From: Sphingobacterium alimentarium
GTDB taxonomy: Bacteria > Bacteroidota > Bacteroidia > Sphingobacteriales > Sphingobacteriaceae
DNA: 64,000 bases
Direction: 5' to 3'
NCBI RefSeq assembly: GCF_004342685.1
Contig: NZ_SMBZ01000002.1
Span: 62,001-126,000 of the forward strand
The notes under the pieces were generated by a model. That model was not told where the DNA came from and made no database searches. It worked only from the letters and a program-made list of their open reading frames with translations. Within the stretch, counting starts at the first letter, position 1. Every line of letters begins with the position of its first letter. The translations under genes and the position numbers were made by a program. Positions 1-64,000 of the stretch are shown here, piece after piece.

Positions 1-1981
1 CTGGAATTTGAACGTCTTGCAAGTTGAACGATAAACCGCCTTTGAATGCTGTTTGGAAACCTAATTCCTTCATATCATCCAAGAATTGAGCAGCACGCGC
101 CATACCTGTATTCTTCACGATTTCACCGATTACATTACGTAATGATTTTTTCGTTAAGATTTCGTTGATATAACCAACTTCTTCTGGTACGATTTGGTTG
201 AAAATTACACGACCTACAGTAGTTTCGATAATTTTTTGAACCAACTCACCGTTTTCATTCAAGTCTTTAGTTCTTACTTTGATCCAAGAGTGAAGATCTA
301 CTTGTTTCTCATTCAAGGCAATGATTACCTCTTCTGGAGAATAGAAAGTACTTCCCTCCCCTTTCATCTTACGGTTTTCATCCGATTTGCGGCCTTTAGT
401 GATATAGTAAAGACCCAATACCATATCTTGAGATGGTACTGTAACTGGAGAACCGTTAGCCGGGTTAAGGATATTGTGTGCCGCCAACATTAATATCTGG
501 GCTTCCAAAATTGCAGCATTACCTAAAGGTAAGTGAACTGCCATCTGGTCACCGTCAAAATCGGCGTTGAATGCTGTACACACTAATGGGTGTAATTGAA
601 TCGCTTTACCTTCTACTAATGTAGGTTGGAAAGCTTGGATACCCAAACGGTGAAGCGTAGGAGCACGGTTAAGTAATACCGGGTGGCCTTTTAATACATT
701 CTCCAGGATATCCCATACGATAGGATCTTTACGATCTACGATTTTCTTAGCCGATTTTACAGTTTTTACAACACCACGCTCAATCATCTTACGAATGATG
801 AATGGTTTGTAAAGCTCTGCAGCCATATCTTTAGGTAGACCACACTCATGTAATTTCAAGTGAGGACCTACAACAATTACCGAACGAGCAGAGTAGTCAA
901 CACGTTTACCCAATAAGTTTTGACGGAAACGACCTTGTTTACCTTTCAAAATATCAGATAATGACTTCAACGCACGGTTACCTTCTGTTTTCACAGCGTT
1001 AACTTTACGTGAGTTGTCAAACAACGAGTCAACAGCCTCTTGAAGCATACGTTTTTCGTTACGTAAGATTACTTCAGGAGCTTTGATTTCGATCAAACGT
1101 TTCAAACGGTTGTTACGGATAATCACACGACGGTATAAGTCATTCAAATCCGAAGTAGCGAAACGACCACCATCCAAAGGCACTAAAGGACGTAACTCTG
1201 GTGGAATAATAGGAACAATCTTAACAATCATCCATTCTGGTCTGTTTTCGATACGTGTATTAGCACCACGGAATGCTTCTACAACGTGAAGACGCTTTAA
1301 AGCTTCGTTTTTACGTTGTTGAGAAGTTTCATTAGCCGCTTGGTGACGTAAATCGTATGATAACTGATCTAAATCTAAACGTTTTAATAATTCTTCTAAC
1401 GCCTCAGCACCCATTTTAGCAACGAATTTTTGAGGATCGTTATCGTCTAAGTATTGGTTTTCTTTTGGTAAAGTATCTAAGATGTCTAAATACTCTTCTT
1501 CTGTCAAAAAATCCATGTAAGAAATACCATCATCTTCTTTGATACCCGCTTGGATAACTACGTATCTCTCGTAGTAGATGATCATATCTAATTTCTTAGT
1601 AGGAAGACCCAATAAGTAACCGATTTTATTAGGAAGAGAACGGAAGTACCAGATGTGTGCTACAGGAACTACCAAAGAGATGTGTCCCATACGCTCACGA
1701 CGTACTTTTTTCTCAGTAACTTCAACACCACAACGGTCACACACGATACCTTTATAACGGATACGCTTGTATTTACCACAGTGACATTCGTAATCCTTTA
1801 CAGGACCGAAGATACGTTCACAGAATAAACCATCACGCTCAGGTTTGTATGTACGATAGTTGATCGTTTCTGGTTTAGTAACCTCACCGCTTGAACGCTC
1901 CAAGATAGTCTCTGGAGAAGCTAAGCTAATCGTGATTGAAGTAAAGTTACTTTTAATTTTATTATCTTTTTTGTAAGACAT
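1..1981 (-). CDS. rpoC: RNA polymerase subunit beta' (5' part, truncated by window edge)
   Basis: This is the largest catalytic subunit of RNA polymerase. About 660 codons are visible, from an ATG at 1981 (protein start MSYKKDNK) to the left edge, where the frame is still open. The active-site motif NADFDGD, which binds the catalytic magnesium, lies at about residues 472-478 (548-568). An N-terminal zinc-finger stretch (CHCGKY then VCDRCG) sits at about residues 66-85. rpoB ends 72 nt upstream on the same strand, so the usual rpoB-rpoC operon holds. Nothing in the visible part looks damaged; the C-terminal part lies outside the window. Confidence 0.98.
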
Positions 1982-2053
1982 ACGTTGTATAACTTAAAGA
2001 TGTATGTTAGAGCATAAGAGGCTCATCACCTCCTATGCTTGAATATTACTTGA

Positions 2054-5000
2054 TTAATCTAATGTGATATCTAAACCTAAACCACGCAATTCGTGTACTA
2101 ATACGTTGAATGATTCAGGAACTGATGGTGTTGGTAAGTTGTTACCTTTTACGATAGCTTCGTAAGTTTTAGCACGACCTACTACATCATCCGATTTCAC
2201 AGTTAAGATCTCTTGTAAGATGTTAGATGCACCGAATGCCTCAAGCGCCCAAACCTCCATCTCACCGAAACGTTGACCACCGAATTGAGCTTTACCACCC
2301 AATGGTTGTTGTGTAATCAAGGAGTAAGGACCGATAGAACGAGCGTGCATTTTGTCATCTACCATGTGACCTAATTTCAACATATAGATAACACCTACTG
2401 TTGTCGGTTGGTCAAAACGCTCACCTGTCAAACCATTGTACAAGTATGTACGACCAGACTTAGGTAATCCTGCTTTCTCTACCCACTCTTCTACTTGATC
2501 CATTTCTGCACCGTCAAAGATTGGTGTTGCGAACTTCATTCCTAATTTTTGACCAGCCCATCCAAGAACTGTTTCATAAATCTGACCTAAGTTCATACGT
2601 GATGGTACCCCTAGAGGGTTCAATACGATATCCACTGGAGTACCGTCTTCTAAGAATGGCATATCTTCATCACGTACGATACGTGCTACGATACCTTTGT
2701 TACCGTGACGACCCGCCATCTTATCACCTACTTTCAACTTACGTTTCTTAGCGACATAAACTTTAGCCATCTGTACGATACCAGAAGGAAGTTCATCACC
2801 TACAGACACCGCAAATTTCTCGCGTTTGAAAGCTCCTAGCTCTTCGTTCAACTTGATGTTGTAGTGGTGAAGAGCTAATTTGATCAACTCGTTTTTATCT
2901 TCGTCTGTAGTCCATCCAAACGGATTAATGTTTGCATAGTCTAAGTCAGTTAAGATTTTTTGAGTGAATTTAGCACCTTTAGCTACCAACAATTCTTTGT
3001 ATACATTGTAGACACCTTGGCTAGTTTTACCATTCACGATAGTGAATAACTTCTCTACCAAACGCTCTTTCAATACTCTCACATTCTTATCATGTGCTAC
3101 TTCTAATTTTTCTAAAGCTTTTCTTTCGACTTCTTTAGACATTTTCTTAGCACGTGAGAACAATTTCGTATCGATAACCACACCTTTGATGGAAGGAGGA
3201 GTTTTCAAAGAAGCATCTTTTACGTCACCCGCTTTGTCACCAAAGATGGCACGTAATAATTTCTCCTCTGGAGATGGGTCAGATTCACCTTTAGGTGTGA
3301 TTTTACCAATTAAGATATCACCTTCACCTACTTCTGCACCGACACGGATAATACCGTTCTCATCCAAATCCTTAGTTGCTTCTTCGGATACGTTAGGTAT
3401 ATCAGCAGTCAATTCCTCTTCACCACGTTTTGTATCACGCACTTCCAATTCGAACTCTTCGATGTGAAGAGAAGTGAAAATATCTTGAGACACTACACGC
3501 TCAGAAATTACAATCGCATCCTCAAAGTTGTATCCTTGCCAAGGCATGAATGCTACTTTCAAGTTACGACCCAATGCCAATTCACCATCTTCAGTTGCAT
3601 AACCTTCACATAATACCTGACCTTTAGTCACTCGTTGACCTTTCTTAACGATTGGCTTCAAGTTGATACATGTATTTTGGTTGGTTTTCTTGAATTTGAT
3701 TAATCTATATGTTTTGATATCATCATCAAATGATACTAAACGCTCATCTTCATTACGTTCGTAACGGATTTTGATTTCTTCAGCATCAACGTACTCTACC
3801 ACACCATTACCTTCAGCATTGATCAAAGTACGTGAGTCAGAAGCTACACGACCTTCCAAACCAGTACCTACGATAGGTGCTTGAGGGCGTAACAATGGCA
3901 CCGCTTGGCGCTGCATGTTGGATCCCATCAATGCACGGTTGGCATCATCATGCTCCAAGAAAGGAATCAATGAAGCCGCGATAGAAGTAATTTGGTTAGG
4001 AGCAACGTCCATATAATCCAATTTCTCAGGCTCGATAATCGGGAAGTCACCCTCGTATCTTGCTTTTACTTTTGGATCTTCGAAGTTACCTTTATCGTCA
4101 TAATAAGCATTTGCTTGCGCAATTGTCTTACTATCTTCATCCTCCGCTGATAAATAAACAACAGGCTCATCAACGACTACTTTACCATCTCTTACTTTAC
4201 GGTAAGGAGTCTCGATAAATCCTAAGTTATTAATTTTAGCATGTACTGCTAAAGATGAAATCAAACCAATATTTGGTCCCTCTGGAGTTTCGATAGTACA
4301 CAAACGACCGTAGTGCGTATAGTGAACGTCACGAACCTCGAAACCAGCACGCTCACGTGATAGACCACCTGGACCTAACGCCGATAGACGACGTTTGTGC
4401 GTGATCTCAGCCAATGGATTCGTTTGGTCCATAAACTGAGAAAGTTGGTTTGTTCCGAAGAACGAGTTAATTACTGATGATAATGTACGTGCATTGATCA
4501 AATCAGTAGGGGTGAATACTTCGTTGTCACGAATGTTCATACGCTCACGAATAGTACGTGCCATACGAGCCAAACCTACACCGAATTGAGCATACAACTG
4601 TTCACCAACAGTACGTACGCGACGATTTGACAAGTGGTCAATATCATCCACCTCAGCTTTAGAATTGATCAAGTTGATCAAATACTTCACAATAGCGATG
4701 ATATCTTGACGAGTCAAGACTTTAGTTTCAGAATCTGTATCTAACTTCAATTTACGATTAATACGGTAACGACCTACATCACCTAAATCATAACGTTTGT
4801 CTGAGAAGAATAAACGATCGATGATACCACGAGCAGTTTCCTCATCAGGTGGTTCAGCGTTACGTAATTGACGATAGATGTGCTCCACCGCTTCTTTCTC
4901 GGAGTTAGAAGTATCCTTCTGTAAAGTGTTATATATAATGGAATAGTCCGCATTGTTAGACTCATCTTCTTTTGCTAAGATAATCGACTTAACACCAGCT

Positions 5001-5863
5001 TCGATGATCAAATCAATGTGGTCTTCTTCTAATACAGTTTCACGTTCAAGGATAATTTCGTTACGATCGATAGATACTACTTCACCAGTATCCTCATCTA
5101 CGAAATCCTCCGTCCATTTATTCAATACCCTTGCCGCCAAACGACGACCTACGAATTTCTTTAATCCAGATTTACTAACTTTTACTTCATCCGCTAGATC
5201 GAACAATTCTAAGATATCCTTATCCGAATCATAACCGATAGCACGTAACAAGGTAGTAACTGGGAATTTTTTCTTACGGTCGATATATGCATACATCACG
5301 TTGTTCACGTCAGTAGCAAATTCGATCCAAGATCCTTTAAAAGGAATTACCCTTGCAGAATAAAGTTTTGTACCATTTGTGTGTCTACTCTGACCAAAGA
5401 AAACGCCAGGAGAACGGTGTAGCTGAGATACGATTACACGCTCGGCACCATTGATAACGAAAGTACCCTTTGGTGTCATGTATGGAATTGTACCTAAGTA
5501 TACATCTTGTACGATAGTTTCGAAATCTTCGTGTTCTTCGTCATTACAAGACAACTTCAATTTTGCTTTCAAAGGCACGCTATACGTTAAGCCACGCTCA
5601 ATACATTCTTGGATATCATAGCGAGGTGGATCAATGAAATAATCCAAAAACTCTAGCACGAAAATGTTTCTTGAATCAGAAATAGGGAAGTTTTCCGCGA
5701 AAACCTTGTACAACCCTTCCTGATGGCGGTTATCAGAAGTAGTTTCTAATTGAAAAAACTCCCTGAAAGACTCCAATTGCACATCCAAGAAATCCGGGTA
5801 ATCGATTACCTTTTTACTTGTAGCAAAATTTACTCTTTCGTTTTGAATATTATTGTTTGCCAA
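2054..5863 (-). CDS. rpoB: DNA-directed RNA polymerase subunit beta
   Basis: Second-largest RNA polymerase subunit, full length at 1269 aa, which is normal for Bacteroidota. The rifampicin-binding cluster is readable at roughly residues 460-500 (around 4370-4460): [20 protein letters not shown], with the residues typical of drug-sensitive enzymes. Near the C-terminus [12 protein letters not shown] (about residue 1048) is the conserved segment near the catalytic centre. The start is the ATG at 5863 ([11 protein letters not shown]). It lies downstream of rplL across a gap of about 160 nt that holds a strong hairpin, and upstream of rpoC. Transcription is probably from the ribosomal-protein promoter, with attenuation or processing at the hairpin. 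Confidence 0.99.
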
Positions 5864-5973
5864 GGGAATAAGATTTTAGTTTAAAAAAACTGAACTTAAA
5901 TTTTTGCTGTTTGTGAGTGCTCATACATGCGACAGCATACACATGAAAAGCTTATTATATATTAAAACGGGAA

Positions 5974-6000
5974 TAGACTCTGATAAAATATCAGAGTCTA
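5974..6000 (-). promoter_or_regulatory. Hairpin between rplL and rpoB (attenuator or processing site)
   Basis: Two perfect 12-nt arms (TAGACTCTGATA at 5974-5985 and its complement at 5989-6000) flank a 3-nt loop. The flanks extend the pairing imperfectly (ACGGGA against TCTCGT). It is positioned as the partial terminator or RNase III site known between rplL and rpoB in E. coli, where it sets the ratio of L7/L12 to polymerase. On the minus strand it is followed by only a short T run, so full termination is not expected. The role here is inferred. Confidence 0.6.
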
Positions 6001-6024
6001 ATCTCGTTTTGGTGGTATTTGAAA

Positions 6025-6402
6025 TTATTTAATCTCAACTACAGCACCAGCTTCTTCTAATTGTTTTTTCAAAGCTTCAGCTTCGTCTTTAGAAACACCA
6101 GCTTTCAATTCTTTAGGAGCACCGTCCACTAAATCTTTAGCTTCTTTCAATCCTAAACCAGCTAAGTCTTTTACTAATTTAACTACAGCTAATTTTTGAC
6201 CACCAGCTTCTTTCAAGATAACGTCAAATGAAGTTTTCTCTTCAGCAGCAGCAGCGCCACCTTCAGCTGGAGCAGCAGCAACTGCAACAGCAGCAGCAGC
6301 AGGCTCGATACCGTACTCGTCTTTTAAGATATCAGCTAGTTCTTTAACTTCTTTTACTGTTAAGTTAACTAACTGTTCAGCAAGTTGTTTTAAATCTGCC
6401 AT
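6025..6402 (-). CDS. rplL: 50S ribosomal protein L7/L12
   Basis: Stalk protein of the large subunit that recruits and stimulates translational GTPases. It is 125 aa, the usual length. The N-terminal dimerisation helices are followed by an Ala/Val-rich hinge at about residues 35-55. The C-terminal factor-binding domain contains [19 protein letters not shown]. It lies 77 nt downstream of rplJ in the standard order rplK-rplA-rplJ-rplL. The 160-nt gap to rpoB carries a hairpin that probably separates expression of stalk protein and polymerase. Confidence 0.99.
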
Positions 6403-6479
6403 TTTATTTTGATTTTTGAATGTTCTTTTAAAAAATATTGTTAATTAAACTACGATTTTTTTTATCTAGAAGGTTTTCG

Positions 6480-6998
6480 TTAACCTCTTTGTTCTAAAGC
6501 TTTTAATACGCCAGAGATTGTATTTCCACCCGATGAAAGAGCAGAGATAACATTTTTCGCTGGAGATTGAAGTGCCGCGATAACGTCTGCTATAAGCTCT
6601 TCTTTCGATTTAAGACTTACTAATGCATTCAATTGATCATCACCAACAAAAGCTGTCTCTTGAATATAAGCTGCTTTTAATACTGGCTTGTCACCTGCTT
6701 TACGTAATTCTTTAATCAATTTCGCTGGAGCATTACCTGACTCAGAGAATAATAATGTAGAAGCACCTTTCAATACACCTACTAATTCTTCTGATTCGAT
6801 ACCTGCTTCGATTAGGGCTTTCTCAATTAAAGTGTTTTTAGCCACTTGCATGATAATACCTGCGTCGAAACATTTACGGCGAATTCCGTTGATTTTTTCA
6901 ACAGTTAAATCAGCAGTATCAGTAATATAGAAGTTACCGTAAGATTTAATCTGCTCTGCTAAAGCTTGAACAATTTCTTGTTTTTCTTCTTTTCTCAT
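6480..6998 (-). CDS. rplJ: 50S ribosomal protein L10
   Basis: Stalk base protein that anchors L7/L12 dimers to 23S rRNA. It is 172 aa, the expected length, starting at MRKEEKQEIVQALAEQ. The N-terminal rRNA-binding domain includes the conserved stretch MQVAKNTLIEKAL. The C-terminal helix ends in NTISGVLKALEQRG and binds L7/L12. The start lies only 2 nt after the rplA stop, so there is no room for an L10 leader directly in front of the gene; autoregulation by L10, if present, must act elsewhere in the operon. Confidence 0.99.
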   Translation of the reverse strand: MRKEEKQEIVQALAEQIKSYGNFYITDTADLTVEKINGIRRKCFDAGIIMQVAKNTLIEKALIEAGIESEELVGVLKGASTLLFSESGNAPAKLIKELRKAGDKPVLKAAYIQETAFVGDDQLNALVSLKSKEELIADVIAALQSPAKNVISALSSGGNTISGVLKALEQRG

Positions 6999-7000
6999 GA

Positions 7001-7699
7001 TTAAATACCTGCTACTGATTTAGTTTCTACATGAATACCCGGACTCATTGTTGATGAGATATGGATACTCTTGAAGTATGTTCCCTTAGCTGCTGAAGGT
7101 TTTAATTTTGAGATTACTTGCAATACTTCTAATGCATTCTCATAAATCTTCTCCGCCGGGAAAGACACTTTTCCTACTGAAGTATGGATGATACCTGTTT
7201 TGTCAACTTTAAAATCGATCTTACCGCCTTTTACGTCTGTTACAGCTTTACCTACTTCTGTAGTTACTGTACCAGTCTTAGGATTTGGCATTAAGTTTCT
7301 TGGACCTAAAATACGACCCAATTTACCTACTTTAGCCATTACCGAAGGCATAGTGATGATAATGTCAACGTCAGTCCAACCACCTTCAATCTTGCTGATG
7401 TACTCATCTAGACCTACGTAATCTGCACCTGCTGCTTTAGCTTCTTCTTCCTTGTCAGGAGTTACTAATGCTAAAACGCGAACAGTCTTACCAGTTCCGT
7501 GAGGTAATGTCGCAATACCACGAACCATCTGATTCGCTTTACGTGGATCTACGCCCAAACGTACGTCGATATCCACTGAAGCATCAAATTTAGTTGTAGT
7601 AATCTCTTTAACTAATGCCGCAGCATCCGCTAAAGTATACGCTTTACCAGCTTCAATTTTGGATAGTGCCGCTTTTTGATTTTTTGTTAATCTAGCCAC
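7001..7699 (-). CDS. rplA: 50S ribosomal protein L1
   Basis: L1 stalk protein that binds 23S rRNA helices 76-78 and helps release E-site tRNA. It is 232 aa, full length, and carries the family signature [19 protein letters not shown] in domain II. In many bacteria L1 also represses its own rplK-rplA mRNA. The rplK stop is 22 nt upstream and the rplJ start 2 nt downstream, so the four ribosomal genes form one tight transcription unit. Confidence 0.99.
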
Positions 7700-7721
7700 T
7701 TTCTTAAACTGATTTCGTTAA

Positions 7722-8165
7722 TTAATTTTTCCAAGGAGCGTCACCTGCAACAGTGATACCCATACTACGAGCCGTTCCAGCCACCATACTCATTGCCGCT
7801 TCAACAGTGAATGCATTCAAATCTGTCATTTTATCTTTAGCGATCGTCTCCACTTGCTCCCATGTAATAGAAGCAACTTTCTTACGATTTGGCTCGCCTG
7901 ATCCACTTTTCAATTTAGCAGCATCTTTTAATTGAACTGCTACTGGTGGAGTTTTAATGATAAAATCAAATGATTTATCAGCATAAACAGTGATAACAAC
8001 GGGCAATACTTGTCCTGGTTTGTCTTGCGTACGAGCATTGAACTGCTTACAGAAATCCATGATATTCACACCTTTAGCACCTAAAGCAGGTCCTACTGGA
8101 GGAGATGGATTTGCTGCACCGCCCTTTACTTGTAATTTTACTAACGCACTGACTTCTTTTGCCAT
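7722..8165 (-). CDS. rplK: 50S ribosomal protein L11
   Basis: L11 sits at the GTPase-associated centre, where it contacts EF-G, release factors and the stringent-response enzyme. It is 147 aa, normal length. The N-terminal Pro-rich switch region [18 protein letters not shown] is intact, followed by the rRNA-binding C-terminal domain. The start is ATG at 8165. It is the first gene of rplK-rplA-rplJ-rplL-rpoB-rpoC, and a good promoter lies about 110 nt upstream. Unusually, nusG is not the immediate upstream neighbour: a DUF5009 membrane gene lies between. Confidence 0.99.
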
Positions 8166-8275
8166 TTTGTTTTGAATTTAATTTGTTAAATGTTTGTTAG
8201 TAAGTTGGAAGCAATAACGTAACATTTACTTTTTCGTCAGCTACTAAACTAGAGTTTTCGCAACTAAACGAGGTG

Positions 8276-8305
8276 CAAAGATAATAAGAATATTTGAATC
8301 ACAAA
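8276..8305 (-). promoter_or_regulatory. Promoter of the rplK-rpoC operon
   Basis: Read on the minus strand, TTTG (8302-8305) is followed after 18 nt by TATCTTTG (8276-8283). This matches the Bacteroidota housekeeping consensus. Transcription should start near 8268-8270, giving a leader of roughly 100 nt before rplK that could hold an L1 or L11 feedback site. No L1 binding structure could be confirmed by eye. Confidence 0.7.
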
Positions 8306-8357
8306 ATAGTACAGCATAAATATTTTTTTATTCAAATAAATCCTAGGTCCTACACCC

Positions 8358-9548
8358 TCACAGTTTCAGACGAATATTGATTTTCGACAGGCCCACGGCC
8401 AGCCAAAGCATCACATATGACCATACTAATGATCCTACAATACACCAAATAGGATTACCCAAATATTTGTAGAAAAATATGGGCAGACCATAGGTCCAAA
8501 TAATTAAATAGACTATATCCGGAAGAATGTATGTCGTTAAGGAATTCTGTCCAGCACGCTCAAACAACTTCAGCCCGCTATAATTTTGTTTGACATCTAC
8601 GATATAATAAAATAAAGCAAACAACAGTAAGCTAATCCCTGTACAGATCAATCCCCAGCTTGGCGTTGCATAGATCTTTGATATAACAAACCAATTGCGT
8701 AATAAAAAACCTATGACTAGGCATAAAATACCTAACACAATTACATTGCGCAAAAGAACGGTTGGAAGAGTTTTTGCTTTTTTGATTAATAAACCAACAA
8801 GAACACCCATCAGTACAATAAATGGAATATTACCTTCGATAATAACATTAAATACAGGCATCAGAAAATCCACAAAACCTAGAAGCTTTGCACAATAAAG
8901 AATATTAAGACCTAGAAAAAACACAACCAGAATACCACACTTAAATAGACTATCTCTACACCAGAGACTCGCCAATGCTCCAACGAGATACCCCCAGCCT
9001 ATCAGTCCCAATATACCCCACCATCCACGTTGCATCCAACCGACCTCCTCTATTGTTCCTGACCGGAAAAACAGCAGCACACCTGCTAAGAGCACTATAC
9101 CTATCCCTTGGAGTATGGTAAATAGCTTATTATACTTCTCACTCCTGGGATATTGATTCCATACCAAAAAAATTACCACAAACAACAACAGTGCCCAAGC
9201 AAACTTGCTCACACCTACTACTTCGACATTCAAGGATCCCTTATTGAATAAGAGCAAGCTGATTAGGATCAAACTACCTGCCCGCAACAGTATATGTCTG
9301 GTAATTACAGATAAGGACTCACCTATCTTCTGACGATTAGCAATAGCAAAGGGAATAGAAATTCCGACCATAAACAAAAAGCCCGGAAAGACCCAATCTG
9401 CCAAGCCCATTCCGTCCTCATGCGCCTCTGTATGCAGGAGCCATTTCGGTACACCGGGAATATAGAGATCGTTAACAAACAACATCAAAAAAAGGGTAAA
9501 ACCCCGCATCATATCAATGGAAAGCAAACGTGTCTTAGGAGAACTCAT
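8358..9548 (-). CDS. DUF5009/NagX-like multi-pass membrane protein
   Basis: Predicted inner-membrane protein with about ten to eleven hydrophobic helices. It resembles the DUF5009/DUF1624 group related to heparan-alpha-glucosaminide N-acetyltransferases. Family marks are the N-terminal RLLSIDMMRGFTLFLMLFVN and GLADWVFPGFLFMVGISIPF. Such proteins are thought to acetylate amino sugars across the membrane; the substrate here is unknown. I chose the ATG at 9548 (MSSPKTRLL) because homologues begin close to the RLLS-D-RG motif. An ATG at 9590 would add 14 residues of unlikely sequence. The gene separates nusG from rplK, with a hairpin before it and the rplK promoter after it, so it looks like an independently expressed insertion in this operon. 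Confidence 0.8.
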   Translation of the reverse strand: MSSPKTRLLSIDMMRGFTLFLMLFVNDLYIPGVPKWLLHTEAHEDGMGLADWVFPGFLFMVGISIPFAIANRQKIGESLSVITRHILLRAGSLILISLLLFNKGSLNVEVVGVSKFAWALLLFVVIFLVWNQYPRSEKYNKLFTILQGIGIVLLAGVLLFFRSGTIEEVGWMQRGWWGILGLIGWGYLVGALASLWCRDSLFKCGILVVFFLGLNILYCAKLLGFVDFLMPVFNVIIEGNIPFIVLMGVLVGLLIKKAKTLPTVLLRNVIVLGILCLVIGFLLRNWFVISKIYATPSWGLICTGISLLLFALFYYIVDVKQNYSGLKLFERAGQNSLTTYILPDIVYLIIWTYGLPIFFYKYLGNPIWCIVGSLVWSYVMLWLAVGLSKINIRLKL

Positions 9549-9601
9549 GCAACTGGATAATTTAGGTTGGGTAAATATACTCATTCCCATTATAAATGAG
9601 A

Positions 9602-9630
9602 AAGGCTTCTTATTTGGAATAAGAAGCCTT
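9602..9630 (-). terminator. Perfect 13-bp hairpin downstream of nusG
   Basis: Arms AAGGCTTCTTATT (9602-9614) and the complement (9618-9630) enclose a 3-nt loop. It lies directly after nusG and before the DUF5009 gene. The T tract on the minus-strand side is weak (TCTCATTT), so it may terminate only partly; the plus-strand side is better (TATTTTTAT). Confidence 0.6.
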
Positions 9631-9656
9631 GTGTATTTTTATAAATAGTATTTATG

Positions 9657-10202
9657 TTATTCTTTTTCTACTTGCATGTAGTTTAGCTCAAGTGGAGTCT
9701 TACGACCGAAAACCTTAACCATTACCGTTAATTTTTTCTTATCCTCGTGTACTTCTTCGATTTCACCTGTGAAACCGTTGAAAGGACCGTCAGTTACTTT
9801 CACCGATTCTCCTACATAATAAGCAACGTTGATAGACTCACCTTGCTCGGCCATCTCATCGACCTTACCTAAGATTCTATTTACCTCCGCTGGACGCAAA
9901 GGAATGGCTACGCCTGATTTATCACCTAAGAAACCTATTACACTATTCAAATTTTTGATAGCGTGCTCGATCTCTCCATCCAATGCAGCTTCAATCAACA
10001 CATATCCAGGATAGTAGTTACGCTCTTTAGCTACTTTCTTACCGTCGCGCATTTGGTAATACTTCTCCATGGGAATTAAAACCTGAGGTACTAAATTTTG
10101 GATACCTAATCTGTTTACTTCCGCTTCAATATATTGCTTTACCTTCTTCTCTTTACCACTTACAGCACGTACTACGTACCATTTTAAACTTTGATCAGCC
10201 AT
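9657..10202 (-). CDS. nusG: Transcription antitermination/pausing factor NusG
   Basis: Processivity factor that binds RNA polymerase through its NGN domain and links to Rho or ribosomal S10 through its KOW domain. It is 181 aa. The NGN domain begins LKWYVVRAVSGKEKKVKQYI. The KOW motif is VTDGPFNGFTGEIEEVHEDK near residues 130-150. It starts with ATG at 10202, 21 nt after secE, matching the conserved tRNA-Trp-secE-nusG order. Downstream comes a hairpin and an inserted membrane gene rather than rplK. Confidence 0.98.
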   Translation of the reverse strand: MADQSLKWYVVRAVSGKEKKVKQYIEAEVNRLGIQNLVPQVLIPMEKYYQMRDGKKVAKERNYYPGYVLIEAALDGEIEHAIKNLNSVIGFLGDKSGVAIPLRPAEVNRILGKVDEMAEQGESINVAYYVGESVKVTDGPFNGFTGEIEEVHEDKKKLTVMVKVFGRKTPLELNYMQVEKE

Positions 10203-10223
10203 AATATCTTTTGAGATAAAACT

Positions 10224-10415
10224 TTAGTTAGTTCCGTAAAATAACTCCAATACATTACTTGAAGCCTTGTCCATTACCAATATTAATAAAGCTATGATCA
10301 ACGAAGCTACAAGTACTACTATTGCATGATTTTGCAACTGAGCCCAAGTAGGCCAGGTAACCTTCTCAGTAATCTCTTGATAAGACTCTTTAAAAAAATC
10401 AAGTACTTTAGCCAT
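10224..10415 (-). CDS. secE: Preprotein translocase subunit SecE
   Basis: Small SecYEG subunit that clamps the SecY pore. It is 63 aa, the usual short single-helix form. The amphipathic N-terminal part FFKESYQEITEKVTWPTWAQ carries the conserved KVTWPT core, and one transmembrane helix follows (residues about 33-50). It lies between tRNA-Trp and nusG on the same strand. Confidence 0.97.
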   Translation of the reverse strand: MAKVLDFFKESYQEITEKVTWPTWAQLQNHAIVVLVASLIIALLILVMDKASSNVLELFYGTN

Positions 10416-10443
10416 TGTATGATTATTTATTTAAGTTATTTAG

Positions 10444-10514
10444 CACGGGCACCAGGACTCGAACCCAGACCAAAGGTTTTGGAGACCTTCGTTCTACCTT
10501 TAAACTATGCCCGT
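10444..10514 (-). tRNA. tRNA-Trp (anticodon CCA)
   Basis: Complete cloverleaf on the minus strand. The acceptor ACGGGCA pairs with TGCCCGT and the discriminator is G. The anticodon stem AAGGT/ACCTT holds the loop CT-CCA-AA, and the T loop is TTCGAGT. CCA is not encoded. It is co-transcribed with secE and nusG. Confidence 0.96.
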
Positions 10515-10534
10515 GTATTTCTTATTTTGTGATG

Positions 10535-10566
10535 CAAATATAGTGTTCTAAGTGCATTAGACCAAA
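10535..10566 (-). promoter_or_regulatory. Promoter of tRNA-Trp-secE-nusG
   Basis: On the minus strand TTTG (10563-10566) and TATATTTG (10535-10542) are separated by 20 nt. The -7 box ends about 20 nt before the mature tRNA-Trp 5' end. Confidence 0.6.
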
Positions 10567-10616
10567 TATTTTTTGCTTTTTTTTATTGTATAAAGAACAG
10601 TATTTGTCTTGAAAAA

Positions 10617-10650
10617 AATAAGCTAATCAGCATCAGCTAATTAGCTTATT
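10617..10650 (-). terminator. tuf terminator
   Basis: 11-bp inverted repeat (AATAAGCTAAT and complement) starting 29 nt after the tuf stop. On the minus strand it is followed by a run of T residues. Confidence 0.8.
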
Positions 10651-10678
10651 TTATATTTTATTATTTAATCAATAAAGA

Positions 10679-11863
10679 CTAGATAATTTCAGTTACCTGA
10701 CCAGCACCTACTGTACGACCACCTTCACGGATAGCGAAACGTAGACCTTTTTCCATTGCGATTGCGTTAATCAATTTAACAGTGATTGTAACGTTATCAC
10801 CTGGCATAACCATTTCAGTACCTTCTGGTAAAGAGATTTCACCTGTTACGTCAGTTGTACGGAAATAGAATTGAGGACGGTATTTGTTGAAGAATGGCGT
10901 GTGACGACCACCTTCTGCTTTTGATAATACGTAAACCTCAGCTTTGAAGTGATCGTGAGGAGTTACTGTACCTGGTTTAACGATAACCATACCACGTTTG
11001 ATATCAGTTTTCTCAATACCACGTAACAATAAACCTACGTTATCACCAGCCTCACCGTAATCTAAGATTTTACGGAACATCTCAACACCAGTTACTGTAG
11101 ATTTTAAGTTCTCAGCACCCATACCTAAGATTTCAACTGGATCACCAGAGTTGATTACACCTCTTTCGATACGACCTGTAGCAACTGTACCACGACCAGT
11201 GATTGAGAATACGTCCTCGATAGGCATCAAGAAAGGTAAGTCAGTCAAACGTGGAGGAATTGGAATGTAGTTATCTACAGCATCCATTAATTCCATGATT
11301 TTTTCAACCCACTCAGGCTCACCATTCAATGCACCTAAAGCAGAACCTTTGATTACAGGAATATCATCACCTGGGAATTCGTAGAATGATAATAATTCAC
11401 GAACTTCCATTTCAACTAAGTCTAATAATTCTGGATCATCAACTAAGTCAGTTTTGTTCATGAATACTACTAACGCAGGAACACCTACTTGGCGAGCCAA
11501 TAAGATGTGCTCACGAGTTTGAGGCATAGGACCATCAGTAGCAGCAACTACGATGATAGCACCGTCCATCTGAGCAGCACCAGTTACCATGTTTTTCACG
11601 TAATCGGCGTGACCTGGACAGTCAACGTGTGCATAGTGACGGTTAGCTGTTGAATACTCAACGTGCGCTGTGTTAATAGTGATACCACGTTCTTTTTCTT
11701 CAGGAGCAGAGTCAATTGAATCAAATGAACGAGCTTCTGATAAACCTTTATCAGCTAATACTTTAGTGATAGCTGCAGTTGTAGTAGTTTTACCGTGGTC
11801 AACGTGACCGATTGTACCTATGTTTAAGTGCGGTTTACTACGGTCAAATTTCTCTTTTGCCAT
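10679..11863 (-). CDS. tuf: Elongation factor Tu
   Basis: GTPase that delivers aminoacyl-tRNA to the ribosomal A site. It is 394 aa, full length. The G1 loop GHVDHGKT is at residues 19-26, then DCPGHADY (G3) and NKTDLVDD (G4). Domains 2 and 3 follow, ending in [13 protein letters not shown]. It lies downstream of four tRNA genes and upstream of tRNA-Trp-secE-nusG, a conserved Bacteroidota arrangement. The two strong promoters before the tRNA block probably drive it. Confidence 0.99.
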
Positions 11864-11935
11864 GTTTATGCGAATTAGTAATTATTAAATATTTCTTATT
11901 AAATTCTTTACAAAAATAATAAACTTATTGTATCG

Positions 11936-12007
<72 letters not shown>

Positions 12008-12095
12008 TTTTATAAAAGCTTATTTACGGAATTATGCCTCCACCTTACACATTTTGACCATGAAAGATAGAGACTGAAAAACCTTGAAAATTAAG

Positions 12096-12168
12096 AGCGG
12101 AAGACGAGGTTCGAACTCGCGACCTATAGCTTGGAAGGCTATCGCTCTACCAACTGAGCTACTTCCGC
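12096..12168 (-). tRNA. tRNA-Gly (anticodon TCC)
   Basis: The acceptor GCGGAAG pairs with CTTCCGC and the discriminator is T, as usual for glycine. The anticodon stem ATAGC/GCTAT holds CT-TCC-AA. It lies in the tRNA cluster leading into tuf. Confidence 0.96.
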
Positions 12169-12222
12169 TTTTGTTTACAATCTCAATTTTTTATGACTTA
12201 AATTGTAAACAACAATTTAGTG

Positions 12223-12303
12223 TGGAGGGAGAAGGATTCGAACCTTCGAAGCCGAAGCAACGGATTTACAGTCCGTCCCATTTGACCGCTCTGGAACCCC
12301 TCC
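12223..12303 (-). tRNA. tRNA-Tyr (anticodon GTA)
   Basis: 81-nt class II tRNA with a long variable arm. The acceptor GGAGGGG pairs with TCCCTCC and the discriminator is A. The anticodon stem CGGA/TCCG holds CT-GTA-AA. It lies in the same cluster upstream of tuf. Confidence 0.96.
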
Positions 12304-12326
12304 AGACCTGTGATGTCTCACATTTG

Positions 12327-12399
<73 letters not shown>

Positions 12400-12459
12400 T
12401 TTTATTTCTTTGTCTTATCAAACTCTCGAAGAACATCTACTCTCCCGGAGTAGCTGGTG

Positions 12460-12491
12460 CAAAGATAGAAAAATTCATTTCAAATTTGCAA
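12460..12491 (-). promoter_or_regulatory. Proximal promoter of the tRNA-tuf cluster
   Basis: On the minus strand TATCTTTG (12460-12467) is preceded by TTG at 12489-12491 with a 21-nt spacer. It lies about 60 nt before tRNA-Thr(TGT). Confidence 0.6.
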
Positions 12492-12585
12492 GAGAATTTA
12501 TTAAAAACTTTTTCTTACTTATTTCTTAAAGAACACAACCAAAAAACCCCGTTAATCTGACCGATACTGTTCGTTTTTGATGATG

Positions 12586-12615
12586 CAAAGATAGACACAG
12601 GATTTACATTTCAAA
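12586..12615 (-). promoter_or_regulatory. Distal promoter of the tRNA-tuf cluster
   Basis: On the minus strand TTTG (12612-12615), an 18-nt spacer, then TATCTTTG (12586-12593): a near-ideal Bacteroidota promoter. With the proximal copy it gives tandem promoters, as expected for a highly expressed tRNA and EF-Tu transcript. Confidence 0.65.
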
Positions 12616-12752
12616 AATATTTACTTAAAAAAATACACCTCTAAAAGTCATTAACCTGATATGCAGAACAATAATTTTTTGACAATAAATAAATCAGCCC
12701 GGTTAAAATGTTTTAATTTATATTTGAAACGTTGATTTTTAGCAAATGTTAT

Positions 12753-13892
12753 ATGAAAAAAGTTTTAATATTTTTTTTTAGCACAATCCTACTATTGCCC
12801 GCACAAGCGCAGCAATCCGATAATTTAATCCAAAAAATCATCAAAAAAGCATTTTCTACGGAGAAAGACAGCACACGTAAAGCCAGCTTTTTCATACTTC
12901 CCGCCTTTGCTTACGCACAAGAGACAGGAGCCGAATTCGGTGTCGCTGCCACCTACGACTTCTATCTCGACAAACAAGATATAAACAGCCGTACCTCCAA
13001 CATCACCCTCATCAGCACCATTACCACCAAAAGCCAAAAGAAAATAAATCTCAATGCCGACCTTTGGACTAAAAACAATGATTACCACGTCTTATTGGAA
13101 TTGCGTGCGCGGGACTGGCCCTTTAATTTTTATGGCTTAGGTAACGAAACTTGGAAAGCCGACGAAGATTATCTAGACCAAACCTTATATAGAGCCAAGG
13201 TAGATGTGGAGAAAAGAGTTATACCAAATCTGTATCTTGGGGTGAATGCCAGCTATGACAATTACAAAATCAAAGACGTAGAAGCTGGAGGCATATTCGA
13301 ATCCCACAGTATCTTGGGCAAAACGGGAGGCCAATACATGACTTTCGGAGTTTCCGCTTTATATGATACGCGCGATGTGACTACTTACACCAATAAAGGA
13401 ATCTATAGCCGACTCAAATATGCATTGGCTCCTGACCTATTTAGCGAAACAGATTTTACAGGATCATTATTTGAAGCAGATGTAAGAGCGTTTCATCCTT
13501 TGCACGAAAAGATCAATCTTGCGGCACAGGCGGTATACCGAGGCACATATGGTACGCAAACACCTTTCTATGCTATGCGCGACTTAGGAGGGGACATGAC
13601 TATGCGCGGTTATTACCTCGGACGCTACAAAGACAAAAATTACTTCGCGACGCAAGCCGAGTTGCGCTACCGTTTTCACCCGCGATTTGGCATCATGGGT
13701 TTCCTCGGTACAGGCACCACTTTTTCCGAACAGCACAAAGCGCGTTTTGTGCCGACATATGGAGGAGGATTCCGCTACTTCTACAGCATACAGCATAGCA
13801 GCAGCATCCGATTAGACTATGCATTTGGCGAAAAGAGAGCCGGCGAGGAAAGACAATCTGGATTTTACCTAAGTATAAGCGAAGCTTTTTAG
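12753..13892 (+). CDS. BamA/TamA-family outer-membrane beta-barrel protein
   Basis: Predicted outer-membrane barrel of the surface-antigen D15 (Omp85) superfamily. It has a signal peptide (MKKVLIFFFSTILLLPAQAQ) and a C-terminus ending in an aromatic strand (FYLSISEAF). The barrel signature GGDMTMRGYYLGRYKDKNYF is the family L6-loop element with its conserved RGY. At 379 aa it is a barrel with few or no POTRA domains, so it is not the essential BamA. I use the ATG at 12753; the TTG at 12732 would put charged sequence before the signal peptide. The cargo is unknown. Confidence 0.8.
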   Translation: MKKVLIFFFSTILLLPAQAQQSDNLIQKIIKKAFSTEKDSTRKASFFILPAFAYAQETGAEFGVAATYDFYLDKQDINSRTSNITLISTITTKSQKKINLNADLWTKNNDYHVLLELRARDWPFNFYGLGNETWKADEDYLDQTLYRAKVDVEKRVIPNLYLGVNASYDNYKIKDVEAGGIFESHSILGKTGGQYMTFGVSALYDTRDVTTYTNKGIYSRLKYALAPDLFSETDFTGSLFEADVRAFHPLHEKINLAAQAVYRGTYGTQTPFYAMRDLGGDMTMRGYYLGRYKDKNYFATQAELRYRFHPRFGIMGFLGTGTTFSEQHKARFVPTYGGGFRYFYSIQHSSSIRLDYAFGEKRAGEERQSGFYLSISEAF

Positions 13893-13895
13893 AAT

Positions 13896-14321
13896 TTAAT
13901 ACAATCTGTAAGGATAACGCAATTTAAAGGTTTCTTTGGGTTGTTCGGTCCGCTTGCACAGCACCCCAAATTCAAAGAAGTCAATCAGCACAATGAATCG
14001 TTGGTCAGCCTGCATAGCAGCCCAAAGGTTCTCCGCTTCTCCCCTATGTACATCTTTCAAAAAAATCATAAAGTAATCTTCTTGCAGTACGGCTATTTCA
14101 TCTACCGATATATCCTTTAAGCTTAACACCAGAAAATCTTCTTTCTGCTTATGCAATTGCTGCATATAGTACCACTGTATATCATCTATCAACGAAAAGC
14201 TGCGCGAAATGTTCTTATTATAAATTAACTCATCAGCAAGTGTATACACAAAAGGCGAATGGGTCCCATGTCTACTATTGGCCGTCAAATAATGAGCTAG
14301 TTTTTTAAGCAAATAAAACAT
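13896..14321 (-). CDS. Short methyltransferase-like protein lacking the SAM-binding core
   Basis: 141 aa. The N-terminus (SRHGTHSPFVYTLADELIYN) matches the start of a common Bacteroidota class I SAM methyltransferase family that opens with H-HSPFVY. The C-terminus (RFIVLIDFFEFGVLCKR followed by KETFKLRYPYRLY) resembles that family's end. Family members are usually above 210 aa, with a Rossmann core and a Gly-rich SAM motif between these parts; here no Gly-rich motif is visible. Either the core was lost or the middle has diverged beyond recognition. The gene is open and convergent with the barrel gene, with stops 3 nt apart. Catalytic activity is doubtful. Confidence 0.6.
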   Translation of the reverse strand: MFYLLKKLAHYLTANSRHGTHSPFVYTLADELIYNKNISRSFSLIDDIQWYYMQQLHKQKEDFLVLSLKDISVDEIAVLQEDYFMIFLKDVHRGEAENLWAAMQADQRFIVLIDFFEFGVLCKRTEQPKETFKLRYPYRLY

Positions 14322-14406
14322 GGAAGCAAAAATACAAATATTGTCATGCTTGATTCAAAAACCGCATATTGTTTTTTAAGTTAATCTATTTTATTAAATT
14401 TATATA

Positions 14407-15249
14407 ATGAATGAACAAGAACTTAAAGCGATAATATCCCTCTTAGATGATCCAGATATGGAGATTTTCAACCATGTTGAGCAGCAGCTTATTACTTTTG
14501 GTCCGGAAGTTATTCCTCAATTGGAAGCGTCTTGGGAGTCTTCGTTTGACCCATTATCCCAAACAAGGATTGAAAATATCATTCATAAAATCCAATTTGA
14601 TCAAATCAAAAACGATTTACAATTATGGGATTTAAAAAACAGTGAAGACTTATTGGACGGACTGCTGATCGTCAATCGATATCAATATCCTAACCTGGAC
14701 GAAAGTAATGTATTCCTGACCTTGGCTGACCTCAAGAGAAATGCGTGGTTTCAGCTCATGTATGATATGAGCCCCGTAGAAAAGGTAAAATTACTCAACA
14801 ACATCCTTTTTAGAGAGTATGGCCTTTCAGGCAACACAACAAATTATCACGACCCTCAAAACTCATTCATTCATAAAGTGCTGGAGAGCAAACGCGGTAA
14901 TCCCATTTCGCTTTCGTGCATCTATAGTATCATTGCCCAGCAATTGGATATACCGATCTATGGCGTCAATCTGCCCAAGCATTTCATCACTGCATATGTG
15001 GAAGACCTAAGTCAGCCACCATTGTTCTATATCAACCCTTTCAATAGAGGGCAGATCATGCATGAGAATGATATATATTCCTTCTTGAAACAATTGGATC
15101 TGCCACTGAGCGAAGAATATACGATGCCATGTACGAATAAAGCCATTATCAAACGCGTGCTTCGCAATTTAATAATGGCTTATGATAATATGGGAAATCC
15201 TCAGAAAAAGGAGGAAATCGATATCTTGTTAAAAATTATAGAAGAATAA
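14407..15249 (+). CDS. SirB1/transglutaminase-like family protein
   Basis: 280 aa, cytoplasmic (no signal). The central segment HKVLESKRGNPISLSCIYSI followed by LDIPIYGVNLPKHFITAY is the SirB1 (YchA-like) transglutaminase-fold signature, with candidate Cys and His residues (SLSC, PKHF). The N-terminal 90 residues resemble a HEAT-like helical segment. In proteobacteria relatives sit near prmC, but the biochemical role is not settled. It ends 1 nt from the stop of the convergent lipoprotein gene. Start ATG at 14407. Confidence 0.8.
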   Translation: MNEQELKAIISLLDDPDMEIFNHVEQQLITFGPEVIPQLEASWESSFDPLSQTRIENIIHKIQFDQIKNDLQLWDLKNSEDLLDGLLIVNRYQYPNLDESNVFLTLADLKRNAWFQLMYDMSPVEKVKLLNNILFREYGLSGNTTNYHDPQNSFIHKVLESKRGNPISLSCIYSIIAQQLDIPIYGVNLPKHFITAYVEDLSQPPLFYINPFNRGQIMHENDIYSFLKQLDLPLSEEYTMPCTNKAIIKRVLRNLIMAYDNMGNPQKKEEIDILLKIIEE

Positions 15250-15250
15250 T

Positions 15251-16345
15251 CTAATTCCGCGAATCCAAAGATAATCCGGCAGGGGTTGCACCATTCAAAT
15301 TAAGTGATTTATTCGGCGCCACATTACCTTCGTCTGTAATTTCAAAGCGCAGGACCAACTTGGCTTGTGAATCTGCTACATATATATACTTCCCATCCTC
15401 GAGTGGATCGATAGCGATATCCATCGGTCGCGTGAGGTTTGTTGCTACACCGCTAATCACACGAGTAGGTACAATATTTTTATTAGATACATGCGATGAA
15501 AAATTCTCAAAAATCAAAATACGACCATCACCAACAGCACTTCCGGTACCCTCGTAGTCTGTCAATACCATTATATCCTTTATTTTGGAATACGCCATGC
15601 CACGTAGATTTCTCGATCCGGTCACGGTCAGTGTGTATGATGGTGTGATATTCAGAATAGAGTCCGTTTTTTCTACAAATTGATTGGTCATATTATTAAA
15701 CACGACTAAACCGCCTTCATTACCCGTCTTCACCATTAAAACATCCTTCTCATCAATATACATCCCCCATGGAACGAAATTTAAGGGCACTCTAAAGTTT
15801 GGAACTTTAAATCCTCCTGAGTTCCGTGGATTCAGAAAAACGAATAAATCGCCGAATTGATTCCCAGCACCTTGATTCAAGGCCAGCAAAAATTCAGAAC
15901 TTGCATTAATACCACTATTGACGATGGTGTGAAACAATCCACGTACGTTATCAAATTTTCTGTTTGCTAGCCTGCCAGATGGTGAGACTACCCCGGCATC
16001 ATTAATACGCAACACGTGGATAGCTGTATCATTCAATCCTGGCGTGTTGATACCAGCCTGAAATAGTGCACCACTATTCAACGGTGAAAAATGAATAGTG
16101 CGTCCTCCCCGCACGGTAGAGCCATAAGATGTTAGCGCAGCAAATGAATTCTCACTAGCAGCAGAGTCAATTACCCAGATGTTATTAACCTGCGTAGCGG
16201 CCCCCGGCTCATAATCCGAAGTCGACACATATAATCTGGAGATAATTTTATTTGGATTCACAGCAGGCTCATCGTCGTCACGCTGACAAGAAGCGAAACC
16301 TATGAATAATAAGGGTACAATATAGAATAAAATATTTCTGCACAT
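15251..16345 (-). CDS. Predicted lipoprotein with beta-propeller-like repeats
   Basis: 364 aa. The N-terminus has a lipoprotein signal with the lipobox Cys at residue 20 (FIGFASC), followed by acidic residues. The body contains repeats resembling NHL/YncE-type blades, for example TRPMDIAIDPLEDGKYIYVA followed by DSQAKLVLRFEI. Such proteins often bind ligands or partners at the cell surface. I see no catalytic signature and make no functional claim. It is convergent with the SirB1-family gene and divergent from queH. Confidence 0.65.
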   Translation of the reverse strand: MCRNILFYIVPLLFIGFASCQRDDDEPAVNPNKIISRLYVSTSDYEPGAATQVNNIWVIDSAASENSFAALTSYGSTVRGGRTIHFSPLNSGALFQAGINTPGLNDTAIHVLRINDAGVVSPSGRLANRKFDNVRGLFHTIVNSGINASSEFLLALNQGAGNQFGDLFVFLNPRNSGGFKVPNFRVPLNFVPWGMYIDEKDVLMVKTGNEGGLVVFNNMTNQFVEKTDSILNITPSYTLTVTGSRNLRGMAYSKIKDIMVLTDYEGTGSAVGDGRILIFENFSSHVSNKNIVPTRVISGVATNLTRPMDIAIDPLEDGKYIYVADSQAKLVLRFEITDEGNVAPNKSLNLNGATPAGLSLDSRN

Positions 16346-16493
16346 ATAATTAACCTAAGTTCAATGAATACAAATGTATAATTTTTGCGTGTAACAATTC
16401 ATACGAAAATACTAATCTAAACGCGACAATATTGAAATAACTTTTAAAAGCCATAAGATTTCCGTAAAATTGCAAAGGAATATCATAATCGAT

Positions 16494-17156
16494 ATGGATA
16501 CTAAAAAAGAATTAGTAAGAGAAAAACTGGAACTTCCTAACGAAGGCAAAAAATTGCTTTTGCACTCCTGCTGTGCCCCCTGTGCGGGCGAGGTGATGGA
16601 GGCTTTAATCTCTTCGGATATAGATTTCACCATATACTTCTACAATCCGAACATACATCCACGCAAGGAATATGACATCCGTAAAGAAGAAAACATACGT
16701 TTTGCGGAGAAACACAATATTCCTTTTATAGATGCAGACTATGATGTGGATCATTGGTTCGAATTGGCCAAAGGTATGGAGCACGAGCCTGAAAGAGGAA
16801 GCAGATGCACAATGTGCTTTGATATGCGCTTCGAGAAAACAGCAGAGTATGCTGCAGCCAACGGATTTGACGTAATATCGAGCTCATTAGGTATTTCAAG
16901 ATGGAAAAACATGGAGCAAATCAATGACTGTGGTCTGCGTGCTGCTTCGCGTCACCCTAATATGGAATATTGGACATTCAACTGGCGCAAAAAAGGAGGT
17001 TCTTCTCGCATGCTTGAAATCAGCAAGAGAGAGAAATTCTATATGCAAGAGTACTGTGGCTGTGCATATTCCCTTCGCGACACCAATAAGTGGCGTATGG
17101 CAAATGGCCGTGATAAAATCGAATTGGGTGTCAAATATTATGGGGATGAAGAATAA
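16494..17156 (+). CDS. queH: Epoxyqueuosine reductase QueH
   Basis: Catalyses the last step of queuosine tRNA modification, reducing epoxyqueuosine to queuosine. It is the cobalamin-independent alternative to QueG. 220 aa from ATG 16494; the TTG at 16470 is a poorer start. Cys motifs of the DUF208/QueH family are intact: [10 protein letters not shown] near the N-terminus, RCTMCFDMR in the middle and EYCGCAYS near the C-terminus. They bind an iron-sulfur cluster and a second metal. No other queuosine gene is adjacent, and the gene appears monocistronic. Confidence 0.93.
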
Positions 17157-17172
17157 TTATTTCATAAAATAA

Positions 17173-17203
17173 TTGCATCCTTAAATTTAAAACATTAATT
17201 TTG
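17173..17203 (+). promoter_or_regulatory. Promoter of yceD-rpmF
   Basis: TTG (17173-17175), a 20-nt spacer, then TAATTTTG (17196-17203). The start site would fall near 17210, close to the GTG start of the next gene, leaving a very short leader. Confidence 0.55.
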
Positions 17204-17222
17204 CAGGCTCAAATACAAGATT

Positions 17223-17759
17223 GTGAAGTATCTAAAACAATATAGAATTCCCTTTTCGGGACTAGCGGCGGGAAAACACGATTTTGAGTTTGAGATAAAC
17301 GATAAGTTCTTTGACTGCTACGAGCATTCATTAGTAAAAAAGGGTGAATTGACAGCAAAAGTATCTCTTCAAAAACAAGAGGGTATGCTAATTGTCAATT
17401 TTGACATCAACGGTACGATCAAACTTACTTGCGATGTATGCTTAGCCGAATTCGACGCCCCAGTTTCATTTCAAGAACGCTTGATAGTGAAATTTGTAAA
17501 TGAAGAATGGGACCAAGAGACAGATGAGGTTATTATCTTGAACAAGACAGATCACGAGCTAGATATAGCGACGCTGTTGTACGAGTACATCAATGTTCAA
17601 GTACCTTATTACGCTAAGTGTTCTGAGCAAGGTGTAAACATCACCTGCGATCCTGAAATGCTGGCAAAAATCAGTACAGAAGAAGATACTCAATCGGATA
17701 TTGAGACAGAAAACATTGACCCGCGTTGGGCAGCACTAAAGAATATTAAAAACAATTAA
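17223..17759 (+). CDS. YceD family protein (DUF177)
   Basis: 178 aa. The DUF177/YceD family lies next to rpmF in most bacteria and is linked to 23S rRNA accumulation. The conserved LTCDVCLAEFDAPV with a CxxC pair is at about residues 65-78, followed by acidic sequence. A second Cys pair (KCSEQGVNITC) occurs near residue 140. The start appears to be GTG at 17223. rpmF follows after 15 nt, the conserved pairing. Confidence 0.88.
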   Translation: MKYLKQYRIPFSGLAAGKHDFEFEINDKFFDCYEHSLVKKGELTAKVSLQKQEGMLIVNFDINGTIKLTCDVCLAEFDAPVSFQERLIVKFVNEEWDQETDEVIILNKTDHELDIATLLYEYINVQVPYYAKCSEQGVNITCDPEMLAKISTEEDTQSDIETENIDPRWAALKNIKNN

Positions 17760-17774
17760 AAAACATAATACGAG

Positions 17775-17966
17775 ATGGCACATCCAAAACGTAAAACTTC
17801 GAAATCAAGAAGAGACAAAAGAAGAACGCACTATAAGGCTGAGAGACCTACATTGACAGTATGTAAAGAAACAGGTGCTGTACACGTACCACACAAAGCG
17901 TACGAAGTTGATGGCAACTTATATTACAACGGTAAATTAATCGTTGAAAGCGCTACAGCTGTCTAA
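17775..17966 (+). CDS. rpmF: 50S ribosomal protein L32
   Basis: 63 aa basic protein of the large subunit, starting MAHPKRKTSKSRRDKRRTHY, the family signature. Only one Cys (CKETG) is present rather than the four of the zinc-binding form. It follows yceD closely and precedes plsX after a terminator-like hairpin. Confidence 0.98.
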   Translation: MAHPKRKTSKSRRDKRRTHYKAERPTLTVCKETGAVHVPHKAYEVDGNLYYNGKLIVESATAV

Positions 17967-17980
17967 AAATATCTTTAGAT

Positions 17981-18037
17981 AAAACATCCCAAATTAAGTG
18001 AAAAATTTATTTTTTTGCTTTACTTTGGGATGTTTTT
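17981..18037 (+). terminator. Terminator after rpmF
   Basis: A 13-bp outer stem (AAAACATCCCAAA at 17981-17993 with its complement at 18024-18036) encloses a second AT-rich stem and is followed by T residues. It separates rpmF from plsX, possibly only partially. Confidence 0.7.
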
Positions 18038-18068
18038 GCGTATTATTGAAGTAGAAAAATAATAACGG

Positions 18069-19007
18069 ATGAAGATAGGATTAGACGTTCTTGGAGGGGA
18101 TTATGCCCCTAAATCAACTATTTTAGGTGCTATTGAAGCACAAAAAAGTCTTTCGGGAGACCAACGATTAGTTTTGTTTGGAGACCAAGAAGACACCATT
18201 AAACGCATAGCAGAGGCCGGAGCAGATCCTTCATTATTTGATTATGTACATGCTCCCGAAGTAATCTCTATGCACGAGCATCCCACCAAAGCTATTACAC
18301 AAAAACCTAACTCGAGCATAGCTAAAGGTTTTGAACACCTTAAAAATGGTGAAATAGACTCTTTTTCGTCCGCAGGTAATACAGGTGCTATGCTGGTCGG
18401 CGCCATGTTCAGCGTGAAAACAATTCCAGGAGTGATACGTCCTGCTATTGCCACGAATGTTCCCAAACTCAAAGAAAGCTTCGGTATTCTTTTGGATGTA
18501 GGCGCGAATGCTGACTGCAAGCCCGAAATGTTAAACCAATTTGCACTACTGGGAAGTCTGTATGCCGAATACGTATACGGCATCGAAAATCCAAAAGTCG
18601 GATTATTAAATATCGGCGAAGAAGAAGAAAAAGGTAATGCTCTTACCATCTCAACCTACCCTTTACTCAAATCTAACCCTAAAATTAATTTCATAGGCAA
18701 TGCCGAAGGCCGCGATTTATTTTCGGATCATGCTGATGTATACGTCTGTGATGGATATACCGGCAATGTGGTTCTAAAATTAGCCGAATCATTTTATGTA
18801 GTTACTTTGAAAAAAGGTTTTAAAGATGATTTCTTTGATAGATTCAACTATGAGCAATATGGTGGAAGCCCGATCCTAGGTGTAAATGCACCTGTAATTA
18901 TAGGTCATGGTATCTCCTCGCCTCTTGCAATTAAAAATATGGTATTACTATCTAAAGGTATGATCGAATCGAAATTTATCGATAAGATGAAAACTGCTTT
19001 TAACTAA
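18069..19007 (+). CDS. plsX: Phosphate acyltransferase PlsX
   Basis: Converts acyl-ACP to acyl-phosphate, the acyl donor for the first step of phospholipid synthesis through PlsY. It is 312 aa, full length, starting MKIGLDVLGGDYAPKSTI. Typical segments include SAGNTGAMLVGAMF and VCDGYTGNVVLKLAES. fabH follows after 6 nt, the widespread plsX-fabH arrangement that couples fatty-acid and phospholipid synthesis. Confidence 0.98.
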   Translation: MKIGLDVLGGDYAPKSTILGAIEAQKSLSGDQRLVLFGDQEDTIKRIAEAGADPSLFDYVHAPEVISMHEHPTKAITQKPNSSIAKGFEHLKNGEIDSFSSAGNTGAMLVGAMFSVKTIPGVIRPAIATNVPKLKESFGILLDVGANADCKPEMLNQFALLGSLYAEYVYGIENPKVGLLNIGEEEEKGNALTISTYPLLKSNPKINFIGNAEGRDLFSDHADVYVCDGYTGNVVLKLAESFYVVTLKKGFKDDFFDRFNYEQYGGSPILGVNAPVIIGHGISSPLAIKNMVLLSKGMIESKFIDKMKTAFN

Positions 19008-19013
19008 CATTAT

Positions 19014-20003
19014 ATGTCTAAAATTCACGCAGCTATAACGGCGGTAAACGGATATGTTCCTGATTACATATTAACAAACAAGGAACTCGAAACAATGGTA
19101 GATACGAATGACGAATGGATCGTCACTCGTACTGGTATTAAAGAACGTCGTATCCTAAAAGGAGAAGGATTAGCTACCTCAGATCTTGCTGTACCTGCAG
19201 TAAAAGGTCTACTTGAAAAGAGAGGTATTTCCGCAGATGAAATTGAATTAATCATCTTCTGCACCAGTACTCCAGATATGTTGTTTCCAGCAACGGCAAA
19301 CATTCTAGCAGACAAAATTGGCGCTACAAAAGCCTACGGATATGACTTGCAAGCCGCATGTTCAGGCTTTTTATTTGGCTTGACGACAGGCGTACAATTC
19401 ATCGAATCAGGCAAGCACAAGAAAGTACTTGTAGTGGGCGCAGACAAGATGTCTTCAGTAGTAAACTACGAAGACAGAAATACTTGCATCCTATTTGGTG
19501 ATGGATGTGGAGTTGTATTGTTAGAGCCGAATGAAGAAGGTTACGGTATACAAGATACTTTATTAAAAACAGATGGTTCAGGCGGACAGTTCCTTAATAT
19601 AAAAGGTGGTGGCTCGTTAAATCCTGCTTCCCATGCGACGGTAGATGCTGGATTGCACTACGCATACCAAGAAGGACGTACTGTTTTCAAATTTGCTGTT
19701 ACAAACATGGCAGATGTGGCACACGAAATCATGGTACGCAATGATCTTACAGCAGATGATGTAGCCTGGTTAGTACCACACCAAGCCAACAAAAGAATCA
19801 TCGACGCTACAGCAGAGCGTGCAGGATTACCAGAAGATAAAGTAATGGTAAATATCCATAAATATGGCAATACCACGAGTGCAACTATCCCAATGTGTCT
19901 TTGGGAATGGGAAAATCAGCTTAAAAAAGGTGACAATTTAATATTGGCAGCTTTTGGTGGTGGATTTACTTGGGGGTCTGTTTATTTGAAATGGGCTTAC
20001 TAG
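19014..20003 (+). CDS. fabH: 3-oxoacyl-ACP synthase III (KAS III)
   Basis: Starts fatty-acid elongation by condensing acyl-CoA with malonyl-ACP. It is 329 aa. The catalytic Cys lies in [12 protein letters not shown] (about residue 116), His in [11 protein letters not shown], and Asn in [12 protein letters not shown]. The Gly-rich [16 protein letters not shown] closes the protein. It sits between plsX and accB, so it belongs to the fatty-acid initiation block. No defect seen. Confidence 0.98.
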
Positions 20004-20076
20004 CATACATCATTTTTTACTATATTTACCGACTAATTTCTAATTAATAATTAACATTTTGAAAAAACCTACTATC

Positions 20077-20559
20077 ATGAGTATGGACATTAAACAAATT
20101 CAAGACTTGATTAAATTCGTATCCAAATCAGGTGTGAATGAAGTATCGATCGAGGAAAAAGATTTCAAAATCACGATAAAGACAAATCAAGAACCAACCT
20201 ATGTAACGGCAAGCATTCCAGCAGCTATTCCTGCTACAGCGCCTGTACAAGCGGTTCCTGCACAACCAGCAGCGGTATCTACACCTGCGGCTCCAGCGGC
20301 AGCAGATGACGAGTCTAAATTCATCACTGTGAAATCACCAATGATTGGTACTTTCTACCGTTCACCAGGTCCAGACAAAGGTTCATTTGTCAACGTAGGT
20401 GATGAGATTTCGGCAGGTAAAGTGTTGTGTATAATCGAAGCAATGAAATTATTCAACGAGATTGAATCTGAAGTATCTGGTAAAATCGTTAAAATATTAG
20501 TGAACGACGCACAACCAGTGGAATACGATCAGCCATTATTCTTAGTTGATCCAAGCTAA
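20077..20559 (+). CDS. accB: Biotin carboxyl carrier protein of acetyl-CoA carboxylase
   Basis: Carries the biotin that shuttles CO2 in acetyl-CoA carboxylase. 160 aa from ATG 20077 ([15 protein letters not shown]); the TTG at 20059 or the ATG at 20083 are alternatives. An Ala/Pro-rich linker spans roughly residues 45-85. The biotinyl domain carries the acceptor lysine in [14 protein letters not shown]. accC follows after an 82-nt gap containing a small hairpin, giving the standard accB-accC pair. Confidence 0.97.
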
Positions 20560-20564
20560 TCTCT

Positions 20565-20585
20565 AGCTGCTTAGGCAGCTTTTTG
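20565..20585 (+). terminator. Small hairpin between accB and accC
   Basis: 6-bp stem AGCTGC/GCAGCT with a TTAG loop followed by TTTTTG. It is probably a weak terminator or attenuator, allowing more accB than accC transcript. Confidence 0.5.
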
Positions 20586-20641
20586 AGTTTAATAGTACTA
20601 GCTGTCATCACCTAGTACATTGGTATAATTAGTCATTCATT

Positions 20642-22000
20642 ATGTTCAAAAAAATATTAATAGCCAACAGAGGAGAAATCGCTTTACGTATCATCCGCAC
20701 ATGTCGCGAGATGGGCATCAAAAGTGTAGCGGTATACTCTACTGCTGATAAAGACAGTTTGCACGTACGCTTTGCAGACGAAGCGGTATGTATCGGTCCT
20801 CCGGCAAGTAAAGATTCTTATTTAAATATCCCTAATATCATTGCTGCTGCTGAATTAACCAATGCAGACGCAATACATCCAGGCTATGGTTTCCTTTCGG
20901 AGAATGCTAAATTCTCGGCTATCTGTGCTGAATATGGTATCAAATTCATTGGTGCTACAGCCAATCAGATAGAACGTATGGGAGACAAAGCATCGGCTAA
21001 AGAAACAATGAAAAAAGCAGGTGTCCCTACGGTACCTGGCTCAGAGGGTCTTATCCCAGATGTAAAAACGGGAATCAAATTAGCCAATGAAATCGGTTAT
21101 CCAGTGATCATCAAGGCCACTGCAGGTGGTGGTGGTCGTGGTATGCGTATCATTTGGAAAGATGAAGAATTCGAACCTAATTGGGATTCTGCGCGCCAAG
21201 AGGCTGCTGCAGCATTTGGCAATGATGGTATATATCTTGAAAAATTCGTTGAAGAACCTCGTCATATCGAGATCCAAGTAATCGGTGATCAATATGGTAA
21301 AGTATGTCACCTTTCGGAGCGTGACTGTTCTATACAACGTCGTCATCAAAAATTAGTGGAAGAAGCACCATCGCCATTTATCACGCCAGAATTGCGCGCG
21401 AAAATGGGTGAGGCTGCTATCAAAGGTGCAGCTGCCGTGAATTACGAAGGTGCTGGTACTATTGAATTTTTGGTGGACAAGCACCGCAACTTCTACTTCA
21501 TGGAGATGAATACACGTATCCAAGTAGAACACCCTGTGACGGAAGAAGTCATCAATTTTGATCTTATCAAAGAGCAAATCAAGGTGGCTGCAGGTATTCC
21601 GATCTCCGGTAAAAGTTACGAGCCGACTATGCACGCCATAGAATGCCGTATCAATGCCGAAGATCCATTCAACAATTTCCGTCCTTCACCAGGAAGAATC
21701 ACCAATTTCCATTCACCAGGAGGTCACGGTGTACGGGTAGATACGCACGTATATGCTGGATATACAATTCCACCAAACTACGATTCGATGATCGCTAAAC
21801 TAATCTGTGTAGCGCAGACTCGCGAAGAGGCTATTGCAACCATGGAAAGAGCATTAAGCGAATTCGTGATTGAAGGTGTGAAAACAACGATCCCATTACA
21901 CTTAAGGTTGATGCGTGATCCGAACTTCAGAGCAGGTAACTTTACAACAAAATTCATGGAAAGTTTCGATCTTTCGGAATATCCGGAAGAAGAAGCGTAA
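20642..22000 (+). CDS. accC: Acetyl-CoA carboxylase biotin carboxylase subunit
   Basis: ATP-grasp enzyme that carboxylates biotin on AccB with bicarbonate. It is 452 aa, full length. N-terminal [20 protein letters not shown], the ATP-binding Gly loop [13 protein letters not shown], and the catalytic region [15 protein letters not shown] are all intact. It is last in the yceD-rpmF-plsX-fabH-accB-accC block and is followed by a strong terminator. Confidence 0.98.
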
Positions 22001-22023
22001 AAATTTTGTGTTGATATTTAATT

Positions 22024-22056
22024 AATACCATTCTTATCCCAAAGAATGGTATTTTT
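22024..22056 (+). terminator. accC terminator
   Basis: 12-bp stem AATACCATTCTT with its complement (22042-22053), a 6-nt loop and a T tract. Confidence 0.85.
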
Positions 22057-22080
22057 GATTTCCGTTACTTATAATTGCAT

Positions 22081-22947
22081 ATGTCAAATAAAAAACTCAT
22101 TGAGGCTATAAAGAATAAAGGAAAAAGTATTGAGGCAGAAATGTCTTTCTTTGAACATCTCGAAGTATTGAGATGGCACATCATCCGCTCGGTCATAGCT
22201 ATATTCGTATTTGCACTCCTTGCTTTCTCATTTTATGATTTTGTCTTTAATCAGATAATCATGGGACCCAAAAATCTAGATTTTTGGACGTATAGAATGA
22301 TGTGTAAAGTAGGTGATCTGCTTAATCTTGATGGTTTTTGTGTCGAGCGCATTCCTTTCAATATTATCAATACGGAGCTGGCGGGTCAGTTTATGTTACA
22401 GATCAACTCCTGTCTGCTGATGGCTGTAGCTATGGGATTCCCTTATTTATTATTTGAGATATGGTTATTTATTAAACCTGCATTGACAGATATTGAACGT
22501 AAATCAGCAAGCGGTTTTGTTTTTTACGCAACGATATTATTCGTTTTAGGGGCATTATTCGGTTACTATATCGTAGTTCCTCTATCAGTGAATTTTTTGG
22601 CAAATGTGTCCTTAAGTGAAGAAATCACCAATCAAATTACGATAGATTCCTATTTGTCGACTATTGCGACATTGACTTTGGGTTGTGGTATTATATTTTT
22701 ACTACCAATCCTTATCTTTATCCTATCAAAATTGGGATTGATGACGCCACAGTTTATGCGTGCCAGTAGACGATATGCTGTCGTGATTATCCTTATTATC
22801 GCAGCTATCATCACGCCAACTGCAGATGTGATTACGTTATTAACAGTGAGTGCGCCGATGTTTATCCTCTACGAACTGAGTATCTCGGTATCGGCAAATG
22901 TACACCGCAAAAAACTGGCTAAAGAAAAAGAATTTTACAACAACTAA
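22081..22947 (+). CDS. tatC: Twin-arginine translocase subunit TatC
   Basis: Integral membrane receptor for twin-arginine signal peptides. 288 aa from ATG 22081. The N-terminal MSFFEHLEVLRWHIIRSVIA is the conserved TatC opening (S-F-HL-ELR), followed by about six transmembrane helices and the F-LPI loop (IIFLLPILIFILSKLG). tatA/B are not adjacent. A likely client in this window is the RRKFLK-bearing lipoprotein at 31455. rpiB follows after 11 nt. Confidence 0.97.
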   Translation: MSNKKLIEAIKNKGKSIEAEMSFFEHLEVLRWHIIRSVIAIFVFALLAFSFYDFVFNQIIMGPKNLDFWTYRMMCKVGDLLNLDGFCVERIPFNIINTELAGQFMLQINSCLLMAVAMGFPYLLFEIWLFIKPALTDIERKSASGFVFYATILFVLGALFGYYIVVPLSVNFLANVSLSEEITNQITIDSYLSTIATLTLGCGIIFLLPILIFILSKLGLMTPQFMRASRRYAVVIILIIAAIITPTADVITLLTVSAPMFILYELSISVSANVHRKKLAKEKEFYNN

Positions 22948-22958
22948 TATTTTATAAT

Positions 22959-23390
22959 ATGAAAATTGCAATCGGTAGTGATCACGCGGGCTTTGATTAC
23001 AAAACCACATTAGTGGAATATTTGAGGGAATTGGGACATGAGGTTCAAGATTTCGGTCCAGTATCAGCGGATTCTGTGGATTACCCTGATTTTGCACATC
23101 CTGTTGCTTCTTCGGTAGAATCTCAAGAGAACGAATTGGGAGTCTTGATTTGTGGCAGTGCAAATGGTGTGGCTATCACAGCCAACAAGCATCAAGGTAT
23201 CCGTGCGGCTATTGCTTGGCAAAACGAAATCGCTGCTTTGGCGCGCCAGCATAATGATGCGAATGTATTGTGTATCCCTGCTCGTTTCATTGATTTGGAT
23301 TTAGCAAAAAAAATCACACAGACATTTACTACAACAAATTTTGAAGGTGGCAGACATGCTACTCGTGTAAATAAAATTGCTTGTAATTAA
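22959..23390 (+). CDS. rpiB: Ribose 5-phosphate isomerase B
   Basis: Interconverts ribose 5-phosphate and ribulose 5-phosphate. It is 143 aa, the usual RpiB length. Key features are IGSDHAGFDYK at the N-terminus, DYPDFAHPVA, and the Cys-bearing loop LICGSANGVAITANK. It lies between tatC and an M28 peptidase with short gaps, so the three are probably co-transcribed. Confidence 0.96.
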   Translation: MKIAIGSDHAGFDYKTTLVEYLRELGHEVQDFGPVSADSVDYPDFAHPVASSVESQENELGVLICGSANGVAITANKHQGIRAAIAWQNEIAALARQHNDANVLCIPARFIDLDLAKKITQTFTTTNFEGGRHATRVNKIACN

Positions 23391-23408
23391 TTATTATATA
23401 TACCTATT

Positions 23409-24995
23409 ATGAAAAAAATCTTTTCGTTATTATTCATCTTGCCATTGGCATACAGCTGTACGGTAGCACAAAATCCGTCGAAGTATGCTAATATCATCAC
23501 GGAGCAATCCTCAAAAGATCATTTGACTATCCTAGCGAGCAAAGAATTCGCTGGAAGAGGAACAAATCAAGAAGGTGGTAAAAAAACTGTTAAATACTTA
23601 GCAGAACAATTTGAGTCTTTCGGCCTTAAGCCAGTAGTGAACGGCAGCTATTACCAACCTGTTGCTTTAATGCAGGTCGCTTACAAAGTAGACTCTTTCC
23701 AATTGGCGGGTCAATCTTTAATCAATGGCCAAGATTTCTATATACAAGGAGATAATACCAATGCGACTTTTCATGGAGAGGAAATTGTCTTCGTGGGTTA
23801 CGGTATCCAAGACGAGAAATTCAACGAGCTTAAAAATACAGACCTAACGGGCAAAATAGTGCTTGTTATCAATGAAGGTGAGCCAAAAGATGCGGATGGC
23901 AAATCTCTTATCACCGGCACAACAGATAAGTCTACTTGGTCTACAAGTCGATTCAAAAGAATTCAAGAATTGACAAAACTCAATCCAAAATTAATCTTGG
24001 CAGTCAATTCGCAAAATGAAGCGATGATCACACGCATGAATAATCGTGGAATGATGGGACGCGTAGCTTTGGACAGAGGCAATGCCGCTCCAAATCAAAG
24101 ACAATCGGTGCCTGTAGTGCATATCAAAAAATCTATTGCAGATCAATTATTAGCGAAAGTAAACACTAGTTTTGATCAATTTATCGCAACAAAATCTGCA
24201 GCACCATCAACTGCTAAAGTTATTAAATCAGCATTGCATGCATCTATGGGTGTGAAGCAAGAAAAATTCACTGACCCTAATGTTGTTGGTTTCTTAGAAG
24301 GATCTGACTTAAAAGACGAAATTATCGTCGTATGTGGTCACTGGGATCATGATGGAATATTGCCAGATGGAACTTATTTTCCAGGTGCCGATGATAATGG
24401 TTCTGGAACTGTTGCTGTCGTAGAATTAGCTAAAGCTTTTGCTCAAGCAAAAAAAGACGGTAAAGGTCCACGTCGTAGCATTTTGTTTATCGCATTAGCA
24501 GCAGAAGAAAAAGGATTATTAGGCTCGCAATTTTATGTAGAGAACCCAATCTTTCCTTTAGCACAAACTGTTGCTTGTATAAATATCGATATGATTGGTC
24601 GTATTGATGACAAACACTTGAATGGCGATCACAATTATATCCACGTAATCGGTGTAAACAAGTTAAGCACAGACTTAAAGCCTATCGTAGAAAAAGCGAA
24701 TGCTGAAATCAAAATGAAATTAGACTATGACTATGATCATCCTGAGGAGCCAATGCGTCTGTACTACCGTTCGGATCATTACAATTTCGCGAAGAATGGA
24801 ATCCCTTCTTTATTCTTTTTCTCAGGCTTACACCCACATTACCACACACCAGAAGATACAATCGATAAGATTGACTTCACTATGATGACAAAACGTGAGA
24901 AGCTAATTTTCAACACAACATGGGAAATTGCTAATCGTGATAAAAAACCCGTAGTCGACATGCCTCTTGAAGATGCACAAGGCACAGGAAGATAA
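23409..24995 (+). CDS. M28 family metallopeptidase (predicted lipoprotein)
   Basis: Exported zinc aminopeptidase-type enzyme, 528 aa. A lipobox-like Cys is at residue 17 (LPLAYSC). The inserted PA-like domain spans roughly residues 90-240. Metal ligands are visible in order: GHWDHDG (about 309), GADDNGSGT (325), AAEEKGLLGS (364), NIDMIGR (394) and HYHTPEDT (477). It probably cleaves N-terminal residues of peptides in the periplasm or at the surface. A second, shorter M28 gene lies at 47253. Its terminator is split by a small transposed element. Confidence 0.93.
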   Translation: MKKIFSLLFILPLAYSCTVAQNPSKYANIITEQSSKDHLTILASKEFAGRGTNQEGGKKTVKYLAEQFESFGLKPVVNGSYYQPVALMQVAYKVDSFQLAGQSLINGQDFYIQGDNTNATFHGEEIVFVGYGIQDEKFNELKNTDLTGKIVLVINEGEPKDADGKSLITGTTDKSTWSTSRFKRIQELTKLNPKLILAVNSQNEAMITRMNNRGMMGRVALDRGNAAPNQRQSVPVVHIKKSIADQLLAKVNTSFDQFIATKSAAPSTAKVIKSALHASMGVKQEKFTDPNVVGFLEGSDLKDEIIVVCGHWDHDGILPDGTYFPGADDNGSGTVAVVELAKAFAQAKKDGKGPRRSILFIALAAEEKGLLGSQFYVENPIFPLAQTVACINIDMIGRIDDKHLNGDHNYIHVIGVNKLSTDLKPIVEKANAEIKMKLDYDYDHPEEPMRLYYRSDHYNFAKNGIPSLFFFSGLHPHYHTPEDTIDKIDFTMMTKREKLIFNTTWEIANRDKKPVVDMPLEDAQGTGR

Positions 24996-25022
24996 TACAT
25001 ATAAAAAAAGCTAGCGAATATT

Positions 25023-25211
25023 GAGGGCACTGAAAAAGTCCTCTTCAAAAATTTGAGTATCAAAAAAAGGGAAAAAGCACATATTTTAGCCCATTGAGAA
25101 TCTCTTATTTGAAGAGTTGTTGCTAAATGCATTCAAATAAACAAAGGATAAGGGCTTATGAGTATAAAAATTCATAAGCCCTTTTTTATTGGATAGTTTT
25201 TCAGTGCCCTC
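25023..25211. mobile_element. 189-bp non-autonomous element (MITE-like or IS remnant)
   Basis: The ends are 15-bp perfect terminal inverted repeats: GAGGGCACTGAAAAA at 25023-25037 and its complement at 25197-25211. The element is flanked by an exact 8-bp direct repeat CGAATATT (25015-25022 and 25212-25219), a target-site duplication. Inside is another hairpin with a T tract (25150-25183) that resembles a transposase terminator. No transposase is encoded. The family is not assigned; 8-bp duplications occur in several IS families. It may be mobilised by a full-length relative elsewhere in the genome. Confidence 0.8.
25150..25183 (+). terminator. Terminator inside the 189-bp element
   Basis: 12-bp stem AAGGGCTTATGA with its complement (25172-25183), a 10-nt loop, followed by TTTTATT. 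It may compensate for the broken original terminator. Confidence 0.6.
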
Positions 25212-25233
25212 CGAATATTGCTAGCTTTTTTAT

Positions 25234-26073
25234 TTATAGCTTCACCTGAATGGTATCCCGGTAAATAATCTGACGCTGTTCATTCTCATACTCTAAGAAG
25301 TAGCGATTGGGCGGTAACTTCACCTTGACTATGCTATCCTTACTTTTTGCATCCAATATATGGAAGTAATTGATTCCCGTTTGCGTCTCATACTGGGCAA
25401 ATAGCTTCAGAAAGATTTTACCTTGGTTATAATCTAATCCCTCGGGGACTTTTATATCCGTATCTGCAATTGTGTCAGATATATTCTCAGCGATTAACCA
25501 ATTATCTCTATACTGCTTTTTCGAATCTTGAAGGTTTGAAGTATTGATTTTGGCCAAATATTCCAACTTACAAAACCGACAATTTTGATGCTCTTCCTTG
25601 TTAATGTAATACACGAGGCTCAAAGTCTTTTTCCCTTTCTCAAATGGAATCACCACATGCCGAATGTCCAATTGACCTAACACATAATCTTTCTCCAGAT
25701 AAAATTGCTCATCATTCACTTCCCGACGTTCAAATTCTTCTGTGCGCGGTAAAGGCTTATTATGAACCAAAGCCAATAGATTATAATGAGGAAGACCAGA
25801 GGGAACCGCAGAAAACAAGACTTTTGAACCTTTAGATTTTAAACCAGTTTTCTTCAGAACTTCTACATCATTTTCATAAAAATCATGTAGTCTAACTCCG
25901 GTACGCTCACCATCCTGATGAGGGTAGAAATTCATATAGGTCCAGACATTCAGCTTTAGCGAATGATTAAAATATTCATCAACATCATTTACAAATACAC
26001 TTTCTTTCGCAAACTTATAGGATGAACATCCTGATAATACACAACAGAACAATAAAACAAAGCAATACTTCAT
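25234..26073 (-). CDS. Predicted lipoprotein of unknown function
   Basis: 279 aa. A clear lipoprotein signal has its Cys at residue 16 (CVLSGC). I do not recognise a family. The sequence contains a Cys pair (HQNCRFCKLEY) near residue 165 and a C-terminal all-beta-looking region (KLPPNRYFLEYENEQRQIIY). It starts 2 nt after the stop of the M56 sensor gene, so it is almost certainly in the BlaI-controlled operon and may be an outer-envelope partner or output of that system. Confidence 0.65.
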   Translation of the reverse strand: MKYCFVLLFCCVLSGCSSYKFAKESVFVNDVDEYFNHSLKLNVWTYMNFYPHQDGERTGVRLHDFYENDVEVLKKTGLKSKGSKVLFSAVPSGLPHYNLLALVHNKPLPRTEEFERREVNDEQFYLEKDYVLGQLDIRHVVIPFEKGKKTLSLVYYINKEEHQNCRFCKLEYLAKINTSNLQDSKKQYRDNWLIAENISDTIADTDIKVPEGLDYNQGKIFLKLFAQYETQTGINYFHILDAKSKDSIVKVKLPPNRYFLEYENEQRQIIYRDTIQVKL

Positions 26074-26075
26074 CG

Positions 26076-27770
26076 TTACCTTTTAGTCAAATCCAAACGA
26101 ATCGGTAAAGCATATGCCACCCTTACAGGCTTTCCATTTTGTATACCTGGAGACCATTTTTTTGAAGTTTTTAAAACTTCTACAGCAGCCTCACCTGTGC
26201 CATGCCCTAAATCCCGTGTGGCCTTGATATCGCTAAGCGCGCCATCTTTCTCCACAACAAACGTAACGGTAACCGTTCCCTTAACTTCTGCATCAATAGC
26301 GGCTTTAGGATACTTATAATTATCAGCGACCCATTTACGGTAAGCAACTAACCCACCTGGTGGCTCAGGCTGAATTTCAGCTTGAGAAAAGGTTTCTTTC
26401 TTTTCCTTATCGTCAAGTATTAATTGACCACCACTTTTACCACGAATCGTATCTTTTGCGATGTCTTGTGTATAATCCGAGACTCTATCCATGCCTACTA
26501 AATTTATTCGTATTGGCATTTCAAAAGCAAAACGAACTTTGCGACCATTTTGAATAGCAGGCGACCACTTAGGTGCTTTTTTTAGAACATTTACAGCAGC
26601 TTCACCTGTACCATGGCCGATATCTTGTACAGCTTTAATATCTGACAATGAACCATCCTTTTCTACTACAAACCGCACCCTAATCGTTCCTTTAGCACCT
26701 GCATCAATAGCAGCTTGGGGATATTGATAATTATCACCAATCCATTTGCGAAAAACACTCATCCCTCCTGCAGGTTCAGGCAATATTTCTGTCTGTTTGA
26801 AAATTTCATTTCCACCTTCTTTTATTGTGTCCTGCGCTATTGCGTTACTACTATGTTCAGCATTTTGATAAATATTCGATTGAGAAGTATTTTCATTATC
26901 AACTGCTAATTTTAAATCCTCCATTTTTGATTCCACATTAGCGACTACTCCTTTTGCTCTAGAAGTATTAAATACAACAGTAGACAATCCAACAATTAGT
27001 GCCGCAGGGACAATTCCCAAATACAGAAAACGTTTATTTTTTGATGATTTATTTTTAAATAACATCATGATTCTTTTCTTTAAAAATGATTGATTGGAAA
27101 ACTCATGCACCAGTACATTTTGGGGTACTTTCATCGCATGGGCTACTAATAACTCGGCATAAGCTACTTTATCTTCCGAACTCAATTCGTCTTCAATACA
27201 TTCATGCTGGAATTTGATTTCTTTTACCAAACGGTAGACGATAGGATTAAACCAATTGAACGCTTTAAACAGTTCCATAAAAACAACATCATAACTATGT
27301 CCTTGTTCCATATGGATTTGTTCATGACGTTCTACACTCGCATATTGCTTTATCTCTTTTCCTAAGAATATTTTGTTGAAGAAGGAAAACCCCAAATAAT
27401 TGGAGTTGCTGCGAAACATCTCCCTTACTTGCCATAATTGCCATCCCAGCAACCCTAAACTTATCAATAGGCCGATGGCATAAATCCATATTAAAAGGTC
27501 TAAGAGTACAAGGGACGTGCGCTGTGCAGTGCCCACCACCACAGATACATCTATGATCTCTTCCATATTGACAATCGGAATATATACCTGATCATCAAAA
27601 TAAGAAGACAAATCAATAAATAATCCTATAGGGATGAGTAAAGCAAAAATCACAGTTCCTAATAAGTACAGCCTATTCCATTGGAAAAATGTCAATTTGC
27701 GTAGCGTGAAATAATAGATCATATAGCCTAAGCTTACAGCTACATTGACCAATAGCAGATAAATTACCAT
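26076..27770 (-). CDS. M56 (BlaR1/MecR1-type) membrane protease with two TonB C-terminal-like domains
   Basis: 564 aa sensor-type membrane protein. Transmembrane helices occupy roughly residues 2-55 and 85-110. The cytoplasmic gluzincin motif HEQIH is at residues 149-153, and a further helix lies near 247-266. The C-terminal half carries two tandem TonB-C-type domains (about residues 325-425 and 460-564), each with YPxAAID and FVVEKDG elements. Such proteins relay an envelope signal by cleaving BlaI-type repressors. The blaI-like gene lies directly upstream and a lipoprotein gene directly downstream. The inducer is unknown; beta-lactam response cannot be assumed without a penicillin-binding domain. 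Confidence 0.88.
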   Translation of the reverse strand: MVIYLLLVNVAVSLGYMIYYFTLRKLTFFQWNRLYLLGTVIFALLIPIGLFIDLSSYFDDQVYIPIVNMEEIIDVSVVVGTAQRTSLVLLDLLIWIYAIGLLISLGLLGWQLWQVREMFRSNSNYLGFSFFNKIFLGKEIKQYASVERHEQIHMEQGHSYDVVFMELFKAFNWFNPIVYRLVKEIKFQHECIEDELSSEDKVAYAELLVAHAMKVPQNVLVHEFSNQSFLKKRIMMLFKNKSSKNKRFLYLGIVPAALIVGLSTVVFNTSRAKGVVANVESKMEDLKLAVDNENTSQSNIYQNAEHSSNAIAQDTIKEGGNEIFKQTEILPEPAGGMSVFRKWIGDNYQYPQAAIDAGAKGTIRVRFVVEKDGSLSDIKAVQDIGHGTGEAAVNVLKKAPKWSPAIQNGRKVRFAFEMPIRINLVGMDRVSDYTQDIAKDTIRGKSGGQLILDDKEKKETFSQAEIQPEPPGGLVAYRKWVADNYKYPKAAIDAEVKGTVTVTFVVEKDGALSDIKATRDLGHGTGEAAVEVLKTSKKWSPGIQNGKPVRVAYALPIRLDLTKR

Positions 27771-27800
27771 AACGAAAGTTTATAAGTAGTTTATAATTTT

Positions 27801-28169
27801 TTATTTATGCTTATTGATAATATTCAAAATATCATCCAGATCTTTTACATCCAATTTGCTTTCTTCCAGAAAGTAGGAAAGCATCTGCTTGGGTGAATTT
27901 TCAAAATATCCACTTAACAGTTTATCAGCGACTACTTTTTTGTAATCTTCCTTGCTGATTGCGGGAATGTATTTGTGACTTTTACCATAAGTTTGATGAT
28001 TCACAAAACCCTTGGTTTCGAGAATACGTATAATCGTAGAAACAGTATTGTATGCAGGCTTTGGTTCGGGTAATCGGTCGATTACTTCTTTTACGAAGCC
28101 CTCGCCCATCTCCCACAGTTCGTGCATAATTTGCTCTTCCGCCTTTGTTAGTTCTTTGATTTCGTCCAT
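27801..28169 (-). CDS. BlaI/MecI/CopY family transcriptional repressor
   Basis: 122 aa winged-helix repressor. The N-terminal LTKAEEQIMHELWEMGEGFV and PAYNTVSTIIRILETKGFV are the family DNA-binding signature. The C-terminal part is the dimerisation region, which M56 proteases cleave. It is first in a three-gene operon with the M56 sensor (gap 30 nt) and a lipoprotein. Two palindromes in the upstream region are likely operators, implying autorepression. Confidence 0.92.
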   Translation of the reverse strand: MDEIKELTKAEEQIMHELWEMGEGFVKEVIDRLPEPKPAYNTVSTIIRILETKGFVNHQTYGKSHKYIPAISKEDYKKVVADKLLSGYFENSPKQMLSYFLEESKLDVKDLDDILNIINKHK

Positions 28170-28231
28170 GATTCTGTTTATAATAAATAAATGGCACGTC
28201 TGCCTATAATCGATTACAAGAACTAATTTAA

Positions 28232-28268
28232 AACTAAATTTTTAGTTACACAACTATTTCTTTAGTTG
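28232..28268 (-). promoter_or_regulatory. Candidate BlaI operators (two inverted repeats)
   Basis: Palindrome 1 is AACTAAA-TT-TTTAGTT (28232-28247). Palindrome 2 is CAACTA-TTTCTT-TAGTTG (28251-28268). Both share the half-site AACTA and lie 63-100 nt before the repressor start, where a promoter would be. Binding by the neighbouring BlaI-type protein is inferred. Confidence 0.6.
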
Positions 28269-28289
28269 ACAGAAAAAAAACTAACACGA

Positions 28290-28697
28290 TTACTCCATTC
28301 GCCATCTGCGATTGGATTTTTTCTCGGCGTGTTTGGACTTCCGATCGAGGCGCGCTAATATCTTAGAACGCGGTATTTTGGTTGCTACGCGCTTTTTTGA
28401 GGGCTTAAGGGATTGTTGCAGGACGTATACCAACTTTTTGAAAGCATTCTCTTTGTTGGCCAATTGACTCCTACTTTCCGAAGACTCTATTTGTAACAAT
28501 CCATCAGCTTGCAGTCGGTTTTGGAGTTTTTCTTTGAGTAATATTTTTTGTTCTGGATTCAGCAACGAGGAATTTTCAAAATCCCAGAGTAAGGCTACTT
28601 TGGATTCTACTTTATTCACATTTTGACCACCAGCACCCGAGGAGCGTGAAGTCTTGTATTTTATTTCTTTTTTTAATTCTTCAGAATAGACAATCAT
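28290..28697 (-). CDS. arfB: Alternative ribosome-rescue factor ArfB
   Basis: Peptidyl-tRNA hydrolase that rescues ribosomes stalled on mRNA without a stop codon. It is 135 aa, the typical short release-factor-like form. The GGQ catalytic motif is at residues 23-25 within SSGAGGQNVNKVES. The lysine/arginine-rich C-terminal tail (RSKILARLDRKSKHAEKKSN) inserts into the mRNA channel. It is transcribed alone and diverges from bshA. Confidence 0.96.
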   Translation of the reverse strand: MIVYSEELKKEIKYKTSRSSGAGGQNVNKVESKVALLWDFENSSLLNPEQKILLKEKLQNRLQADGLLQIESSESRSQLANKENAFKKLVYVLQQSLKPSKKRVATKIPRSKILARLDRKSKHAEKKSNRRWRME

Positions 28698-28718
28698 AAC
28701 ATAAAGATTACGTTTTTA

Positions 28719-28752
28719 TTGCAAAACGAATGTAAAACCTTCCTTACCTTTG
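28719..28752 (+). promoter_or_regulatory. Promoter of bshA
   Basis: TTG (28719-28721), a 23-nt spacer and TACCTTTG (28745-28752). The box ends 28 nt before the bshA ATG. Confidence 0.55.
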
Positions 28753-28780
28753 CTTGTTATAAAATTATAAATAATTCTTC

Positions 28781-29917
28781 ATGAAAATTGGTATTGTTTG
28801 TTATCCTACATTTGGTGGTTCTGGCGTTGTAGCGACAGAATTGGGAAAAGGTCTAGCCTCAAAAGGACATGAAGTGCATTTCATCACTTACAACAAGCCT
28901 GCACGATTAGATTTCTTTTTAGAAAATTTATATTATCATGAAGTTTCTATTTCGCAATATCCTTTATTTGATTTTCCTCCTTATGAATCCGCGCTGGCTA
29001 GCAAGTTGGTAGACGTGGTGCGCTTTGAGGAATTGGATATCCTGCACGTACACTATGCCATTCCCCATGCATCGGCAGCCTATTTAGCCAAACAGATTTT
29101 AAAGACTTATGGCATCAATATTCCTGTTGTCACGACCTTGCACGGAACGGATATTACACTAGTAGGCAAAGACAAAACCTTTAAGCCGGTGGTTACTTTT
29201 TCAATCAATGAATCAGATGGAGTGACTACAGTATCCGAAAATCTAAAAAGTCAAACTTTAGAATTCTTTGATATTACTCGGGAAATCCAGGTAATTCCCA
29301 ACTTTATCGACTTAAATCGTTTTGTCAATAAAAATAGATTACATTTCAAAAAAGCTATTGCTCCTGATGATGAACGCATCCTGGTGCATACATCCAATTT
29401 CCGTAAGGTAAAAAACACCCAAGATGTGGTGCGTATATTCCATAAGGTATCACAGACAATCCCTAGTAAATTATTGATGGTGGGTGATGGTCCCGAACGC
29501 AGTAATGTGGAGGAATTGTCCCGTCAGTTAGGCATTTCGAATTCTGTACGTTTCTTGGGTAAGCAAGATGCTGTAGAAGAAATTCTTTCTGTTTCTGACT
29601 TGTTCTTGATGCCATCCTCATCCGAAAGTTTTGGTTTGGCAGCCTTGGAAGCGATGGCTTGTCGCGTTCCAGTCATTTCGTCGAATATAGGGGGCCTTCC
29701 GGAGCTGAATGTTCCTGGTGTGACAGGTTTCTTGAGTGACGTAGATGATATTGAAGATATGGCTAAAAATGCCATTTATATCTTAGAAGATTGCGAAAGA
29801 TTAGAAACATTCAAACAAGCGGCTTACGAGCATGCGAAGAAGTTTGAAATCAGCCAAATTTTGCCTCAATATGAAGAGTATTATCAACGCACGATTGATA
29901 ACAGCAAAAAATTGTAA
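28781..29917 (+). CDS. bshA: N-acetyl-alpha-D-glucosaminyl L-malate synthase BshA
   Basis: First enzyme of bacillithiol synthesis, a GT4-fold glycosyltransferase that joins UDP-GlcNAc to L-malate. It is 378 aa, the expected length. The N-terminal GIVCYPTFGGSGVVATELG and TLHGTDITLVG are BshA signatures, and the C-terminal E-x7-E nucleotide-binding region appears as PSSSESFGLAALEAMAC. bshB and bshC are not in this window. Monocistronic, with its own promoter. Confidence 0.95.
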   Translation: MKIGIVCYPTFGGSGVVATELGKGLASKGHEVHFITYNKPARLDFFLENLYYHEVSISQYPLFDFPPYESALASKLVDVVRFEELDILHVHYAIPHASAAYLAKQILKTYGINIPVVTTLHGTDITLVGKDKTFKPVVTFSINESDGVTTVSENLKSQTLEFFDITREIQVIPNFIDLNRFVNKNRLHFKKAIAPDDERILVHTSNFRKVKNTQDVVRIFHKVSQTIPSKLLMVGDGPERSNVEELSRQLGISNSVRFLGKQDAVEEILSVSDLFLMPSSSESFGLAALEAMACRVPVISSNIGGLPELNVPGVTGFLSDVDDIEDMAKNAIYILEDCERLETFKQAAYEHAKKFEISQILPQYEEYYQRTIDNSKKL

Positions 29918-30031
29918 CTCATGTATGTTGATTAAGTTTGCAACGGCGCTGCATAAATTTAAACATACACATAGATAGCAGGAAAAAAATTATATCTTTG
30001 TCTTTTGGAAATCTTCCAAAGAAATAACTAT

Positions 30032-30736
30032 ATGAAATATAAACGTATCCTACTCAAACTTAGCGGAGAAGCCCTAATGGGTGAGCAAAATTATGGTATT
30101 GACATCAACCGTGTGGCTCAGTACGCTAACGACATCAAAGAAATTCATTCTCAAGGTTTAGAAATTGCAATCGTCATCGGTGGTGGAAATATCTACCGCG
30201 GACTAAGTGCAGAAAAAGCGGGAATGGATCGCGTGCAAGCGGATTATATGGGCATGTTGGCCACAGTAATTAACAGTATGGCTTTGCAAGATGCGTTAGA
30301 AAAAGTAGGATTGAAAACTCGATTACTTACAGCCATCAAAATGGAACAAATCTGCGAACCGTTTATTCGCCGTAGAGCTGTTAGACATTTGGAAAAAGGT
30401 AGAATAGTAATCTTCGGAGCTGGTACGGGTAACCCTTACTTTACGACAGATACTGCAGCTTCACTTCGTGCCATCGAGATTAATGCAGATGCAGTGCTGA
30501 AAGGAACGCGTGTAGATGGTATTTATACTGCCGATCCGGAAAAAGATCCTACAGCTACGAAATACGAACATATTTCATTCAACGAAGTATACCAAAAAGG
30601 TCTCAATGTCATGGACATGACTGCCTTCACTTTGTGTCAAGAAAATAATCTTCCAATCATTGTTTTCGATATGAACAAACCTGGTAATTTGAAAAAATTG
30701 GCCGATGGTGAGCACATTGGTACAGTGGTAAGTTAA
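30032..30736 (+). CDS. pyrH: Uridylate kinase
   Basis: UMP kinase of pyrimidine nucleotide synthesis, 234 aa from ATG 30032 ([17 protein letters not shown]). A TTG at 30005 in the same frame is rejected because a TATCTTTG box at 29993-30000 would place the transcript start after it. Typical segments are [27 protein letters not shown] and [16 protein letters not shown]. frr follows after 18 nt, the widely conserved pyrH-frr pair. Confidence 0.97.
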
Positions 30737-30754
30737 GCATAAAACATTAAACAT

Positions 30755-31318
30755 ATGAACGAACTGATTTCTATAGAATTGGACGACTGCAAAGAAAAAA
30801 TGACTAAAGCAGTTGCTCATACCGAGTCAGAACTTACAAAAATCCGTGCTGGTAAAGCGTCACCTTCAATGTTAGACGGCATCCACGTGGATTATTACGG
30901 TTCTTCTACTCCACTTTCTCAAGTAGCAAATGTGAATACTACAGATGCGCGTACTATCGTGATTCAGCCTTGGGAAAAATCAATGTTAGGAACAATCGAG
31001 AAAGCGATCATTGATTCAAACATCGGATTAAATCCCCAAAATGATGGTGTCATTATTCGTTTGGCTGTTCCTCCTCTTACGGAAGAAAGAAGACGCGATT
31101 TAGTGAAAAAAGCGAAAGAAGAAACGGAAAAAGGACGTATTGCGATCCGTAACATCCGTAAAGATGCAAATGAGTCCATCAAAAAATTGAAAAATGATGG
31201 TGCTTCAGAAGATGAGATCAAAGTAGGTGAAGCAGAAGTACAAAAATTGACTGACGCGTACATCGCTAAAGTAGATCAGCTAGCAGAATTGAAAGAGAAA
31301 GATATTATGACAGTATAA
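30755..31318 (+). CDS. frr: Ribosome recycling factor
   Basis: Splits post-termination ribosomes together with EF-G. 187 aa. The three-helix bundle carries the conserved KIRAGKASPSMLDGIHVDYYG and PPLTEERRRDLVKKAKEE. It is co-transcribed with pyrH and followed by a strong terminator. Confidence 0.98.
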   Translation: MNELISIELDDCKEKMTKAVAHTESELTKIRAGKASPSMLDGIHVDYYGSSTPLSQVANVNTTDARTIVIQPWEKSMLGTIEKAIIDSNIGLNPQNDGVIIRLAVPPLTEERRRDLVKKAKEETEKGRIAIRNIRKDANESIKKLKNDGASEDEIKVGEAEVQKLTDAYIAKVDQLAELKEKDIMTV

Positions 31319-31344
31319 AAGCAGCTGATTGCGCTATAAAAAAT

Positions 31345-31375
31345 AAAAAAGGATTCTTGACAAGAATCCTTTTTA
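31345..31375 (+). terminator. pyrH-frr terminator
   Basis: 13-14 bp stem (AAAAAAGGATTCTT with its complement), a 3-nt loop GAC and a T tract. Confidence 0.85.
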
Positions 31376-31454
31376 TATTTTTGAACAATATGTATATTTA
31401 ATCAAGGATCTGACGAATAGAAAGGTTCGGCTCAATAAATCCAAGACTTATATT

Positions 31455-32441
31455 ATGCAAAACTCAAGAAGAAAATTTTTAAAACAGGTTGGAATTGGCG
31501 CTCTTAGTGCTTATGTAGGCTCATCATTGCTTTCCGCTTGTGATTCAGGCACTAAAGTCGCATCTGCTACAGGCCCAATCAAAAATATTGGTTTGCAAAT
31601 ATTTTCGCTTCGCGATCTGCTTTTCCAGGATCCTAAATTGACCTTAGAAACGGTAAGCAAAATCGGATATTCTCATATTGAAACCTTTGGCGTAGATGTA
31701 GCCAACAATGCATTTTGGGGTATAAAAGTTCCCGATCTCAAAAAATTACTCGCAGACAATGGGCTATCGACTCATAGCGGGCACTACGATATGAGTAAAT
31801 ATCTGGATAGAAATAGTACAGAAAAAGAAAGCATCGAAAAGTATATAGAGGTAGCGCAAGCATTGGGTCAAAAGTACGTAATAGCCCCAGTGAATCCTAT
31901 GCATGATTTGAATAACCTAAAGGTTGAAGATTATCAATATGCTGCGGAGCAATTAAATAAAGCCGGCGAATTGGCCAAACAAGCGGGTATCAAAATCGGT
32001 TATCACAATCATTTTTGGGAATTCAGACAATTTGCCAATAATACGCGTGGATTAGATATTATGTTGGCTTTCACGGAGAAAGATTTAGTAGCTTTCGAAA
32101 TGGATTTATTTTGGATAGAAAAAGCAGGACTTAATCCCCTAACCTATATCGAGAAATATCCGGGAAGATTTGAAATGTGGCATGTCAAAGACATGGACAA
32201 GCAGTTTACGAAAACAGTAATAGGTGAGCAATACGATCAAGCACCATTAGATTCCATCTTCAAAGAGGTAAAATATACGGAAGTAGGGACTGGCGCTATA
32301 GATTTTGCAAACATTATACAAGCAGCCGAAAAATCAGGACTTGTACACGCTTTTGTGGAGCAGGACGATATTTACCTGCCTAATAAATTTGAAAGCGTAA
32401 AGAAAAGCTACGAATACGTACAGAAATACTTAGCAAAATAG
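31455..32441 (+). CDS. Tat-exported lipoprotein, sugar phosphate isomerase/epimerase family
   Basis: 328 aa with an AP-endonuclease-2-type TIM barrel. The N-terminus is a twin-arginine signal (SRRKFLKQVGIGAL) followed by a lipobox with Cys at residue 29 (LLSAC). Candidate metal ligands are in THSGHYDMS, IGYHNHFWEF, FEMDLFWIEKAG and MWHVKDMD. This group includes many exported sugar isomerases or epimerases of Bacteroidota with unknown substrate; no sugar operon is adjacent. It is convergent with purE across a shared terminator. Confidence 0.82.
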   Translation: MQNSRRKFLKQVGIGALSAYVGSSLLSACDSGTKVASATGPIKNIGLQIFSLRDLLFQDPKLTLETVSKIGYSHIETFGVDVANNAFWGIKVPDLKKLLADNGLSTHSGHYDMSKYLDRNSTEKESIEKYIEVAQALGQKYVIAPVNPMHDLNNLKVEDYQYAAEQLNKAGELAKQAGIKIGYHNHFWEFRQFANNTRGLDIMLAFTEKDLVAFEMDLFWIEKAGLNPLTYIEKYPGRFEMWHVKDMDKQFTKTVIGEQYDQAPLDSIFKEVKYTEVGTGAIDFANIIQAAEKSGLVHAFVEQDDIYLPNKFESVKKSYEYVQKYLAK

Positions 32442-32485
32442 AAAAAGGGACCTTAGTGGGGCAGTGCATAGCGGTCCCTTTTTCT
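32440..32485. terminator. Bidirectional terminator between isomerase-family gene and purE
   Basis: 13-bp perfect arms (AGAAAAAGGGACC at 32440-32452 and complement at 32473-32485) with A and T flanks suited to termination from both sides. Confidence 0.85.
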
Positions 32486-32487
32486 AT

Positions 32488-32994
32488 TTAGAATTTCATA
32501 TTTTCTACTTCTGTCGCGGTCTCCTCCACCTTTTCTTTTAACCCTTTTTTGAAAGTCAAAAGATTGGCAGCGATTTGCTCATCAAAGGTTCCAATAATCT
32601 GAGCAGCCAATATGCCGGCATTCTTTGCGGCATTCAGAGCTACTGTTGCTACAGGAATGCCATTAGGCATTTGCAGTATAGACAATATCGAATCCCATCC
32701 GTCTATAGAATTGGAAGACCTCACTGGAACACCTATAACAGGCAAATGGGTGATTGATGCCACCATACCTGGTAAATGCGCAGCACCACCAGCACCAGCG
32801 ATAATCACTTTCAGACCACGCTCGGCAGCTTGCTCTGCATACTCAAACATACGGTGAGGTGTACGGTGAGCAGAAACGATAGTCACTTCGAATGCTACAC
32901 CTAATTCTTTTAATACATCTACAGCATCCTGCATTACTGGAAGGTCGGATTTGCTTCCCATTATAATGCCGACTTGTACACTTTGTGAACTCAT
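32488..32994 (-). CDS. purE: N5-carboxyaminoimidazole ribonucleotide mutase
   Basis: Purine synthesis enzyme that converts N5-CAIR to CAIR. 168 aa. The signature [20 protein letters not shown] and the catalytic His region [13 protein letters not shown] are intact, as is [14 protein letters not shown]. purK lies 6 nt upstream, so both steps of the two-enzyme route are co-transcribed, here behind nuoA-nuoB. Confidence 0.98.
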
Positions 32995-33000
32995 AAACTT

Positions 33001-34143
33001 CTATGCAATAACTTTTAAAATTTCTTGAACCTTACGGGCATTGCTGATAGCTAGCTCCCTTTCAGGATTAACGATGCATACGTGTCCCATCTTACGGAAC
33101 GGCTTCGTATACTTCTTACCATATAGATGTATATACACACCATCAATAGCTAACGCCTCCTCTACTCCTTGGTATTTTGCTAATCCTTCATATCCATCCT
33201 CACCCAACAAATTGATCATCACGGCATTCGAAATGGCACTGGTATCACCTAATGGTAGATTGAAGATAGCACGTAGATGTTGCGCAAACTGAGAAGTGAT
33301 ATTTCCTTCTATTGTCTGGTGTCCCGAATTGTGCGGTCTTGGAGCCAATTCGTTAACTAGAATTTCGCCCGATTTTGTTAAAAACATTTCCACAGCCAAC
33401 AGACCTACTATCTGTAGATCATTCGCAATTTTCTTAGCCAATTCTTCGGCTTGCTGTTGGATTTCAAAACTGTAGGTGGATGGAGAAATTAAAAACTCCA
33501 CGAGATTAGCTTGCGGATTGAATTCCATTTCCACCATAGGAAACGTTTTGATATCACCACGGTCATTTCTCGCCACGATAACAGCTATTTCCTTTTCAAA
33601 ATCTACTATTTCTTCTATGATCGACGGCTCTGTAAAGGCATTTGGTAGATCATCTTCTGTACGAATCATCTTTACGCCCTTGCCGTCGTACCCATCCTTG
33701 CGCAGTTTTTGCACATACGGAATAAGCAGATTAGCGGTTTTCAAGGACTCCGCATTCGAAATAAATTGAAATGCCGAGGTAGGAATATCATTTTGCTTAA
33801 AGAATTGCTTTTGTAAACCTTTGTCTTGAATAAGACGGATTACACGAGATTGTGGATATACGATCACACCCTCTTCTTCCAAAGCTTCCAAAGCTTCTAC
33901 ATTTACTTTCTCGATTTCGATCGTGATCATATCCAGGTTTTTACCAAAGTTATAAACCGTATCATAATCACTCAATGAGCCACATTCAAAGTGATTACAT
34001 AGTTTGCGACACGGTGCATTTTTGTCCGGATCTAGTATATGTACATTCACATTGAAATTGATAGCTTCTTGGATCAGCATACGCCCGAGCTGGCCGCCAC
34101 CAAGAATCCCTAATTGTAACTCACCATAAAAATCTTTTGCCAT
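33001..34143 (-). CDS. purK: N5-carboxyaminoimidazole ribonucleotide synthase
   Basis: ATP-grasp enzyme that carboxylates AIR to N5-CAIR with bicarbonate. 380 aa. N-terminal LGILGGGQLGRMLIQEAI is the family mark. The ATP-grasp region includes KLRKDGYDGKGVKMI and the metal-binding VNELAPRPHNSGHQTIEG. It is followed by purE and preceded by nuoB with only a 15-nt gap, an uncommon coupling of purine and respiratory genes. Confidence 0.98.
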   Translation of the reverse strand: MAKDFYGELQLGILGGGQLGRMLIQEAINFNVNVHILDPDKNAPCRKLCNHFECGSLSDYDTVYNFGKNLDMITIEIEKVNVEALEALEEEGVIVYPQSRVIRLIQDKGLQKQFFKQNDIPTSAFQFISNAESLKTANLLIPYVQKLRKDGYDGKGVKMIRTEDDLPNAFTEPSIIEEIVDFEKEIAVIVARNDRGDIKTFPMVEMEFNPQANLVEFLISPSTYSFEIQQQAEELAKKIANDLQIVGLLAVEMFLTKSGEILVNELAPRPHNSGHQTIEGNITSQFAQHLRAIFNLPLGDTSAISNAVMINLLGEDGYEGLAKYQGVEEALAIDGVYIHLYGKKYTKPFRKMGHVCIVNPERELAISNARKVQEILKVIA

Positions 34144-34158
34144 ATTTATATCTAACTA

Positions 34159-34665
34159 TTAAACAGTTTCCTCAAAATACTTATCGTGAAGAATTTGTTC
34201 ATTTTCTATTTTCTTTTGTAATTCTAAAAAAGCGCCAATGAGTGCTTCAGGTCGCGGTGGGCAACCTTGCACATACACATCCACTGGAATAATTTTATCT
34301 ACCCCCTTTACCACATGATAGCCGTGTTGCCAATAAGGTCCTCCACAATTCGAACAGGACCCCATGGAAATCACATAACGTGGCTCCGGCATTTGTTCGT
34401 AAAGTCTTCTGATGCGATCTGCCATTTTGAAGGTCACTGTACCCGCAATAATCATTACATCGGATTGACGAGGCGAAGGACGGGGGAACACCCCAAATCG
34501 GTCCAGGTCGTAGGTAGATGCCATCGCGCCCATCATCTCAATGGCACAGCAGGCAATACCAAAACTCATAGGCCATAAGGATGATAATCTAGCCCAATTC
34601 AACAGGTCGTCAATCTTAGCGATTACGACCCCATCTGATTTAAGTTGTTGCTCTAGATTTGTCAT
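34159..34665 (-). CDS. nuoB: NADH-quinone oxidoreductase subunit B
   Basis: Carries iron-sulfur cluster N2, the last electron carrier before quinone in Complex I. 168 aa. The N2 ligands are all present: tandem Cys at 39-40 ([12 protein letters not shown]), Cys104 ([10 protein letters not shown]) and Cys134 ([10 protein letters not shown]). It overlaps nuoA by 4 nt. nuoC, which normally comes next, is absent; purK follows instead. Confidence 0.97.
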
Positions 34666-35252
34666 ACGTTCGGTTTTTTGAATCGCGGCTTAAAGCCTAT
34701 TGAAGTTGTGGAGCCAGGAGATACTTTCTTTTCCTCATCATCTACTAAGGAGGATGCTCTATAATCCTTTACAGCATATTCTTTAGCATTCAATGACTGG
34801 TAAGCATCCGAAGGAATCCCAATCTGAACAGAAGGTATTGTATGTTTGGGTTTAATCCAGTTCAAATCTCCTCTCACCCATACGTACACCAGCCCCAACA
34901 CCAAAATAGATAAGAAAACACCCATCTCTACTAAGGTAAACCATCCCCATCTCGCATCCGCAGCAATCAATTCCGACTGACCAAAGACTGTAGCCCATGG
35001 AAAGACAAAAATAAGTTCTACATCGAATAACAAGAATACCAATGCAATAACATAAAATCGGGGATTGAACTGCACCCACGCACTTCCTGTGGTTTCTTCA
35101 CCACATTCGTAAGTACTCAGTTTGATGGGATTAGGTTTGTTGGGCGCAAGGACTTTAGCCAACAACATCGTCACACTAACCAATAGGACTCCTATAATTC
35201 CTATAAGGAGAATATTTCCATATGCAGACAGCTGTGTGGGGTGATCGTCCAT
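34662..35252 (-). CDS. nuoA: NADH-quinone oxidoreductase subunit A, with C-terminal extension
   Basis: Membrane subunit of Complex I near the quinone channel. 196 aa with three transmembrane helices. The conserved loop [16 protein letters not shown] and the acidic helix [14 protein letters not shown] are intact. NuoA is usually about 115-150 aa; here roughly 60 extra polar residues follow the third helix, ending in [11 protein letters not shown]. The start is ATG 35252. It overlaps nuoB by 4 nt and heads a nuoA-nuoB-purK-purE unit. Confidence 0.95.
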
Positions 35253-35316
35253 AGTGCAAAATTAAGAATTAATTCTTTCCTTATAAAATTAAGCAACAAA
35301 AATCATTTTTAAAACA

Positions 35317-35344
35317 AATCCAAGCCGTTTTAGGGGCTTGGATT
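35317..35344 (-). terminator. ffh terminator
   Basis: 10-bp stem AATCCAAGCC with its complement (35335-35344), an 8-nt loop, followed on the minus strand by TGTTTT. Confidence 0.8.
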
Positions 35345-35370
35345 CTATATTTACATTTCTATTATATCTA

Positions 35371-36714
35371 CTAAAATGGCTTACCAGGCATCTTTGGCAT
35401 ATTGCGCATCATCTTGGCTGCCATCGCAGGATTAGACATCTGCTTCATCACCTTACGCATATCCATGAACTGCTTGATCAGTTTATTCACCTCATCAATA
35501 TTTGTTCCCGATCCTTTGGCAATACGATTACGGCGACGTTGATCGATCACATCTGGATTTTCTCTTTCGAATGGTGTCATCGAATCAATAATTGCTTCAA
35601 TAGGTTTGAAAGCATCATCTTCGATTTCAATATCCTTCAACGCTTTACCTGCTCCTGGAATCATTCCGATCAAATCTTTCATGTTACCCATTTTCTTGAT
35701 TTGCTGAATTTGAGAACGGAAATCGTTGAAGTCAAATTTGTTCTTGCGAATTTTCTTTTGAAGCTCTGCAGCTTGCTTCTCGTCAAATTGCTGTTGTGCA
35801 CGCTCTACCAAGGAAACCACGTCACCCATACCCAATATACGGGATGCCATACGATCTGGATAGAACACATCCAATGCTTCCATCTTCTCCCCTGTTCCTA
35901 TGAATTTGATAGGCTTGTTTACAACAGATTTGATCGATAAGGCAGCACCACCACGAGTATCACCATCCAACTTGGTCAATACCACACCTGTGAAATCCAA
36001 ACGATCGTTGAATGTTTTGGCAGTATTCACCGCATCTTGACCCGTCATAGAATCCACCACGAAGAGAATCTCTTGAGGTTGAGTTGCTTCTTTGACAGCT
36101 GTGATCTCATTCATTAATGCCTCATCGATAGCTAGACGACCCGCCGTATCGATGATGATAACATTGTTACCATTTCTTTTACCTTCTTCTACACCCGCTC
36201 TAGCAATCGCTATTGGATCTGTAGAATTACGATCGGTATAGACTGGAACACCTACTTGACCTCCTAATACTTCCAATTGATCAATAGCCGCTGGACGATA
36301 CACGTCACCCGCTACCAACAAAGGTTTTTTACCTTTTTTGTCTTTTAAGAAGTTAGCTAACTTACCAGTAAATGTAGTCTTACCCGCACCATTCAATCCC
36401 GCAATAAGGATTACTGTAGGATTGCTGGATAAATCAAGATCTGTAACCGTTCCCCCCATCAATTCGGTCAACTCATCATTCATGATTTTTGTCAACAATT
36501 GACCTGGCGAGATACTTGTCAATACATTTTCACCTAAAGCTTTTTGTTTTACATCATCTGTAAAGCTTTTGGCTGTTTTATAATTCACATCGGCGTCTAA
36601 TAATGCCTTGCGAATCTCTTTCATCGTCTCAGCGACGTTGATTTCCGTAATATTTCCTTGTCCCTTTAATACCTTAAAGGCTCTATCTAATTTATCTTGA
36701 AGATTTGAAAACAT
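35371..36714 (-). CDS. ffh: Signal recognition particle protein Ffh (SRP54)
   Basis: GTPase of the signal recognition particle that targets membrane proteins co-translationally. 447 aa. The N domain is followed by the G domain with G1 loop GLNGAGKTTFTGKL (about residue 107) and DTAGRLAID (about 188). The Met-rich M domain binds signal peptides and 4.5S RNA and ends in KMMRNMPKMPGKPF. Transcribed alone, with its own terminator. Confidence 0.98.
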   Translation of the reverse strand: MFSNLQDKLDRAFKVLKGQGNITEINVAETMKEIRKALLDADVNYKTAKSFTDDVKQKALGENVLTSISPGQLLTKIMNDELTELMGGTVTDLDLSSNPTVILIAGLNGAGKTTFTGKLANFLKDKKGKKPLLVAGDVYRPAAIDQLEVLGGQVGVPVYTDRNSTDPIAIARAGVEEGKRNGNNVIIIDTAGRLAIDEALMNEITAVKEATQPQEILFVVDSMTGQDAVNTAKTFNDRLDFTGVVLTKLDGDTRGGAALSIKSVVNKPIKFIGTGEKMEALDVFYPDRMASRILGMGDVVSLVERAQQQFDEKQAAELQKKIRKNKFDFNDFRSQIQQIKKMGNMKDLIGMIPGAGKALKDIEIEDDAFKPIEAIIDSMTPFERENPDVIDQRRRNRIAKGSGTNIDEVNKLIKQFMDMRKVMKQMSNPAMAAKMMRNMPKMPGKPF

Positions 36715-36801
36715 AGTTAATCTTTTGAAATTCTTATGTTAAGCTACAAAGCTACGAAATTGCCACGAAAGGATATTCATCCAAAATGCAATAACACCAA
36801 A

Positions 36802-36827
36802 AAAAGGGGACAATAATATCCCCTTTT
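36802..36827 (-). terminator. Terminator of the YugP-family gene
   Basis: 9-bp stem AAAAGGGGA with its complement (36819-36827), an 8-nt loop and T residues on the minus strand. Confidence 0.75.
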
Positions 36828-36850
36828 AATTTATAAATGTTCTAATTCGA

Positions 36851-37537
36851 CTAATCTTTGCGTCCAAATAAAATACTTGCATAATATAATAATGTAACCA
36901 AAGCAGATAAAGCAGCAATTACATAGGTCATAGCAGCCCACTTTAACGCATCTTTAGCGCCATCATGCTCATAACGGCTGTGGGTGATATTCGCTGAATC
37001 TAACCACACTAAAGCACGTTTAGAAGCGTCAAACTCTACCGGTAAGGTAATGAAACTAAATACCGTGGTGACCGCTAAGGCAGCTACACCGATTTGAAGT
37101 AATAGATAGTTGTTTGACCAAATAGCCAGCATCACACCTATCATCAGTGTAAAAGATACCACCTTCGACGATACATTTACTAATGGCACCATTGCCGAAC
37201 GAAACTGCAACCACGAATAAGCTGTAGCATGTTGTATAGCGTGGCCACATTCGTGCGAAGCCACTGCTGCTGCTGCCACACTACGACCGTGATATACTTC
37301 AGGGCTCAGATTGACCGTGCGATCAGCTGGATTGTAATGGTCGGTTAATTGACCTTCTACCGAAATAATACGCACATCGTAAATGTTGCTATCATTTAGC
37401 ATCTTCTGTGCCACTTCGGCACCTGAGAGACCCGATGTCAGCGGCATCTCCGAATATTTCTTAAACTTATTCTTAAACCTTGATTGTACAATCATGCTGA
37501 TTATACCAATTCCAATTAGCAAAAACCAAATCGTCAT
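36851..37537 (-). CDS. YugP-family zinc metallopeptidase
   Basis: 228 aa membrane protein. An N-terminal helix (residues 2-17) is followed by a cytoplasmic or periplasmic part with the gluzincin motif HECGH at residues 95-99, then three hydrophobic helices (about 115-160 and 205-225). The family is widespread, annotated as zinc metallopeptidase, and its substrate is unknown. It is transcribed alone. The 180 nt between it and the sigma-factor gene holds no gene that I can see. Confidence 0.88.
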   Translation of the reverse strand: MTIWFLLIGIGIISMIVQSRFKNKFKKYSEMPLTSGLSGAEVAQKMLNDSNIYDVRIISVEGQLTDHYNPADRTVNLSPEVYHGRSVAAAAVASHECGHAIQHATAYSWLQFRSAMVPLVNVSSKVVSFTLMIGVMLAIWSNNYLLLQIGVAALAVTTVFSFITLPVEFDASKRALVWLDSANITHSRYEHDGAKDALKWAAMTYVIAALSALVTLLYYASILFGRKD

Positions 37538-37717
37538 ATCGTAATTTTATAGTATTTTAAAATGTTATATTAACCATCTATCAAAACCGGTTCCAAACCC
37601 AGAATCGGCCGCTGAAGTCTGTCATCTTGACAAATCCCAACTTCAAATATAATAAAATCCGCCAAATATTCCGCAAATCCGGCTTGTCAAAGGTTCAAAA
37701 ATTAAGTGAACGCATCA

Positions 37718-38308
37718 TTATTGAAATTGAAAAGAAAGATTATTTTCCTCTATCATTTTGCGCAGATTATGCAAAGCATAGCGCATACGCCCTAGAGCCG
37801 TATTGATACTGACATTCGAAATCTCCGCGATATCTTTAAAGCTCATCTCACAAAAGTGACGCATAATGAGCACCTCTTTTTGATCATCGGGAAGAAGTTG
37901 AATTAATTTTTTGAGGTCTACGTCCATCTGTGTCCGCACCATTTTACGTTCGGTATCATCATCCGCAAAATCCATGACCTCAAAGATATCGTAGCCATCA
38001 TTGTTTATCACAGTGGGGCCTCGCTTCTCCTTACGAAAGTGATCTATAACCATATTGTAGGCTATACGGATTACCCAAGGTAGGAATTTACCTTCTTCAT
38101 TGTATCCGCCAGATTTGATCGTATTAATTACCTTGATAAAAGTTTCCTGAAAAATGTCTTCGGCTACGAAATCATCTTTTACACGCATGTATATTGAAGT
38201 ATATATCTTACTCTTGTAACGATCAATCAATACACTTAAACCGTTTTCATCCCCTGAAGCATACAGATGAATGAGTTGTTCATCGGTCATGTTATTTAAA
38301 TCTTTCAT
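37718..38308 (-). CDS. RNA polymerase sigma factor, ECF type
   Basis: 196 aa with two sigma domains. Region 2 covers about residues 25-90, with FVAEDIFQETFIKVINTI for core binding and -10 recognition. Region 4 covers about 135-185, with MSFKDIAEISNVSINTALGR as the helix-turn-helix for the -35 element. No anti-sigma gene is adjacent on either side, unlike many ECF factors, so its control must be encoded elsewhere. It does not resemble the SusC/D-linked ECF type with FecR. Confidence 0.93.
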   Translation of the reverse strand: MKDLNNMTDEQLIHLYASGDENGLSVLIDRYKSKIYTSIYMRVKDDFVAEDIFQETFIKVINTIKSGGYNEEGKFLPWVIRIAYNMVIDHFRKEKRGPTVINNDGYDIFEVMDFADDDTERKMVRTQMDVDLKKLIQLLPDDQKEVLIMRHFCEMSFKDIAEISNVSINTALGRMRYALHNLRKMIEENNLSFQFQ

Positions 38309-38525
38309 AACAATTTCCTATTTAAGTTTTAAGTTGCAGCAAAAATTAAATTTAGAGTAAGCGTGTTTCGATAGGCTTTAAAATTTATGTTCTATTTTTT
38401 TAATTATTATATCTGTCCGAAGATTCAAACTTCCGGAGACCAAAGTAGATGAAAAAAAAAGTAAATTCAAACTGATTAATTATATTTTAACATTAATTCA
38501 CAATCGCACTTTTCATAAAAACACA

Positions 38526-38560
38526 AAAAAAGCTCCAAAGTTTTTCTCTGGAGCCTTAAA
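38526..38560 (-). terminator. glyA terminator
   Basis: On the minus strand AAGGCTCCAGAG pairs with TTTGGAGCTTTT across an A-rich loop and runs into seven T residues. Confidence 0.75.
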
Positions 38561-38580
38561 TTTATTTAATTACAAATGGA

Positions 38581-39852
38581 TTACTTGTACAATGGGAATT
38601 TGGCCATCATTTCTTTCACTTTACCGTGAATTTTATCCAATTGTGCTTCATTACCACGATTTTGTAATGCTTCATCAATCAATTCACCGATTTGAATCAT
38701 CTCTGCCTCTTTCAATCCTCGTGTCGTAATTGCAGCAGTACCAAAACGTACGCCTGAAGTTACGAATGGTGAGCGTGTATCGAATGGCACCATATTTTTG
38801 TTTGTCGTGATACCAGCTAGACCCAATACAGCCTCAGCTTCTTTACCTGAGATATCTTTGTTGCGTAAGTCAACCAACATTAAGTGATTGTCTGTACCGC
38901 CAGAAATGATTTTATAGTCACGATCTGTGAAGTATTTTGCCAATGCTTGTGCATTTGCACGTACTTGTTTTACGTATGTCAAGTATTCGTCCGTCAAGGC
39001 TTCACCGTAAGCAACCGCTTTAGCAGCAATAGTATGCTCTAAAGGACCACCTTGTGTACCTGGGAATACCGCTAGATCCAATAATTGAGTCATCGTACGG
39101 ATTTCGCCTTTTGGAGTTTTGATACCCCAAGGATTTTCAAAATCTTTGCCCACCATGATCATACCACCACGAGGACCACGTAAAGTCTTGTGTGTCGTTG
39201 TAGTCACGATGTGACAGTGAGGAAGAGGATCTGATAATAAACCTTTAGCGATAAGACCTGCAGGGTGAGAGATGTCAGCCAATACTAGCGCACCAATCTC
39301 ATCAGCTACCTTACGGATACGTGCGTAATCCCAATCGCGTGAGTAAGCAGAAGCACCACAGATGATCATTTTTGGTTTTTCGCGTAATGCTGTTTCCTCC
39401 AAGGATTCGTAATCGATAAGTCCAGTATCTTCTTTTACACCATAGAATAAAGGTTGGTAGATTTTACCGGATAAGTTTGCTGGAGAACCATGTGTCAAGT
39501 GACCACCATGCGACAAGTCTAAACCTAGAATCTTATCCCCTGGCTTTAATGTTGCTAAAAACACGGCTGCATTTGCTTGTGCTCCAGAGTGTGGTTGCAC
39601 ATTAACCCATTCAGCACCGAATAATTGTTTTGCTCTATCAATAGCAATAGTTTCGATAGTATCCACTACTTCACAACCGCCATAATAGCGTTTTCCTGGA
39701 AGTCCTTCTGCATATTTATTTGTCAACACAGAACCCGCAGCTTCCATAACTTGTTTACTTACAAAGTTTTCCGAAGCAATTAATTCGATACCCTCTTCTT
39801 GGCGTTTTAGCTCGTCAGCGATAAGATTAAAGATAGCTTGATCTCTTTCCAT
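38581..39852 (-). CDS. glyA: Serine hydroxymethyltransferase
   Basis: PLP enzyme converting serine to glycine and charging tetrahydrofolate with a one-carbon unit. 423 aa, full length. The PLP lysine lies in [15 protein letters not shown] (about residue 222). N-terminal [17 protein letters not shown] and [12 protein letters not shown] are conserved. The start ATG is at 39852, with a TATATTTG box about 45 nt upstream on the minus strand. Monocistronic. Confidence 0.98.
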
Positions 39853-40012
39853 TATACTTAATTATTGTTGGATGTGCGTAATATTTATTAGTTGCAAATA
39901 TACGATTATCTTACCTTTTCTTTAAATTGTTTAATACTTCTTTTTCAAAAGAATGAAAGAACCATAAATTCTTCATCAAACGCAGGCAAATCTTTGAAAA
40001 AATAAAATTTAA

Positions 40013-40540
40013 TTAGGCAGATAGTTCTTTTTTAAGAATTATTTGCGCAGCTGTGTAGGGATTGGTTTCGAGCTCCGCCATATGCTCTAAGATTAAAGCG
40101 ATGTAATCATCCACTGCAGCTTCTGGCGATATAGTGTGAGCCGTATTCTTGAATAAAGCTACTGTATCTTCTTTGAGTCTTTGTATAGTCAACCACGCAT
40201 TGTCCGATACGTACAATTGCTGGGTGAAGTTGTGCTGGAATTCATTTTCTACATCATTAATTAAAGCTTGTTTGTAATGCTGTATCGAAAGGTTGGCATT
40301 ATGGTTGCGCAACATCACTTCATACGGTGAAATACGATGTGCAAACAGCAGTAATCTTTCGTATGCTGTGAATACAAGTTGCTGTGTATCCTTCATCAAT
40401 TCTTTGTGCTGATTGTGGTTGTTAAGCCGCAAGACGAGGGATTCAATTTTTGGCCAAACAGTATACACCGCCAATACCAATGCCGCCAATACCCCAAATG
40501 CAATAATGAACAACTGCTTAAAAAACTCTAATAATTCCAT
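40013..40540 (-). CDS. Membrane-anchored protein of unknown function
   Basis: 175 aa with one N-terminal transmembrane helix (residues about 8-28), then a helical, probably cytoplasmic part with no recognised motif. Regular heptad-like stretches around residues 75-130 suggest a coiled or helical bundle. It looks like a conserved Bacteroidota hypothetical family, but I cannot name a role. It diverges from the Fe-S carrier gene with 98 nt between starts. Confidence 0.7.
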   Translation of the reverse strand: MELLEFFKQLFIIAFGVLAALVLAVYTVWPKIESLVLRLNNHNQHKELMKDTQQLVFTAYERLLLFAHRISPYEVMLRNHNANLSIQHYKQALINDVENEFQHNFTQQLYVSDNAWLTIQRLKEDTVALFKNTAHTISPEAAVDDYIALILEHMAELETNPYTAAQIILKKELSA

Positions 40541-40638
40541 GTATGTAGTGTTTATATTTTGTCAAAAAATAGAAGGTCTTATTTAAAAGGCTAAAAATAT
40601 GTAATTTTGTTTAACAAACAATCTGGAAAGGCAATACT

Positions 40639-40992
40639 ATGAATACTGAAAATATAATAACATCGGCTCCTGTTACATTAACGGGAGGCGCAGTTGCAGA
40701 ATTAAAAAAATTAATTGATCAACAAGAGCTAGGTCCAGACTTTGGTCTACGCCTAGGTGTAGAAGGTGGCGGTTGCTCTGGAATGAGTTATATTTTGGGA
40801 TTTGACCAAAAGAAAGAAGGTGATTCGGAGTACGAAATCGCAGGCATCCGCATTTTTATGAATAAAGCACATGGCATGTATTTGGCTGGTATGGAAGTGG
40901 ATTTCAAAAATGGTCTAGATGCGCGTGGCTTTACATTCAATAACCCCAATGCAACTAGCACTTGTGGTTGTGGATCAAGCTTTTCAGCGTAG
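40639..40992 (+). CDS. A-type iron-sulfur cluster carrier (IscA/SufA/ErpA family)
   Basis: 117 aa HesB-like carrier that passes Fe-S clusters to target proteins. The three ligand cysteines are present: Cys46 in VEGGGCSGMSY, and Cys109 and Cys111 in the C-terminal CGCGSSF. Whether it is the SufA, IscA or ErpA orthologue cannot be decided here because no suf or isc genes are adjacent. A good hairpin follows. Confidence 0.94.
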   Translation: MNTENIITSAPVTLTGGAVAELKKLIDQQELGPDFGLRLGVEGGGCSGMSYILGFDQKKEGDSEYEIAGIRIFMNKAHGMYLAGMEVDFKNGLDARGFTFNNPNATSTCGCGSSFSA

Positions 40993-41022
40993 TTATAATC
41001 AAATTAAAAATCATTCAATGGC

Positions 41023-41061
41023 AAAAAATGAGTTTCGATAAATAATCGAGCTCATTTTTTT
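41023..41061 (+). terminator. Terminator after the Fe-S carrier gene
   Basis: Imperfect hairpin (AAAAAATGAG with CTCATTTTTT, inner TCGAT/ATCGA) with A and T flanks. Confidence 0.7.
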
Positions 41062-41172
41062 TGTAAATATACTTCCCTTCGTATTGTAAAAGAAAGTCTA
41101 CACCTTTAGCTTAATTAATTTTCACAAAATTAACTTGTAATATATTTACATGAAAATTAATGCAATATTAAA

Positions 41173-41739
41173 TTGAAATTATTTAAAGGAATTTTAATTT
41201 ATGCAATAGCATTAATATTCTTGGTTTGGCTATTTTTCTATGGTATACCCAACGATTTCCTAATTCAATATCCAATATTATGTGCGCTAGCTGGAGTAAT
41301 CTGTATCGCTTCCCTTTATTTATTAATGGCGATACTAAAAAGTTTTATCGGACCTCAACCCGAAGTTGATAAAAATACTGAGGTTAAACATCGAAAACTA
41401 TTATGTTATTTGTTCATTACTCTCTCTCTTGCTGTTCTTTTAATTTCTTTTTTTGGCACCACTATAAGTTTAGTATCAAAAGGTTCCAAATTAAAATCAA
41501 TAGAATTTGAAGAGAATGGTATTTTTACTACTGGGATTGTAGTTAGTGGGAAAATTTTAAAATCTAGAAAAGGAGATCTTTCAAAACTTACCGTTAAGTA
41601 TAATGTTGATGGCAAAGAATATATTGAAGACGCTCAAATGCCCGCTTCTAGTGTAGAAGAATATGCCATAGGACAAGAAGTACCGCTCGAATACTCTAGG
41701 AGAAAAACCTCACTTATTCAACGTTTTAAATTTACCTAA
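41173..41739 (+). CDS. Small membrane protein of unknown function (DUF3592-like)
   Basis: 188 aa with three hydrophobic helices (about residues 4-22, 33-52 and 77-97), then a small soluble beta-rich domain containing ENGIFTTGIVVSGKILKSRK and KLTVKYNVDGKEYIEDA. That layout resembles DUF3592-type proteins. No ATG fits; a TTG at 41173 gives MKLFKGILIYAIALIF, and an out-of-frame ATG lies just upstream at 41151. It is more AT-rich than its neighbours and is part of a small islet before ileS. Confidence 0.6.
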   Translation: MKLFKGILIYAIALIFLVWLFFYGIPNDFLIQYPILCALAGVICIASLYLLMAILKSFIGPQPEVDKNTEVKHRKLLCYLFITLSLAVLLISFFGTTISLVSKGSKLKSIEFEENGIFTTGIVVSGKILKSRKGDLSKLTVKYNVDGKEYIEDAQMPASSVEEYAIGQEVPLEYSRRKTSLIQRFKFT

Positions 41740-42127
41740 AAAGAAACTTAGAATTAATGATTTAATCAATGTTTTAGCTTTACAAACCCCCAACGAACCA
41801 TTAGATCACCTCGATTCAATTTGTCAGAAGTGGACGTTTGAAAATAATAATCCTGACGAACATATCGTTTATAAAAACAACATACAAGAATCAATAATAA
41901 AAGTGATTAAAGACAAAGAGTTACAGTACGCTATGTCTGATAAGATTGTAATTCATGACGATTCAGATCTTAAGGAATTAAATTTCCAACCTATTAAAAT
42001 CACCCCATTAAAGGGAAAATCTTATCAGAACAAAGATTACATCCTAAATATCCAAAAAGAAATGCCAAAACTAGAAGAAGATGAATCTTATAAGATATAT
42101 TATATTTTCACACTGCTAAAGAAATAA
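41672..42127 (+). pseudogene. Start-less open frame, probably a 3' gene remnant
   Basis: An open frame runs from 41672 to the stop at 42125-42127, overlapping the 3' end of the preceding gene in another frame. The only plausible initiator is a GTG at 41903, far inside. Translation upstream of it reads protein-like (LPKKKLRINDLINVLALQTP followed by NEPLDHLDSICQKWTFENN), so the coding part is likely longer than the GTG form. I do not recognise the family. Best explanation: the 5' part, with its start, was lost by deletion or recombination. A shorter live gene from the GTG (74 aa) is possible. Confidence 0.5.
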
Positions 42128-42151
42128 TAAATTCAAAACACGAATCTATAA

Positions 42152-42190
42152 TACACGAAAAGCACTTCGCAAAGAAGTGCTTTTCGTGTA
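42152..42190. terminator. Strong bidirectional terminator
   Basis: 17-bp perfect arms (TACACGAAAAGCACTTC at 42152-42168 and complement at 42174-42190) with a 5-nt loop. It lies between converging reading frames. Confidence 0.8.
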
Positions 42191-42211
42191 TTTAGGCAGG
42201 AAGTCGTCCCC

Positions 42212-42601
42212 TTACATATATTCTGCTAGAGTAGCAATCACTATCCCCATAATGGTCACCGTAGATAACACAAACAAGATAACATTCAACCTGCTTTTAT
42301 TTTGCTTAAAAACAAGTTGAATAAAGGATATCCCGAACGCAACAACCGTAAATAATAAGGATGGAATAGTCAATAGTTCTTGGAAAACACCCACAATCGT
42401 ACTCAGTATATCTGGAAGGAGGGCATAAAAAAGACTATACAAAATTATGCTTAACAGAAATACTGTGGCAATTATTTGCACCAAGCACAAATACCTTAGA
42501 TTTTTTGAGGATATCATAAGCAGTTTTCGATTTATTAAAAATAATAAATGATTTGTAGTAAAAAAAAGGATTATCTGGCGGGTATATTTTTCACTTTCCA
42601 T
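42212..42601 (-). CDS. Small membrane protein of unknown function
   Basis: 129 aa with three or four hydrophobic helices (about residues 38-58, 65-100 and 106-126) and no recognised motif. An internal ATG at 42517 (MISSKNLRYLCLVQ) would give a 101-aa protein starting just before the first clear helix and is an equally good start. AT-rich, lying between the start-less frame and the divergent ileS gene. Function unknown. Confidence 0.55.
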   Translation of the reverse strand: MESEKYTRQIILFFTTNHLLFLINRKLLMISSKNLRYLCLVQIIATVFLLSIILYSLFYALLPDILSTIVGVFQELLTIPSLLFTVVAFGISFIQLVFKQNKSRLNVILFVLSTVTIMGIVIATLAEYM

Positions 42602-42657
42602 TTTCCAAGTTAATTGATTAAATTAGCGACCTTTGAAAAAATGATATAAAATACGTG

Positions 42658-45600
42658 ATGTACAAGGAATATAAGCAGTTAAATTTACCGGAAATCGGCA
42701 AGCAAGTTTTGAATCGTTGGGGTGCAGAAAACATCTTTGCTAAGAGTATTTCGAACCGTCCTGCAAGCAAACCATACACTTTTTATGAAGGTCCTCCTTC
42801 GGCGAATGGTATGCCAGGCATTCACCACGTGATGGCTCGTACGATTAAGGATATTTTCTGTCGTTATAAAACCTTGAAAGGTTACCAAGTAAAGCGTAAG
42901 GGAGGTTGGGATACACACGGATTACCTATTGAATTGGCTGTTGAGAAATCTTTAGGTATTACTAAAGAAGATATCGGAACAAAGATTTCGGTAGAAGATT
43001 ATAATAACGCATGTCGCAAAGAGGTCATGAAATACACAGACGTATGGAATGACTTGACAGAAAAGATGGGCTATTGGGTGGATCTTGAAAATCCATACAT
43101 TACTTATCAAAATGAATATATTGAGACCTTATGGTTCTTGTTGAAAGACTTATACAAAAAAGGTCTTTTGTACAAAGGATATACTATACAACCCTACTCT
43201 CCTGCTGCAGGTACGGGATTGAGTTCGCATGAGCTTAACCAACCTGGCACGTATAAAGATGTAAAAGATACTACTATCGTTGCTGAATTCCGTATCGATA
43301 AATCACAGGTACATCCATTGATCAATACGCTCGTGGAAACAGCAGATGAAGATGTAGCTTTTATCGCTTGGACCACTACACCTTGGACATTGCCAAGTAA
43401 CTCGGCATTAGCTGTAGGACCAAAAATTGAATACGTAAAAGTTAAAACTTTCAACCAATATACAGGCTCACCTGTCTCCGTTGTATTGGCTAAAAACTTA
43501 ATCAGCAAACATTTCAAAGCTGAAGGTCAAAACGCTTCATTCCAAGATTACAAAGTAGGTGACAAGATCGTGCCTTGGGAACAAGTAGCAGAATTCAGCG
43601 GTGCTGAATTGGTTGGCTTACGTTACCATCAATTGTTCCCGTATATTACTTCCGAAGAATTATTGGAAAAAGCGTTCCGTGTAATTCCTGGCGACTTCGT
43701 TACGACTGAAGATGGTACGGGTATCGTACACATTGCGCCTACTTATGGTGCCGATGACTTTAGAGTAGCCAAAGAAGCAGGTGTTCCAGCTATTTTGGTA
43801 AAAGACGAAAATGGCAAAGAAGTTCCAACAGTAGATCGCACAGGTCGCTTTGTGGAAGAAATTACTGACTTCGCTGGCCGCTTCGTAAAAGAAGAATACT
43901 ATTCGGCAGAAGAACGTGCTGACAAAGATTTCCGCCCGACGGATGTATTGATTGCTATCAAATTAAAAGAAGACAACAAAGCATTTGACGTTAAAAAATA
44001 CGAACACACCTACCCACACTGTTGGCGTACTGACAAACCGGTATTATACTATCCATTGGATAGCTGGTTTATCAAAACTACTGCTGTAAAAGAGAAATTG
44101 GTGGAATTGAACAAAACGATCAACTGGAAACCAGAATCTACAGGTACTGGTCGTTTTGGCAACTGGTTAGAAAACTTAGTAGACTGGAACTTGTCTCGTT
44201 CGAGATATTGGGGTACACCGCTTCCTATCTGGAGAACAGAAGACGAAAACGAAGAAGTCTGTATCGGTTCTATGACAGAATTGAAAGGTTTATTAGAAGC
44301 TTCCTTGGCATGTGATATTCTTTCGGCAGAAGAGAAAGCAGTTAACAAAGAGTACTTAGATAAATTCGGATCGGATAAATTAGACCTTCACCGTCCATAT
44401 GTGGATCACATTGTGTTGGTTTCTGAGTCAGGACAGAAAATGTTCCGTGAGCCAGATCTGATTGACGTATGGTTTGATTCAGGTGCTATGCCATATGCAC
44501 AATGGGGCTTAGACTACGATAAATTAGCGGCGGGCGATCCTCTTCCATTCAAAGCAGCTTATGATTCGGCTTTCCCAGCGGACTTCATCGCAGAAGGTGT
44601 TGACCAAACACGTGGTTGGTTCTTTACATTGCATGCGATCTCGACGATGGTTCGTGGTTCTGTAGCCTTCAAAAATGTAGTTTCTAACGGTCTTGTACTA
44701 GACAAAAACGGCAACAAAATGTCCAAGCGTCTAGGCAACGGTGTTGATCCATTCGCTACGATTGAAAAATACTCGGCAGATGCTACCCGTTGGTATATGA
44801 TCAGCAATGCATCGCCTTGGGACAACTTGAAATTCAACGAAGAAGGTTTGGATGAAGTACGTCGTAAATTCTTCGGTACATTATATAATACATACGCATT
44901 CTTCGCGTTGTACGCGAATATTGATAAATTCAGCTACGCTGAACCTGAAATCGCTATCCAAAATCGTCCTGAAATCGACAGATGGATTATTTCTTTATTG
45001 AATAGTCTTAGCCAAGAGGTGGATGGATTCTACGCAGATTACGAACCTACGAAAGCGGCTCGTGCTATCCAAAATTTTGTGGATGAGCATCTGAGTAACT
45101 GGTACGTACGTTTGTGCCGTCGTCGTTTCTGGAAAGGTGAATATTCTGAAGACAAAATTTCTGCTTACCAGACGTTATATACTTGTTTAGATACGATTGC
45201 TAAGTTGATGGCTCCTGTTTCGCCATTCTTTGCCGATCAATTGTATTTGGATTTGAATAATGCGACTAAAAAAGAAAACTTTGAGTCCGTACATTTAGCA
45301 GACTTCCCTGCTTACCATGCAGACTTGGTAGACAAGGCGTTAGAAGAAAGAATGGCTCTGGCACAAGATATTTCTTCGCTTACATTATCGCTACGCAAAA
45401 AAGTTGGCATAAATGTACGTCAACCATTAAGCAAAATATTGGTTCCTGTATTGGATTCAGCCTTCCAAGAGAAAGTAGAGAAAGTAAAAGATCTAATCTT
45501 GTCAGAAACGAATATCAAGGATATAGAATTTATTTCGGACACGACGGGAATTATTAAGAAAAAAATCAAACCAAACTTCAAAGCACTCGGTGCCAAAGTA

Positions 45601-46071
45601 GGTAAAGATATGAAAGCTGTGAGCACGGCTATCCAAGCATTTGGAGCCGAAGAAATCAGCGCACTAGAGAAAGATGGATCTATAGTGTTAGTAGACACTG
45701 GCTATACGATAGGTTTGGAAGATGTAGAAATCATTGCTGAAGACGTAGCAGGATGGCAAGTAGCCAATTTGGGCAACCTGACAGTAGCATTGGATATACA
45801 AATCACCGACGAACTAAAACAAGAAGGTATCGCACGCGAACTTATTAACCGTATTCAAAATTTACGCAAGGAAAAGGGATTTGAGGTCACAGACCGCATT
45901 CGTGTCCAAGTAAGTAGAAATAATGAGATCGAAGAAGCTGCCAAAAATAATTTATCGTATATTTGCACGGAAATACTAGCTGATTCATTTGATTTTGTGG
46001 ACGTTGTTCACACCAATGACAACATTGAGATTAATGAGATTAAACTTGAGGTATTAATTGCAAAAAATTAG
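42658..46071 (+). CDS. ileS: Isoleucyl-tRNA synthetase
   Basis: Charges tRNA-Ile; class I synthetase with an editing domain. 1137 aa from ATG 42658; a GTG one codon earlier is also possible. The HIGH-type motif is in SANGMPGIHHVMAR (about residue 50) and the KMSKR loop in KNGNKMSKRLGNG (about 685). The CP1 editing domain with AWTTTPWTLPSN lies between. The length above 1100 aa is typical of the eukaryote-like IleS of many Bacteroidota. It is followed after 3 nt by a DksA-like gene and then lspA. Confidence 0.97.
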   Translation: MYKEYKQLNLPEIGKQVLNRWGAENIFAKSISNRPASKPYTFYEGPPSANGMPGIHHVMARTIKDIFCRYKTLKGYQVKRKGGWDTHGLPIELAVEKSLGITKEDIGTKISVEDYNNACRKEVMKYTDVWNDLTEKMGYWVDLENPYITYQNEYIETLWFLLKDLYKKGLLYKGYTIQPYSPAAGTGLSSHELNQPGTYKDVKDTTIVAEFRIDKSQVHPLINTLVETADEDVAFIAWTTTPWTLPSNSALAVGPKIEYVKVKTFNQYTGSPVSVVLAKNLISKHFKAEGQNASFQDYKVGDKIVPWEQVAEFSGAELVGLRYHQLFPYITSEELLEKAFRVIPGDFVTTEDGTGIVHIAPTYGADDFRVAKEAGVPAILVKDENGKEVPTVDRTGRFVEEITDFAGRFVKEEYYSAEERADKDFRPTDVLIAIKLKEDNKAFDVKKYEHTYPHCWRTDKPVLYYPLDSWFIKTTAVKEKLVELNKTINWKPESTGTGRFGNWLENLVDWNLSRSRYWGTPLPIWRTEDENEEVCIGSMTELKGLLEASLACDILSAEEKAVNKEYLDKFGSDKLDLHRPYVDHIVLVSESGQKMFREPDLIDVWFDSGAMPYAQWGLDYDKLAAGDPLPFKAAYDSAFPADFIAEGVDQTRGWFFTLHAISTMVRGSVAFKNVVSNGLVLDKNGNKMSKRLGNGVDPFATIEKYSADATRWYMISNASPWDNLKFNEEGLDEVRRKFFGTLYNTYAFFALYANIDKFSYAEPEIAIQNRPEIDRWIISLLNSLSQEVDGFYADYEPTKAARAIQNFVDEHLSNWYVRLCRRRFWKGEYSEDKISAYQTLYTCLDTIAKLMAPVSPFFADQLYLDLNNATKKENFESVHLADFPAYHADLVDKALEERMALAQDISSLTLSLRKKVGINVRQPLSKILVPVLDSAFQEKVEKVKDLILSETNIKDIEFISDTTGIIKKKIKPNFKALGAKVGKDMKAVSTAIQAFGAEEISALEKDGSIVLVDTGYTIGLEDVEIIAEDVAGWQVANLGNLTVALDIQITDELKQEGIARELINRIQNLRKEKGFEVTDRIRVQVSRNNEIEEAAKNNLSYICTEILADSFDFVDVVHTNDNIEINEIKLEVLIAKN

Positions 46072-46074
46072 ATT

Positions 46075-46461
46075 ATGGGAGAAAACACAGAAAAAACACG
46101 TTACAGCGACGTTGAACTTCAAGAGTTCAAAGGTATTATTCTTGAAAAATTAAGAATTGCCCGCGAAGAGCTTGATGCATTAACCAAAACTTTGAGCGGA
46201 GGTAATGCCAACGGCACGGATGATACCGCAGGTACTTATAAAACACTAGAAGATGGTTCAGCTACGCTCGAAAAAGAGCAAACGAACCAATTGGCTGCCC
46301 GTCAGAAAAAGTTTATTGACAACTTAGAAGCGGCACTCGTACGTATAGAAAACAAGACTTACGGCATCTGTAGAGAAACGGGTAAATTAATTCAAAAAGA
46401 ACGTTTGAAAGCTGTACCTCATACCACACTTAGTATAGAGGCTAAAAACAAACAATACTAA
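46075..46461 (+). CDS. DksA/TraR-family protein without a complete zinc finger
   Basis: 128 aa. A coiled-coil-forming N-terminal two thirds (RYSDVELQEFKGIILEKLRI and similar) is followed by the DksA-type YGICRETGKLIQKERLKAVP. Only one of the four zinc-binding Cys of classical DksA remains (C in GICRETG). Related Bacteroidota proteins next to ileS and lspA share this layout. It could bind the RNA polymerase secondary channel, but that is inference. It starts 3 nt after ileS and is followed by a hairpin before lspA. Confidence 0.88.
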   Translation: MGENTEKTRYSDVELQEFKGIILEKLRIAREELDALTKTLSGGNANGTDDTAGTYKTLEDGSATLEKEQTNQLAARQKKFIDNLEAALVRIENKTYGICRETGKLIQKERLKAVPHTTLSIEAKNKQY

Positions 46462-46481
46462 ACAAACAGAATTTAAAACGA

Positions 46482-46522
46482 AAAATAGCCTTTGCAATTT
46501 TTACTATTGTAAAGGCTATTTT
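46482..46522 (+). terminator. Hairpin between the DksA-like gene and lspA
   Basis: About 16-bp stem (AAAATAGCCTTTGCAA with TTGTAAAGGCTATTTT, one mismatch) with a 9-nt loop. It ends 12 nt before lspA and may reduce read-through. Confidence 0.7.
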
Positions 46523-46533
46523 ATGAGATTGAT

Positions 46534-47184
46534 ATGAAAGGCTACACGAGACCCATTACATTAATTGCGATTATACTACTGATAGACCAAATCTCTAAGT
46601 TTTGGGTAAAATTGAATATGACCATTGGTCAAGATTTTAAAGTTTTAGGCGATAAATTCTTGATTCACTTTATTGAGAATCCCGGCATGGCCTATGGCAT
46701 GGAATTCGGTGGTGAATATGGAAAATTATTCCTGACGCTATTCCGCATTATCGCTGTGGCAGGTATTGGTTATGGATTGCATTATATGATTCAGAACAAA
46801 TACAACCGTGGCTTTATTTTGAATGTAGCTCTGATTTTTGCAGGTGCGGTGGGTAATATTATCGATTCAGTGTTCTATGGTGTCATCTTTAGCGAGAGCA
46901 CATATTATACGACTGCAACTTTGTTTCCTGAAGCTGGTGGCTATGCCTCTTTACTTCACGGCAAAGTAGTCGATATGTTATACTTTCCTCTTATCGAAGG
47001 AAACTTTCCTGATTGGTTTCCAATCTGGGGAGGTGAGCATTTTTTATTTTTCAGACCCGTATTTAACATTGCTGACTCTGCAATCTCAGTAGGGGTATTT
47101 TTGATATTAATCTTCCAGAAAAGATATTTTAAAGAAGAACATAAAGAGAAAGAAACTCCACACAGTGAAATTCTTGAAGATTAG
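46534..47184 (+). CDS. lspA: Lipoprotein signal peptidase (signal peptidase II)
   Basis: Membrane aspartic protease that removes signal peptides from prolipoproteins. 216 aa with four transmembrane helices. The catalytic Asp residues are in GNIIDSVFYG and FNIADSAISVG. It is longer than the E. coli enzyme because of an insert of about 40 residues between these motifs, a feature of Bacteroidota forms. It follows ileS and the DksA-like gene, echoing the ileS-lspA linkage of other bacteria, and suits the many predicted lipoproteins in this window. Confidence 0.97.
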   Translation: MKGYTRPITLIAIILLIDQISKFWVKLNMTIGQDFKVLGDKFLIHFIENPGMAYGMEFGGEYGKLFLTLFRIIAVAGIGYGLHYMIQNKYNRGFILNVALIFAGAVGNIIDSVFYGVIFSESTYYTTATLFPEAGGYASLLHGKVVDMLYFPLIEGNFPDWFPIWGGEHFLFFRPVFNIADSAISVGVFLILIFQKRYFKEEHKEKETPHSEILED

Positions 47185-47187
47185 AAA

Positions 47188-47219
47188 TAAAGGGCTAGAC
47201 ATAAAAATCTAGCCCTTTA
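47188..47219 (+). terminator. lspA terminator
   Basis: 12-bp perfect stem TAAAGGGCTAGA with its complement (47208-47219) and an 8-nt loop, then T residues. Confidence 0.85.
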
Positions 47220-47252
47220 TTTTTATATTTACTTATCCACTTTTACGACAAT

Positions 47253-48194
47253 ATGAAAAGACAACTTTTATTTTTTGTACTATTTCTTTCTTTTATAAGT
47301 TTCAAGCTTTCAGCGCAAGAAATTGAAATCAATAGACTAAAAAAACACATTTATTTCTTGGCCGATGACAAAATGAAGGGCAGGCCTACAGGCTCACAAG
47401 AATTAGCTAAATCCGCAAAATACATCGAAAAAGAATTCAGAAAATACAAGCTTAAGCCATTAGGCACAAAAGGCTATAGACAAAAGTTCGAAGCCAAAGT
47501 ACGCCGAGTGCCTGTGCCCGATAGCATTCGTCAAACCGAAAATATCATTGGATTTTTGGACAATGGGGCGCCATATACCATTGTCGTAGGTGCACACTAT
47601 GATCATTTAGGTCATGGTGATTTTGGTGGCACAAGGGACACTTCACATATCGGACTGATTCATAATGGCGCAGATGACAATGCTTCGGGTGTAGCTGGAC
47701 TATTGGAATTGGCAAGGTATTACAGCAGCAACAAGATCCCAGAAAAATACAACATCCTATTTATCGCGTTTTCGGCAGAAGAATTAGGTTTATTGGGTTC
47801 GAGATATTGGACCGAAAACCCTACCCTACCTTTGGACAAAATTCATTGGATGCTCAATATGGACATGATTGGTCGATACAATCCGGATAACGGATTAGCC
47901 ATCATAGGCTATGGCACGAGTTCAAAATTCCCCGCTATATTTGAAAACATCAGTAGCACGATCAAGTTCAACAAAAGTAAAGATGGGAATGGTGGTTCGG
48001 ATCAAACCTCTTTTTACAAGAAAAATATTCCGGTTTTATTCTTTCACACGGGCGGACATGATGACTATCACAAAGCGACCGATGATGCGGATAAAATCGA
48101 TTATGAAGCTTTAAAGGCCATCTTGGAATTGGAAGTAAAAGTGATTAATAATTCCATGTTGCAGGACAAAATGGATTTTATCTGGACTAATTAA
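47253..48194 (+). CDS. M28 family metallopeptidase (secreted)
   Basis: 313 aa with a signal peptide (about residues 1-21, ending LSAQ). Zinc-ligand motifs of the M28 aminopeptidase family appear in order: GAHYDHLGHGDF (about 112), GADDNASGV, SAEELGLLGS, NMDMIGRYN and the late His in GGHDDYHKATDDADK. There is no PA-domain insert, unlike the longer M28 gene at 23409. It is followed after 2 nt by an RmlD-like gene and then a thioesterase, so the three probably share a transcript. Confidence 0.92.
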   Translation: MKRQLLFFVLFLSFISFKLSAQEIEINRLKKHIYFLADDKMKGRPTGSQELAKSAKYIEKEFRKYKLKPLGTKGYRQKFEAKVRRVPVPDSIRQTENIIGFLDNGAPYTIVVGAHYDHLGHGDFGGTRDTSHIGLIHNGADDNASGVAGLLELARYYSSNKIPEKYNILFIAFSAEELGLLGSRYWTENPTLPLDKIHWMLNMDMIGRYNPDNGLAIIGYGTSSKFPAIFENISSTIKFNKSKDGNGGSDQTSFYKKNIPVLFFHTGGHDDYHKATDDADKIDYEALKAILELEVKVINNSMLQDKMDFIWTN

Positions 48195-48196
48195 CT

Positions 48197-49108
48197 ATGC
48201 GTGTACTACTTACTGGTTCTAATGGTTTTTTAGGACAAAAATTTTGTGAAAGACTTTCTGAATACAGCCAAATAGAAAGCATACTGGGGCTATCGAAATC
48301 CGAAAACCGAAATCCGTATTTGGATGAAAATAGTTTTCTACAAGTGGATTTATTGGATTTTGAAAAATTGGAAGCAATTATAGTAGGCTTCCAACCCACC
48401 CACATCTTACATACCGCAGCATTGACCAGCGTCGAAATGTGTGCCGATCAGCCTCATTTGGCCCAGCAAATAAATGTGGAGCTCTCCGCTAAATTGGCTC
48501 AAATCTGTAAAGAACAGAACATCCATTTCACCTTTATCTCTACGGACTTTGTCTTTGATGGACAAAATGGTCCATATCAAGAAACGGATCCTGTCAAAGC
48601 GACAAATGCCTACGGCCAAAGTAAAATCGACGCAGAAAAGGCTATTTTGACCACCTATCCGGAAGCATCTATATTGAGAACTATACTCGTGTATGGCGCT
48701 ATTCCGGACAAGAATCGGAATAATCTGGTCTTATGGGCAAAAAAACAATTGGAACGCGGTGAAAAAATCAATGTGGTATCGGACCAATGGCGTATGCCCA
48801 CATTTGTAGATGACTTGGCCGATGCCTGTTATTTAGCTATGCAGCAGAAAGCATCGGGTATTTTTCATATCTCGGGAAGCGAAATGATGACCGTATGGGA
48901 GGCGGTCTACTTAATCGCTGACACGTGGAACTTCGACAAATCCCTCATTCAGCCTATTACTGCAGCCGAAATTGGCCAAGCAGAGAATAGACCGCACAAG
49001 ACAGGGTTTATTTTAGACAAAGCCAAGACAATACTTAACTACGAGCCAACTTCTTTTGTTGTATCTTTGCAAAAAATTGAAGCGCAATTAAAAAAATATA
49101 ATAGCTAA
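48197..49108 (+). CDS. SDR family oxidoreductase, RmlD-like
   Basis: 303 aa extended short-chain dehydrogenase. The nucleotide-binding loop is LLTGSNGFLGQKF at the N-terminus. The active-site elements are FISTDFVFDGQNGPYQE and AYGQSKIDAEK (YxxxK). Resemblance is to dTDP-4-dehydrorhamnose reductases, but no rml genes are nearby, so the substrate is uncertain. It sits tightly between an M28 peptidase and a thioesterase: 2 nt upstream and 0 nt downstream. Confidence 0.87.
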   Translation: MRVLLTGSNGFLGQKFCERLSEYSQIESILGLSKSENRNPYLDENSFLQVDLLDFEKLEAIIVGFQPTHILHTAALTSVEMCADQPHLAQQINVELSAKLAQICKEQNIHFTFISTDFVFDGQNGPYQETDPVKATNAYGQSKIDAEKAILTTYPEASILRTILVYGAIPDKNRNNLVLWAKKQLERGEKINVVSDQWRMPTFVDDLADACYLAMQQKASGIFHISGSEMMTVWEAVYLIADTWNFDKSLIQPITAAEIGQAENRPHKTGFILDKAKTILNYEPTSFVVSLQKIEAQLKKYNS

Positions 49109-49636
49109 ATGGAAGCAAAGAAAGCACACGAATCCTATACCGAGATGAACGAATTGGTTCTGCCCAATGACACAAATACATTTGGCAATCTGATGGGAGG
49201 ACGATTATTATACTGGATGGACATTTGCTCCGCGATGGCAGCACAAAAGCACTGTAGCAATGTGGTGGTAACGGCTTCGGTGGATAATGTATCGTTCAAG
49301 CGTTCGATCAAACTCGGTGAAGTGGTCACTATTCAGGCTCAAGTAACCCGTGCTTTCAATACTTCGGTCGAAGTGCGAATGGAAATATTTGCACAAAATT
49401 TACCTAAAGGCACAAAAGAAAAAAGTAATGAGGCTTACTACACTTTTGTAGCACTGGACGCTGACGGCAAACCCAAAGCAGTACCTGCACTTATACCCGA
49501 AACGGACAAAGAGAAACAATTGTATGATGAAGCGCAGCAACGTCGTGAATTGCGCCTCATATTGGCGGGCAAATTAAAGCCTGAGAACGCCACCGAATTA
49601 AGACATGTAGTCGGTCTTTTTGATCATAAAGGATAA
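49109..49636 (+). CDS. Acyl-CoA thioesterase (YciA-like hotdog fold)
   Basis: 175 aa hotdog-fold hydrolase of acyl-CoA. The signature DTNTFGNLMGGRLLYWMD with its catalytic Asp is at about residues 20-37, and VTASVDNVSFKRSIKLGE follows. The start ATG immediately follows the stop of the RmlD-like gene. It is followed by a strong terminator shared with the convergent chimeric gene. Confidence 0.93.
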   Translation: MEAKKAHESYTEMNELVLPNDTNTFGNLMGGRLLYWMDICSAMAAQKHCSNVVVTASVDNVSFKRSIKLGEVVTIQAQVTRAFNTSVEVRMEIFAQNLPKGTKEKSNEAYYTFVALDADGKPKAVPALIPETDKEKQLYDEAQQRRELRLILAGKLKPENATELRHVVGLFDHKG

Positions 49637-49672
49637 ACAAAATGGGACTTCTAGCGAAGTCCTGTTTTGTTT
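49635..49672. terminator. Bidirectional terminator after the thioesterase gene
   Basis: 17-bp stem (AAACAAAATGGGACTTC with GAAGTCCTGTTTTGTTT, two G-T pairs), a 4-nt loop, A and T flanks. It overlaps the stop of the convergent gene by two bases. Confidence 0.85.
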
Positions 49673-50252
49673 ATTGAAGTCTGACCATTACGGATTTCGA
49701 GGCATCTTTATAAACTGCCCGTATTCCATAATTCTTCGCATCATCCTTCCCTAGATTATACTCCAAACTTCCGTCGACGGAATCGAACTGCTCTAGTCCC
49801 GCGCCGGTATCTTTATACAAAATATAATGATTGACTTCTGTACGGGACGGACGGTTCCAGCTCAATAATCGGACTTCGCCTTTGGTAGATATTTTGAATC
49901 CCTCCGGAGCTGGTTTTGCTGTAGCATACACAAAAACGGAGAGCGGATAGCTTATTACGGATTGGTGGCCATCGAAGTCAAGAGTAGCCAACGCATATTC
50001 ATTGTAGGCCGTAACAAATATGACCTCGAAATCAAAACTTCCTAGCTTTTCCAAAAATTGAAAACCATTCAGTTTAGGCATCTCAACATCCAGGAATAAC
50101 ACGTCGATTTCGAGCTCTTTAATTTCAGCTAATGCTAATTCAGGGTTGCTAAAAATCTTTACAACGGAAAGTGATTCGTCTAAACTATTAAGTTTGTGTT
50201 CAAGCAAAGAGCTACCTTTGGTTTCATCATCTAGTATGACAGCTCTTATCAT
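49671..50252 (-). CDS. Chimeric protein: truncated response-regulator receiver joined to an Fn3-like C-terminus
   Basis: 193 aa. Residues 1 to about 92 are the first two thirds of a LytTR-type receiver: the acidic pair DDE (8-10), phospho-acceptor Asp55 in VLFLDVEMPKLNG, and FVTAYNEYALATLDF. The expected next part (DYLLKP with the conserved Lys, then a LytTR DNA-binding domain) is missing. From about residue 95 the sequence is fibronectin-III-like (FKISTKGEVRLLSWNRPSRT, then VNHYILYKDTG), as at the end of secreted hydrolases. The frame stays open across the junction (about 49965-49985). It has no signal peptide. Probably a deletion fusion and likely non-functional as a regulator. Confidence 0.7.
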   Translation of the reverse strand: MIRAVILDDETKGSSLLEHKLNSLDESLSVVKIFSNPELALAEIKELEIDVLFLDVEMPKLNGFQFLEKLGSFDFEVIFVTAYNEYALATLDFDGHQSVISYPLSVFVYATAKPAPEGFKISTKGEVRLLSWNRPSRTEVNHYILYKDTGAGLEQFDSVDGSLEYNLGKDDAKNYGIRAVYKDASKSVMVRLQ

Positions 50253-50373
50253 AATCGGCTAAGTTTTAATGTACAACTACATAAACTTAAAACTAAGTTA
50301 AGAAATTATTGATGACAATTAGCAAGTTCACCCTATTAATGAGTAGGGATACCACAATGAGGAGCGAACAAAA

Positions 50374-50404
50374 AAAATCCTTAGCTAAAGGGGCTAAGGA
50401 TTTT
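50374..50404 (-). terminator. Terminator of the EVE-gldC unit
   Basis: 12-bp stem AAAATCCTTAGC with its complement (50393-50404), a 7-nt loop and a T tract on the minus strand. Confidence 0.85.
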
Positions 50405-50410
50405 ATATTT

Positions 50411-50818
50411 TTAAGAATTACCTAACTCGACAATGCGGTCAAACTCTTCAGGCTTGAGCGGCATTACCGATAGCCGTCCTTGCTTGACCAAAGCGACATC
50501 TTGCAGCAGTTCGTCAGCCTTAATTGCTTCCAGTGTTACAGTCTTCTTGAATGTTTCTACCGGAGCCAAGTCTACGACCACCCAGCGTGGATCTTCTGTA
50601 GTTGGATCTTGATAAAACTCTTTGACCACTTTCGCTATGCCCACCACTTCTTTGCCTTCATTGCTATGATAGAATAATACCAAATCACCTTCTTTCATAG
50701 CTTTGAGATTATTACGTGCCTGAAAATTGCGTACGCCATCCCAAAATGTCTGACCATCTTTATTAAACTGCTCCCAGCTATATTTGAATGGTTCTGATTT
50801 TACCAAAAAGTAATTCAT
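50411..50818 (-). CDS. EVE domain-containing protein
   Basis: 135 aa from ATG 50818 (MNYFLVKSEPFKYSWEQF). An in-frame start at 50887 would overlap gldC and add 23 unrelated residues. The EVE fold, related to PUA and YTH, binds modified bases. Signature parts are WDGVRNFQARNNLKAMKEGD and VLFYHSNEGKEVVGIAKV. It lies downstream of gldC by 20 nt. EVE proteins sometimes associate with modified-DNA restriction, but no such genes are present here, so a housekeeping role is more likely. Confidence 0.9.
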   Translation of the reverse strand: MNYFLVKSEPFKYSWEQFNKDGQTFWDGVRNFQARNNLKAMKEGDLVLFYHSNEGKEVVGIAKVVKEFYQDPTTEDPRWVVVDLAPVETFKKTVTLEAIKADELLQDVALVKQGRLSVMPLKPEEFDRIVELGNS

Positions 50819-50838
50819 ATTTACGTTTAAATAGCAAG

Positions 50839-51189
50839 TTAACCTTGTTGTTCTAACACTTCCATTTTTTCTGCAAAATGCGCACAATAATCACGCAAGT
50901 CACCGATTACCTTGTCGGCCATTGGGTCGCCGCCTGAAGCTCTTAAAAAAGAATCTCCCATAGTCTGTAGTGTCTCATAGAAAAAGCGCTTCATCTCATC
51001 GTATGGCATATCCTTGGTCCACAAATCTATACGTAATGAGTTTTTGTATTGGGCATCCCACAAGGCTAAGAACATTGCTTTTGCAGGAAGAAATTCATCA
51101 TTCTGTCCATCTGTAGAGGACCAATTAATCGTTTCCGGAACATTGCTTTCATCCAATGCCACATTTAATTTTATTTCTGCTGTCTTCAT
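50839..51189 (-). CDS. gldC: Gliding motility-type protein GldC
   Basis: 116 aa, matching GldC in length and sequence (KTAEIKLNVALDESNVPETI, PAKAMFLALWDAQYKNSLRI and the Asp/Glu-rich LWTKDMPYDEMKRFF). GldC is a cytoplasmic protein found across Bacteroidota and was linked to gliding in Flavobacterium; it is also kept in non-gliding species. No other gld gene is nearby. Its start abuts the stop of the small membrane protein upstream. Confidence 0.9.
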   Translation of the reverse strand: MKTAEIKLNVALDESNVPETINWSSTDGQNDEFLPAKAMFLALWDAQYKNSLRIDLWTKDMPYDEMKRFFYETLQTMGDSFLRASGGDPMADKVIGDLRDYCAHFAEKMEVLEQQG

Positions 51190-51429
51190 TTACTGTATTT
51201 TCAATATAATCATCAACATTCCTACAATCAATATAAATGCGATCTGTAGAAACCATATTTTCTTTAAATCTTTAAATAACAATCGAAAAGCGACATCAAC
51301 GAGGCTGATGACCACGATCCAGACTATTAACCACCCCAAAGAAAAAATCTGCTCCTGATCCATCTGCCATTCGGAAATGACCCAGACCAAAATCACGGCT
51401 AATGTGATATTAAGGGGTGTTAGTTTCAA
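51190..51429 (-). CDS. Small membrane protein of unknown function
   Basis: 79 aa with two to three hydrophobic helices (about residues 5-20, 29-50 and 60-77) and no recognised motif. The gene is packed between the DEAD helicase (2-nt gap) and gldC (0-nt gap), which supports it being real and co-expressed. Function unknown. Confidence 0.7.
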   Translation of the reverse strand: MKLTPLNITLAVILVWVISEWQMDQEQIFSLGWLIVWIVVISLVDVAFRLLFKDLKKIWFLQIAFILIVGMLMIILKIQ

Positions 51430-51431
51430 TT

Positions 51432-52796
51432 TTATGAATTTTTAAATTTTTTACCCTTTTTCTTCACTCCATCTTTACCAATAGGAGCTCTTCGTGCTTT
51501 GCCTGCCTTTTTCTTTGCATTGATTCTTCGGGTTTCCTCGATCTTCGCCGCATGTTTTTTCTCATGAAAAGCACCTTGATAATCCGGATTGTCCTTTTTC
51601 TTCTGGTTGTCTATCTCTCGTGCTATAGCCTGACGTTCTTCAAAAGGAGTTTTTTCAACAAAAACCTCTTCAGGCACTTCCGCCACCGGAATAGACTGGC
51701 GAATCAATTTCTCGATCTTAGCGATATAATATAGCTCACTCTCATTGGCAAAAGTAATCGCATCCCCCGTGCTGAAAGCACGTCCAGTACGTCCGATACG
51801 GTGTACATAATCTTCGATAATGATAGGCACATCAAAATTAATCACATGACTGACGTTAGAAACATCCAGCCCGCGTGCAGCCACATCTGTCGCTACCAAA
51901 AAGCGAATTTCTCCCGATTTGAAAGCATTAATAGAATTTATACGGGTGTTCTGACCTTTATTGGCGTGAATCACACGTACATTCTCTGGCCCATATTTAC
52001 GTTCGACGAATCCATAGACATTATCTGCCACCTCTTTAGTTTTACAAAAGATAATGACACGATGAAAGATTTCATCATTCTTGAATAAATGCTGTAATAA
52101 GTTAATTTTAGTCTTCAGATTAGGCACATGATAAAGCACCTGCGTTACCGTACTAGCTGGAGTAGCTTGCTCCGAGACCTCTATCAATGTAGGGAATGCC
52201 AAGAAATCACCGGCTATCTTACGCACCAATTCACTCATAGTAGCCGAAAACAATAGATTTTGGCGCTTACGCGGCACGATTTCTAAAATACGGTGTATCT
52301 TAGAAATAAATCCCATATCCATCATTTTGTCGGCCTCATCCATTACGAGGAATTTTAGCGACTTGGTGTTAATATGTCCTTCTAAATATAGTTCCAGAAA
52401 ACGTCCGGGAGTAGCGACGATAATATCGCAACCTTTTTCAAGTTGCTCCTTTTGTGTTTTTGGTCCTAACCCACCAAAAAGCAACACCGTACGAATATCC
52501 AAATACGTGGTGAATTGCTTGATATTTTCATCGATCTGCATAGCCAGCTCGCGCGTCGGAGTAATAATCAATGCACGCGGATCTGTACCTTGAGCATACT
52601 TAAGCTTCATCAGCATAGGAAGTACAAATGCCGCCGTCTTTCCAGTACCCGTCTGTGCGATACCCATGACATCTTGGCCAGCCAAGATTGGCGTGATGGC
52701 CTTTTTCTGGATTTCAGTAGGTACTTCATACCCAGCTTCGGTTATGGCATTTAATATCTGTTTATTGAATTTGAAGTCTTCGAATGATGCTTGCAT
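51432..52796 (-). CDS. DEAD-box RNA helicase (RhlE-like)
   Basis: 454 aa ATP-dependent RNA helicase. Motifs in order: Q motif (AGYEVPTEIQKKAI), I (AQTGTGKTAAF), II (VMDEADKMMD), III (FSATMS) and VI (HRIGRTGRA). A lysine/arginine-rich C-terminal tail (about residues 425-454, KKKAGKARRAPIGKD) probably binds RNA. Likely roles are ribosome assembly or mRNA decay. First gene of a unit with the small membrane protein, gldC and the EVE gene. Confidence 0.95.
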   Translation of the reverse strand: MQASFEDFKFNKQILNAITEAGYEVPTEIQKKAITPILAGQDVMGIAQTGTGKTAAFVLPMLMKLKYAQGTDPRALIITPTRELAMQIDENIKQFTTYLDIRTVLLFGGLGPKTQKEQLEKGCDIIVATPGRFLELYLEGHINTKSLKFLVMDEADKMMDMGFISKIHRILEIVPRKRQNLLFSATMSELVRKIAGDFLAFPTLIEVSEQATPASTVTQVLYHVPNLKTKINLLQHLFKNDEIFHRVIIFCKTKEVADNVYGFVERKYGPENVRVIHANKGQNTRINSINAFKSGEIRFLVATDVAARGLDVSNVSHVINFDVPIIIEDYVHRIGRTGRAFSTGDAITFANESELYYIAKIEKLIRQSIPVAEVPEEVFVEKTPFEERQAIAREIDNQKKKDNPDYQGAFHEKKHAAKIEETRRINAKKKAGKARRAPIGKDGVKKKGKKFKNS

Positions 52797-52924
52797 TTGA
52801 CAAAGATAGGCAAAACCTCGGACTATCTTTCCTAAAGAAAATCCGTGAAAAGTAAATATTCATATAACAAATTTTGTTTTACGCTCGATTAAAACCAATT
52901 TTGTTTTATTAAATAAAAAATACG

Positions 52925-55066
52925 ATGAAAAAAATAGTATTATTAGTAGTGCTATGTGTGAGTACTCTGGCCACTATGGCAGACGAAGGCATGTGGTTCT
53001 TAATGCATCTAAAACGTCTCAATGAGGCTGATATGCAGAAAAAAGGTCTAAAATTGACCGCAGAAGAAATCTATAGTATCAATAACTCCAGCCTGAAAGA
53101 TGCTATTGTACAATTCAACGGCGGATGTACAGCCGAAATCGTGTCTTCTACAGGGCTGGTATTCACCAACCACCACTGCGGATATGGCGCTATCGCTGAA
53201 CTTTCCACAAAAGAAAATGACTACTTAACAAATGGTTTCTGGGCAAAGAATCATGCCGAGGAGCTAAAGCCAAAATCGTTGTATGTTCGTTTTTTCGTAC
53301 GTATGGACGATGTATCCAAACGCATCTTAAGTTTGGTGAATGATAAAATGTCTGAAAAAGAACGTAATACCATCATTCAACAAGAGATTGCAAAAATTGA
53401 GAAAGAAAACTCTGAAAACGGAAAGTACGTCGTGAATGTACGCTCTTTCTACAATGGAAATGAATACTACTATTTCGTGTATCAAGACTATCATGATGTA
53501 CGTTTGGTAGGCACTCCTCCAAATAGTATTGGTAAATTTGGTGGTGACACTGACAACTGGGAGTGGCCGCGTCATACAGGTGACTTTTCTATTTTCCGTG
53601 TTTACGCTGATGCCCAAGGTAATCCCGCAGCTTACTCAAAAGCTAACGTACCTTTGAAACCAAAATACCATTTGCCAATCAGCCTAAAAGGAATTAAAGA
53701 AGGTGACTTCTCGATGATCTTGGGCTATCCGGGACGCACAAACCGCTGGATGCCTGCTGCCGGTATCGATCAAAACGTGCAGTATGCTTACCCAGCATGG
53801 GTGGAAGCTTCCAAAGTAGGTATGGACGCCATGAAACGCCATATGGACAAAGACCAAGCTGTAAACATTAATTATGCATCCAAATACTCAGGCGTAGCCA
53901 ATTATTGGAAAAACCGTCAAGGTATGATAGATGCACTTACGAAGCACAAAACTTCTGCAACTAAACGTAAAGCAGAAACAAAATTCAATAAATGGGCGAA
54001 TAAGGCCGCAAATAAAGAACAATATGGTGATGTAATCAAAACCATTAACGACTATTATGCAGCGACCAACCTGAAAGCAAGACACGATAATTACCTTACT
54101 GGTATGCTTCGCTCCTCTACTTTCGCAATGCTTCCATATTCATTAGGTAATGGATTGGTACAATATGCACAAGCCAATGAAGCCAAACGCCAGGAGCTTA
54201 AACCACGTTTAGAAGCTTTTATCGCGGACAATTACGAAAAGATCTACATCCCACTAGAGATTGATGTATTGGCTGAAGAATTGAATCTGTATTCGAATAA
54301 AGCAGGTGACAATATTGCTCCATATATCGCTGAATTAGCCAAACAAAATAATAATCAGTTTTCTGGTACAATTAAAGCGGCATTTGAAACAAGTGTATAT
54401 GGCTCTAAAGAAAAATTAGCGGCATTCTTAGCAAATCCAAATGCTGATAAGATTCAGAATGACCCATTATTCAAAATTTCTAAAGCTGTAGCTGACAAAT
54501 ATCGTGAAAAATCAGAAGCTGATCAGTTAGCCGATGACAATTTCCAAGCTGCACACCGTAAATACATCGCAGGATTCTTAGCGCAAAATCCAAAGGCTAA
54601 ATATTATCCAGATGCTAATAGTACTTTGAGATTGACGTATGGTACTATCCGTGCATTGCCAAAAGACCCACGAAATGACGCTAAAATCAACAATTACACG
54701 ACATTAGATGGTACGATTGCGAAGTACAAACCGAATGATGAGGAATTCGATCTTCCAAAAAAACTAATGGAACTGCACGAAAAGAAAGATTATGGTATAT
54801 ATGCGGACAAAGCTGGTTACATGCCTGTAAATTTCCTTTCGGATCAAGATATCACAGGAGGTAACTCTGGGTCGCCTGTATTGAATGCAAACGGAGAATT
54901 AATAGGTCTTGCTTTTGATGGAAATATTGAAGCAATGGCTGGTGATGTCATCTTCGATCCGAAATTACAACGTACTATTTCGGTAGACATCCGTTATGTG
55001 CTTTTTGTCATTGACAAGTTCGCTGGCGCTCAAAATATTATAAACGAGTTGACAATTAGAAATTAA
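52925..55066 (+). CDS. S46 family dipeptidyl-peptidase (DPP7/DPP11 type)
   Basis: 713 aa exported serine peptidase that removes dipeptides from peptide N-termini. Signal peptide at about residues 1-19. The catalytic triad motifs are TNHHCGYGAI (His, about residue 83), DNWEWPRHTGDFS (Asp region, about 210-222) and GGNSGSPVLN (Ser, about 646-648). Eighteen residues after the Ser is a Gly (LAFDGN). In Porphyromonas enzymes Gly there fits DPP7 (hydrophobic P1) and Arg fits DPP11 (acidic P1), so DPP7-like specificity is more likely. Monocistronic, with a terminator after it. Confidence 0.95.
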   Translation: MKKIVLLVVLCVSTLATMADEGMWFLMHLKRLNEADMQKKGLKLTAEEIYSINNSSLKDAIVQFNGGCTAEIVSSTGLVFTNHHCGYGAIAELSTKENDYLTNGFWAKNHAEELKPKSLYVRFFVRMDDVSKRILSLVNDKMSEKERNTIIQQEIAKIEKENSENGKYVVNVRSFYNGNEYYYFVYQDYHDVRLVGTPPNSIGKFGGDTDNWEWPRHTGDFSIFRVYADAQGNPAAYSKANVPLKPKYHLPISLKGIKEGDFSMILGYPGRTNRWMPAAGIDQNVQYAYPAWVEASKVGMDAMKRHMDKDQAVNINYASKYSGVANYWKNRQGMIDALTKHKTSATKRKAETKFNKWANKAANKEQYGDVIKTINDYYAATNLKARHDNYLTGMLRSSTFAMLPYSLGNGLVQYAQANEAKRQELKPRLEAFIADNYEKIYIPLEIDVLAEELNLYSNKAGDNIAPYIAELAKQNNNQFSGTIKAAFETSVYGSKEKLAAFLANPNADKIQNDPLFKISKAVADKYREKSEADQLADDNFQAAHRKYIAGFLAQNPKAKYYPDANSTLRLTYGTIRALPKDPRNDAKINNYTTLDGTIAKYKPNDEEFDLPKKLMELHEKKDYGIYADKAGYMPVNFLSDQDITGGNSGSPVLNANGELIGLAFDGNIEAMAGDVIFDPKLQRTISVDIRYVLFVIDKFAGAQNIINELTIRN

Positions 55067-55072
55067 AACACT

Positions 55073-55111
55073 ACAAAATCACCTTTTTTTTGCTAAAAAG
55101 TGTGATTTTGT
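55073..55111 (+). terminator. Terminator of the S46 peptidase gene
   Basis: 10-bp outer stem ACAAAATCAC with GTGATTTTGT plus an inner CTTTTT/AAAAAG pairing, followed by T residues. Confidence 0.75.
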
Positions 55112-55190
55112 TGTTTTTATGTTTTTTTGTTTTGTATATTTATTACATCTTAGTAATACAAAATAGAAAACTAAATTATATTTAATAAAA

Positions 55191-55370
55191 ATGGAAAACT
55201 ACACTAAACTAAAAGATCTAGTAGCTTCAATCGAAGGTGATGCTGAAAAATTCTTTAACAACGGTAACTCTGCAGCAGGTACTCGTGTACGTAAAGGTTT
55301 ACAAGAAATTAAAACTTTAGCACAAGAAATCCGTAACGAAATTACAGCTACGAAAAACTCAGCTAAGTAA
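55191..55370 (+). CDS. Histone H1-like mini-protein
   Basis: 59 aa, starting MENYTKLKDLVASIEGDAEK and containing GNSAAGTRVRKGLQEIKTLA, the typical sequence of the short Bacteroidota histone H1/Hc1-like family. These are nucleoid-associated candidates with alternating charged and Ala-rich helices. Function in this phylum is little tested. ATG at 55191 follows an AT-rich leader after the S46 terminator, and a strong terminator follows, so it is a single-gene unit and probably highly expressed. Confidence 0.92.
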   Translation: MENYTKLKDLVASIEGDAEKFFNNGNSAAGTRVRKGLQEIKTLAQEIRNEITATKNSAK

Positions 55371-55393
55371 GCTGCGTATACAGTATGAACAAT

Positions 55394-55420
55394 AAAGGCT
55401 CACCAATTTGGTGAGCCTTT
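55394..55420. terminator. Terminator after the H1-like gene
   Basis: 12-bp stem AAAGGCTCACCA with its complement and a tight ATT loop. It serves the H1-like gene and possibly the convergent GLPGLI gene. Confidence 0.8.
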
Positions 55421-55439
55421 GTCATGTTTAGGCACTTCC

Positions 55440-56228
55440 TTATAGAAGTGCCAATTTCATTATATACTTTACAGTTTCTACATTCATAAAATTCCCCATT
55501 GCTTCGACAAACTGTTTTTCCATTTCTGCACGGGTCATTCGTTTTATCTTTTGGTTGTCTAACAACTTCTTGTCCAAGACTACAGCATTGCTGATCTCGA
55601 CTTTGGTCGCAAAATACGATACGTGTTGACTAGGTACTACCAAACCCAAGATCAATCCTGGTAAGCCATTTATAGACTCAGGACCACCATCAATCGGAAT
55701 CTCTACCGCATAGTAGCCTACCACATAAATTGAGTCTGGAGTGATACCATTCGCACGACGGCAGTTGTATCCCGCTATTTCGCGATACTCATCTGTGATT
55801 TTCCACTTGATATTCTTTACGCTATCTTTTATGATAATTTTTTGGCCTACGATATCATTATAACGCTGAAATTCTTTGGTTTTCAAATTAGAGAATGTAG
55901 TGGCTTCGAAATCCAAGGCCAATTGCATGATGGTCTGTTTCAATTTCATGTCCAATTCTTGCTTCACAGGACCAAACACAGTCTCATCGCCTTTGAATCT
56001 TAATTCTTTTTTCAGTACGGCATTCTCTGGAAGATTCGGAATCATGGCCTGAAAAAATGGTCTTGAACGCTCGTCGGATTTCTCTACATACTGTTTGCGG
56101 ACGATATTCTTCATGTACATGGTCTTATCATAACTCACCACACCTGATTCTGCAAACATGGCATATTGTGCTTCGGCTTTAAAAAAGACGCCCAATACCA
56201 ATGCTACTACGATATATAAATATTTCAT
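55440..56228 (-). CDS. GLPGLI family protein
   Basis: 262 aa exported protein with a signal peptide (about residues 1-20). The family-defining GLPGLI motif occurs exactly (SINGLPGLILGLVVP, about residues 187-192). These Bacteroidota proteins are usually encoded next to TonB-receptor-like barrels, as here, where the barrel gene ends 20 nt upstream. Their role is unknown; a periplasmic partner of the barrel is a reasonable inference. Confidence 0.93.
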   Translation of the reverse strand: MKYLYIVVALVLGVFFKAEAQYAMFAESGVVSYDKTMYMKNIVRKQYVEKSDERSRPFFQAMIPNLPENAVLKKELRFKGDETVFGPVKQELDMKLKQTIMQLALDFEATTFSNLKTKEFQRYNDIVGQKIIIKDSVKNIKWKITDEYREIAGYNCRRANGITPDSIYVVGYYAVEIPIDGGPESINGLPGLILGLVVPSQHVSYFATKVEISNAVVLDKKLLDNQKIKRMTRAEMEKQFVEAMGNFMNVETVKYIMKLALL

Positions 56229-56248
56229 GTTATTATTCTCCTTATAAA

Positions 56249-58975
56249 TTATTTTACAAACATCTTGTTAAAGTCCCATGATAGTTTCAACATATAATAA
56301 CGTTGAATGGTATCGAATCTACGTTGTACAAAGACAGAGTTGTTTTGCGATCTAGAGTACCCAATATTTTCGTTTAGTAAATCATTGATCGTAAAGTCAA
56401 GCATCAACGATTCATTCTTAAAGAATTTTTTGCTGATACCTGGATGAATCAAGAAACGAGACAAATCTTCGTTGAATGCTTCTGTAGCTGCTTCGAATGA
56501 ATAGTCGTAATTCGTATAGATTTTGAAAGTCTTCGTTACAAAATATTCTACCGAGCCATTTGAGCCAAACACAAAACCATTGTTATTTTGATCCGGTCTC
56601 AAGTTAGAAGTCATTTTTCTATACTGAGGACTGAAGTTCAAATTAAAGTTTAAGCCTGTTTTTGTATCGCGCGTGATCTGATAAGTAAAATTATAGTTTG
56701 CTGTTTTCACCACATTTTCTTGGCCATCAAAGAAGTTGTAATTTTCTGATAGGTTGACACTCACTTGCGGCGAATTACTTAATCCTAAGTCCTTGCTAAG
56801 TTTGAAATAGTTACCTCCCCATAAGCCCAAAGATTTATTCGTGCGGCCATCTATATTTGCCCAACGGTATATATTCTTACCTTCATTTTGGGTAATATTT
56901 TGTGCAATAGGATCTTTAGTCATCGAAGCATTTAAGCCTACATACATATAGTTACCCGATAATACTTGGAAGGAGTTGTAACCTACATTCGCACTATTGA
57001 TAAACGATGGCTCCAAGTTCTCATTACCTTCGTATTGATTCAATTCATCGGTATTATTTCTCAATGGTTGGATCTGTGACAAAGAAGGCAATTGGTTGCG
57101 TCCATTGTAGTTGAACCACAAGTGCTTGTTTTTCGCAATGCTATATGAACCATTAATCCTTGGATTGTACGTGAAGAACGAGCGTTTCAAAATATTGGAT
57201 GTATAATTATTCTTTTGCTCTAGCGCATCATCATTCAGATTGTTAACAAAGCTACCGCGAAGTTTTTCGGTCACATAGCTTAATGTCACATTGTAATTAT
57301 TGCTTCGACGATTGAAGTCATAGTTGTTACTGAAGTTTTCATCCAATATATCATAATTGTCTGTCGTGCTCTTATTGAATGACTCCAATAATGAAGCATT
57401 ATCACGACGGTCAATATTGTATCCCAAAGACAAATTCAAGACGCTGCTAAGCGGCTCCGTATAGCTAATACCTGCTTTTACATTGGTCATGTTTTGGTCT
57501 CTGTTCTTAAATTGATCTGTAATTGTATCCGGTAGACTCACCAAAGATCTTGTAGAATACAATGTACCAAAACCATACGTTCTATCTTTCTCCGCAGCTG
57601 CTGTAAGGGATAACGAACGTCCTTTTTTCATAAACTTCTTCGTATACAATAAGTTCATAATGTAATTTTCGACATCGTTATCTTCTACTTGTCTACTTCT
57701 GTTTGAAGCAATTAAATTTTCATTGTTGTTAAAATTGGCAGAATTTAACCTATTATCACTCCACAGCTTTTTACGTGTTACACCACCGCGCACTAACACG
57801 GAGTTTAGAGAGTCTAATTTCAGATCATAACGCAAATTGATACGGTGTTGCTCATTTTCAGTGTCAACAATTTTGCTGGAATTACTATTGACTACGCCAG
57901 ACATGATCGTTGATTCTGTACCATCTGCCTGCAGATTTCCATATTTGTAACTCAAATTAATGGTATGCTTGTCTCCTCCTAATTTATCATTGAAGTTGAC
58001 ACCCGAATTAATAGCTCTTGGGATACCAACTACACCTTGTCCTGAAAATGGATCTTGGAAAGAACCATCTACAAACATGCCCCCTTCGTCATTAATAGTC
58101 ACACCAGAGTCGCCACCAAATTTCTGCGCATCTTCCCAGTTCATACTGGTGGTACCATTGTTACCAAATAGACCATAAGCAGAAATCTTTTGTGAACCTT
58201 TGAATTTGTTGAACATCAACTGCCCCATATAATATTTGTCCGTGCCCGCGCCAGCAAGTGCTTTACCAAAGATGCCATTTTTAGCGTCTTCTTTCAGTTG
58301 TACGTTGATCGTCTGTTCACGCACGCCATCATCCACACCAGTTCGTTCGGCTTGGTCCGATCTTTTTTCATACACTTGTACTTTATCCACCATATCCGAT
58401 CGAAGATTTCGGGTCACTAAAGTAGGATCATCCCCAAAGAATTCTTCGCCATCTACCAATACTTTTTTTACAGTTTTACCTTGAGCGGTAATATTACCTG
58501 CTGCATCCACCGTGATACCGGGAAGGACTTTCAATAAATCCTCTACCTTGGCATTCTTCTCTACAGTAAATTGTGAGGCGTCATATTCTGTTGTATCGCC
58601 TTTGATTGTGATAGCTGCTCGCCCGCGGACCACAACTTCCTCGATCAGATGTGCGACACTTGTCAATAACACTTCACCAAGATCATTTTGATTATCATCG
58701 GCCTTTAGTTCCTTGTAGAAATCTGCATATTTGGGATAGGAAACAACCAGCAAATGATCTCCCGCAACAGGTTTCGGAAATTCGAAATATCCATTTTCAT
58801 CTGCTCGCGTATAATCGATCAAGATCGAATCCTGCGCCTGCAATAGCATAATGGAAGCGTTTTTAAGTTTTAATTTATCCGATATGTCTAATACCTTACC
58901 GGAAATCTTACTTTGTGCAAATGTATTTGATAGTAAACCAAATAGTGTAAATAAAAAGAGGAAAGAACCCTTCAT
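56249..58975 (-). CDS. TonB-dependent receptor-like outer-membrane beta-barrel protein
   Basis: 908 aa. Signal peptide (about residues 1-20), then a carboxypeptidase-regulatory-like domain (about 22-105; ISGKVLDISDKLKLKNASIM). Next is a plug-like domain with VLPGITVDAAGNITAQGKTV and KVLVDGEEFFGDDP (about 148-185), then a long outer-membrane barrel of the OMP_b-brl_3 type. No SusD partner is present, so this is not a SusCD pair; the GLPGLI gene downstream is the apparent partner. The transported substrate cannot be inferred. Confidence 0.9.
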   Translation of the reverse strand: MKGSFLFLFTLFGLLSNTFAQSKISGKVLDISDKLKLKNASIMLLQAQDSILIDYTRADENGYFEFPKPVAGDHLLVVSYPKYADFYKELKADDNQNDLGEVLLTSVAHLIEEVVVRGRAAITIKGDTTEYDASQFTVEKNAKVEDLLKVLPGITVDAAGNITAQGKTVKKVLVDGEEFFGDDPTLVTRNLRSDMVDKVQVYEKRSDQAERTGVDDGVREQTINVQLKEDAKNGIFGKALAGAGTDKYYMGQLMFNKFKGSQKISAYGLFGNNGTTSMNWEDAQKFGGDSGVTINDEGGMFVDGSFQDPFSGQGVVGIPRAINSGVNFNDKLGGDKHTINLSYKYGNLQADGTESTIMSGVVNSNSSKIVDTENEQHRINLRYDLKLDSLNSVLVRGGVTRKKLWSDNRLNSANFNNNENLIASNRSRQVEDNDVENYIMNLLYTKKFMKKGRSLSLTAAAEKDRTYGFGTLYSTRSLVSLPDTITDQFKNRDQNMTNVKAGISYTEPLSSVLNLSLGYNIDRRDNASLLESFNKSTTDNYDILDENFSNNYDFNRRSNNYNVTLSYVTEKLRGSFVNNLNDDALEQKNNYTSNILKRSFFTYNPRINGSYSIAKNKHLWFNYNGRNQLPSLSQIQPLRNNTDELNQYEGNENLEPSFINSANVGYNSFQVLSGNYMYVGLNASMTKDPIAQNITQNEGKNIYRWANIDGRTNKSLGLWGGNYFKLSKDLGLSNSPQVSVNLSENYNFFDGQENVVKTANYNFTYQITRDTKTGLNFNLNFSPQYRKMTSNLRPDQNNNGFVFGSNGSVEYFVTKTFKIYTNYDYSFEAATEAFNEDLSRFLIHPGISKKFFKNESLMLDFTINDLLNENIGYSRSQNNSVFVQRRFDTIQRYYMLKLSWDFNKMFVK

Positions 58976-59269
58976 ATAATTTTAAGTTAAAGAATGTTTA
59001 GTTTAATAAGCGCTATTTACAATAGCCTTCCCATAATCAGACACAAAGAAAAGATTCTTTGCGCATTAATCCATATAAAAAAACGTTAATCCATGCAAAA
59101 ACTCGGTAGATAGCACTTTTTTGTCGGTAAAAAATCCATTCTCAGATTTATTGTTTTATGCTAATAATTAAAATATACCACTGCTTGGCGCGTGAAATTT
59201 ACTTTACTCCAACACATAAAACTATTATTAAACAAATATTCCCTATTTTTGCTAAAAACCATTTTTAAA

Positions 59270-60640
59270 ATGCAAAACATCAAAGAATATGTAGAAGCGA
59301 ACAAAGATCGTTTCTTAGATGAATTATTTGAATTATTGCGCTTTCCATCAGTTAGTGCTGACCCTCAATATAAAGAAGGCGTATTAAATACAGCAGAGTT
59401 CGTAGCTCAAAAATTAAAAGACGCTGGTGCTGACAATGTGGAAATATGTCCTACTGCAGGATATCCAATCGTATACGGAGAGAAGATTTTTGACGCTTCG
59501 CTACCTACCGTATTGGTATATGGTCACTATGATGTACAGCCAGCTGACCCACTAGAGCTATGGCATACACCTCCATTCGAGCCTACTGTACGTGATGGCA
59601 AAATCTATGCGCGTGGTGCTGCAGATGACAAAGGTCAATTCTACATGCATGTGAAAGCCTTTGAATACATGGTTCGCGAAAACCAATTGGCTTGTAATGT
59701 TAAATTCATGATAGAAGGTGAAGAAGAAGTAGGTTCAGAAAACCTTGGTATCTTCGTAGCCGCGAATAAAGAGCGTTTGAAAGCAGATGTTATCGTGATT
59801 TCGGATACATCTATGATTAGCCTGGAGCACCCATCTTTAGAGACTGGTTTGCGTGGTTTGTCATATGTAGAAGTAGAGGTTACTGGTCCTAACCGTGACT
59901 TGCACTCTGGTGTCTATGGTGGTGCTGTAGCAAACCCTGCTACTATCCTTTCCAAAATGATTGCATCTCTTCACGACGAGAACAACCACATCACTATCCC
60001 AGGATTCTATGATGATGTCGTGGAATTGACTCCAGAAGAAAGAAAAGCTTTGAATGAAGCTCCTTTTGATATCGAAGAATATAAAACAGATCTAGGCGTA
60101 CAAGATGTATGGGGCGAAGAAGGATTTTCTTCTATCGAACGTACAGGTATTCGTCCTACATTGGAGGTCAACGGTATTTGGGGAGGTTATATCGGCGAAG
60201 GTGCCAAAACAGTATTACCTTCCAAAGCATTTGCTAAAATCTCTATGCGTTTAGTACCGAACCAAAATTCGGAACGTATTACGCAATTATTCAAAAACCA
60301 CTTCGAAGGCATAGCACCGAAATCTGTAAAAGTAGAGGTAAAACCTCACCACGGTGGCGAGCCTGTAGTTACACCTACGGATAGCATCGCTTATCGTGCT
60401 GCCGAAAAAGCGCTGGAAGAAGCATTTGGCAAGAAACCAATCCCTACACGCGGCGGTGGTTCTATTCCAATTGTAGCGTTGTTCGAAAAAGAATTGGGTA
60501 TCAAAACCGTATTAATGGGCTTCGGTCTGGATAGCGATAATCTTCACTCTCCTAACGAAAAATATGGTATCGAAAACTACTTAAAAGGTATCGAAACAAT
60601 TCCATTGTTTCACAAATATTATGCGGAGTTAAGTAAATAA
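59270..60640 (+). CDS. M20 family dipeptidase
   Basis: 456 aa zinc dipeptidase related to carnosine/Cys-Gly dipeptidases. I use ATG 59270 (MQNIKEYVEANKDRFL), because a TATTTTTG box at 59244-59251 puts the transcript start after the upstream alternative at 59192. Metal and catalytic motifs: VYGHYDVQP, GAADDKGQFYMH, MIEGEEEVGSEN, LHSGVYGGAVANP and the final DNLHSPNEKYG. Cytoplasmic, with no signal. It may finish degradation of peptides taken up after S46/M28 action. Confidence 0.95.
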   Translation: MQNIKEYVEANKDRFLDELFELLRFPSVSADPQYKEGVLNTAEFVAQKLKDAGADNVEICPTAGYPIVYGEKIFDASLPTVLVYGHYDVQPADPLELWHTPPFEPTVRDGKIYARGAADDKGQFYMHVKAFEYMVRENQLACNVKFMIEGEEEVGSENLGIFVAANKERLKADVIVISDTSMISLEHPSLETGLRGLSYVEVEVTGPNRDLHSGVYGGAVANPATILSKMIASLHDENNHITIPGFYDDVVELTPEERKALNEAPFDIEEYKTDLGVQDVWGEEGFSSIERTGIRPTLEVNGIWGGYIGEGAKTVLPSKAFAKISMRLVPNQNSERITQLFKNHFEGIAPKSVKVEVKPHHGGEPVVTPTDSIAYRAAEKALEEAFGKKPIPTRGGGSIPIVALFEKELGIKTVLMGFGLDSDNLHSPNEKYGIENYLKGIETIPLFHKYYAELSK

Positions 60641-60660
60641 TCTGCTACTCCAGCATTAAG

Positions 60661-60693
60661 AATAATAGGTCTAGTTGTGCTAGACCTATTATT
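60661..60693 (+). terminator. Terminator of the M20 dipeptidase gene
   Basis: 14-bp perfect stem AATAATAGGTCTAG with its complement (60680-60693), a 5-nt loop and a T tract. Confidence 0.9.
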
Positions 60694-60738
60694 TTTTCTA
60701 TATATTCGTCCTTATTAGTCTAAGCTTGGAATTGATTT

Positions 60739-61482
60739 ATGACAAGGATATTAAGAAGAACACATACCATTCTCTATCTAGGAGCTGTTCTGCTCTTTTT
60801 CATTCCTTTCTATCCCTTTTTATATTTTTTTACGAGAAATCCGCACAAATATTACAATCAGATCGTTTTCTGCCGCAAGTGGATTAGTCTGCTAGCCACC
60901 AGTATCGTGGGAATCCGTTTCAAAGTCGAATACGAGAGCAACATAGACTGGTCTGAACCCTATGTAATTTGTCCTAATCATACTTCCATCCTAGATATTA
61001 CCGCACTCACCTACCTCTGCCCACAGCCGTTTTCGTTTATGGGCAAGATCGAATTATTAAAAAACCCCGTGACAAGGGTCTTTTTCAAAAGTATTGATAT
61101 TGCAGTGGATCGAAAAAGTAAAATTTCAGCATTCAGGGCGTTCAAAAAAGCCGACGAAATGCTGAAGGAAGGAAAATCTATTGTCATATTTCCCGAAGGA
61201 AAGATTGACGATGAATATCCTCCACGGCTGCATGAATTCAAATCAGGCTCCTTTCGATTGGCAATTGATAATAAAGTCAAGATTCTTCCTGTAGTCATCC
61301 AAGATGTGTGGCGAGTCTTGTGGGACGACGGTAGCACCTACGGATCAAAGCCTGGAGTCGTGCACATAAAAGTGCTCGAACCCATAGATACACAGACGCT
61401 TACCCAAAAAGAATTTGATGAATTACAGCACTATGTGTATCAGAAAATGAATCAACATTGGCTACAAGTGAATGCTTCGTAA
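60739..61482 (+). CDS. 1-acyl-sn-glycerol-3-phosphate acyltransferase (PlsC family)
   Basis: 247 aa membrane-associated acyltransferase. An N-terminal hydrophobic helix (about residues 14-32) is followed by the catalytic H(X4)D motif CPNHTSILD (His about 81) and the FPEGKI motif (about 151). It probably makes phosphatidic acid from lysophosphatidic acid, although related enzymes acylate other lipids. Start ATG 60739, between its own leader and the next promoter. Confidence 0.9.
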   Translation: MTRILRRTHTILYLGAVLLFFIPFYPFLYFFTRNPHKYYNQIVFCRKWISLLATSIVGIRFKVEYESNIDWSEPYVICPNHTSILDITALTYLCPQPFSFMGKIELLKNPVTRVFFKSIDIAVDRKSKISAFRAFKKADEMLKEGKSIVIFPEGKIDDEYPPRLHEFKSGSFRLAIDNKVKILPVVIQDVWRVLWDDGSTYGSKPGVVHIKVLEPIDTQTLTQKEFDELQHYVYQKMNQHWLQVNAS

Positions 61483-61534
61483 TTTAATAAATGTGACCAC
61501 ATGTGACATTAATGTAATTTCGATGAAATTAAAC

Positions 61535-61564
61535 TTGCTTTTATTAAATATTATATTATTTTTG
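61535..61564 (+). promoter_or_regulatory. Promoter of the DUF2795 gene
   Basis: TTG (61535-61537), a 19-nt spacer and TATTTTTG (61557-61564), 28 nt before the ATG. Confidence 0.65.
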
Positions 61565-61592
61565 CGAAAAGTGAAATTTAAATTGTTAGACT

Positions 61593-61814
61593 ATGTATTG
61601 GACTCTAGAATTAGCATCACATTTAGAAGATGCACCATGGCCTGCAACTAAAGATGAATTAATCGACTATGCAATTCGTTCTGGTGCTCCTGTAGAAGTA
61701 ATAGAAAACCTTCAAGCTTTGGAAGATGACGGCGAGCCTTACGAAAACATCGAAGAGATTTGGCCAGATTACCCAACAAAAGATGATTTCTTTTTTAATG
61801 AAGACGAGTATTAA
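61593..61814 (+). CDS. DUF2795 family protein
   Basis: 73 aa acidic protein containing PWPATKDELIDYAIRSGAPV and LQALEDDGEPYENIEEIWPD, the DUF2795 signature seen in many Bacteroidota. It has no transmembrane segment or known catalytic motif. Single-gene unit with a consensus promoter and a perfect terminator. Function not known. Confidence 0.9.
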   Translation: MYWTLELASHLEDAPWPATKDELIDYAIRSGAPVEVIENLQALEDDGEPYENIEEIWPDYPTKDDFFFNEDEY

Positions 61815-61822
61815 TCTAGAAT

Positions 61823-61851
61823 AAAAATCGCACTTAATAAGTGCGATTTTT
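61823..61851 (+). terminator. Terminator of the DUF2795 gene
   Basis: 13-bp perfect stem AAAAATCGCACTT with its complement (61839-61851), a 3-nt loop and T residues. Confidence 0.9.
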
Positions 61852-61931
61852 ATTTTTATCCTATTCCAGTTTATTCTTATTTCGGTTAAACGATTTTCAG
61901 TTACCTTTGTCTTTACTTCAAAACATATGGT

Positions 61932-62876
61932 ATGAATAAATTACTTTTCCTTGGCTTATCTTTCTTTTGGGCAAATTTCTGTTTTGCACAATCCCCTAAT
62001 TCCATCCATGAGCCAGACGTAACATCCATTACCATTCAACCCAAAATCGGCTATTCTATCTCCAAATCCTCTTTCAATATAGCGGGTAATGAGTTAGGAC
62101 AAAATCCTACGGTACTCTCGGAGCTGATTTGGGATCCGACAAACGCGCTGGAATATGGTATAGAATCCACTCTTTCGCACAAAAAACTATTTCTTCGCAC
62201 AGATATCGCACTGCAAAGCACCTTATACGGCAATGTTTCTGATATTGATTATGACGGTGACAACCGCACCTCACCCTATAGCACATTATATCTTAGCAAT
62301 CATAAAGGCCTAGGATATTCCCTAAAAATCCAACCCGGATACTATTGGACACGATCGAATAAAACGTCATTTGCGACCTATGCGAGCTTGGATTATTCGG
62401 GTCGCAAACTGTATTTACTCAATGATAAGGACTGGCAAACCAACAATACAAATTACATTCCCGGTCTAAATTCTTATTACAACTATAGATTCCCCAGCTA
62501 TGGCGTCGGTGTCCTTTTGGATCAACGACTCTCCAATACTTTGTCTACACAGATCGCTTTGGAAGGATACGTATCGCAATACGCAGCTTATGGCAACTGG
62601 AACCTTATCGACGATTTTGAAAAGCCCAAAAGCTATGAGCACAAAGGCACAGGGAAAAAAATCAATGCGCGATTGGGACTCTCCTATCACCTTACAGCAC
62701 GCACGAGCCTTGGGATAGAATATAACCTTAATCACTTTGGAGTGAGCAATGGTAAAGATTACCTGTACAGCAAATCATCGGGCTTATTGAAAGCTAGATT
62801 GAACGATGCCAACGAAACTAGACAGGCTTTCTTATTTAATTTACGCTATTCACTACCATTTGTCCATAGCAATTAA
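61932..62876 (+). CDS. Predicted outer-membrane or secreted protein of unknown function
   Basis: 314 aa with a signal peptide (MNKLLFLGLSFFWANFCFAQ). The mature part is rich in alternating polar and aromatic strands (LFLRTDIALQSTLYGNV, TSFATYASLDYSGRKLYLL, ARTSLGIEYNLNHFGV), consistent with a small outer-membrane barrel. The C-terminus (RYSLPFVHSN) lacks the classic terminal aromatic. It is preceded by a TACCTTTG box at 61902-61909. Family not recognised. The next gene starts 41 nt downstream. Confidence 0.7.
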   Translation: MNKLLFLGLSFFWANFCFAQSPNSIHEPDVTSITIQPKIGYSISKSSFNIAGNELGQNPTVLSELIWDPTNALEYGIESTLSHKKLFLRTDIALQSTLYGNVSDIDYDGDNRTSPYSTLYLSNHKGLGYSLKIQPGYYWTRSNKTSFATYASLDYSGRKLYLLNDKDWQTNNTNYIPGLNSYYNYRFPSYGVGVLLDQRLSNTLSTQIALEGYVSQYAAYGNWNLIDDFEKPKSYEHKGTGKKINARLGLSYHLTARTSLGIEYNLNHFGVSNGKDYLYSKSSGLLKARLNDANETRQAFLFNLRYSLPFVHSN

Positions 62877-62917
62877 TCTTTTGCCTTAATTTAAAGTCAT
62901 AATTCAAAATTATAACT

Positions 62918-63370
62918 ATGCGATTTATTTTCTCTTTTATCATTCTTATGCAAAGCTGGGCTGTATTGGCGCAGAATAATTCCTCTACTTCCAAAGATGA
63001 TTTACAAATCATCCGTAACTTTGTAAATGATATGGTCAATGAGGATATCAAAACAGATGTTATCCTCAGTCAATATATTATCGTAGAGAATCCCAATGAC
63101 GAACTTTACGATTACTTACAAGTCAGCCTGGATGAAGTACGCATCAACCTATGGAGCAAAAAAATAGACGATATACGGTACACGGCATATGCTAATATGC
63201 CACGCAAAGATGTACGCGACATTGATATAGAAAATATAGACCCAAACCGTGTTTATTTCCTACATTATAGAAATCGACAAGTATTGGCGGTATATCTAGA
63301 ACACGACAAAATCGCATCCTTTACCTTAGTTTCCAAAGGAGACAACAAAGCACATTTTGTATTGTATTAA
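62918..63370 (+). CDS. Secreted protein of unknown function
   Basis: 150 aa with a signal peptide (about residues 1-18, ending VLAQ). The mature part (DDLQIIRNFVNDMVNEDIKT, then VYFLHYRNRQVLAVYLEHDK) looks like a small alpha/beta domain. No family recognised and no catalytic motif visible. It may share a transcript with the upstream barrel-like gene (41-nt gap). No terminator is clear before the trp leader. Confidence 0.65.
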   Translation: MRFIFSFIILMQSWAVLAQNNSSTSKDDLQIIRNFVNDMVNEDIKTDVILSQYIIVENPNDELYDYLQVSLDEVRINLWSKKIDDIRYTAYANMPRKDVRDIDIENIDPNRVYFLHYRNRQVLAVYLEHDKIASFTLVSKGDNKAHFVLY

Positions 63371-63423
63371 AAGTCACTAATATGTTGGAAAATTGGTAAA
63401 CCAATAATTTTTTACAAAAACTC

Positions 63424-63454
63424 TTGACATTATTAAAAAGATAATTGATATTTG
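63424..63454 (+). promoter_or_regulatory. Putative promoter of the trp leader
   Basis: TTGACA (63424-63429) and a TGATATTTG box (63446-63454), a loose match to the Bacteroidota consensus. It would start transcription about 10 nt before the leader ATG. Confidence 0.45.
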
Positions 63455-63471
63455 TTAACAACAATAAAGAG

Positions 63472-63519
63472 ATGAATCAATTTGTATCAAATAACGCATG
63501 GTGGTGGCACAACAGTTAA
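63472..63519 (+). CDS. trpL: trp operon leader peptide
   Basis: 15-codon open frame reading MNQFVSNNAWWWHNS then stop. Three consecutive Trp codons (63499-63507) make it a classic tryptophan-sensing leader. It is followed by mutually exclusive hairpins and a terminator before trpD. Scarce Trp-tRNA should stall the ribosome at the Trp codons and prevent termination. Too short for standard gene callers. Confidence 0.88.
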   Translation: MNQFVSNNAWWWHNS

Positions 63520-63599
63520 CGTTGTGGCAGTCCTCTATTGCATAAATTTGTATACAATCAAAAATATAATGGGCTTGCCAATAAGGTAAGCCTTTTTAT
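63508..63599 (+). promoter_or_regulatory. Tryptophan attenuator (alternative hairpins)
   Basis: Region 1 CACAAC (63508-63513) pairs with GTTGTG (63521-63526). Region 2 TGGCAG (63525-63530) can instead pair with TTGCCA in region 3 (63575-63580). Region 3 GGGCTTGCC (63571-63579) pairs with region 4 GGTAAGCCT (63585-63593) and is followed by TTTT, forming the terminator. A ribosome stalled on the Trp codons covers region 1, freeing region 2 to block the terminator. This is the textbook order 1:2, 2:3, 3:4. Confidence 0.8.
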
Positions 63600-63651
63600 T
63601 TGGCATCAACCTAAAGACTGAATTATTAATTTTTTACATTGACCCAGCAGA

Positions 63652-64000
63652 ATGAAAGATATATTAAAGCATTTATTTGAGTACAAATCGTTCACGCGCC
63701 AAGAAGCATATGAGATCCTGACAAATATTGCGACCGGAAAATACGACAATCACCAGATTGCAGCTTTTATGACGGCCTATGGAATGCGCAGTATTCGTGT
63801 GGAAGAGTTGGGCGGGTTTCGCGATGCGATGTATGATTTATGTCTTAAAATGGATTTCAAAGGCTATGATCTCATCGATATGTGTGGCACGGGTGGTGAT
63901 GGCAAGAATACATTTAATATTTCAACGTTGGCGTCTTTTGTTGTGGCGGGTGCGGGCTACAAAGTGGCCAAACACGGTAACGTCGGTGTATCTTCAGGCT
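63652..64000 (+). CDS. trpD: Anthranilate phosphoribosyltransferase (5' part, truncated by window edge)
   Basis: Second step of tryptophan synthesis: transfers phosphoribosyl from PRPP to anthranilate. About 116 codons are visible from ATG 63652 ([20 protein letters not shown]). The PRPP-binding motif [15 protein letters not shown] is at about residues 83-97, followed by [13 protein letters not shown]. It is the first structural gene after the attenuator; trpE and trpG are not between. The rest lies beyond the right edge. Confidence 0.97.

Follow-up and report, generated by a model that had tools for sequence, protein, structure and literature searches.

The window analysed here, a stretch of 64,000 nucleotides from Sphingobacterium alimentarium, contains a 189-bp element lodged in the loop of a predicted terminator between two converging genes. 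This raises the question of whether such an element reaches a terminator loop by chance and survives there, or whether terminators are chosen as targets, and by which feature they would be recognised. The features at the locus are the following, in window coordinates.

23409..24995, + strand: left flanking gene, M28-type peptidase (named by resemblance; orthologues found), with its 3' end served by the terminator
25004..25015, no strand: left arm of the interrupted bidirectional terminator hairpin, AAAAAAGCTAGC; pairs with the right arm after excision in silico
25015..25022, + strand: left copy of the 8-bp target duplication, CGAATATT; read from the sequence
25023..25211, + strand: 189-bp MITE with IS1182-type ends; from the sequence and the genome copies
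25023..25037, + strand: left terminal inverted repeat, GAGGGCACTGAAAAA; identical ends occur on full-length ISs
25150..25183, + strand: terminator-like hairpin inside the MITE, with a T-rich tail after it; from pairing and covariation
25197..25211, - strand: right terminal inverted repeat of the MITE; read from the sequence
25212..25219, + strand: right copy of the 8-bp target duplication, CGAATATT; read from the sequence
25220..25231, no strand: right arm of the interrupted terminator hairpin, GCTAGCTTTTTT; read from the sequence
25234..26073, - strand: right flanking gene, convergent, lipoprotein-like, 279 aa; its orthologue is convergent in both genomes with an empty site (L033 and L035)

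The sequence-only reading had described perfect 15-bp inverted ends and an exact 8-bp repeat on both sides, and a reread confirms both: one end is GAGGGCACTGAAAAA and the other matches its reverse complement at 15/15 positions, and the flanking repeat is CGAATATT. Its claim that a 12-bp hairpin with A and T tracts is restored on removal of the element and one repeat also holds, as the joined flanks form a perfect 12-bp stem with a 7-nt loop and with A6 and T6 as the outer pairs. The MITE separates the 3' ends of a convergent gene pair, in agreement with the proposed insertion into a terminator loop between converging genes. The empty site that the same reading had suggested looking for was found at the level of other Sphingobacterium species and not of a sister strain. 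Two of them, S. bovisgrunnientis (L033) and S. cavernae (L035), have this convergent pair with an intact hairpin, TAAAGCTAGGTCATTAACCTAGCTTTA, which aligns to the joined flanks of the window and whose arms, AAAGCTAG and CTAGCTTT, match the window arms. An Rfam search of the insertion region gave no match. By resemblance, the region adjoining the lipoprotein gene (26076-28169) encodes a regulator of the BlaI/MecI type and a membrane protein of the BlaR1 type (M56), whose C-terminal part has two TonB-like repeats.

The element is not a chance arrangement, since the same genome holds 12 near-full-length copies of 187-189 bp at 95-100% identity, each with its own exact duplication of 8 or 9 bp. 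One diverged copy (C6) and a 703-bp internal-deletion derivative (C28) are also present, and relatives of 70-95% identity occur in other Sphingobacterium genomes. The element is thus a MITE by all of its features: it is short, lacks a transposase gene, has inverted ends and a duplication, and exists as near-identical copies. In several relatives (L061-L064, L095 and L164) only the right half matches (about query positions 109-189), which contains the terminator hairpin, and the left half looks as though it had been swapped.

Two full-length ISs with the same ends, C31 and C36 (1738 and 1762 bp), were found in this genome, and together with the differing duplications of the 12 copies they bear out the earlier view of a mobile, non-autonomous element. 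The MITE and the ISs have only their ends in common (about 29 bp), including the same 15-bp end. The transposase gene is of the IS1182 family and is interrupted in both copies, so that both full-length elements with the ends of the MITE are broken in this assembly, and intact ones occur in relatives. The assignment rests on the DDE transposase type, with Pfam DUF772 and DDE_Tnp_1_6 domains, and on the terminal inverted repeats common to IS and MITE. Transposase fragments of both ISs match NF033551 with E values of 1e-43 to 8e-61 and, being fragments, fall under the whole-protein cut-off. Genome G027 has at least eleven IS copies at 96-97% identity with a long open frame, which encodes 486 aa in the two copies translated. 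When this intact transposase was compared with 296 genomes of the phylum, only fragments were found outside the genus.

The sequence-only reading had left open whether terminator loops are a general preference, and the answer is that terminator targeting is general in these elements. All 16 copies examined in this genome split a site composed of an A-tract, a stem and a T-tract, and nearly all full-length ISs in nine other genomes (G027, G093, G086, G017, G032, G040, G014, G015 and G081) have the same target type. By sequence, the target is predicted to be of the intrinsic terminator type, a G+C-containing hairpin followed by a T-tract at a gene 3' end. For a quantitative comparison, a hairpin score made for this analysis (3 per G-C, 2 per A-T and 0.5 per G-T pair, one mismatch allowed) was applied identically to targets and background. 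A hairpin scoring at least 20 is centred on the duplication in 45 of 55 non-redundant insertions, defined by a duplication with at least 7 of 8 bases matching, versus 0.36% of 21,267 window positions.

The position of the insertion within the target is precise. The hairpin centre lies 0.06 +/- 0.62 nt (s.d.) from the duplication centre, and 44 of the 45 targets have A- and T-tracts 12-15 nt either side of the hairpin centre. Counted from the duplication centre, A makes up 87-96% at positions -15.5 to -12.5 and T makes up 91-96% at +12.5 to +15.5. The stem and the loop lack a sequence consensus, except for A/T at the very centre. The duplications are all distinct (47/47 tested). Since the insertion is centred on the hairpin axis, the loop and the closing base pairs are duplicated and the two arms are split.

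These observations bear on the possibility that insertion is random or weakly selective, and that terminators of convergent genes are merely where insertions survive with the least harm. The orientation of the neighbouring genes, set by simple open frames, would suit such an explanation, with 30 convergent, 15 tandem and no divergent pairs at the 45 classifiable sites. However, survival alone would scatter insertions over intergenic space, whereas the centres agree to 0.62 nt and the tracts stand in a fixed register. In addition, the copy in a Metabacillus plasmid has on either side a fragment annotated as an HD-domain protein, and even there the site is an A-tract...T-tract one with a weak palindrome. 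Selection by survival is therefore regarded as very improbable, and we infer that the transposase itself reads a feature of the terminator.

The tract register is tighter than ordinary terminator geometry, as it is found in 58 of 99 bidirectional-terminator-like hairpins (drawn from 864 kb in two genomes) and in 81 of 235 intergenic hairpins, compared with 44/45 targets (Fisher 2e-7 and 7e-17, respectively). The transposase could read two short, two-fold symmetric A/T tracts about 24 bp apart in ordinary duplex, with the hairpin as a passenger. The strong A and T frequencies at symmetric positions are consistent with tract reading, and so are four MITE sites in other genomes (L052, L055, L072 and L074) that now lack a hairpin but still show A and T tracts in or close to register; the tracts could thus be as important as the hairpin. 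The duplication length also agrees, as it stays at 8 bp (9 in a few copies) although the loop varies from 3 to 10 nt, unlike what is expected from cutting at the edge of an extruded loop. On the other hand, only 35 of 178 background AAAA-N24-TTTT sites (28 of the 72 intergenic ones) have a centred hairpin scoring at least 17, compared with 47 of the 55 insertion sites, so the palindrome makes a contribution. A test of whether the A/T register suffices to define the site gave only partial confirmation. The two comparisons taken together, 44/45 versus 58/99 for the tracts and 47/55 versus 28/72 for the palindrome, indicate that both contribute, and a transposase that reads the tracts alone remains a tentative proposal.

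In the second physical model, the transposase recognises an extruded cruciform, a mode put forward for IS1272, and loop duplication follows from joining at that point (pathway c in Fig. 13 of PMC5678879). The transposase belongs to the same family as that of IS1272, hairpins of unrelated sequence are used and the duplication is loop-centred, all of which would be expected from cruciform recognition. This pathway predicts a duplication as long as the loop, however, and the near-constant length described above does not follow it; IS1272 itself makes no duplication (PMC4923244, PMC5678879). We consider the cruciform model possible but doubtful, much like tract reading. The fixed length at variable loops suggests instead strand transfer with a normal stagger, into a target of two-fold symmetry, and not loop-edge cutting. 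A third model, in which targeting is coupled to termination itself through a paused polymerase, an R-loop or supercoiling, and not to DNA sequence or shape, accords with targets that are terminators located mostly between convergent genes. It appears improbable, since exact two-fold centring and a fixed register are more easily obtained by direct DNA recognition. The three models of physical recognition refine the core proposal and do not compete with it, and the confidence placed in them is not to be summed with that placed in the core proposal.

At 10 of the 55 sites the centred hairpin scores below 20. Most of these ten show a weaker hairpin, or A/T tracts in or close to the register. Besides the four hairpinless sites, these low-score sites include stems scoring 17-18 (L084 and L091), a large loop (L156) and mismatches (L092). 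A matching duplication is absent from the IS copies L128, L130, L151, L158, L160 and C31 (L086), probably through recombination between copies or decay. Some of these copies still have complementary arms.

The elements also carry predicted terminators of their own. The internal hairpin that the sequence-only reading had noted in the MITE, and had taken for a terminator, is present with 12 bp and a T-rich tail, and shows compensatory changes that preserve it. Pairing is seen in 95.3% of cells over 18 distinct sequences, and 5 of the 12 pairs are changed on both sides. None of 500 shuffles, which take no account of relatedness among the sequences, reached as high a value, and a slid-partner control gave far lower values. 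In the full-length ISs, an inward-facing terminator-like hairpin lies just inside the inverted repeat at 55 of 57 distinct ends, which are not independent because many are close relatives, versus 1 of 270 internal segments, in a scan that admitted loops longer than 10 nt. The two exceptions have a strong hairpin and a weak T-tract. Diverged relatives (L162 in G015, and L274, L275 and L277), including those from Bacillota and Bacteroides, have inward hairpins of unrelated sequence in the same places at both ends, so it is the position and not the sequence that is conserved. Judged from sequence, the most likely role of the built-in terminators is to end transcripts of the flanking genes in place of the split terminator, and to protect the element against transcription entering from outside. 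As terminator sites are nearly always used and terminators are carried along, the spread of the elements would probably cost the host little.

The same kind of site is used by plasmid-borne relatives with 53-64% transposase identity in Peptoclostridium, Bacteroides fragilis, Priestia, Enterococcus and Metabacillus. The Priestia and Enterococcus relatives have clear 8-bp duplications within terminator hairpins, while repeats of 9 bp were read by eye in those of Peptoclostridium, B. fragilis and E. raffinosus. On a Priestia megaterium plasmid (L279), a more distant IS1182 transposase directly adjoins a gene with a reverse-transcriptase domain.

A distant IS1182 group (L168-L207, in G086, G027, G039, G060 and G036) is also abundant in the genus, with elements of about 1.77-1.82 kb and a transposase of about 570 aa that is about 27% identical. 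The elements of this group have no 8-bp target duplication. In many copies the left flank is rich in A and the right flank in T, an arrangement that resembles IS1272-type replacement. Complementarity over 10-20 bp between the flanks of three G036 copies gives the impression that the element took the place of a terminator stem. Replacement of the IS1272 type is not claimed for this group, as flank complementarity is only marginally higher than for swapped flanks (6.3 versus 5.6 of 12). In G027 (C1, about 2.858-2.860 Mb), elements of the two groups are nested (L133 and L187), with an IS of the 8-bp group inside the loop of a hairpin, GAAGGTGTCTAAAAAGGCACCTTC; this hairpin is the end of a distant-group element.

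Based on these observations, we propose with high confidence that the MITE would be mobilised in trans by an IS1182-family DDE transposase that picks bidirectional intrinsic terminators (an A-tract, a G+C-rich palindromic stem, a short loop and a T-tract). Insertion would be a conventional 8-bp staggered event on the axis of symmetry of the hairpin, and the elements would bring their own terminators, one inward hairpin at each IS end and one inside the MITE. We lean, by a small degree, towards the broader view that an IS1182 branch extending across phyla has co-evolved terminator selection, by two-fold symmetry and tract spacing, with paired inward replacement terminators as a low-damage strategy.

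Gene end signals would then provide a natural and quantifiable rule by which a transposase finds safe landing sites. Recognition of structure versus sequence in the IS1182 family becomes directly testable, as closed genomes hold many independent insertions, and insertion at gene ends that leaves genes undisrupted is suggested as a practical idea. Split terminators in these bacteria are often the marks of such elements, which calls for caution in annotation.

Among the known systems, group IIC introns are retroelement ribozymes that insert beside a stem-loop, and terminators are among their known targets. They are similar to the present elements in stem-loop targeting, but they leave the stem-loop intact and are not known to have terminal repeats or a duplication. 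These mobile introns recognise a DNA stem-loop as their target (PMC10190682). ISs that target REP palindromes, such as ISRm22, insert into extragenic palindromes that are often located between convergent genes (PMC1525189). The use of extragenic palindromes is shared, but their targets are specific repeat families and not terminators of unrelated sequence.

A review of the IS1182 family, as quoted in PMC4923244 and PMC5678879, states only that some members target palindromes, and gives no detailed data. The elements described here resemble the family generally in their transposase domains, their length of about 1.7-1.8 kb and their terminal inverted repeats, and they add to the description, as far as it is quoted, a specified register, centring and built-in terminators. 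In a search of the freely accessible literature, the only terminator-targeting IS found was IS1272, with the REP-targeting ISs as a less close case. As far as this literature extends, the dyad-centred 8-bp mode, the tract register, the paired inward terminators and the MITEs sharing the strategy are new, and an earlier description is possible.

The closest system is IS1272 / TnSha1 of Staphylococcus, also of the IS1182 family, whose targets are hairpins of unrelated sequence that include several confirmed terminators (PMC4923244, PMC5678879). Both systems combine an IS1182-family transposase with hairpin or terminator targets of unrelated sequence. Inward terminators and MITEs are features of the present elements and not of the IS1272 descriptions, as far as these were available. 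Wan et al. (PMC5678879) sketched a hypothetical pathway in which an IS that targets hairpins duplicates the loop; the loop-centred outcome is alike, but the length seen here does not track the loop. IS1272 inserts bluntly and deletes the stem-loop, whereas the present elements retain both arms and make an 8-bp duplication centred on the dyad, with no replacement of the stem-loop. The dyad-centred 8-bp mode is thus distinct within the IS1182 family.
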